From a virus: DNA of 31,147 bases. Shown here in pieces: positions 1 to 31,147 of the stretch. The notes under the pieces were generated by a model. That model was not told where the DNA came from. It searched no databases and was given only the letters and a program-made list of their open reading frames with translations. The position numbers were made by a program, and so were the translations under genes. The stretch lies in IMG/VR virus record IMGVR_UViG_3300006921_000076, positions 1 through 31,147 of that record. The stretch is one strand, 5' to 3'. The first letter of the stretch is position 1. Each line of letters opens with the position of its first letter.

Positions 1-269
1 ACTGCACTCCAATTACCAAATATTGTGACCCCTTGAGGTATTGTATCAGAACTAGTTAAAGCGTTGCCATGTGTAGGTGTATCTGTGCCAGCTTTAGCAG
101 CATCAGATTGTTTCAATGTTGTAAACGTACAGTCTTCAAACATTGTTATTGCTACTACCTTTTTATCTCCGATACTAGCTACTGATTCTCCATCATCTAA
201 AACAGCAGAACCTACTTGTCCTAATCCTACGTTATTAGCTTCATTTACTGAATATGTATTAATTGCCAT
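1..269 (-). CDS. Phage structural protein, N-terminal part (runs off left edge)
   Basis: The minus-strand frame starts at an ATG at 269 preceded by a clear AAGGAG ribosome binding site (RNA sense GCAAGGAGAAACAAG) and stays open to base 1, giving 89 residues. The product begins MAINTYSVNEANNVG and contains a GVTIFGNWSAV-like segment. Short GxTIxGxW strings of this kind are common in small beta-rich phage head or tail decoration proteins, so a structural role is likely. It is the last visible gene of the packaging and head operon, separated by 56 bases from the gene before it. The exact role is unknown because the C-terminus lies outside the window. Confidence 0.75.
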   Translation of the reverse strand, partial: MAINTYSVNEANNVGLGQVGSAVLDDGESVASIGDKKVVAITMFEDCTFTTLKQSDAAKAGTDTPTHGNALTSSDTIPQGVTIFGNWSA

Positions 270-325
270 CTTGTTTCTCCTTGCTTATGACTTACCGAGC
301 GTGACTTGTCTCATGGTCATATTGG

Positions 326-934
326 TTATGCTAAATATTTTTGTAATTCTTTATCATACGATGCTTCTAATAATTGTAATTGAGACATAGAACCTTTTCC
401 AAGTTCAATATCTTCATCTACATTAATATGCTTACCTACTGTAAGTTTTAAACATCTTATCGCCGCTCCTAACGACATTAATCTTTCAGCTTCTTTTGGA
501 AAATATGTAGTAGCTGTTGAAGCGTTTGTAATATAAGTACTTCCATCAGTTGTTGGATATATAGGAACACTTAAAAGTTTTCCAGTTGTTAGTGAACCAT
601 CTGCAACAATAAATACTTTTTGCAAATCGAAATAATATACAGGGTCAGTTGTAGTTGCATAAAATATAGAACCATTATCTAATACTTTTGCTTTTTTAGA
701 GAGTTCTACTTCTCTTGCAATATAATTGCCTTTATGAACTTGAAGTATTTTTTTATCAGGAGAATTTAAACCACCAGTTGGAATAGTTTGCTCTTGAGCA
801 ATTTTTAATAATCTTTCATTAGGTGTTAATTTTATTATTTCAATCCCTGATGCAATTAAAGATTCGTCTATCATGCTATCGTCTCCAATATCATGACCTA
901 GTATGTCTGTTATTTGATTTTTAAATGAAAGCAT
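326..934 (-). CDS. Unknown structural protein, head-completion or tail-adaptor candidate
   Basis: This 202-residue protein begins MLSFKNQITDILGHD. Its ATG overlaps the last base of the preceding gene's stop, so the two are translationally coupled. It is mixed alpha/beta, with no signal peptide, membrane segment or catalytic motif. A middle segment (about residues 85-145) is rich in Tyr, Thr and Asp and looks like beta-sandwich, and the C-terminus is helical. Its place after capsid and adaptor-type genes suggests a head-tail connector or stopper. I do not recognise a specific family; the role is inferred from position only. Confidence 0.7.
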   Translation of the reverse strand: MLSFKNQITDILGHDIGDDSMIDESLIASGIEIIKLTPNERLLKIAQEQTIPTGGLNSPDKKILQVHKGNYIAREVELSKKAKVLDNGSIFYATTTDPVYYFDLQKVFIVADGSLTTGKLLSVPIYPTTDGSTYITNASTATTYFPKEAERLMSLGAAIRCLKLTVGKHINVDEDIELGKGSMSQLQLLEASYDKELQKYLA

Positions 935-1344
935 TAATATTCTCTACCTATAATTGTATAGCCATCGCCAACTCTGCCTTTATTAGCGTATTTCTTAGCT
1001 TCTCTTATTTCATCTTCAACTAGCTTCCTAAAATAAACTGCTTGATTTAAAGTTTCAGGTTTCATCTCATAACCTTTAGCAATAGCAAAGTTTGCCAATG
1101 ACTCGTGAAACTCTTCAGGGATGTTTGGTTTTTCGTCTAACCTAATTCCTCCCGAACCATCCCCACCTGTAGTTGCTACAAATTTTTCATCTTTTAATAC
1201 TGCATGAATCGTAACATTACTTGTTCCACCAACCCCAATAGTTACATAATCTTTATCTGTATCTGTTGAAGATTTACTAGCTAAACCAAGTTTATCTCTT
1301 TCAACCCACCAAGCGTGTTTTGTTGCATCACTTCTAACTGACAT
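934..1344 (-). CDS. Unknown structural protein, probable head-tail adaptor
   Basis: This 136-residue protein starts MSVRSDATKHAWW. The N-terminal half is predicted beta-strand with many Thr, Val and Gly. The C-terminal half is helical, with a segment of the type IPEEFHESLANFAIAKGYE followed by an acidic and lysine-rich helix and a terminal IIGREY. In my experience a helix of this pattern (residues about 78-125) is common in small connector or adaptor proteins encoded between capsid and tail genes. It overlaps the preceding 87-residue gene by 11 bases. The role is inferred from position and helix pattern, with no definite family. Confidence 0.7.
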   Translation of the reverse strand: MSVRSDATKHAWWVERDKLGLASKSSTDTDKDYVTIGVGGTSNVTIHAVLKDEKFVATTGGDGSGGIRLDEKPNIPEEFHESLANFAIAKGYEMKPETLNQAVYFRKLVEDEIREAKKYANKGRVGDGYTIIGREY

Positions 1345-1597
1345 CTTCGAACTCAGGCTTTCCTACTAAACGAGGTATTTCATAATTATCAATATCTACT
1401 CTTGTAACTTCAATAATAGACGAGTCAAGATCATAATATCTTTGGTCAGCAACAGAGCTAACACTTTTATACCCTTTTATCATTCTAGTCTTTCTACAAA
1501 AATCTTCTAATGCTTTATTTAAATAAACACGAATTAATGTATCAGGCATATCGGGATGATGCAGTTTGACAAGTTCTATTAATTGTTCTTGAGTCAT
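1334..1597 (-). CDS. Probable head-tail adaptor protein, small
   Basis: This 87-residue protein starts MTQEQLIELVKLHHPD. The pattern RVYLNKALEDFCRKT followed by a Y-D-L-D-x-x-I-I-E-V-T-R-V beta hairpin is characteristic of small adaptor or gatekeeper proteins of podovirus-like and siphovirus-like phages: an N-terminal helical hairpin and a short beta sheet. The ATG overlaps the stop of the upstream 31-residue ORF (ATATGA). The adaptor would dock under the portal ring. Family membership is inferred from the pattern and from its place downstream of portal and capsid genes. Confidence 0.7.
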   Translation of the reverse strand: MTQEQLIELVKLHHPDMPDTLIRVYLNKALEDFCRKTRMIKGYKSVSSVADQRYYDLDSSIIEVTRVDIDNYEIPRLVGKPEFEDVS

Positions 1598-1689
1598 ATT
1601 TTAATAGGTTTTCTTAGAGCGTCCATAACGGGGTCTTTTTTTTTACTCGGTTTGACCGCTTTCTTTTTCACTGTTTTCTTTTTTGCCAT
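1594..1689 (-). CDS. 31-residue lysine-rich peptide in the head operon
   Basis: A short ORF starts at the ATG at 1689 (MAKKKTVKKKAVKPSKKK...) and its TGA overlaps the ATG of the following adaptor gene, which suggests translational coupling. About 15 of 31 residues are Lys or Arg. No good Shine-Dalgarno sequence is visible; only GCGAG precedes it. Very basic short peptides can bind DNA or the inner capsid, but that is speculation here. It may also serve mainly to deliver ribosomes to the next start. Confidence 0.5.
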   Translation of the reverse strand: MAKKKTVKKKAVKPSKKKDPVMDALRKPIKI

Positions 1690-1705
1690 AATTTTCTCGC
1701 AAGAG

Positions 1706-1724
1706 GAGGGGCATAAAGCCCCTC
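1706..1724 (-). other. Perfect 7-bp hairpin between capsid-side and adaptor genes
   Basis: GAGGGGC, a five-base loop and GCCCCTC form a strong GC-rich hairpin in the gap between the decoration-type gene (ending 1745) and the 31-residue ORF (starting 1689). No T-run follows on the minus strand, so it is not a classical terminator. It may mark RNA processing, protect the abundant capsid mRNA's 3' end, or attenuate transcription into adaptor genes needed in smaller amounts. Confidence 0.55.
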
Positions 1725-1744
1725 ACTCTTTTAGTTACCTGTGT

Positions 1745-2149
1745 TTAACCAAATACAACACCTGCGGCGTTATCACAAAGTCCACTAACGTACCAATTAG
1801 TACCATTACTAACTATGTGAACTCTGTCGCCTACAGTTGCTCCACCACTCTGGTCAAAAATGATTTTAGTGTCGCCTGAGACTGCTGAATCTTTAGTTCC
1901 AGCTCCATCTACAATTGCTCCAATAAAATCATCATCAGCACCAGCTTGTACAATATCTACATCGGCAGTTACGTTTGTAATAATAAACGTAGCTTCCCAA
2001 CCTTTATTAGATACTGCAGGTAGAGTAACATCGTGTGTTGTCGCACCATTAACAAAAATGGTTTTACCACTATCAGCTATTTGTAGAGTTACATCTGCTG
2101 TAGTTTCTTTGACTCCACCACTTGAACCACCTAGATAAGGTCTAGCCAT
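1745..2149 (-). CDS. Small beta-rich head decoration or fiber-type protein
   Basis: This 134-residue protein follows the major capsid gene by 12 bases and has a strong GGGAGG ribosome binding site before its ATG at 2149. The sequence (MARPYLGGSSGGVKETTADVT...) is rich in Gly, Thr, Val, Asp and Ala with almost no helix, and ends IVSNGTNWYVSGL.... Phrases such as DSGKTIFVNGATTHDVTLPA and the terminal NGTNWYV pattern are typical of beta-structured surface domains on phage heads and tail fibers. The likely role is capsid decoration or a head fiber. The assignment rests on composition, repeat-like beta pattern and position. Confidence 0.75.
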   Translation of the reverse strand: MARPYLGGSSGGVKETTADVTLQIADSGKTIFVNGATTHDVTLPAVSNKGWEATFIITNVTADVDIVQAGADDDFIGAIVDGAGTKDSAVSGDTKIIFDQSGGATVGDRVHIVSNGTNWYVSGLCDNAAGVVFG

Positions 2150-2161
2150 AATTAACCTCCC

Positions 2162-3508
2162 TTAGTCTACTATTTTGAATAGCTTGTGACTCTCAATTAG
2201 TGTTAAACCAATACCTTCATCTGAGAAGTACTGATCTTTTACACCATCGTAAGCATTATCAGTTTTGATGTTTGCTTGGAACTTTGGTCTACGATACTGC
2301 ATCAAAGACAAGTTCTCATCACTGACAACAACCATAGATTTGTTATATGGTCCTCTTAGAGATGGAGTTGGAATTAACTGAAGCATACCATGAGGTGTTT
2401 CTAGCATTCTGTAATTGAATCCTAAGCCATCACGCTTCATGTCGCCTAAACTAACAGTCCAACCTGAGTTACCTGCAAGTCCACTTGCACCAGACATTTT
2501 AGAAAAATATCCTAATGCACCCGCACCAACAAAAGCACGTTTACTTCCAGCTTCAGGAACATAATGGAATACTTTTTCCATATCGTCAACAAATGCGCCA
2601 TAACTATAAGATGCTTCAGAAATAGTAAAATTATTCTGGTCATCTCCAGTCTTAGCATTGTTCTCAATTGCAGGAATAATACCCATTGTTGTTCTGATTG
2701 CTCCACCATCACTAGCGGCAATAGATTCTAAACTGCTAAAACCACCACTAAGATTCCAAGGATGCATACCATATAGAAATGCTCTTTCTTTTTGAATCTT
2801 GTGTTCTTGTGATTTTTGGTCTCTGAGCCTAGCTAATTCAGAAGATTCTCCACGAAGAGAGGCTTCTAAAAGAGTTCCAGTAATTTGCAATGGTGTCTTA
2901 AAGATTTGACACTGATTGTAAACTACTTCTAGCTCGTCAGACCAAGCTTCAGGAGCTGAGCTTCCTTCTGCGTGTGCATTACCAACTACAATACAATAAT
3001 CATTAGTAACTGGAGTTATTTCTATAGTTTGGTTATCTGCAGCACCTGTATTGCCAATTCCACCAACAGTATCAGATTTAGAAAGCATTCTAAATTTGAA
3101 ACCACTGCCATCAGCAGTTGTTACTAATGCTACTCCTCTTTTTACTGCTTTTGCAGAATCCCATATTTCAACAACTAATCCAAGATAAGAAGCATCTACA
3201 GTAGAGTTAAGTCCAACTGCGGAATCTGCCACTATTTGATAGTATGGAGATTCAGAATTATTATCAGGTATCTTATCAGTACCTCCTTGAGTAATCTGAA
3301 ACTCTTGCTTTTGCCACGGGTTACGATGTTCAAACATCTTATATGTTGGGTCTGCTAACCCACTTACTACACCACGATTTGAAATCACAGTAGTAAATGG
3401 AGTTACATCAGTCCATAGTTCTTTAACAATATTCGGGCGAATATAAAAATCTCGACGATCTGTGTATAATACACCCGAACTACTGTTACCTAATTGTTTA
3501 GCTGACAT
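2162..3508 (-). CDS. Major capsid protein
   Basis: This 448-residue protein has the strongest ribosome binding site in the head operon (AGGAGG seven bases before the ATG), fitting a highly made product. It lies directly downstream of the scaffold candidate and upstream of a decoration-type protein, the usual place for the major capsid gene. The N-terminus carries a flexible arm (MSAKQLGNSSSGVLYTDRRDF...). A central helix-rich segment with RLRDQKSQEHKIQKERAFLYG (about residues 225-245) resembles the spine helix region of HK97-fold capsid proteins related to SU10-type major capsids. There is no obvious N-terminal protease propeptide. HK97 fold is inferred, not proved. Confidence 0.82.
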   Translation of the reverse strand: MSAKQLGNSSSGVLYTDRRDFYIRPNIVKELWTDVTPFTTVISNRGVVSGLADPTYKMFEHRNPWQKQEFQITQGGTDKIPDNNSESPYYQIVADSAVGLNSTVDASYLGLVVEIWDSAKAVKRGVALVTTADGSGFKFRMLSKSDTVGGIGNTGAADNQTIEITPVTNDYCIVVGNAHAEGSSAPEAWSDELEVVYNQCQIFKTPLQITGTLLEASLRGESSELARLRDQKSQEHKIQKERAFLYGMHPWNLSGGFSSLESIAASDGGAIRTTMGIIPAIENNAKTGDDQNNFTISEASYSYGAFVDDMEKVFHYVPEAGSKRAFVGAGALGYFSKMSGASGLAGNSGWTVSLGDMKRDGLGFNYRMLETPHGMLQLIPTPSLRGPYNKSMVVVSDENLSLMQYRRPKFQANIKTDNAYDGVKDQYFSDEGIGLTLIESHKLFKIVD

Positions 3509-3518
3509 TTAAGTCCTC

Positions 3519-4424
3519 CTAAGTTCGTTTGTTTGCCATTAAGCCTAGATTAAATAAATCCTCTTCATTGTATTGTGGTTCAGGTTGCCCACTACCTACA
3601 CCCGCAGGAGGGGGAACCGACACTCTACTTTGTCGATTTTTCATCATCTCAGCTTTTTGTCTTGTTTGTACTTCTGCCGTACTAGGAGCATTACGTATTC
3701 TGTCAAGTGCAACAAGGTTTTCAAGAGATATGCTATCAGGAGAACTATAATATTTTACAAACTCATCAGCTCGTTCTGGAGTATATCCATAACTATCTGT
3801 AAGATTGCGCATCATAGCTTCTTCTTGTTGTTTAGCCATCGCTTGTTGTGATTGCATTTGTTGTTGTTCGTATTGCTTATTTAACTCTGCTTGTCTTTGA
3901 GCCTCAAGTCCTTCTTGATAATTAACCAAATCTTCTCGGTAGTCATCTAGATTTTCTCGATACTTAAAACTAACAGACTCAGGGTCCATGTACGCTTCAG
4001 AAGCATCATAGTTACTTGGCTTACTAGGTCGTTCAGGTTTCTTTAATGATTCTACAGATTTCTCTTGCGAGGGAACCTGAGGGGTATCACCAGAGAGTGA
4101 CTTAGCAACATTATCAAGAATCCAAGGATTATTGTCAATATGCTGAGCAATTGGTTCTAACTGCTCAAGCTCTTTTATCCTTTGTTCCATTCTGTTGTAC
4201 TCACTCGCCTTTTGATCGTATTTACTTTGCCAATATTCGTGGCGTTGTTCTTCAGGATTTTCCTGAGGAGTTTCTGCCACAGGTGTTTCCACACCTTCTT
4301 CGGCCATATACATACCGCCCTCTTGATTGGTATCTTCATATGGCTCTAATACAGTTTCAGTATTTTCTACTAACCCATCATTTGTACTTTCGTCAGCAAC
4401 GATGTCTTGTATTTGGTCTTCCAT
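3519..4424 (-). CDS. Scaffolding protein candidate
   Basis: This 301-residue protein sits between portal and major capsid genes, with an AAGGAG site before the ATG. Composition is typical of phage scaffolds: a very acidic N-terminus (many Glu and Asp up to about residue 60), then Gln- and Glu-rich segments with long predicted coiled coil (about residues 60-95 and 165-215, including QQQMQSQQAMAKQQ), and a short basic Pro- and Gly-containing C-terminus. Scaffolds guide procapsid assembly and leave or are digested afterwards. No protease motif is visible, so it is not an obvious protease-scaffold fusion. Confidence 0.72.
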   Translation of the reverse strand: MEDQIQDIVADESTNDGLVENTETVLEPYEDTNQEGGMYMAEEGVETPVAETPQENPEEQRHEYWQSKYDQKASEYNRMEQRIKELEQLEPIAQHIDNNPWILDNVAKSLSGDTPQVPSQEKSVESLKKPERPSKPSNYDASEAYMDPESVSFKYRENLDDYREDLVNYQEGLEAQRQAELNKQYEQQQMQSQQAMAKQQEEAMMRNLTDSYGYTPERADEFVKYYSSPDSISLENLVALDRIRNAPSTAEVQTRQKAEMMKNRQSRVSVPPPAGVGSGQPEPQYNEEDLFNLGLMANKRT

Positions 4425-4447
4425 TTTATTCTCCTTACAGATTTGCC

Positions 4448-6619
4448 TTATGAGGCAGCAACCTGTGGTTTTTCTTTCTTACCCTTTTCCATTGTTAGTT
4501 GGTCACCTAATCTCGCTTCAAACAATTCTACTGCTTTAGCGGTCTTATCACTGGCTCTACCTAACTGCGATTTAAATTTTTCCATTTCCACACGTTTTTT
4601 ATCGTGAACACTCTCACGTTCAGAAGTTTGAAGGTCTCCCTTAACTTTCTTTAATTCTTCTTGCAATTGTTCTATCATTTGTTGCTGTTGTTGCATAACA
4701 GATGTACGTTCTAGTACCCCTTCCGTATCTGCCACTTCTGTTTGCTCAAGTATTTCTACTTGGTCTATAATTCCAGCTTGATATAATTGCATATAATATT
4801 CAAATCTTGCCCAACGATTTGAGGGGAGCGTAGAACCACTAACGACAACAAGGTCATATTGTCCAATGGTTATATCATTTACTCTCCCAACAAGCTCTCC
4901 TGTAAAATCATCATAAATCGGCTTGTTTAGTAATGCTTCACTTACTCTACCATCTGGCTTCATAAGGCGAACTACTTTTTCGTCTGTATATGTCTGCTGA
5001 ATGAATTGTACTACCACTTTTGCTAATTGATTTAGCATTTCATCAATATCATCTAGCTTTGACTTTATTCTACGTTGGGCGTATTCATCTATTGCTACAG
5101 TTCCTTTATATGTTTGTGGGGCAGACCCAGGGTCGCCTTGTGATAAAGGGTGTATGCCTAAGATATGATAAATACTTGATTTAGCATCTTCTCTGTTTTT
5201 GTATAATTCATTTGGAAGAGGTACAGGACCCGCAACAATTGGTTGTCCAAGTTCAGGGTCATATTCAATAACTCCTGTTCCAGCCTTACTCCATTGCTCT
5301 TCTAATTGTTTTCTATCCATCGAACCTCTGGGGATCAATAGCTTTGTATTTGTAGAGCTAGAAGCATGAGCAATGATTAACGATGTAATCTTATTAATAT
5401 ACTCTTGTATTGGTTTTACAAATCGTACATCGCTCATTGGGTAAGGATTTCTATTATGTCTATTCATTAATGGCACAATAGGATAATCACTTATATCCAA
5501 AATATTATTATCTGCAAGTATGCCACCAATAGATAAAATTCTTTGTATTCTATCTATAATTACTTTATTTACAACTATCACTTCAGCATCAATCATATCT
5601 TCTTTAGTTACAACTTGAAGTGTAGTTTCAGAGTTTGGAATTGAACCCTCATGTTCTTTTCCTGGCATTATTTGAGGTTGCCCAGTAACGGGGTCAGGCA
5701 TCATATGATATGTTCCACCTGTAGCCTCGAAGACTTGCATTAATTCTTGTACCGCTATTTTTTCTGTAACATTCTGCACTCCCTGTGCATTTGTCATTAT
5801 AATTGCAGGTTCTTGAAGAAAACCCATAAAGCCTTCATCATTTAAGATGTTCTCTTGTCCTGTGTTTGTATCTAGAATATGAAAGTAAGGTAATTTTACT
5901 TTTTCGTAGCGGTCTATGATTTCATAATGTTTATAATAATAGTCTTCTTCAGTTGGTCCTACTTGTTGGTCTTCTGAGCCATCTCTTTCCGTACTAGGGT
6001 ATCTAGCATTATTTGTACTCATGGTCATCTCTGGAAGTAACTCCTCCATAGATGGATATGATATTTTAATTTGCTCTCCTGTTATCTGCTTTGCAACAAT
6101 CATACAAGCAGAATCCCTAGCAAAAGGGTCTTTTGAATTAGGGTCTAGATATAAATTTAGAGGGTCTATGTTTTTTACTTTTACCTCTCCTCTGCCAAAA
6201 TCAGCCATGCCATCAACATAACTTTGGATAACCCCCATTCCTTTGACGTAATAATCGTCAATAGCTTGTTTCAGCTCTACACTTCCATTAGATATATCCC
6301 ATATGTAAGCCATAATATCCGAAAACAATCTTCCGACCTTTGTGTCAGAATCATCTCTTCCTGTAGATTGAAATTTTGGTTTATTTGCAGTTAATAATGC
6401 TTTTGCTTGTTCTACTGCGGGATAAATAATATTATCAACAATAGGAGACTGCCCTCTACTCTGTAAGGATTTTTTATGCTCAGATTTCCATTGTTGATTA
6501 TTGCGGAACTCATCATCTTCCATTGCCTGAGAAGCCCACATAGCTCTTGCCTCATGATACTGATCTAACAGTTTCTCTGATTTTTGTACTTCGCTATTTT
6601 TCTCTGAGGTATGTGGCAT
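4448..6619 (-). CDS. Portal protein, P22-type
   Basis: This 723-residue protein forms the dodecameric portal ring through which DNA enters and leaves the capsid. Its length and N-terminal layout (helical start, then NNQQW, then AKALLTANKPKF around residues 75-85 and DPLNLYLDPNSKDP around 150) match P22-like portal proteins. The C-terminal 120 residues form a long coiled coil with QQQQQMIEQLQEELKKVKGDL, comparable to the P22 barrel helix. It is flanked by the large terminase upstream and the scaffold downstream, the standard order. The ATG at 6619 has no strong Shine-Dalgarno, so coupling to upstream translation is possible. Confidence 0.88.
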   Translation of the reverse strand: MPHTSEKNSEVQKSEKLLDQYHEARAMWASQAMEDDEFRNNQQWKSEHKKSLQSRGQSPIVDNIIYPAVEQAKALLTANKPKFQSTGRDDSDTKVGRLFSDIMAYIWDISNGSVELKQAIDDYYVKGMGVIQSYVDGMADFGRGEVKVKNIDPLNLYLDPNSKDPFARDSACMIVAKQITGEQIKISYPSMEELLPEMTMSTNNARYPSTERDGSEDQQVGPTEEDYYYKHYEIIDRYEKVKLPYFHILDTNTGQENILNDEGFMGFLQEPAIIMTNAQGVQNVTEKIAVQELMQVFEATGGTYHMMPDPVTGQPQIMPGKEHEGSIPNSETTLQVVTKEDMIDAEVIVVNKVIIDRIQRILSIGGILADNNILDISDYPIVPLMNRHNRNPYPMSDVRFVKPIQEYINKITSLIIAHASSSTNTKLLIPRGSMDRKQLEEQWSKAGTGVIEYDPELGQPIVAGPVPLPNELYKNREDAKSSIYHILGIHPLSQGDPGSAPQTYKGTVAIDEYAQRRIKSKLDDIDEMLNQLAKVVVQFIQQTYTDEKVVRLMKPDGRVSEALLNKPIYDDFTGELVGRVNDITIGQYDLVVVSGSTLPSNRWARFEYYMQLYQAGIIDQVEILEQTEVADTEGVLERTSVMQQQQQMIEQLQEELKKVKGDLQTSERESVHDKKRVEMEKFKSQLGRASDKTAKAVELFEARLGDQLTMEKGKKEKPQVAAS

Positions 6620-6675
6620 AGACTGAAACTAGCGGTAATTTTAAAAAAGCGCCGTTCCACTCATCAACCATGTGT

Positions 6676-8175
6676 TTACGCTGTTTGCCAGTCAATCCCT
6701 TTTATTAATCTTTTACCGAGGGAAACAAGCGTTGCATCTTGGTAGGTATGATACGGAGAGTATGAACCTTTATTGGCATAATAAAAGCCATCTAATATAT
6801 CATCGTGCTTTCCTCTAGGAAAAAGAAGCAATTCATCAATAAAATCTAGTTGTTCTTCCATAATATGAACTTTATGCTTAGCAAATAGAGGTTGAAGTGA
6901 TTCTAAGCGATGTGATTTACTTGTTCTTGGATTTTCTTTAATATTTAATCCCGCAATAAACAAATTCTCATCTTTACTTCGTTTTATTACATATTCTCGT
7001 AACATTTCTTGATAACCAACAGATTCTATCCTTGTTTTTTCAGAGCGATATAATTTGAAGTTATCTACAATTGCTTCAGCAAGATTTAAGGGAGTAGCGT
7101 GTTTTCTATAGTACGGAAGAGCATATCTATTTTCATCTTCGTCTATAGCCATATTAAATATTACAGAATAGTCAGCGCCTTGTTTTACACTTGATGCTGG
7201 GTCTACCCCTGTAAATACATTAACTGCTTTTATTTCATCAACCTTATTTCCATTTCGTGTTAGAATGTGTAAATAGCTTTTTCCCCCTTTACGAAAGAAT
7301 TTTCCTGTATAGTATTGAAAATCATCTTTTTTAAACAATTGATCTTCGTCCCCTACAATCTCACACATAAATTCTCTATAGAACACAGACAACCTATTAA
7401 TCGATTCTAATTCTTCTTTTTTCTGTATTAATTTTTTTATACTCCACCATTCTTCCCATAAAGCTTTGCCATTATCAATATCGGGTTTAAAGGTCATATT
7501 TAACCACCCTTTCATCACTTGTAGGGTTTCAACCAAGCATCTTTGATGTTGAGGAGTACCAATAATAATTATTCTACCTTTGTTTGGGTCAACCGATGGA
7601 ACTGCTGATTGTAATAGCCATCTTAAATTTGACTCCATTGCTTCAGCAGTTTTGGTATTATTCTCATCTTCAGGGTCATCTACAATAATAAGCGTAGGTC
7701 TTTGGTTTCCAACTTTGATACCTCTTAACTGCTGACCAGTACCTTTACAAATTATCATAGAACCATCTTTAAGTTCGATTTCAGCTTTTGCCCAACTTTT
7801 TGCGCTATGACTTCCCCAATAACCAAACAATGACCTAAAGGGTTCTGAATAATCCATTGTATCTTTTAATAAGCCTAATAACTTAACTGCATGGTCTTGC
7901 GTTCTAGATACAAGTACAATTAGTTTTTTACCTTCCCCAAACATTAAATGATACAAGGGGAATACACCTCCTACAATTGAAGACTTAGCGTGTCCACGAG
8001 GAGCAACAATATTTATCTGTTTTTTTGAGTTATCTACTAATTGTTCCGCAATCTTATAATGAAAGTCAGGAGAATCAGATGAGAACATCTGAGGCATACA
8101 CACTTTCCCAAACAAAATCATATCTTGCTTGAGTTTAGCGTATATTGCTTTTTTTTCTTTAGTAATCTTTTCCAA
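6676..8175 (-). CDS. terL: Terminase large subunit (packaging ATPase-nuclease)
   Basis: The 499-residue packaging motor shows an ATPase Walker A variant APRGHAKS (residues 58-65), a Walker B LIIVDD at 162-167 followed by the catalytic acid in DPEDE, and a C-terminal RNase H-like nuclease with TGVDPASS (D325), a second acid around D335 and HDDILDG (D458, D459, D462). The P-R-G-H-x-K-S form of Walker A recalls T7/gp19-type and related terminases. The start is a TTG at 8175, chosen because the frame is closed by a TAG 15 bases upstream. It lies inside the 3' end of a 52-residue ORF, so translation is probably coupled. Confidence 0.93.
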   Translation of the reverse strand: MEKITKEKKAIYAKLKQDMILFGKVCMPQMFSSDSPDFHYKIAEQLVDNSKKQINIVAPRGHAKSSIVGGVFPLYHLMFGEGKKLIVLVSRTQDHAVKLLGLLKDTMDYSEPFRSLFGYWGSHSAKSWAKAEIELKDGSMIICKGTGQQLRGIKVGNQRPTLIIVDDPEDENNTKTAEAMESNLRWLLQSAVPSVDPNKGRIIIIGTPQHQRCLVETLQVMKGWLNMTFKPDIDNGKALWEEWWSIKKLIQKKEELESINRLSVFYREFMCEIVGDEDQLFKKDDFQYYTGKFFRKGGKSYLHILTRNGNKVDEIKAVNVFTGVDPASSVKQGADYSVIFNMAIDEDENRYALPYYRKHATPLNLAEAIVDNFKLYRSEKTRIESVGYQEMLREYVIKRSKDENLFIAGLNIKENPRTSKSHRLESLQPLFAKHKVHIMEEQLDFIDELLLFPRGKHDDILDGFYYANKGSYSPYHTYQDATLVSLGKRLIKGIDWQTA

Positions 8176-8317
8176 TGAGGTGGTCTATCTTATCTTCATA
8201 GACAATTAAGTCCATATCGGAGGCTACTGTTTTCATTACCTCCATAAAAGACTCTAATTGGGGTTCATTTTCTGATTTTGTTACAATAACACAGTGTTTT
8301 TTAACTTTGTCTTCCAT
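8159..8317 (-). CDS. 52-residue protein between the terminase genes
   Basis: A short ORF runs from the ATG at 8317 (MEDKVKKHCVIVTKSENEP...) to a TAA at 8159. It overlaps the end of the upstream gene by 17 bases and the start of the large terminase by 17 bases, leaving no gap in the operon. It looks like one small alpha/beta unit: a beta strand (KKHCVIVT), a helix (QLESFMEVMKTVASDM) and a second strand (DLIVYED). The function is unknown. The double overlap and the TTG start of terL argue that it is translated, at least as a coupler. Confidence 0.6.
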   Translation of the reverse strand: MEDKVKKHCVIVTKSENEPQLESFMEVMKTVASDMDLIVYEDKIDHLIGKDY

Positions 8318-9074
8318 TTTCCGTCAGTTCCTTTGTTTGCGACATTTTTAGACTCTTTTTTTCTTCCTTTGCAATCTGATCTAGTATCTTACTAGTCATA
8401 TCAATCTGTACTGTATCCGTCTGCATACTCTTTTTAGGTAGCATATCTAGTATTCTTACGAATTGTTCTGCACCACGAAGCATATTGGATGGGTCAGCAT
8501 TGTTTTTTGCAATAGTAATGGCATCTAGTATCATATCAAGGATGTCTCCCTTTTCAATTCCTCTATCTACCAAGGCTTTTTGTATTTCTTTATCTAGCAT
8601 CTTCTGTATCTTCTCCGATTTAAACAATCTTTTAGCAGTTAGGTCTGGTCTTTCCTGATTTTTACGATAAACCTTACCTATTAACTCCCAATCTATAGGC
8701 TGTCCATTCAACATCATCTCCGCATAGACCTTTACAGCGTTCTTTGTGCGAGTTTTCTTGGCTTCCATCTCATCCCATGAGCGAGTACCTATCTGACTAT
8801 ATTCTCCAGTATCCCTATGAGGCTCATAACGTAGCCTAGAATCGCCTATCCATTGTCTTCCATATGGGAATGTCACTTGAGCAATATCTTTGTATTTACG
8901 GACATATATACACTCTGCAACATATCCATCATCTGATAGACCAAACTGACCTTCCCCGCATTCCCTCCAAGGACTATATTCTATTTCTCTATCGTCTGCT
9001 TCCTCTTGGGTATAAACGGGGTAAGTAACAGTTTGATAATCGTTTTTTTTAAATTTTCTTGTTATGTATTCCAT
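8301..9074 (-). CDS. Terminase small subunit candidate
   Basis: This 257-residue protein lies just upstream of terL, where the DNA-recognition subunit normally sits. The N-terminal ~110 residues are rich in Tyr, Trp and charged residues (SPWRECGEGQFGLSDDGYVAEC). The rest is helical: a segment around residues 125-175 (IGKVYRKNQERPDLTAKRLFKSEKIQKML) resembles the helix-turn-helix plus oligomerisation helices of small terminases, and the C-terminus has a further charged helix. The extra N-terminal domain is longer than in typical small terminases of about 150-200 residues. Role assigned from position and helix pattern. Its ATG has no clear Shine-Dalgarno. Confidence 0.65.
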   Translation of the reverse strand: MEYITRKFKKNDYQTVTYPVYTQEEADDREIEYSPWRECGEGQFGLSDDGYVAECIYVRKYKDIAQVTFPYGRQWIGDSRLRYEPHRDTGEYSQIGTRSWDEMEAKKTRTKNAVKVYAEMMLNGQPIDWELIGKVYRKNQERPDLTAKRLFKSEKIQKMLDKEIQKALVDRGIEKGDILDMILDAITIAKNNADPSNMLRGAEQFVRILDMLPKKSMQTDTVQIDMTSKILDQIAKEEKKSLKMSQTKELTENGRQS

Positions 9075-9168
<94 letters not shown>

Positions 9169-9369
9169 TTAGTCATAACTAATATGCCCTATATATTCAA
9201 AATTGGGTACTTCAGTGTAATGGATCGTACTTAGTTGTTTAGCCGCTATCTTTTCTTCAGCATTCAATATGTCCACAATTTTCATTGCAGACTCACTATT
9301 AGGCAATTCATCGTAAAACACAAAGGAAAGTAAGGAAGAGAAAAAGGACTCATCTACCCTAATTTTCAA
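9169..9369 (-). CDS. Possible small protein upstream of the packaging operon
   Basis: A 66-residue ORF starts at a TTG at 9369 and reads MKIRVDESFFSSLLSFVFYDELPN.... Residues about 10-20 are hydrophobic but too few for a confident membrane helix; the rest is mixed with an acidic helix (NAEEKIAAKQLS). No clear Shine-Dalgarno precedes the TTG. It lies in the same direction as the packaging genes and would be the first gene of that transcript. I do not recognise it, and it could be a chance ORF. Confidence 0.35.
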   Translation of the reverse strand: MKIRVDESFFSSLLSFVFYDELPNSESAMKIVDILNAEEKIAAKQLSTIHYTEVPNFEYIGHISYD

Positions 9370-9430
9370 AAAATTGTTTTAGACTGCGTGTGGGTGATAT
9401 AAGCCTTCCCTACCCCCCTTCGATGTTGGT

Positions 9431-9467
9431 CTATACCCCAACTTTTTCGTTGAAAAAACGTGTATAG
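9431..9467. promoter_or_regulatory. Nested inverted repeat in divergent control region
   Basis: CTATAC (9431-9436) pairs with GTATAG (9462-9467), and inside these TTTTTC (9443-9448) pairs with GAAAAA (9452-9457) around a three-base loop. The site lies in the ~160-base gap between the leftward packaging genes and the rightward gene at 9530. Its symmetry and position suggest an operator for a dimeric regulator or a transcript-end hairpin. No regulator can be assigned. Confidence 0.4.
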
Positions 9468-9483
9468 CCCACCCTCTCAGCCC

Positions 9484-9515
9484 TTGACGGGGAGAGTTAA
9501 TTAATAATCATAAAA
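9484..9515 (+). promoter_or_regulatory. Weak sigma70-like promoter candidate
   Basis: TTGACG at 9484-9489 is a good -35 box. The AT-rich stretch that follows offers only imperfect -10 boxes (TAATCA at 15-bp, TCATAA at 18-bp, or TAAAAT at 21-bp spacing). The next gene starts at 9530 after an AAGGAG site, so a promoter is needed here and this is the best candidate. Confidence 0.35.
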
Positions 9516-9529
9516 TAAGGAGACATATT

Positions 9530-9931
9530 ATGTCAACAAATGAAATACAATCAAAGTTCGAAATCATTCTACAGAAAGACAAAGAAGATATCATCTTGTC
9601 TGATACTATAGATAAAGTACCTACAGATGAATTGATTGAGAAGTGCGTCAAAGCTGATTCTTGTACCATATTCCTTGACGATGCTACTGATGTAGTTGCT
9701 AAGAACGAGGCTTGGGCAAGATTGAGTCAGTTTAGAGATATGCTTGATAAGGTAGCCAATGCCACAGAAGAGCCTAAGCTAGTATTCAAAGGTTCTATCA
9801 GAGAAAGCAATGGTGTATCTGAACGTAAGGGTATATCTAGAGAATGGCGCATGGTGAAATTGTATAAAGGCTTAAGCTCTGGCAATGATAGCCAAGCAAT
9901 GTTAGATAAGCTTAGCAGTCTCATCGTTTAG
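9530..9931 (+). CDS. Unknown 133-residue protein
   Basis: The ATG at 9530 is preceded by AAGGAG, and the protein (MSTNEIQSKFEIILQKDKED...) is acidic and helical with no membrane segment. Residues about 85-118 carry a basic patch (FKGSIRESNGVSERKGISREWRMVKLYKGL), which could contact nucleic acid. A terminator hairpin follows 15 bases after the stop, so it may be a single-gene transcript. That makes it a candidate for lysogenic or very early expression. I do not recognise a family. Confidence 0.7.
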   Translation: MSTNEIQSKFEIILQKDKEDIILSDTIDKVPTDELIEKCVKADSCTIFLDDATDVVAKNEAWARLSQFRDMLDKVANATEEPKLVFKGSIRESNGVSERKGISREWRMVKLYKGLSSGNDSQAMLDKLSSLIV

Positions 9932-9946
9932 GTAGTCAGTTCCATA

Positions 9947-9971
9947 GGGTAGTCATCGTGGCTACCCTTTT
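9947..9971 (+). terminator. Rho-independent terminator
   Basis: GGGTAG (9947-9952) and CTACCC (9962-9967) form a six-pair GC-containing stem followed immediately by TTTT, just after the stop at 9931. Confidence 0.65.
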
Positions 9972-9977
9972 AAATCC

Positions 9978-10003
9978 CTGCAATTAAAAATCGCAGACTT
10001 TTT
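9978..10003 (+). terminator. Second weaker terminator-like hairpin
   Basis: CTGCAATT and AATCGCAG form an eight-position stem with one A-C mismatch and a three-base loop, followed by AC and TTTTT. It lies just after the first terminator, and a tandem arrangement would tightly isolate what follows. Confidence 0.45.
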
Positions 10004-10032
10004 AACACACACTAATAAAAAGGAAAATAAAT

Positions 10033-10185
10033 ATGTTTTCAAACCTAATAATATCACCTGAGTTCTATCATTTTACCAAAGAGAAAGACAACAACACCGT
10101 AGAAGTCCCCAAGAAAGATAATGACGGTAATCTTATCTCTCAACACCTAGCATTTAAAATAGCAATGAGGAAATGCTTGTGCTAG
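10033..10185 (+). CDS. 50-residue unknown protein
   Basis: A short ORF starts at the ATG at 10033 (MFSNLIISPEFYHFTKEKDNN...) with an AAAAAGGAAAAT ribosome binding site, and ends with a Cys-x-Cys (KCLC). Charged and polar in the middle, no membrane segment. It is the last well-supported ORF before the large structured RNA. A good ribosome site supports it; function unknown. Confidence 0.5.
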   Translation: MFSNLIISPEFYHFTKEKDNNTVEVPKKDNDGNLISQHLAFKIAMRKCLC

Positions 10186-10259
10186 AGGATATTTGTTTAA
10201 CACTCCTCCCGTATCTTTTCATGACAGCAGTTGCACTTGATGCATATATGAACGATTAG
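10173..10259 (+). CDS. Possible 28-residue hydrophobic peptide
   Basis: An ORF overlapping the end of the 50-residue gene reads MLVLEDICLTLLPYLFMTAVALDAY.... Most of it is hydrophobic and could span a membrane once. A GAGG lies very close before the ATG, too close for ideal spacing. Translation is uncertain. Confidence 0.3.
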   Translation: MLVLEDICLTLLPYLFMTAVALDAYMND

Positions 10260-10271
10260 ATATTATACCAA

Positions 10272-10980
10272 GGGCAATCACTGGACTTCGCAGTTGTGGT
10301 TGCCCAAATCTTTAATGTAAATATTCGGAGAATGTAGAGTTAGGTCAGAACAGGCACACTGAGGTGTGAACCGATGGTGACCAGATTATGTTAATAATTA
10401 AACTATCCCACATGGCTGGTGCTATGTATCGTAGAGATAATAGTCTTAATTAATAATCTTGCTTGAAAGAATAGCTTTGCTCCCTTACCCTCGTTTGAAG
10501 TCGAACAGAATACAGTATAGCCTAAGAAATAGGACTGTTAGCATTCTCCGATGCAGTAAATCTTTTTTGTATGTAAATCAATTAATAACAGTATAAACAA
10601 TAATATCCCATTGGGGAACTAATTAATACTATGACGATAGGGCGGTATAAAATCAGCCAACTTGTTCCCCATAATAAGCCTATCATATCTCCTGCGACTT
10701 TATTTAGTTATAGTAACTTGTTTAAAGCGTATACAGTTAAGATTAAATGATAGGCTAAAATTGTTATAACAGACGCTGGGATGGACTAGGCGAGCATAAG
10801 AGTCGAGACTTATCGAAACGTGGATATTGAGATCCCGTCACCACGAACATCCCAGAAGATTTAAATGTTAGCTAACGGGATGAGTTTACGAGATTAAAAC
10901 TCGTGGTTTGATTTAGCAGAGCTTATCAAATAGATCAAATAAGTTAAGGCGTTGCAAGACGTAACTGTAAAACTCATCCC
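10272..10980 (+). ncRNA. Large multi-domain structured non-coding RNA (GOLLD/ROOL size class)
   Basis: About 700 bases with no convincing ORF on either strand but with six consecutive inverted-repeat domains. D1: GGGCAATCAC (10272-10281) with GTGGTTGCCC (10296-10305). D2: CGGAGAATG (10326-10334) closes with CATTCTCCG (10542-10550) around at least three arms: 10343-10382, 10383-10459 and 10512-10538. D3: GGGGAAC (10613-10619) with GTTCCCC (10664-10670), enclosing a CTAT-GACG-ATAG hairpin. D4: AGCCTATCA (10677-10685) with TGATAGGCT (10748-10756). D5: CTGGGATG (10776-10783) with CATCCCAG (10848-10855), enclosing CGTGG/CCACG. D6: GGGATGAGTTTAC (10877-10889) with 10967-10980. An A-rich ribosome binding site follows directly. 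Size, phage context and multi-branched layout resemble the ornate phage RNAs GOLLD and ROOL, but family membership cannot be decided by eye. Exact ends are unknown. Confidence 0.72.
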
Positions 10981-11009
10981 TTAAATTTAATAAAAAAGGA
11001 GTATAAAAT

Positions 11010-11225
11010 ATGGATTCATATGAAATAGATAGATTTATAGAAGAACATGATCGTGATAGAGATGCACATTTTTATGAAGAAATTGATGTTCTAAAAAAAA
11101 AGATAAAAGATGTTAAAAAGTTAATAATGGAAGTGAATGAATACTTTAATAAAAAACCTATAAATACTTCTATATCTAATAAACTTTTTGACATAGAAAC
11201 TATAGTAACTAAAAAAGAGGAATAA
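11010..11225 (+). CDS. 71-residue charged coiled-coil protein
   Basis: The ATG at 11010 follows AAAAAAGGAG right after the structured RNA. The protein (MDSYEIDRFIEEHDRDRD...) is highly charged and helical, with a likely coiled coil over residues 20-45 (FYEEIDVLKKKIKDVKKLIMEV). Its stop overlaps the ATG of the next gene (TAATG). No family recognised. Its place immediately 3' of the RNA raises the possibility that it is linked to it. Confidence 0.65.
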   Translation: MDSYEIDRFIEEHDRDRDAHFYEEIDVLKKKIKDVKKLIMEVNEYFNKKPINTSISNKLFDIETIVTKKEE

Positions 11226-11392
11226 TGATACAATTTACTTGTATAGAATGTGAATTTCCATACACAGAAGTAACTGGAATGGTTGAAGAAAGAATGTGTA
11301 ATAAATGTTTACGAGAAGATGCTCACCCAGGTATAGACCCTCATCTAGCATCACAAATAGATGCACATTGTAATGAACAACCATGGAAATAA
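11225..11392 (+). CDS. 55-residue zinc-ribbon protein
   Basis: Starts in the TAATG overlap with the upstream stop. It carries CIEC at residues 6-9 and CNKC at 25-28, a compact four-Cys knuckle pair that would bind one zinc ion, followed by a His- and Asp-containing tail ending EQPWK. Small zinc ribbons of this kind in phages bind nucleic acid or host enzymes. No specific role can be given. Confidence 0.65.
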   Translation: MIQFTCIECEFPYTEVTGMVEERMCNKCLREDAHPGIDPHLASQIDAHCNEQPWK

Positions 11393-11393
11393 A

Positions 11394-11624
11394 ATGAAAG
11401 AACTATTGATTAAAATACCTGATGAAGGATTTAAACATTTATATTTTGGAAAAGATTCGTGGTTTGCAGAAACAAAATTACTAAACCTAATTGTCGATGC
11501 AATTGCGATTGGAGAAAAAGAGTTAGAACTTAATATAAATAATAAATCAAAAAAGAAAATAGTCTCAATAAGAGATATTAACCAAAAAATAGCAAAGGAA
11601 ATGAATGAACAAAGTAAATCTTAG
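11394..11624 (+). CDS. 76-residue unknown protein upstream of the ParB-like gene
   Basis: I place the start at the ATG at 11394 (MKELLIKIPDEGFKHLYFG), one base after the previous stop, rather than at a possible earlier in-frame start that would overlap the zinc-ribbon gene. The product has an N-terminal beta strand, a helix over about residues 25-42 and a basic Lys/Asn-rich C-terminus. The layout resembles small DNA-binding or antitoxin-like proteins, but no family is recognised. It overlaps the ParB-like gene by 20 bases. Confidence 0.6.
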   Translation: MKELLIKIPDEGFKHLYFGKDSWFAETKLLNLIVDAIAIGEKELELNINNKSKKKIVSIRDINQKIAKEMNEQSKS

Positions 11625-13218
11625 TGACATTGTAACAAAAAGCAATGTTCGTAAAACAATAAATACAAAGTCTGATAGATGGGCTCCATTTGTAGAGAAC
11701 ATTAAAACTCATGGACTAATTCAACCAATCGTATGTTATGAAGACAATGGCAAATATGTTGTTATTGCTGGACATAGACGATTAAAAGCAGTTCAAGAGT
11801 TAGACTTTAAAAATGTAGATATAGTTGTAAGAAATCAACCTAATGGTGATTTAAAAGCAGTACAAGTCTCAGAAAACTTATTTCGTGAAGACTTAACTGA
11901 TTATGAAGAAGTAATGGCGTTTAAACAAATGGTTAATGGTGAAAGCACTATTCAAGAAGTTGCCGATAAGTATGGCTGCAGTTATAGTTATGTCAGAAAA
12001 AGACTGCAATTAGCTAACCTTTTACCTATGTTTTTAAAAGCATCAGTCTTTGATGATGAAGAACTTGAAGAGTTGGAAGAGTTATCTACTTTTCATCCCA
12101 CTAGGCAAAAAGAAGCCTATGCTTTTGTAAAAGGTAAATCTAAAAAGTCTGATAAAGAGTTTATTGAAACTGAACATTGGACTCGTTCTATGGTCAGATA
12201 CCTATCAAATGGTATTGATTATAAAACTATGATAGAACTTGTAGGTGATGAAGACAGATATACTCATTTAAAAAGACAGTTTAAATATAAATCTCATAGA
12301 TCATTAGGCTTGTTTGATGAAATACTACAAGATGAGATTGTAACTGATGCTGATTTTATTAAATACTGCGCTGAACAAACATATCCTGAAGTTTATGAAG
12401 CTTTAATGTCTGTTAAAGTAGATAATAAACTAGCGTATTGGGATGATGATTGTAATAAAGTATCTATAACTTCATTAAAAATGTTAGATGAACAAAAAGT
12501 AGATGTAGCAAAGACAATTGTTTCTGCTAAAATGGAAAATTTCCCATTTGAGTTCATCCTAAAAACTAAACCAATGAAAAAAAGCAAAGATGGTACAACA
12601 TCATCAGAAACTATTGAACGTGGTAAATACTATGGTCAAGTAAAAAAGTTTGCTAAAGCTACTATACCTCAGTATATAGAATACTTAAAATCAATAACCC
12701 ATGGAAATTTGTATATGGGTGATACATCAGAAAAGGTATTTAATTTTATTGGTAAGCAAGGTGCAGTTCTTAGTGAAATATCTGTAGGTTCTCATCAGTT
12801 TGGTTATAAAACCTATGAGATATTTAATTCATATCCAAAAGACCATGAAGGAGGCTTATCTGACTGGTTCCATAAAAGCGTAGAATCCAATCTTATAAAT
12901 GAAACAATATATCAATGTACCATCAATAACTTAAACAAGTTTGCTAAGTTAGTTGGTGCTGATAATTATAAGACTTGGTTCCTAAGTACTTGGTCAAATA
13001 AAGCAACTTCTGAAGATTTCCGTAGAGATGTCTGGAATTGTTTTAATACTAAGAACCTAGCAAAAATAACTACAGGTAAAAAATCTGTAATTGTAGAGTA
13101 TGCTACTGTTCAAAATAGTCCATTTTGTTTTAAGGATATATTTACATCCAATGAAAATGAATGGAAAGATCTATCTTGTAAGTTTAATTACTTAGAAAGA
13201 GGTTCTATTTATAAATAA
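11605..13218 (+). CDS. ParB-like DNA-binding protein with long C-terminal extension
   Basis: This 537-residue protein opens with the ParB/Srx domain: NLSDIVTKSNVRK near residues 5-17, GLIQPIVCYE around 37-46, the GHRRLKA nucleotide-binding loop at 56-62, and the SENLFREDL box at 89-97. A helix-turn-helix follows (IQEVADKYGCSYSYVRKRL, about 116-134). The remaining ~390 residues match nothing I recognise. Classic ParB proteins are about 300 residues, so the extension is unusual. No ParA ATPase lies in the window, so a simple plasmid-partition role is not supported. A CTP-switch DNA clamp, transcription regulator or nuclease-type role remain possible. AAAGGA precedes the ATG. Confidence 0.82.
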   Translation: MNKVNLSDIVTKSNVRKTINTKSDRWAPFVENIKTHGLIQPIVCYEDNGKYVVIAGHRRLKAVQELDFKNVDIVVRNQPNGDLKAVQVSENLFREDLTDYEEVMAFKQMVNGESTIQEVADKYGCSYSYVRKRLQLANLLPMFLKASVFDDEELEELEELSTFHPTRQKEAYAFVKGKSKKSDKEFIETEHWTRSMVRYLSNGIDYKTMIELVGDEDRYTHLKRQFKYKSHRSLGLFDEILQDEIVTDADFIKYCAEQTYPEVYEALMSVKVDNKLAYWDDDCNKVSITSLKMLDEQKVDVAKTIVSAKMENFPFEFILKTKPMKKSKDGTTSSETIERGKYYGQVKKFAKATIPQYIEYLKSITHGNLYMGDTSEKVFNFIGKQGAVLSEISVGSHQFGYKTYEIFNSYPKDHEGGLSDWFHKSVESNLINETIYQCTINNLNKFAKLVGADNYKTWFLSTWSNKATSEDFRRDVWNCFNTKNLAKITTGKKSVIVEYATVQNSPFCFKDIFTSNENEWKDLSCKFNYLERGSIYK

Positions 13219-13230
13219 ATAGTGTGTGTG

Positions 13231-13272
13231 GTGGCTCTGTGTAAAATTCCCCTAATTGGGTTGCAGAGCCAC
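13231..13272. terminator. Bidirectional terminator-type hairpin between convergent genes
   Basis: GTGGCTCTG (13231-13239) and CAGAGCCAC (13264-13272) are a perfect 9-bp inverted repeat enclosing CCC...GGG. It fills the gap between the rightward ParB-like gene (stop 13218) and the leftward repressor gene (stop 13273). T-runs are poor, so it may act as a transcript-end block more than as a canonical terminator. Confidence 0.6.
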
Positions 13273-14004
13273 TTATTGGCTTAAAATAAATTGAGTTTTA
13301 CATTCAGCTCTATGAGGTTTATTTAACCAATGTATTCTAATATTACAAAGTGAATGCACAAGTTTATCATTATGCTTATAAGTTATTAACTGCTGAAAGT
13401 AATGCTCACCTACTAATAATTTTAAGGATTCAAATAAACTAGGCATCTGAACAGATTGCTCTTGTAGTTCTTTTAAAGTGTTGGGTTCAATAATATCATT
13501 AACTGGATGTTCATTAAAATTATGCCATTCATTTACAGCAAAATACTTTCTAAGTAAAATATCTTTATCTATTTCTAGCATTTCAGAAAGTTGTTCTACT
13601 CCATGTCCACTCATTTCTTTAACAACGCGTTTAAATGGTACAAATGTTACATACACATCTGAATAAAAATCATATGATAGTTCATCCCATTTTTTAGATT
13701 GCACAGAATATGCATTTTGTTTTAGTTGACTGTTAACTTCCTCTAGTCTTTCGATTTTTTCTTTTTGTAAATCAATAATGTATTGTGCTTCCATGTTATT
13801 CCCCTTATCTAAACTTATTTCAGCATTTGAAAACTCTATTTCGGTTTTATAAATATTAATAAGCTTATTTAAGGACTTCACTCTTACTTCACCACCATTT
13901 ATCCAATTATACAAAGTCTTTCGACTAATATTTGCTTTTTTAGATATAGCAGTTAGTGGTATATCCGTTGACATTAACCACTTTAAAATTGCTTCTTTAT
14001 TCAT
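13273..14004 (-). CDS. Helix-turn-helix repressor, likely lysogeny regulator
   Basis: The 243-residue protein starts MNKEAILKWLMSTDIPL at the ATG at 14004; a TTG two codons upstream is less likely. Residues about 15-36 form a helix-turn-helix (AISKKANISRKTLYNWINGG). A coiled coil with DLQKEKIERLEEVNSQLKQ follows at about 70-90, probably for dimerisation, then a helical C-terminal half. No Ser-Lys LexA-type peptidase motif is visible, so induction would not be by RecA-assisted self-cleavage. It is divergent to the early operon across a 106-base region with repeated TTACACA sites, the usual layout of a phage immunity switch. Confidence 0.75.
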   Translation of the reverse strand: MNKEAILKWLMSTDIPLTAISKKANISRKTLYNWINGGEVRVKSLNKLINIYKTEIEFSNAEISLDKGNNMEAQYIIDLQKEKIERLEEVNSQLKQNAYSVQSKKWDELSYDFYSDVYVTFVPFKRVVKEMSGHGVEQLSEMLEIDKDILLRKYFAVNEWHNFNEHPVNDIIEPNTLKELQEQSVQMPSLFESLKLLVGEHYFQQLITYKHNDKLVHSLCNIRIHWLNKPHRAECKTQFILSQ

Positions 14005-14110
14005 AAACAAAATTACTCATTTTACACAAATAATACAACTAAATGTGTAGTAAAACTATACAAAGGTTGCAATTATGTGTAATTAATATTAAACTAACAT
14101 AGGAGATAAT
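14005..14110. promoter_or_regulatory. Divergent early promoter and repressor operator region
   Basis: Three copies of a TACACA-type motif lie here: TTTACACAAA at 14021-14030, its inverted form AAATGTGTAG at 14041-14050, and TTATGTGTAA at 14074-14082. The first and third carry exact reverse-complement TTACACA/TGTGTAA cores. For the rightward gene, TTGCAA (14067-14072) with TAAACT 17 bases on is a possible promoter overlapping the third site. AGGAG then precedes the ATG at 14111. These sites are the likely operators of the repressor. Confidence 0.55.
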
Positions 14111-14431
14111 ATGACAAAAATATCAGATTCCATTAGTTTGGAACTTAGAAGAGAATTATTCTCAGTGTCAAGATGGAATGACGCTTCCCCCCTCGATCTC
14201 ATCAGGAAGAAAGTTAAAGGTACAGAATATACCGAGGAACTGATGGAGATTAGAATGATGTCCAAATACGAACTCATTAGATACATAAGAAAAGTAAATA
14301 CCAATAAAGCTGTAATCACAGCTAGAAAGATTAAAGATAATCATTGGTATAGAAATAATGTAGATAGCAAAGTTAAAGCAAAGATTGAGTTAATCAGCTA
14401 TGCTTACAATAGGCTACATACATTAAAATAG
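14111..14431 (+). CDS. First early-operon protein, unknown
   Basis: This 106-residue basic protein (MTKISDSISLELRREL...) starts after a TAGGAG site just right of the operator region, in the position of a Cro or early activator gene. It is almost all helical and Arg/Lys-rich, with RMMSKYELIRYIRKVNTNKAVITARKI around residues 55-80 as a possible DNA-contacting unit. No HTH match is convincing. Position suggests a regulator; the sequence alone does not prove it. Confidence 0.7.
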   Translation: MTKISDSISLELRRELFSVSRWNDASPLDLIRKKVKGTEYTEELMEIRMMSKYELIRYIRKVNTNKAVITARKIKDNHWYRNNVDSKVKAKIELISYAYNRLHTLK

Positions 14432-14433
14432 TT

Positions 14434-14508
14434 GAGAGTGGCTCTTGACAATGAATACGAATAACGCTTCCTTACCCCTTCCACATACGAAGTTAAGAGC
14501 CTTCTCTT
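14434..14508 (+). other. Long-armed intergenic stem-loop (GGCTC family)
   Basis: GAGAG-T-GGCTCTT (14434-14446) pairs with AAGAGCC-TT-CTCTT (14495-14508), giving about 12 base pairs with a small internal loop and a ~48-base apical region that contains a further CTTC/GAAG pairing. It fills the gap between genes at 14431 and 14526. A ribosome binding site lies just beyond, so the stem may be a processing site or attenuator. It shares the GGCTC arm core with stems at 13231, 16198 and 21210. Confidence 0.55.
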
Positions 14509-14525
14509 CATACAAGGAGAATTAA

Positions 14526-15005
14526 ATGCATTTAACAAAACCACAAGCAGAAGAATATGCTAAAAAAATTGGCATTGATTATCAAGATTGGGAATTAAAT
14601 CTTCACACAGTAGAAGAACATTATTCTTACAATGATATAAAAAAAGTAACAGATAAATGGTGTGAAGCTTCCTGTTCTCAATTTAGAAAAGAATCTACGA
14701 AGCAGAGCAAAAAAGAATTAATAGAAATGATTTTATTTCTTTCTGAATCATTACGTAACAAAAGAGATTATCTTCAAACTGCTTTACAAAAAGCATATAA
14801 AAATGGAAGAACTGCTCTTAAAAACGGAGAATACGCTGAAGCGCTAAATAACAAAGTCGTAAGACAAAATAATAACATAGAAGTGCTAGAGGATGAAAAC
14901 AAAACAATGAAAAGACATTTTAAGCCATTAAAAGAGTTTTTAAAGGAGTATAAAATGTGGGATTCATACATAGCTGAAACATTTTTAATAGATAATAATG
15001 AGTAG
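14526..15005 (+). CDS. 159-residue helical protein, unknown
   Basis: The ATG at 14526 follows AAGGAG. The product (MHLTKPQAEEYAKKIGIDYQDW...) is helical and charged, with a likely coiled coil at about residues 105-135 (VVRQNNNIEVLEDENKTMKRH). The N-terminal QAEEYAKKIGIDYQDW may be a small helical domain. Its stop overlaps the next start by eight bases. Function unknown. Confidence 0.68.
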   Translation: MHLTKPQAEEYAKKIGIDYQDWELNLHTVEEHYSYNDIKKVTDKWCEASCSQFRKESTKQSKKELIEMILFLSESLRNKRDYLQTALQKAYKNGRTALKNGEYAEALNNKVVRQNNNIEVLEDENKTMKRHFKPLKEFLKEYKMWDSYIAETFLIDNNE

Positions 15006-15222
15006 ACTAGATACACTTAGAGAATCATGGACTGCAATGTTTACACATATAGATGATGTTGTAACTAAAGTAGTCGAAAACTATCCTAATGCAGAACCAT
15101 TAGTAGATAGAGATATAATACAAGAAGCAGTACGTCAAACAACAAATCTTGAAGAGTTCATTAGAAAGATTGAACTGATTGTTGAAGAACAGAAAAATAA
15201 AGACCAAGAAGAATTGTTTTGA
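14998..15222 (+). CDS. 74-residue acidic helical protein
   Basis: Starts MSRLDTLRESWTAMFTHIDDV at the ATG at 14998, overlapping the previous stop by eight bases, and ends in an acidic tail (EEQKNKDQEELF). It is almost all helix with Glu, Asp and Val. The tight overlaps on both sides show it belongs to the early operon. No family recognised. Confidence 0.65.
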   Translation: MSRLDTLRESWTAMFTHIDDVVTKVVENYPNAEPLVDRDIIQEAVRQTTNLEEFIRKIELIVEEQKNKDQEELF

Positions 15223-15473
15223 GTACTACTGAATTTGATATAATGGTTGATGTTTTATCAATCGAAGCTTTTGAAATACTTGAAGAAGATACTGTTTCAT
15301 TAACAGAAGAAGAGTTTGTTCAAAGCTTAAAAGAAAAATTATCTGTACATACCCATTTAGCTGAAACACTATATGGAGCATGGCAGATTTCAAAAGGTAA
15401 GAAAAAAACATATTTTCATATGAAAGAAGTCTTACATCCAATTCCTGGCACAGGAGAAAAGGAAACTAAATGA
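15219..15473 (+). CDS. 84-residue acidic protein, unknown
   Basis: The frame starts at a TTG at 15219 that overlaps the upstream TGA (TTGA), with AAGAAG nearby as a weak ribosome site. An in-frame ATG at 15243 is an alternative start. The product is acidic and helical (MVDVLSIEAFEILEEDTVSLTEEEF). Its stop overlaps the next ATG (ATGA). Function unknown. The coupled start and stop argue that it is translated. Confidence 0.62.
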   Translation: MSTTEFDIMVDVLSIEAFEILEEDTVSLTEEEFVQSLKEKLSVHTHLAETLYGAWQISKGKKKTYFHMKEVLHPIPGTGEKETK

Positions 15474-16183
15474 GTATGATGATTCATTGTGGTGGTAGAG
15501 CAGTTGACTATGAAGAGTTAGCTGGAGTACCACTACCTGAAGAAACAACGACATATAAACCAGTAGCATATCATGATTTAGTCATGAATGTTAAGAATAT
15601 AGCAGATGATCTATTAGTTGATAAAACATATGAGAAGGCTAATTACGCTTTATCAAAAGACGACCAAAGATTCTTTGCAGTATTGCAATATAGAGATAAT
15701 GAAACAGAAAATATAGGATATGCCATAGGACTACGTTCTAGTCACAATAGAAGTATGTCTATTGGTATGTGTATAGGCGCACAAGTATTTGTGTGTGATA
15801 ACCTAGCATTTACTGGTTCAGTTAAATACATGAGAACACATACTAAAAATGTGTTTCAAGACCTAGAAGATAAACTAGTGTCTACAATTTATAGCAGTAA
15901 AGATAAGTTTGCTAATATCTTAAAAGATAAAGATAATATGCAAAATGTCATCATGAACGATGATAAAGCTTATTCATTTCTTGGTAGGCTTGGTGGCTAC
16001 GGAATACTGCAATCACAACAATTAAGTAAAGCGTATAAACTATGGAGAAAACCTCCTCATGCTGAATTTGAGGATAATAGCCTATGGTCTTTATATAATG
16101 CTTGTACTGAGGCTTTAAAAAGTACTCAGCCTAACAAGATATTAGAAAAGCACATAGCTCTTCATAAATACGCTACATCTTAA
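15470..16183 (+). CDS. DUF932 phage/plasmid-like protein
   Basis: The 237-residue protein matches the DUF932 (phage/plasmid TIGR03299-like) pattern. After an N-terminal segment with YKPVAYHDLV, a core of the type RFFAVLQYRDN ... GLRSSHNRSMSIGMCIGAQVFVCDNL appears at about residues 65-120, where DUF932 members carry a conserved SH-(D/N)-x-S ... V-F-V-C-x-N pattern. These proteins are common in phage early regions next to single-strand annealing proteins, as here. Biochemical role not established. Length is shorter than many members of about 300 residues. Confidence 0.8.
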   Translation: MSMMIHCGGRAVDYEELAGVPLPEETTTYKPVAYHDLVMNVKNIADDLLVDKTYEKANYALSKDDQRFFAVLQYRDNETENIGYAIGLRSSHNRSMSIGMCIGAQVFVCDNLAFTGSVKYMRTHTKNVFQDLEDKLVSTIYSSKDKFANILKDKDNMQNVIMNDDKAYSFLGRLGGYGILQSQQLSKAYKLWRKPPHAEFEDNSLWSLYNACTEALKSTQPNKILEKHIALHKYATS

Positions 16184-16197
16184 TACCCTTCTTGTAC

Positions 16198-16256
16198 GAC
16201 TGGCTCTTGCTAAAAATATATTAACGTCATGGTTTTTATTACTACAAGAGTCAGTC
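16198..16256 (+). other. Twelve-pair intergenic stem-loop (GGCTC family)
   Basis: GACTGGCTCTTG (16198-16209) pairs over all twelve positions with CAAGAGTCAGTC (16245-16256), one pair being G-U. Inside it TAAAAA pairs with TTTTTA. It occupies the gap between the DUF932 gene and the annealing-protein gene, and the next ribosome binding site (AAAGGA) lies beyond it. No T-run follows, so processing or attenuation is more likely than termination. Confidence 0.6.
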
Positions 16257-16283
16257 ACTCCCTTAACTAACAAAGGAAAATAA

Positions 16284-17123
16284 ATGGAAAAAGAACAAAA
16301 CCCTTATCAGATATTACGAAATGAAGAATATAAAAAGTTCGTTGAAAGCAAAGGTAATGCACGATTTAGTGCTGATTATATATCTTGGGCAGTAGCTTGG
16401 GATAAATTTCAAAAGAACTTTCAATATTGTAAATATAAATCTCGTGAATATGATATTGAAATAGCTGGGAACAAATTAAGAGTTCCTTACATGGTATTAC
16501 CTAATCAAACTGCAATGGTTAAAGTTGATTTATATTGGGAAACTTTCGATGGCGATGAACATACTCATACTGAAGAATTAGCTGTTCGTGACCATGCAAT
16601 GAAAGCAGTTGTTGACCCTAGTTCAGCTCAAGTAGAAAATGCAACTAGACGTTGTGTTGCTAAAGCAATATCAATGGCTACTGGATTTGGTATTGAATTA
16701 TGGTTTGGTGAAGACCTAAAAGACATGGACAATGTTGAAACTCACATTACAGGAAATACTCCCAAAGTTGGTATGATTACTCCTGCGCAATCTAGAAAGT
16801 TAGATGAATTAATGAGAGATAAAAATTGTACTGAAAATGACAAAGCTATGTTAAAAGAAATAAAAGATAGGCAGTTCGATCAAGTTACTGAAGAAGCTGC
16901 AATAGTAATAATTAACGATGTTAAGGAAGGCATTAAAAATAATAAACCAATAACAAATACTTATAAAACAAGGTTACTTGGTATGATTAATGAACTTCCA
17001 AAGTCTGTTGAAGACACAAAAAGAGCAGAGTATAAAAGCTTTGTTAATAAAGTACCAAAATTCAAACTAGCGAATAAGTTTGAAATGGAAACCCTTAAAC
17101 CTAAACTGGAGATTGGATTATAA
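16284..17123 (+). CDS. DUF1071 single-strand annealing recombinase (Sak3/Rad52-like)
   Basis: The 279-residue protein (MEKEQNPYQILRNEEYKKF...) matches the DUF1071 pattern: ISWAVAWDKF at about residues 30-40, a beta sheet with NKLRVPYMVLPNQTAMVKV, then the conserved DHAMKAVVDPSSAQVENATRRCVAKAISMATGFGIELW at about 105-145. DUF1071 proteins are phage single-strand annealing proteins that pair complementary DNA, working with an SSB and a nuclease. Here the next gene is an SSB candidate and a PD-(D/E)xK nuclease lies downstream, consistent with a recombination module. The C-terminal half beyond residue 160 is a variable linker with helices. AAAGGA precedes the start. Confidence 0.82.
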   Translation: MEKEQNPYQILRNEEYKKFVESKGNARFSADYISWAVAWDKFQKNFQYCKYKSREYDIEIAGNKLRVPYMVLPNQTAMVKVDLYWETFDGDEHTHTEELAVRDHAMKAVVDPSSAQVENATRRCVAKAISMATGFGIELWFGEDLKDMDNVETHITGNTPKVGMITPAQSRKLDELMRDKNCTENDKAMLKEIKDRQFDQVTEEAAIVIINDVKEGIKNNKPITNTYKTRLLGMINELPKSVEDTKRAEYKSFVNKVPKFKLANKFEMETLKPKLEIGL

Positions 17124-17707
17124 TGGAACATAGTTTCTATAAAGAAAATAATAATGATAGTGCTAATAGCAAATATCCCGATGGAGTATTTGTAAATAAA
17201 GTAACTATCGTAGAAATACAAAATGCTAAAAGTCAGTTTCACGATATATCAATTAATGTAACTGCTCAACCTGAAAACTATGATGGAAAAACATATTTTT
17301 ATGTAAATGGAAATCATCTTAAAGATAAAGGTATATCAGTTGATTGGGGTTCGCCTCCTGATGTAAAAAGTGGTTCTTGGAAAGTAAAAGGTTTCTTAAA
17401 AGCATTAGGAATGGATATTAATGAATCTTTAGAAGCTGACTTTAAAGGACTTACAGAAGACTTTAGAAATAATTGTGTTGGTAAGAGTTGTTATATCTTA
17501 CAATATCATAATCAAAAACTAACTTCTAATGGTAACCCAAAAAGGTCTACTTGGTGGTATTTTGCTAGTGAAGCTCAAGGAGCTGATTGGCTTCGTGAGA
17601 AATGGTCTAAGCAAGATAGTTTACCAAATGACTTTAAAGCTAAGCCAACTGAAAAGCTACAAAACCTTTGGAAACAACAACCAACTGAAGAAGACATACC
17701 TAACTAA
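17123..17707 (+). CDS. Single-stranded-DNA-binding protein candidate
   Basis: This 194-residue protein overlaps the annealing protein by one base (TAATG). It has a beta-rich core of about 130 residues with aromatic residues suited to base stacking (YDGKTYFYVNGNHLK, ILQYHNQKLTS, STWWYFASEAQG), consistent with an OB fold. A Pro- and Gln-containing linker leads to an acidic C-terminus (PTEEDIPN) like the protein-interaction tail of SSBs. Being next to the DUF1071 protein also fits. No decisive motif is visible, so another OB-fold or DUF669-type role is possible. Confidence 0.6.
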   Translation: MEHSFYKENNNDSANSKYPDGVFVNKVTIVEIQNAKSQFHDISINVTAQPENYDGKTYFYVNGNHLKDKGISVDWGSPPDVKSGSWKVKGFLKALGMDINESLEADFKGLTEDFRNNCVGKSCYILQYHNQKLTSNGNPKRSTWWYFASEAQGADWLREKWSKQDSLPNDFKAKPTEKLQNLWKQQPTEEDIPN

Positions 17708-18021
17708 TGTCTTTTCCTTTTGATAAAATTGGTGTAAGTAAGTTAGCTCCTCGCAAGTCTCTCAATTCTGAAGACTTAATTATCGAGTGGCTAAACTTAC
17801 TTCCCAATGGCCAAATAATAGGTTCTCACCATATACAAGATGATGTGAGACAATGGATATATAGAACGTATCAAAAAAGAATCAATGCTGATACGTTAGC
17901 AAGAAAATTCAGAGGATTAAGAGCAGATAAAGTAGATAAACTTGAAAATGCTGGATTAGAGTTAAAAGACAATGGCACACTACATGGAGAAAATTCTTGG
18001 ATTCTAAAGAGAAGTATGTAG
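17707..18021 (+). CDS. 104-residue basic protein, winged-helix candidate
   Basis: Overlaps the previous stop by one base. The product (MSFPFDKIGVSKLAPRKSLNSED...) has a segment with the order helix, INADTLARKFRGLRADKV (about residues 58-75, a possible recognition helix) and a C-terminal beta hairpin (LKDNGTLHGENSWILKR), a pattern like a winged helix. It precedes the primase-helicase with a 25-base overlap, so a loader, origin-binding or replication accessory role is conceivable. This is inference from position and predicted structure. Confidence 0.65.
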   Translation: MSFPFDKIGVSKLAPRKSLNSEDLIIEWLNLLPNGQIIGSHHIQDDVRQWIYRTYQKRINADTLARKFRGLRADKVDKLENAGLELKDNGTLHGENSWILKRSM

Positions 18022-19787
18022 AAATAGCTTCTGGTCATATAACTCGTAGGGGTAATGCAGTAAGAAAAAACTTATTGCACAATTACATTGATAAAAAAGA
18101 GTCTCGGCATGAATTATATCATAGTTGGTACACTTTTGATCATGAGATGGCACATTACACCAAAGTCAATAAAACAATAGTTGGATTTAAAGGTATGCAT
18201 TTTGTTGATACCATTATATTAGACATTGATAAAAAAGACTTAGATGATAATTCTTTCTTAGACTATATAAGATATTTTGTTAATACTGATTTAATAAATG
18301 AATTAGGAGTTGAAGAAGAACATATTCAAATATGGTTTAGTGGTACAGGATTTCATGTAGAAATTGCTGATGTATTTGGATTTACTCCATCTACTACTCT
18401 CCCCTCTGTAGTTAGAAACACACTAGAAAAGCTATTCCCTGATTGTGATTCTATTTATGATGGTCCAAGGCTTATTAGAGCGCCATTTAGCTATAATAAG
18501 AAAAGTGGATTATTCAAAGTTCCTTTAAATGTAAAAGAATTAAATGAACTTAATATGAATAGAATCAAAACTAGAGCTACTAGTATTCCATTAAATATTG
18601 ATTTATCAAAATATAGTCTCCCTAAAACAGAGCCTTATTTAAAACAATATTTAAGATTGCATACTCCTATTAAAATTGAGCAATCTACTAAAAGGTCTAA
18701 CTTTGATATAGACCCTACTTCAGTAGTCACTTGTATGCAAACAGTCTTATCCAAACCTCCTGTTATGGGAGAGCGAAATGATTCAATGATGAGACTTGCA
18801 GCATGGCTTAGAAGAAGTGGTGTTCCAAAACCAATCGTATATGATACACTTCATAAATGGTCAGGTAATTCAAAAGAGGCTAAGTCTACAGCAGATAGTG
18901 AATTTGAAAACGGATACAATTATTGGTGTGATGACCAAATCATGTCTAAATATTGTGACCCAAAATGTATTCACTTTAAACGTAAGGACTATTCTCTAGC
19001 AATTGAAGATACTAAAACATTAGCCAATAAGTTCGTTGATATGATGAAAGATGGTGTTTCTAAGAAAGCCTTTAACTTTGCTACTTATTATAATTGTCAA
19101 GACTTTTGGGTAATGCCAGGAGAATTGGTAATTCTATTAGGCGACACAGGTATGGGTAAATCCACCTTTTTATCTAATCTAACTGCTATGTTAAAAAACC
19201 ATAAGATAATGTATTTATCTTTAGAAAACTCATGGCATTTAACATATGGTAGATTTTGTCAGATAACTCATTCAAAGACTCAAGATGAAATTAAAAACTA
19301 TCATATGGAAATGGATAATGTTGAAGACCTTTATAGTGCTTTTAATCATATACAATTTGGTCATGTATCTCCAGATATAGAAAAACTAAAAGAAGCTGTT
19401 GCTTATCAGAAACCCGATATAGTTTGTGTTGACACCACAGATGAAGTCGTGGTTAAATCAAATGGCGGTGAAATTGAACGAATGAATACTATTATTGGTA
19501 GCTTAAAAGAAATAGCTACTCAATTTGATTGTATTGTTATTGCAGTTCATCACGTTAATAAACAAGCATCAGTAGAAGGAATTGTAACATTGCATTCTGC
19601 TAAAGGCTCAAGTAATGTTGTGCAAAAAGCAGATAAAGTATTATCTATTAATGGTAATGCTACAGATATGCAACGATCTTTATACTGTGAAAAGAACAGG
19701 AATGGAAATCGTATTAAGATAATGTTCAAATTCAATAAACCCTTAATGAAATTCGAAGAGGACAACATCCCCGTAATATCATCATGA
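17997..19787 (+). CDS. Primase-helicase: AEP-type primase with PriL-like Cys domain fused to RecA-fold helicase
   Basis: The 596-residue protein starts at a TTG at 17997 with GGAGA seven bases upstream. N-terminal archaeo-eukaryotic primase motifs are LDID (D76, D78, metal ligands), FSGTGFH (S115-H120) and RLIRAPFS (R161 region). A middle region has four cysteines (C246, C311, C320, C324) in a C...GERND...LAAWLRRSG...YCDPKC arrangement like the PriL Fe-S domain. The C-terminal half is a hexameric helicase core with Walker A GDTGMGKST (382-390) and Walker B IVCVD, of the DnaB/KaiC superfamily. It would make primers and unwind DNA at the phage fork. This is a different primase type from T7 gp4/DnaG. 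Confidence 0.87.
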   Translation: MDSKEKYVEIASGHITRRGNAVRKNLLHNYIDKKESRHELYHSWYTFDHEMAHYTKVNKTIVGFKGMHFVDTIILDIDKKDLDDNSFLDYIRYFVNTDLINELGVEEEHIQIWFSGTGFHVEIADVFGFTPSTTLPSVVRNTLEKLFPDCDSIYDGPRLIRAPFSYNKKSGLFKVPLNVKELNELNMNRIKTRATSIPLNIDLSKYSLPKTEPYLKQYLRLHTPIKIEQSTKRSNFDIDPTSVVTCMQTVLSKPPVMGERNDSMMRLAAWLRRSGVPKPIVYDTLHKWSGNSKEAKSTADSEFENGYNYWCDDQIMSKYCDPKCIHFKRKDYSLAIEDTKTLANKFVDMMKDGVSKKAFNFATYYNCQDFWVMPGELVILLGDTGMGKSTFLSNLTAMLKNHKIMYLSLENSWHLTYGRFCQITHSKTQDEIKNYHMEMDNVEDLYSAFNHIQFGHVSPDIEKLKEAVAYQKPDIVCVDTTDEVVVKSNGGEIERMNTIIGSLKEIATQFDCIVIAVHHVNKQASVEGIVTLHSAKGSSNVVQKADKVLSINGNATDMQRSLYCEKNRNGNRIKIMFKFNKPLMKFEEDNIPVISS

Positions 19788-19978
19788 TGAAATACATATT
19801 CAAAACACAAACAATTCAGGATGAAAGTGGTGTCGGTCTTAGAGTGGTAATGGCTACAATATTTAATCTATTTGTAGCCATCCACACTAAAGATGGAGAA
19901 CACATGAATCTTGGACTAGGTATTGGCCCAATGGAAGCTAGTATCACATTACATAGGTGGAATAGATGGCTACCTTAA
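19784..19978 (+). CDS. 64-residue unknown protein
   Basis: Starts in an ATGA overlap with the primase-helicase stop (MMKYIFKTQTIQDESGVGLRV...). Residues 18-35 are moderately hydrophobic (VGLRVVMATIFNLFVAIH) but the segment is more likely a beta/helix core than a membrane span. It ends with TLHRWNRWLP and overlaps the next start by 13 bases. Function unknown. Confidence 0.58.
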   Translation: MMKYIFKTQTIQDESGVGLRVVMATIFNLFVAIHTKDGEHMNLGLGIGPMEASITLHRWNRWLP

Positions 19979-20181
19979 AAGATATAGATATAAGAGATGA
20001 AATTTTAAAATTAGTTAAAGAACGTATGGCATTAGGTGCTGATAGATATGGAGGTCCAATATCCATAAGTGATAAAAGAGATTTTGGACTTGAAGCACTA
20101 GAAGAATTGCTTGATGCAATCGTTTATATAACAATATTAACAATACAAATAAGGTACAAATTAAATGGCAAGCCCAAGTAA
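19966..20181 (+). CDS. MazG-like all-alpha NTP pyrophosphohydrolase candidate
   Basis: The 71-residue protein has a helix with E43-x-x-E46-E47-x-x-D50 (GLEALEELLDAIVYI), the metal-binding pattern of the MazG/dUTPase all-alpha pyrophosphatase superfamily, preceded by a RYGGPISISDKRD segment like that of small phage members. These enzymes hydrolyse nucleoside triphosphates or alarmones. Only about one core helical hairpin is present, so it is small, but such short forms occur in phages. It overlaps both neighbours. Confidence 0.6.
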   Translation: MATLKDIDIRDEILKLVKERMALGADRYGGPISISDKRDFGLEALEELLDAIVYITILTIQIRYKLNGKPK

Positions 20182-20467
20182 ACAAAAGGGCAATGCTTTT
20201 GAACGTGAAGTTGTAAACCTAGCTAAAGAGTTTGGTTTAAAAGCTGTACGTGCATGGGGTTCTAATGGGCAATCATTAGGACTCCATGAAGAAGTGGATT
20301 GCACCATAGAAGAATATACTGTTCAAGCAAAGCGCAGGAAAAAGATAGCTTCATTTTTAAAATGTGAGCATACAGATATAGTAGCATTTAGAGAAGATCG
20401 TGGAGATACCTACGCTCTTATGGATATGAATGTTTTCTTAACCTTATTAAAAAAACTAAAAGGATAA
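20165..20467 (+). CDS. Hjc-like Holliday junction resolvase / PD-(D/E)xK nuclease
   Basis: This 100-residue protein follows the archaeal-type Hjc pattern: GNAFEREVVNLAKEFG (E13) near the N-terminus, then an AVRAWGSNGQS strand, VDCTIEEY (D45) and VQAKRRKK (Q54-x-K56), the catalytic D...(E/Q)xK core with Gln in place of the usual Glu. A C-terminal strand DIVAFREDRGDTYALM completes the fold. It would cut four-way junctions or branched DNA made by annealing recombination and replication, before packaging. It overlaps the MazG-like gene by 17 bases. The Gln substitution occurs in some active nucleases, so activity is likely but not certain. Confidence 0.75.
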   Translation: MASPSKQKGNAFEREVVNLAKEFGLKAVRAWGSNGQSLGLHEEVDCTIEEYTVQAKRRKKIASFLKCEHTDIVAFREDRGDTYALMDMNVFLTLLKKLKG

Positions 20468-20470
20468 TTA

Positions 20471-20740
20471 ATGCTAGAAATAAATAGTAATCTATCTCAA
20501 AAATATCTTGAAATGGTTTTTCAAACAAATAATATTAATTACATAACCTTAAAAAATGGAAGACGTTATGATATTCACAGTATAGAATTTATATGGTGTG
20601 CAAAAAAAGTACATAGATATATGTGGGTTGATTTAAAAGGACAAACTGAAGGTTGTAATAATCCTAGTTTAGATAAAATAAGTGAAAGAATCGTATTTCA
20701 TATAAACGAAATAGATTACATAGAAATAGAATACTCATAA
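20471..20740 (+). CDS. 89-residue unknown protein
   Basis: Three bases separate it from the nuclease stop, and AAGGATAATT acts as the ribosome site. The protein (MLEINSNLSQKYLEMVFQTNN...) is mixed beta and alpha with repeated aromatic-isoleucine strands such as YMWVDLKG and NEIDYIEIEYS. It may be a small beta barrel. No family recognised. Confidence 0.6.
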   Translation: MLEINSNLSQKYLEMVFQTNNINYITLKNGRRYDIHSIEFIWCAKKVHRYMWVDLKGQTEGCNNPSLDKISERIVFHINEIDYIEIEYS

Positions 20741-20752
20741 AAAGGATAAAAA

Positions 20753-21013
20753 ATGATAGAAATAAAAACTAAAACAGAAGTTCACACTACTCATCTTATT
20801 AATACTGAATTGACTTTAGAAGAGCTGAAATCAATTCAAACTGCTCTTTATGAAACAGATAAAGAAGGTAATTTGTTAAATAAGATTGGCAATGTTGTTC
20901 GAGATGCTCAAAGTGCAATAACAGATTTAGATAGAGCTTCAGAGCGCAATGTAACACAAGACCAAGTTGTTGCTGCTCAAGGCGGTGCTTGTACTACTGG
21001 AAATTGTGACTAA
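20753..21013 (+). CDS. 86-residue unknown protein with Cys-rich tail
   Basis: An AAAGGATAAAAA site precedes the ATG at 20753. The first 30 residues form beta strands (MIEIKTKTEVHTTHLINTEL), followed by helices and a C-terminal tail with two cysteines (GGACTTGNCD). The two Cys are four apart in a flexible Gly-rich end, which could bind metal or form a disulfide. Its stop overlaps the next ATG (TAATG). Function unknown. Confidence 0.6.
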   Translation: MIEIKTKTEVHTTHLINTELTLEELKSIQTALYETDKEGNLLNKIGNVVRDAQSAITDLDRASERNVTQDQVVAAQGGACTTGNCD

Positions 21014-21204
21014 TGGAAAAAATAGCTTTAAACATACAAACTGATTTAACTCAAAAATTGTTAAGTCTATTAGGAGAGTTAGAATCAGTTGATAGAGATA
21101 GAATGTCAAATGATGGACATATAATAATGGATAAAATCTGGAAATTATTAGGTCAACCAACATATGACCAAAATCAAGAAATAATTAAAGAAAAACACTT
21201 ATAG
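21013..21204 (+). CDS. 63-residue unknown protein
   Basis: Starts in a TAATG overlap with the previous gene (MEKIALNIQTDLTQKLLSLLGEL...). Two helices rich in Leu, Glu and Asp are visible. It is the last gene before a structured intergenic RNA. Function unknown. Confidence 0.55.
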   Translation: MEKIALNIQTDLTQKLLSLLGELESVDRDRMSNDGHIIMDKIWKLLGQPTYDQNQEIIKEKHL

Positions 21205-21209
21205 AAGGA

Positions 21210-21332
21210 TTTGAGGCTCAGACAAATATTTAAATAACCAACAAATTATGAAAGGACCTTTTAGGTTGTGGATTATATGAGTTGGCTGAAATTTAAATGC
21301 TTTTGTGCTTGGTTGGCGCCATGAGCCTCAAA
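21210..21332 (+). ncRNA. 123-base structured RNA closed by a perfect 11-bp stem
   Basis: TTTGAGGCTCA (21210-21220) pairs perfectly with TGAGCCTCAAA (21322-21332). Inside it ACAAA/TTTGT (21222/21301), ATTTAAAT/ATTTAAAT (21228/21291) and CCAAC/GTTGG (21238/21281) continue one long helix towards a small AAAGG-CCTTT hairpin at 21251. The next ATG (21341) lies nine bases past the stem and has no Shine-Dalgarno, so this RNA may be a 5' leader controlling that gene, or a separate RNA. It shares the GGCTC arm core with three other stems. Confidence 0.6.
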
Positions 21333-21340
21333 TAAATATT

Positions 21341-21598
21341 ATGAATAAACCTTGGTACTTAGACACATATGACGATAGACATAAAAAGAAAATCGTTAAT
21401 AAACGAAGAGATAAAAAACAACACAAGTTTCCTTTAAGGAACTGCACTAAGTGTAAAAAAGTTTGGCAAAACGATTGGTTTAGTAATAAGAAAAAATTCA
21501 TCCTATATGATGATATGCCAAAACTTGGATTAAAAAAAGAAACTTGTGTTAAATGTAAAAATAAAGAAGGATACTTATATGAAACTAACAAATCATAG
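21341..21598 (+). CDS. 85-residue zinc-ribbon protein
   Basis: I choose the ATG at 21341 (MNKPWYLDTYDDRHKKK...) over an earlier GTG at 21305, which lies inside the structured RNA. The product is very basic, then has CTKC and CVKC pairs separated by about 40 residues, forming a zinc ribbon, with aromatic WQNDWF between them. It may bind nucleic acid. The lack of a ribosome binding site beside a strong stem suggests controlled translation. Confidence 0.6.
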   Translation: MNKPWYLDTYDDRHKKKIVNKRRDKKQHKFPLRNCTKCKKVWQNDWFSNKKKFILYDDMPKLGLKKETCVKCKNKEGYLYETNKS

Positions 21599-21788
21599 AC
21601 CTCAAACTGAAACTGAGGCAATTATGTACTTAGAAGAAGATGTAGAAATACTAAAAAAAAGAATAATGGAGCTAGAAGTTATTCTTGATGACACAAAAAT
21701 CTTTTTAAAAACAATTGGTACATTAAAACCATTGTTTGTAGATAACTGCAAAAAGATAATTAAAAAGATAGAAAATGCTGGTATTTGA
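21579..21788 (+). CDS. 69-residue coiled-coil protein
   Basis: Start placed at the ATG at 21579 (MKLTNHRPQTETEAIMYLEED) because AGAAGGA lies 6-12 bases upstream; an earlier in-frame start at 21546 has none. A coiled coil covers about residues 15-45 (YLEEDVEILKKRIMELEVIL). It overlaps the zinc-ribbon gene by 20 bases. Function unknown. Confidence 0.6.
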   Translation: MKLTNHRPQTETEAIMYLEEDVEILKKRIMELEVILDDTKIFLKTIGTLKPLFVDNCKKIIKKIENAGI

Positions 21789-21903
21789 TATAGCTACTTG
21801 GATAGCTAATATATTTATACTTGGTATAGCTTTTGTCATTTGGATGATAGGAGCTTTAATCTTGATGATGATTTTAAATAGAGTACTTGAAATATTAAAA
21901 TGA
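21775..21903 (+). CDS. 42-residue single-span membrane peptide
   Basis: An ORF from the ATG at 21775, overlapping the coiled-coil gene by 14 bases, reads MLVFDIATWIANIFILGIAF.... Residues about 10-36 are an unbroken hydrophobic stretch, ending NRVLEILK. This is a clear single membrane segment. Small phage membrane proteins serve as holin- or antiholin-like or superinfection-exclusion proteins, but nothing here decides which. A good ribosome site is not visible, so coupling is likely. Confidence 0.5.
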   Translation: MLVFDIATWIANIFILGIAFVIWMIGALILMMILNRVLEILK

Positions 21904-21936
21904 AGATGGTGAGGAAGCCAAAATGGAGATTGACAG

Positions 21937-22242
21937 ATGGCTTCCAACAGAGAAAACAAATATGAGTCAGATAAAACAAAGGCTCGTATTCTTGACTTAC
22001 AATATTATTTTGGAAAAGAAAGTAACAATTGGATTGATTTAAAAACAAAAATAAAAGAAAAGGTGAATAACTATTGGCAAGAAAAATATGCTAAAAGCTA
22101 CTCGCCTTTTCTTTGTATTAAGTGTAATAACTATTGGAGTTATAAGCTCCTCCCTATTTCTAAAAAAAAGGTTACAGACTATTTACGAAAAGATATATTT
22201 GGAAATATACCTTGTGAGAAAAAAGTATGTAGTGAATGCTAG
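21937..22242 (+). CDS. 101-residue zinc-finger protein, last early gene
   Basis: GGAG precedes the ATG at 21937 by eight bases. The protein (MASNRENKYESDKTKARILDL...) has a helical N-terminal half and a C-terminal half with CIKC and a terminal C...CSEC group (four to five Cys), which could bind zinc, separated by a basic helix (KKKVTDYLRKD). Its stop overlaps, in convergent direction, the stop of the leftward gene at 22239 by four bases with no terminator visible. Confidence 0.62.
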   Translation: MASNRENKYESDKTKARILDLQYYFGKESNNWIDLKTKIKEKVNNYWQEKYAKSYSPFLCIKCNNYWSYKLLPISKKKVTDYLRKDIFGNIPCEKKVCSEC

Positions 22243-22427
22243 TTTAGCATAGAAGCGGCATTATAGTTACTATAAAACTTGGCTTGATATTCACAAGCTT
22301 CATGTAGTTTATTTGCTACTTTTCTGCTTTTTGTTCTAGTATCTATTATTACAATTTTACCATCTACTATTTTTCTATAATAAATAGTACCTTGTGCATC
22401 TTTGTATAGATATTTTTTTAGTGTCAT
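22239..22427 (-). CDS. Free-standing integrase arm-binding-domain-like protein, possible directionality factor
   Basis: This 62-residue protein starts in an ATGA overlap with the integrase stop, so the two are co-translated. Its sequence YLYKDAQGTIYYRKIVDGKIVI...TRTKSRKVANKLHEACE lines up with the integrase's own N-terminus (MYKNGKNYYTSIQVDGKRI...LRTSDKKEAKILERKL): the YK, YY, VDGK, T and K-(V/E)-A positions match. Such three-stranded sheet plus helix domains bind arm-type att sites. It has no catalytic region. It may act as an excision or directionality factor by competing for arm sites. That role is inference. Confidence 0.55.
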   Translation of the reverse strand: MTLKKYLYKDAQGTIYYRKIVDGKIVIIDTRTKSRKVANKLHEACEYQAKFYSNYNAASMLN

Positions 22428-23299
22428 ATTTTAAACTCCTTTACTTGTACAGGTAATAATGGAGCATAGTGCTTTTCTGTTATACGCACACTCTTATGCC
22501 CCAATAGTTTGCTTAGGTCATATATATCTACACCATTTAAAAGGCAGTTTAAACCAAAAGTTCTGCGAAGATCATGGAATCTAGCATCTTTAATTCCAAG
22601 TCTTCTGACTTCTAGTTTAAAACCTTTTGTAATGTCATCATCAGTATAGTTCCATGCACCATAGTGCTTTTCTGCCTGAGAGTTTAACTTCACCATTCGT
22701 TTTCCCATCTTACCATCAACCCACATATATCCATCTTCTTTAGATATAATAGTAATCAGTTCATGTCTCCTTGCTCCAGTATAATAAGCAAAATTCACAA
22801 ACTGCCTAAAATTTCTTAATAGTTTACTTTTATAATTAACAATATGTCTTGTTCTTTTAAGAATACTATTTAATTCTTCTTTACTAAAAACCCTAGACCT
22901 ACCTGCAACTTCCCATATCTTATACGTTTTATAATTGCATCTGTAATGTTTATTACACCAATTGTAAAAAGCATTAATATGTCGTTTATAAGAATGTTCT
23001 GTTGCTTCAGCTACATTAACAAACTTATCTGCTCTTGGCATTATACTATATAATATATAATGGTAGGTTCTTTTAGTGTTTGGAGTTTTAATAGCTAAGA
23101 ACTTTTTGATTAAAGTCCTTTCATCTGGCGCATTAGGTCTATCATCATAATTACCACTAACAAGTTGAGCATAAATCTGACGCTTTAGTTTACGTTCAAG
23201 AATCTTTGCTTCTTTTTTATCGCTAGTACGTAAAGACTTTGTTATACGCTTACCATCTACTTGAATAGATGTATAATAGTTTTTCCCATTCTTGTACAA
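22424..23299 (-). CDS. int: Tyrosine-family site-specific integrase
   Basis: This 291-residue recombinase has an N-terminal arm-binding domain (about 1-50), a core-binding domain (about 55-130) and a C-terminal catalytic domain with R177 (TGARRHEL), H242-x-x-R245 (FHDLRRTF), H268 (LLGHKSVRITEKHY) and nucleophile Y278. It integrates the phage at an attB. The start is taken as TTG at 23299, since upstream in-frame codons show no ATG before a stop; a weak start may keep expression low. The candidate attP lies about 36 bases upstream of the gene. Confidence 0.92.
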   Translation of the reverse strand: MYKNGKNYYTSIQVDGKRITKSLRTSDKKEAKILERKLKRQIYAQLVSGNYDDRPNAPDERTLIKKFLAIKTPNTKRTYHYILYSIMPRADKFVNVAEATEHSYKRHINAFYNWCNKHYRCNYKTYKIWEVAGRSRVFSKEELNSILKRTRHIVNYKSKLLRNFRQFVNFAYYTGARRHELITIISKEDGYMWVDGKMGKRMVKLNSQAEKHYGAWNYTDDDITKGFKLEVRRLGIKDARFHDLRRTFGLNCLLNGVDIYDLSKLLGHKSVRITEKHYAPLLPVQVKEFKI

Positions 23300-23311
23300 A
23301 TTAGTACCATA

Positions 23312-23460
23312 AATGCTACAGTACTGCTACTTACCACGAGGTTTCCCTCACAGCCCCCTCAAGACTGCGTGTCTACCAGTTCCACCACTTCGGCTCTTCT
23401 ATAACAGTACTTAATTCTCATATTAAAAGTAGCAGATATGCTAAAATACCGCTACTTACT
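23312..23460. repeat. Repeated GCTACTT motifs around the candidate attP core
   Basis: GCTACTTA occurs at 23326-23333 and 23451-23458, with an inverted copy AAGTAGC at 23427-23433 and a weaker GCTACAG at 23315. ACAGTACT also occurs on both sides (23318 and 23404). The copies flank the tRNA-like segment, as expected for integrase arm-type or core-flanking sites. Confidence 0.5.
23335..23394 (-). other. 5' fragment of a tRNA-Leu(GAG), candidate attP core
   Basis: Read on the minus strand, 23394 to 23335 gives acceptor GCCGAAG, TG, a D-arm GTG...GGTAGA-CAC, the anticodon stem CAGTC/GGCTG with a seven-base loop TTGAGGG (anticodon GAG), and a long class II variable arm with GAGG-GAAA-CCTC. It closely resembles bacterial tRNA-Leu(GAG). 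The T-arm and the 3' acceptor strand are missing; GTAAGTAGC follows instead. It is therefore not a complete tRNA gene. Beside the integrase it is best read as the part of attP identical to the host tRNA gene. Carrying the 5' rather than the 3' part is unusual. Confidence 0.65.
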
Positions 23461-23474
23461 CCCTATGTAATTTA

Positions 23475-23575
23475 ATGTCCAAAAAGTACACAAAGGCAAT
23501 ACAATGTATGCCTAATGGGAATATACAAAAATAAATGCAGTTATTACTAGACTTACAAGTCTACTTTTTGGACAT
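23475..23575. repeat. 14-bp perfect inverted repeat around the end of the zinc-ribbon gene
   Basis: ATGTCCAAAAAGTA (23475-23488) and TACTTTTTGGACAT (23562-23575) are exact reverse complements 73 bases apart. The second copy encodes the last residues of the 82-residue protein. Between them lie AGGCA...TGCCT (23495-23514) and AGACTT-AC-AAGTCT pairings, so a branched transcript end is possible. It could terminate the leftward transcript before the att region. Confidence 0.55.
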
Positions 23576-23801
23576 CTAACTGCCTAATCTTCCTCTTGGA
23601 GTGCCTATATGATATGGTTTTTCTTTTTTGTTTACAAGGATTGCAAAACAAAGTGTTGTGTGCTTTATAAGAAAAATGCTTTCTACACTGCTTACAAGCT
23701 TTCATTTTATTATTATCTGGATTATATAAAACTCGCCTTGGTAGTTCAGATAACCTACCTGCAATATATTCTCTAATAGTAGCTGAGTTTAATTCTTTCA
23801 T
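23553..23801 (-). CDS. 82-residue zinc-ribbon protein
   Basis: The protein (MKELNSATIREYIAGRLSELPRR...) has CKQC (about residues 36-39) and CNPC (about 53-56), a zinc ribbon, with a highly basic C-terminus (KQKRKTISYRHSKRKIRQL). It shares its start codon with the stop of the 387-residue gene (overlap of one base) and so sits at the end of the late transcript. Probably binds nucleic acid. No specific family recognised. Confidence 0.65.
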   Translation of the reverse strand: MKELNSATIREYIAGRLSELPRRVLYNPDNNKMKACKQCRKHFSYKAHNTLFCNPCKQKRKTISYRHSKRKIRQLDVQKVDL

Positions 23802-24964
23802 TAAAATGGTAAATCTGATTTATAAGGTATTGTCGTTTTTTTAGCAGTACCTTTAAAAACAACATCTCTAGTAAGAGCGTCACCTATTTCTCTTTGAAGA
23901 ATAATTGGAATATTTCTTTTTGCTTTACTATATAAAGTTCTAGCCAAGTTTGGGTTTTTATATATTTTTGACAATAACTCTAATGTACTATTCTCTCCGT
24001 AAAGATTATCAAACATTGTTTTTTTTACATTTCTATTTAATCCAAAATCCCAATCATCATAATAATGATGTTTTTTAACAATTTTATTTCCTTGTTTTGT
24101 TTTATCTATTAATCCATACTCTCCAAATAAAGCGTGATAATTTCCATCAGCCCTTCTAGATACATTTTTAAAATAATCACCTGATTTTTTATAATGATAA
24201 TATTCCTTACCATCTTCTGTGTGTTTCCCAAACTTATTCCACAATCTATCTAATGGAGACTGATGATCTCTTATTGTACGTTTCATTTCTTGTACAGTGT
24301 CTAATTTATTAATACCGCTATGTGATAAATCTAATTCAGAAAGAGTCTTTTTAGCCGCTCTATACTTATGCTCACCAACTGGGTCAAGTATTCTATCGTA
24401 ATCTCTATTTGGCTTACCTAATCCAAATTTTTTTCTCCAAGCGAATAATCTATCATTCCCAACATCAGCTGACATTCTATATTGAGGCATATCTTTTAAA
24501 ACAGCGTCTTTAAATACTTCCTTATTAGTTAATGTTCTTTTTATTGCATCCCATTTACTACTGTATGCAATTGGTTCTACAGAATTAGCAATAAGCCTTC
24601 CAATAGGCGTACCATAAGTCTTATTTCCAATTTTAACGCCACTAACAGCCATTTTTGCGCCTTTTCCAATCCCATATGGGTCTGTTATATATGATAATGT
24701 ATTACCAAGGTCTTTTTCTTTAGTAGGAGTACCTCCATATTTACCACTAGGTAGTAATCCAAATACAGTGTCATCTACCCCTTTATATAAGCCTTTTAAA
24801 ACACCAATTGGTCCTTCATCAGGCAAAGCATCACCAATCTTATCAATTAAGTTAGGTTTATATTGAGAAATGCTTCCTTGATTGTAATTTGGTTGACCAT
24901 CGGGCAGTAAATTAAAATCTACTCTAGTATTATCTGACTTTGTTGTTTTAAAGTTCTTCGACAT
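23801..24964 (-). CDS. 387-residue unknown protein, likely virion or ejection-linked
   Basis: This protein (MSKNFKTTKSDNTRVDFNLLP...) overlaps the end of the giant gene by 17 bases. Residues about 30-125 are Gly- and Pro-rich with GVLKGLYKGVDDTVFGLLPSGKYGG and GIGKGAKMAVSG, typical of membrane-active or internal virion proteins. The C-terminal half is basic and Tyr-rich (YYHYKKSGDYF, HHYYDDWDFGLNRN). No enzyme motif is evident. Because it directly follows the giant protein, which seems to be virion-associated, packaging in the particle is plausible. Confidence 0.6.
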   Translation of the reverse strand: MSKNFKTTKSDNTRVDFNLLPDGQPNYNQGSISQYKPNLIDKIGDALPDEGPIGVLKGLYKGVDDTVFGLLPSGKYGGTPTKEKDLGNTLSYITDPYGIGKGAKMAVSGVKIGNKTYGTPIGRLIANSVEPIAYSSKWDAIKRTLTNKEVFKDAVLKDMPQYRMSADVGNDRLFAWRKKFGLGKPNRDYDRILDPVGEHKYRAAKKTLSELDLSHSGINKLDTVQEMKRTIRDHQSPLDRLWNKFGKHTEDGKEYYHYKKSGDYFKNVSRRADGNYHALFGEYGLIDKTKQGNKIVKKHHYYDDWDFGLNRNVKKTMFDNLYGENSTLELLSKIYKNPNLARTLYSKAKRNIPIILQREIGDALTRDVVFKGTAKKTTIPYKSDLPF

Positions 24965-27900
24965 CTTCTACTTCTTCGTTTTCTTTTTTAGATTTTTTAC
25001 GTAATTGACCTAACCTATGTATTGGTAGTCCAAATAAGTTTTCTAACCACATTTCAGGTACATCATATGTCCTTACTACACTTCTAGCAAGTCTACCAAA
25101 TGGAGCCATTGCCCAAACATGGTAGTCTAAAAATGGTTCCCAATCATTATTAATAATTGCTTTTAAAGGTGCTAATGCATAGCGCATAGATGGACCAGTA
25201 ACAACAGATAAAGGTGCCATTGCAGGATGAGGCCATTGATTAAAAAATGCACGTTCTCGTTGCTTCTCATCTCCAAATAACCAATCAGCAGTATCTTGAG
25301 CATATGACATTGGAGGTGGTAAAGCTGAATCAAATAATGAGGAAACAAATATATTCGCTAAGGCAAACATATACATATCCATTGTGAAGATTCGTTGCAT
25401 CCTCCTACCTGGGGCTGTATCCATACTAAAGCCATATTTATTTGCTCGTTGATATGCTAATCTTCTAAAACGAATAGAGTTCCAAGCAAATGGCATAAAA
25501 CGAGTTAACATCTTACCTGCAGCAGTTCTAGAAAAAGCGGGTCTAGCACTTGAATGATACAAGAACTGAGTACCCTCTACGCCCTTAACTGCTAGTTTTA
25601 ATATATAAGGATTATCTGCTCTAAGGTTTGGTATTACTTGACTTAGTACTTCATAAGAATTTAAATAATGAGCAAAGAAAGAGTCTCTACGTAGCATACG
25701 CTCAGAGTATCTCATAAACCAAGCTCCTCCATCAACTATAGCTTTATTTACTCCATGCTTTTTAGCTATGTCATATAAAGATTGATCTGACAAATTCCAG
25801 TCTTTTTTTAATTCACTAATAGCATTAGATAAAAAGTTTTTCATCTTCTTGCCACGAAATCCACGCTCTAATGATGCTTCTGAAACGATAAATGACTCTA
25901 GCGCACCTGATTCTTCAGCAAATCTATTAGACCACATAGATACGTTATCAGGAGTTATCTCTACACCATCTGCTAATTTTGAACCTTTAAATATATTGTA
26001 AAGATATGCATTGTCTTTTGCTCTTACCCAATTGCGTAATCCAGCTTGTGATATTGTATTTGTGTTACCACCTAATAGGTTACCCATCATTGTTTTAGGA
26101 TGAGATAGCAAAGATATAAGTGACCATTTAGCTTCAAATGCTCCTACTTTTTGCATCAAGTCTCTTAATACTCTTTGTCTTGCATTCTTATCTTTAGGTA
26201 GTTCAACTAGCTTTGGAATAATACCATCTTCAAAAGAAGGTAATTTAGGAGCTTCTTCACTACCTAGTTTTTTAGCTACTTTTTCTAAAAAGTTTGCCCA
26301 CACTTGGTCACTAAGCCAATAATAAGGAGTCTTTTTAATTTTTTTAAGTTGCTCGTTTCTACGTACTCTTTCTTTAGCATCTTTAAGCATATCAATTTGT
26401 TCAATTCCAATTTCAGTATCAGGAATCTTTTCAAGACTTTTAATAGTTTCTTGAACTCTTTTTAATTGCTCTTTATTTAAAGATAGTTGTTCAGGGTCAA
26501 ATACAGTAGGATAACCCATTACATCCCTAGCATAGTTTTTCATATAGTTTTCCCAATCAGACATTTTATCTTTGTCTTTTAAAGGATTCTTTTTAGAAAA
26601 CTTTTTAATTGCATCATTAGAAGCAATAGCCAGTGTGTTTTTAAATAAACTATTTATCCATTGCCCTGTATAATTTTCAACTACTTCATAATCTAAAGAA
26701 AACCCAGGCATTGGAGTTTCACCTCTTGACCTACCACTCCCTGGGCGACTATTAAATCCTATTTTATCAAGGATTTCTTTATCTGCATGATTTCGCATTA
26801 GCCATTCCATTGCAGCTTCACTTGCTCCGCCATCTTCTGATGCTCTAGTTCCAAGAAATTGTTCAAACTCTCTTTCTTGAATAGCAAGTAGCCTATCTAT
26901 TACTTTTTCTTTTGAAAGTTCTCCTCTCTTATAAAGCTTTAATTCTTTAGCAATCTTCTTTAAAAATCTTTGTTTTATTCTTGTAGTAGAATGAGTTTTT
27001 GTATGACTAGTATCAATTTCAGTAAGCATTTTATTTGCTTCATTCTTTAATGATTCCATTTGCTCATCTAAGAACTGACGAACTCTTTTACGACTACCTT
27101 TAGTTGCCTTATGCATCATCTGAGGCCAATAGTCAAACGTATCTCTACCTACATATTGATTACCAACATAGCCTATAGGTTTAAAAGCAGTAGAACGCCA
27201 AGTCATTACACCCTCTTTATTGGTAAAAAATCGTTTACGCCATGCTTGTCTAAATTTCTTAGCTTGAGCTGAATGAGGTGCATATCCTTGCGCTTCTATT
27301 TGTGCTTCTACAATAACTTCATATTGTATTCTATTTAATAACTCAGTTGAAAGAGAAGTGTTTTTAAGCAATCTTCTAATAGTTTTAGTATTACCAGTAA
27401 CCATTGGCTCAATTAATCTTTTTTGAATACGTTTCATATTTAGTTGACCACTAGGTAAATACTCTACTATTTCATCGTATTTTTTATACAAGTGATCTTC
27501 GTCTATGTCTCTCCAATCAAAATACTCTTTTGTAGAAATCCATTTATTATAAAAGTTTTCAAATGTTTCACCATGTTTACTTTGAATCCATCTTATAATT
27601 TCTTCACCTGTTTTTTCTACAATCTTACCACCTTCGGTTATTTTAAATTTTTTATTTATTATAGCATCATAATCTGCTTTATTGTCTTTCCATATTTCTT
27701 CATAAAGTTTTCTTCTTTCTGTTTTGGCTATGTCACTACCAGCCTTACCACCACCTGAATTATTTAACATTTCAGCAATAGCTACACGATGTAAAGTATC
27801 CCACTCAATTGTACCTTCTTTTCTTCCAAGTATTTGGTCTTTTAATTCGTAGCTTCGTTGTAATTCTTCTTGAGACAATTCTTTAAAAGTATTTTCAAGT

Positions 27901-30900
27901 TGATAGATTTGATTAAAAGATGTACTCATATACTGCATAGTACTAAATGGAACTTTTACATCTATAACGCCACCTTTACCGCTAGCATCTATATAAGGAA
28001 GTTTAACTTTATACATCTGAGACATATCAAATGTTAATTGTTGTTCTCCTACTCGCTCAGGGAACATGGAATAATAAATCTTTTTTAATCTAGGACTATC
28101 TGAGCCTTGTACTCTTAAATTTCGTATAAACTTTTGAAAATTACGTATATCAGCATAAGTAGCTTTACTAATAGCTTTTGATACACCATAAGCTTCATTC
28201 TGATATAAAGCATACCATTTTTCTAAATTCAATAAAGCTTCTTGAGGTAGTGCCTTAAAATCCTCTTTTAACATTCTAAGCACCTTAGGCATATCCTTAG
28301 GCACATTAGGTAATGATATTTTATCTGTATCTAAATCTGAAAATTTACCATCACTGAATTTTTCAAACTTTAACTCTACTGCTCTATCTAATTGAGTTTT
28401 GCCTTGCGCTTCAATTGGGGACACTTCTTCAGGAATTATCTTTCTACCATGATTATCAACAATGTCTTTTACAGGAACATCATCTTTCATCATATTTACA
28501 GTCTCATTAAAGCCTCGTATAAAATCTTTTTTAGCACGTTCAGGTATTGTTTTTGTCTCCATAGGAAATTTATGGAAAGATGTTTTGTTATAAGTCTTAG
28601 ACCAATTATCAAGTCTATCTTTAATGTACTCTATATGATTTTCATCTCGCTTAGCTTCAGGCTTTGCTAATTCAGCTTCAAGTTCTTTTTGAACCATATT
28701 TTTAGTTTGCTGACTAGATTTTGGTCTATACCATATAGAGCCTAAAAAGTAATCATAGAAATAGTCTAAAGCGACTTTCCTGTCAATATCATATTTCTTT
28801 GCTTGTCTATTAATCTCTCTTTTAAGCGATTTTATATTTTTTTCAGTTTGATCTACAGTAATGTTAGTAGGCCTTTTTTCACCATCTTTTGTACTTAATA
28901 AAGAATCTCTATGCCTAGCTTTTAAACGAGTAGCTTCCTCTTGAATAAAGGCAAAGAAGTCTCTCTTATATTCACCATTACCCGCATCTTCCATTGCTTT
29001 ATCAAGCTTTTCACCTTTTTCAATAGCTTTTATCCAACTATACATATCCATATAGTCATTAAACATCATTTTAGCTTCTTTTAAAGGAGCCATAGGCTTT
29101 ACAATACCCTCACTTAAAATAGTCTCATAAAACTTTTGAAGTTTTGGATGAAGACTCTTATCGTTTCTTTGAGCTAAGGCTTTATGTAGACTCCAATCAA
29201 TTTCTTTTATATCTGGATTTCGTTTATAAAAAGCATCTCTTTCAATTTTTAATGCATCAAAATCAGTTTCAAAGTATTGTGGTGTAATTTTTAATTTTGT
29301 TCTACCAAGATATAAACGAGTATCTGAATCATTAATTAATCTGTTTACCTTTTTAATTAACTCTCGATGTTCCTTACTGCCTTTAACGTGGTCAAGTTTT
29401 ATTTCATTTTGACCCATGCGATTTGCCATCCAAAACAATGAGTTCATTCTACTATTTGGATTGGAAGCATTTCGTAAGGCAGTTTGGACTTCTTCTATAG
29501 ACCATTTTTTTCCAGTCTCATAGTTTCTACCATACATCTTCTCATTAATTTCAAACATATCTCCATAAGACGTATCTCTAAAATCTTTGTATTTAAAGTC
29601 TCTTTTTTTACCTTTTGAGTCTATGTATTCAATTGATGTAAATGCTTTTTGAAATAAAAGTTCTCTCATAGAAGTTGGACTCATAATGTTCCAATAATTA
29701 GAACTGTCAGCAGTTCGTGAAGAAGCTTCTACTGCAAAGACTCTATAACCATCATCTTTTTCTAAGTGTGCTACATTTGTTTTTAACACTACACTACCAA
29801 CCACTTTGCCTCGCTTAGTAACAGGCAGTTTAACAGTACCATTATTGTGTGTGATAACATCAGAAACAAGATAGTTTAAAAAAGTCTTAGCATTAACGAT
29901 CTGTCCCATGCCTTGCTTACCTTGATAAGCAGATTTACCTACTCTTCTTAAAGCTGATGGTAAATATTGACTAACTCTACTTTCAAAGTATTCTTGAGTT
30001 CCCATATCGGGATAATCACTTTCAAAGTCTTTATTAAACTTCTCATCTTTATTTTTCCTTGCTCTCCACTCACCTTTAACATTTTTATGAAGTTCGTTTT
30101 CATTCTTTTTAACTTGTTTCATAAAGTCTTTAGGTAAGCCTTGATAAACAAATACTTTATCTCCATCAACGTCAGCACCATCAATATAAAAATGGTCTTT
30201 TTGGCTCATATAAACGCCATGGTTAGCTTGTTTACCTTTTTCACCAATAAAACCATTGAAACGCAATATTCTAGTACCTGATACCGCAGGAGATGGAACT
30301 CTCATTAAAGCCATGCTCATATCTTCTTCTAACGCACTTGCTTTTTCTAATGCAACTTGAGATTCTTTTTTATTTTTAGAACGCTTAACAATATCCATTG
30401 CTTTTTGATATTCGCTCCACATTTCTCCAAGACTGCTTTTAACACCATTACTATTAATAACTCGCATTTTCTCCATGCTATGTCCAAGCTTAAAAGTACC
30501 TTCTGTAATAGCTCCATATTTTAATTGAGAGATAGGGTCGTTACCAGCTACCCAAGCTGATGCTGATGTTTCCCACACAGGATACGTGTACTTTTGCTTA
30601 CGATAGCGCAAAGCCATCTGTTGAAACATTTCAGGTTCAAACAAATAAATATTTGGGTCGTAATCTGAATACTTAGCCCATCTTTGTAATCGAGAAATGT
30701 ATTCGTTTAATTCTATAAACTCATTTTGCTCTCCAAAAGCATCTTCTCTTTCTTTAACGCCAGTCTCATTAACCATATGCTTAACAAGTTCTTTCCAAAG
30801 AGGATGTTTTGTATTATTTAAAATGTGAACAAATTCAGCATCACCAATGTCCCCAATTTTAAATTTATCGGGTCTTTTTGCATTATCATTTTTAGAAAGC

Positions 30901-31147
30901 TCTGTTACGTATTTATTAAACGGGTCTTTACCTTCAATATTTGGAGCAAAGACTTTATTCATTAACGAGTCATAAGCTTCTTTAGTTACTTGTAATTCAT
31001 TTAATAATACATGAAACTGCTTTTTAATTGTTTGAGCATCTAAAGCATGAGAATCTTCTTTAACCCCATAATCTATTCGTAAATCTTCAACTCTAATTTT
31101 AGTAGTTGGTGGTTTATTTAGATAGTTGCCTTTTTTATCTACAAAGC
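24948..31147 (-). CDS. Giant polyvalent protein with RNA-polymerase-like double-psi-barrel motif (runs off right edge)
   Basis: At least 2,065 residues are visible and the frame is open to the last base, so the real start is outside; the ATG at 30962 is internal. Near it, RVPSP is followed about 40 residues later by IDGADVDGDKVFV (D-x-D-G-D at 30159-30173), the metal-binding arrangement of two-barrel RNA polymerases; the RxP to DxDGD spacing is close to that of cellular beta-prime. Downstream GMGQIVNA (29889-29912) and VEASSRTADS (about 29705-29735) resemble following conserved blocks of YonO/QDE-1-type enzymes. The long helical middle looks polyvalent, with LLSHPKT...GNLLGGN near 26070-26110. 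The C-terminus has a hydrophobic span (MYMFALANIFVSSLF, near 25330-25380) like internal ejection proteins. RNA polymerase activity is inference. Confidence 0.62.
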   Translation of the reverse strand, partial: FVDKKGNYLNKPPTTKIRVEDLRIDYGVKEDSHALDAQTIKKQFHVLLNELQVTKEAYDSLMNKVFAPNIEGKDPFNKYVTELSKNDNAKRPDKFKIGDIGDAEFVHILNNTKHPLWKELVKHMVNETGVKEREDAFGEQNEFIELNEYISRLQRWAKYSDYDPNIYLFEPEMFQQMALRYRKQKYTYPVWETSASAWVAGNDPISQLKYGAITEGTFKLGHSMEKMRVINSNGVKSSLGEMWSEYQKAMDIVKRSKNKKESQVALEKASALEEDMSMALMRVPSPAVSGTRILRFNGFIGEKGKQANHGVYMSQKDHFYIDGADVDGDKVFVYQGLPKDFMKQVKKNENELHKNVKGEWRARKNKDEKFNKDFESDYPDMGTQEYFESRVSQYLPSALRRVGKSAYQGKQGMGQIVNAKTFLNYLVSDVITHNNGTVKLPVTKRGKVVGSVVLKTNVAHLEKDDGYRVFAVEASSRTADSSNYWNIMSPTSMRELLFQKAFTSIEYIDSKGKKRDFKYKDFRDTSYGDMFEINEKMYGRNYETGKKWSIEEVQTALRNASNPNSRMNSLFWMANRMGQNEIKLDHVKGSKEHRELIKKVNRLINDSDTRLYLGRTKLKITPQYFETDFDALKIERDAFYKRNPDIKEIDWSLHKALAQRNDKSLHPKLQKFYETILSEGIVKPMAPLKEAKMMFNDYMDMYSWIKAIEKGEKLDKAMEDAGNGEYKRDFFAFIQEEATRLKARHRDSLLSTKDGEKRPTNITVDQTEKNIKSLKREINRQAKKYDIDRKVALDYFYDYFLGSIWYRPKSSQQTKNMVQKELEAELAKPEAKRDENHIEYIKDRLDNWSKTYNKTSFHKFPMETKTIPERAKKDFIRGFNETVNMMKDDVPVKDIVDNHGRKIIPEEVSPIEAQGKTQLDRAVELKFEKFSDGKFSDLDTDKISLPNVPKDMPKVLRMLKEDFKALPQEALLNLEKWYALYQNEAYGVSKAISKATYADIRNFQKFIRNLRVQGSDSPRLKKIYYSMFPERVGEQQLTFDMSQMYKVKLPYIDASGKGGVIDVKVPFSTMQYMSTSFNQIYQLENTFKELSQEELQRSYELKDQILGRKEGTIEWDTLHRVAIAEMLNNSGGGKAGSDIAKTERRKLYEEIWKDNKADYDAIINKKFKITEGGKIVEKTGEEIIRWIQSKHGETFENFYNKWISTKEYFDWRDIDEDHLYKKYDEIVEYLPSGQLNMKRIQKRLIEPMVTGNTKTIRRLLKNTSLSTELLNRIQYEVIVEAQIEAQGYAPHSAQAKKFRQAWRKRFFTNKEGVMTWRSTAFKPIGYVGNQYVGRDTFDYWPQMMHKATKGSRKRVRQFLDEQMESLKNEANKMLTEIDTSHTKTHSTTRIKQRFLKKIAKELKLYKRGELSKEKVIDRLLAIQEREFEQFLGTRASEDGGASEAAMEWLMRNHADKEILDKIGFNSRPGSGRSRGETPMPGFSLDYEVVENYTGQWINSLFKNTLAIASNDAIKKFSKKNPLKDKDKMSDWENYMKNYARDVMGYPTVFDPEQLSLNKEQLKRVQETIKSLEKIPDTEIGIEQIDMLKDAKERVRRNEQLKKIKKTPYYWLSDQVWANFLEKVAKKLGSEEAPKLPSFEDGIIPKLVELPKDKNARQRVLRDLMQKVGAFEAKWSLISLLSHPKTMMGNLLGGNTNTISQAGLRNWVRAKDNAYLYNIFKGSKLADGVEITPDNVSMWSNRFAEESGALESFIVSEASLERGFRGKKMKNFLSNAISELKKDWNLSDQSLYDIAKKHGVNKAIVDGGAWFMRYSERMLRRDSFFAHYLNSYEVLSQVIPNLRADNPYILKLAVKGVEGTQFLYHSSARPAFSRTAAGKMLTRFMPFAWNSIRFRRLAYQRANKYGFSMDTAPGRRMQRIFTMDMYMFALANIFVSSLFDSALPPPMSYAQDTADWLFGDEKQRERAFFNQWPHPAMAPLSVVTGPSMRYALAPLKAIINNDWEPFLDYHVWAMAPFGRLARSVVRTYDVPEMWLENLFGLPIHRLGQLRKKSKKENEEVEDVEEL

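Follow-up and report, generated by a model that had tools for sequence, protein, structure and literature searches.

What is encoded by an ORF-poor intergenic stretch of a marine phage genome in which an original prediction had seen a single large structured non-coding RNA, one of the GOLLD and ROOL kind or a new family? The stretch (positions 10272–10980) lies in the IMG/VR virus record IMGVR_UViG_3300006921_000076, of which positions 1–31,147 (31,147 bases) were analysed and are here called the window. We conclude that the region is very probably a + strand array of structured RNA modules that are autonomous and are exchanged, reordered and grafted while each core is kept (Table 1).

Six structured modules in one intergenic region

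All six closed domains of the original prediction are present (M1–M6), and the longest ORF in 10272–10980 encodes 45 aa from a TTG start, in line with the claim that no convincing ORF runs through the region. Two small overlapping ORFs precede it (10033–10185, 50 aa; 10173–10259, 28 aa). Because the 28-aa ORF has a similar counterpart in a close relative, L004, we placed the start of the array only after position 10259.

Table 1. Coordinates of the array, its modules and landmark genes in the window.
Feature	Position	Strand	Description
Array region	10259..11009	+	Whole intergenic region between the 28-aa ORF and the ORF at 11010; sense to neighbouring genes
M1	10272..10305	+	34-nt hairpin GGGCAATCAC..GTGGTTGCCC, 10 bp outer stem; 5′ end of the array; z −3.9
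M2	10325..10551	+	227-nt domain; exact 10-bp arms 10325–10334/10542–10551
M3	10612..10671	+	Variable outer stem (8 bp), conserved TTAATACTRTGACGAYAGGGCGG..TCAGCCAACTT interior
M4	10677..10756	+	Variable P1 (10 bp, exact), conserved bulged core CATATCTCCTGCGACT / AGCGTATACAGTTAAGATTAAATG, exchangeable P2 tip
M5	10776..10855	+	Three-way-junction-like; covarying P1 and CGTGG/CCACG helix; 8 bp closing stem
M6	10877..10980	+	Exact closing stem of 11 bp enclosing three hairpins; final array module
Terminase large subunit	6676..8175	−	Landmark of the conserved locus; PHROG 38, E 8.8e-78; divergent from the array
Sak-type single-strand annealing protein	16284..17123	+	Pfam SSAP_Sak, E 8.4e-19; putative role in exchange

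Using exact inverted repeats as a measure (≥8 bp, ≥4 G/C, span up to 260), we found five in the region, while shuffled sequences contained 0.34 on average and three at most, and none of 2,000 shuffles reached five. The pairing is thus denser than chance, as had been predicted. The minimum free energy of the region was also low (−195.1, compared with −158.7 for shuffles, s.d. 7.0; z = −5.2). However, the reverse strand folded well too (z = −5.0), as did a 731-base coding stretch of ParB used as a control (z = −3.4), and we therefore gave folding energy little weight. At the same locus in relatives, z-scores were mixed and overlapped those of coding controls, which makes them too noisy as an array detector. 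The real evidence for structure is covariation; energy alone is weak.

Covariation in the recurrent modules

Among 29 sequences of M4, the covariation score was 0.269 (0.104 when shuffled and ≤0.055 when slid), 95.1% of cells were paired (≤36% when slid) and double changes were found at 12 pairs. M5 was paired in 100% of cells, with double changes at 6 pairs (19 sequences), and M6 was also 100% paired, with double changes at 4 pairs, 11 G·U cells and zero A·C cells (8 sequences). An H-type pseudoknot module, which is adjacent to M4 elsewhere and absent from the window, was 99.1% paired with one doubly changed pair per helix. Across M4, M5, M6 and this pseudoknot module of other phages, 95–100% of cells were paired, with the slid control at ≤57%. 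M3 was found in four further loci (L090, L093, L150 and L176), and inspection of the 5 sequences revealed outer and inner stems that were altered yet still paired. On the basis of these sequence comparisons, covariation in M4, M5 and M6 across related phage contigs, together with the inspected changes in M3, supports the prediction that the region encodes structured non-coding RNA.

Diverse homologues are lacking for M1 and M2. A 44-nt stretch at M1 is identical in L004, and no other relative of M1 was found; M2 had no homologue among the related loci compared. M2 had been described as a 225-base multi-branched junction (10326–10550). Its closing helix held up; without this stem the interior folded no better than shuffles (z = −0.9), so that only the closing helix speaks for such a junction.

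On the + strand, G·U cells outnumbered A·C cells by 36 to 10, an excess pointing to + as the encoding strand. This one-strand excess bears on whether the element could work as DNA, that is, as folded single-stranded DNA for recombination or replication, or as hairpin promoters like those of the N4 virion polymerase. Inverted repeats fold as DNA too, both strands here fold well and the terminase is distantly N4-like. Besides the G·U excess, the sense orientation to the genes argues against a DNA-level element, as do the size of the modules (34–227 nt), their multi-part cores and the pseudoknot found in relatives, all unlike short hairpin promoters; we regard a role as DNA as very improbable.

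Modules are shuffled, replaced and grafted

Relatives were reached through the terminase and portal proteins, while a search via the neighbouring 133-aa protein yielded none. They are IMG/VR contigs and look marine in origin. By blastn, only parts of the region were shared, and these parts differed from phage to phage. When 32 M4-bearing regions were folded locally and clustered, recurring domains fell into 28 clusters, in varied orders; a few of these clusters hold coding sequence and are not to be counted as modules. In the motif map of all loci, M4 was followed by M5, M6, mod2, m14, m18, m19, m26 or m4h, and M6 was preceded by M5, M4, M3, m14 or mod1. Domains 15, 19 and 23 changed sides of M4 between phages, preceding it in one and following it in another, and no module, M4 included, was common to all arrays. 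Each phage carries one array of up to about ten diverse modules, which lie on one strand and are separated by short AT-rich linkers.

Replacement of single modules was evident in L004, in which the flanking DNA is 84–94% identical to that of the window. L004 retains M1, the M4 core and M6, while unrelated hairpins replace M2, M3 and M5, and the M4 tip differs. Tips are also grafted between modules: the tip hairpin GATTCATTGAAATTATTCAAC was found in P2 of M4 in L093, L098 and L100, and inside an unrelated hairpin of L104 and L120, and a second tip, ATCAGTT..TTAACAGGAG, is grafted in like manner. Over 80 nt, the M4 of L120 is 96% identical to that of the window despite a terminase that is only 31% identical, and modules therefore move between distant phages. 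The exact M4 21-mer was found in 33 viral contigs, and the M5 pattern was matched in 28 contigs. An assembly chimaera was rejected, as dozens of contigs of separate metagenomic origin share modules.

Nested insertions and differing neighbours would also be expected of selfish hairpin elements that insert into each other, comparable to mitochondrial double-hairpin elements and GC clusters. The mobile hairpins of mitochondria (PMC4478555) are likewise small units that shuffle and insert into one another, but they occur in many dispersed copies, whereas the units of the array are single-copy, confined to one locus and subject to compensatory evolution. M4, M5 and M6 are each single in the records that have them rather than scattered (many records being fragments), and conserved cores with compensatory stem changes are as expected under functional selection. 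A selfish origin is accordingly quite improbable.

The array occupies a fixed position

M4 was present once per record in 28 of 28 records. In all 21 records with both M4 and a terminase, M4 lay 2.4–5.7 kb upstream of the terminase, on the opposite strand and pointing away from it, with terminases down to ~30% identity (distances were computed from match tables and measured from the terminase start). This placement, upstream of the terminase and in the opposite orientation, is thus conserved across divergent uncultured marine phages. Wherever M5 or M6 gave a clear match, it was single, and both were divergent from the terminase at 2.4–7.3 kb, with one case near 14 kb; where a match ran across the end of a contig, the record was taken to be permuted. 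The models used (R1–R3) were built from many of the records later searched, so that recovery was expected and the copy number and position are the informative results. As many records are fragments, the single-copy counts are lower bounds.

Two of the records, L029 (56,959 bases) and L007 (88,986 bases), contain two different terminase genes each, with identities to that of the window of 77% and 33%, and of 77% and 67%, respectively. These contigs may join two phages.

The genes adjoining the array are not constant, and a ParB homologue was found in 1 of 28 records. In the window, a 71-aa ORF (11010–11225) directly follows the array, starting 29 nt after the end of M6. It is not a constant downstream gene: it is missing in L004, in which the next gene adjoins M6. 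That no partner gene is constant speaks against a simple riboswitch or leader.

Cis-acting leader elements of the operon can also be envisaged, such as antitermination RNAs of the HK022 put type, mRNA stabilizers or insulators. The put RNA works on early transcripts in cis and on its own (PMC9378689), and the array shares with it the setting of a structured RNA in a phage operon, possibly working via the host machinery. The array also lies in sense orientation among mostly co-directed genes, in an operon divergent from the structural genes, and the short gap between M6 and the ORF at 11010 would suit a leader. In contrast to the cis-acting put, however, the array comprises diverse modules at no fixed distance to a promoter or gene, and neither the spacing to a start codon nor the gene downstream is constant for any module. 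The presence in an array of several unrelated modules with strongly conserved cores calls for more than insulation, and we consider a cis-acting leader unlikely.

The array is not a catalogued RNA family

Searching Rfam 15 at gathering thresholds gave no match in the window. At up to E = 5, the interval 9900–11100 gave only weak, chance-like matches, with GOLLD, ROOL and OLE absent among them, so that membership of these families, of which the original prediction had offered GOLLD and ROOL as one possibility, is not supported. The same database returned one tRNA and nothing else for seventeen plus eleven related loci. No tRNA or tmRNA was detected in the window, and scanning 29 loci revealed one tRNA-Met gene near the related arrays. 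Isolate phages and plasmids searched with the region and two related arrays gave nothing above chance, and the M4 21-mer had zero matches in 85,000 bacterial and archaeal genomes. Three Lachnospiraceae matches of the M5 pattern were set aside as being at about chance level (about one was expected by our estimate, and the three may be one gene), as were four matches from a 16-mer scan (L123, L125, L126 and L127), which were chance hits in unrelated contigs. Hammerhead-like letters in the M5 of L129 were not conserved in other M5 members, and a hammerhead reading of that module was dropped for this reason.

The part of the prediction that called the RNA new holds in spirit; instead of one new family, the shuffled array comprises several. 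A single large RNA family, as stated, is not supported because the domains recur independently with other neighbours, are reordered and, when close relatives are compared, are individually replaced.

A single large multi-domain RNA could still work as a unit, as a scaffold or cage like GOLLD or ROOL with exchangeable peripheral domains. The consecutive, closely linked modules on one strand and the single array per phage agree with this, as does the frame M1..M4..M6, which is constant in the window and L004 while the slots between vary, and a palindrome in M4, GUAUAC, could pair between copies. Against it stand the permuted order and the want of any module common to all arrays, together with the missing Rfam match to GOLLD, ROOL and OLE and the near absence of tRNAs nearby. 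Overall, we consider a single working unit an unlikely explanation.

Comparison with known systems sharpens these differences. The array resembles GOLLD in being phage-borne, large (about 700–1000 nt), rich in helices and ORF-less, with marine examples and with constant and variable regions within one RNA (features of GOLLD and ROOL from the GOLLD cryo-EM study, PMC12286853). It differs in having no covariance-model match and in sitting outside the tRNA neighbourhood. The universally conserved 3′ region of GOLLD, with its variable 5′ region, has no counterpart here, M6 giving a strong score in only 6 of the 71 records searched, and the domains of the array are permuted and replaced independently. 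With ROOL it shares a phage-borne, ornate RNA of unknown function; ROOL members have one consistent secondary structure, whereas the array locus has none, and again no covariance-model match was obtained. Nor did OLE give a covariance-model match. The H-type pseudoknot in the arrays of other phages is of a size similar to the pseudoknot repeats of type III toxin–antitoxin RNAs; unlike those repeats, the module forms no tandem repeat, no toxin gene was seen with it, and it is absent from the window.

A possible host-directed role

The sense orientation amid mostly co-directed genes suggests that transcription of the rightward operon includes the array. That cores are constant and stems variable, that cassettes are exchanged and that the locus is single and fixed suggests a set of RNAs, each folding independently, that target the host. 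Each module would fold alone and act in trans by binding a host target, either protein or RNA, which may belong to a defence or shut-off pathway; that the modules act in trans on host factors is a tentative proposal, which we think rather doubtful as it stands. Module swapping might let phages alter their repertoire, as already happens with small anti-defence genes, and could proceed through short-homology recombination, for which the phage-encoded Sak annealing protein is a plausible agent. Taken together, a modular array, operon transcription, host-directed action in trans and swapping by recombination form a reading whose chances we put at somewhat short of even. Marine phages may draw on a common pool of several dozen RNA domains, each phage building its own tandem and nested chain at one set place in the operon and deploying this chain as a replaceable group of RNAs that act in trans against host factors, an RNA counterpart of an anti-defence gene island; we advance this last picture speculatively.

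Domain shuffling is well known for proteins. To our knowledge, limited to the open-access literature and Rfam 15, with an earlier description elsewhere being possible, no natural system has been reported that exchanges, permutes and grafts cassettes of structured RNA at a single locus. Every module that recurs represents a new RNA family, with covariance models available for M4, M5 and M6, and probing and pull-down could start from the conserved cores, that of M4 foremost. If the modules do act on host factors, an RNA toolbox of phages would be opened in ocean viruses.

Minor features of the locus

A scan for sigma-70 promoters gave no excess over shuffles. Right after the 133-aa ORF, the hairpin GGGTAGTCATCGTGGCTACCC followed by TTTT (9947–9972) is terminator-like and also found in L004. 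The arrays of L108 and L114 begin with a related hairpin, GGGTAGT..GTGGTCTACC, whose loop carries a long insert in L114. Further downstream on the − strand, a 2004-aa ORF (24948–30962) has no Pfam match, and a gene of the phage integrase family (22424–23299; Pfam PF00589) suggests, from sequence, a temperate lifestyle or ancestry. The grafted tip motif ATCAGTT..TTAACAGGAG (L101, L077, L100 and L135) contains a Shine–Dalgarno-like AGGAG, and the M4 core contains CUCCU; contact with the ribosome via either motif is conceivable.
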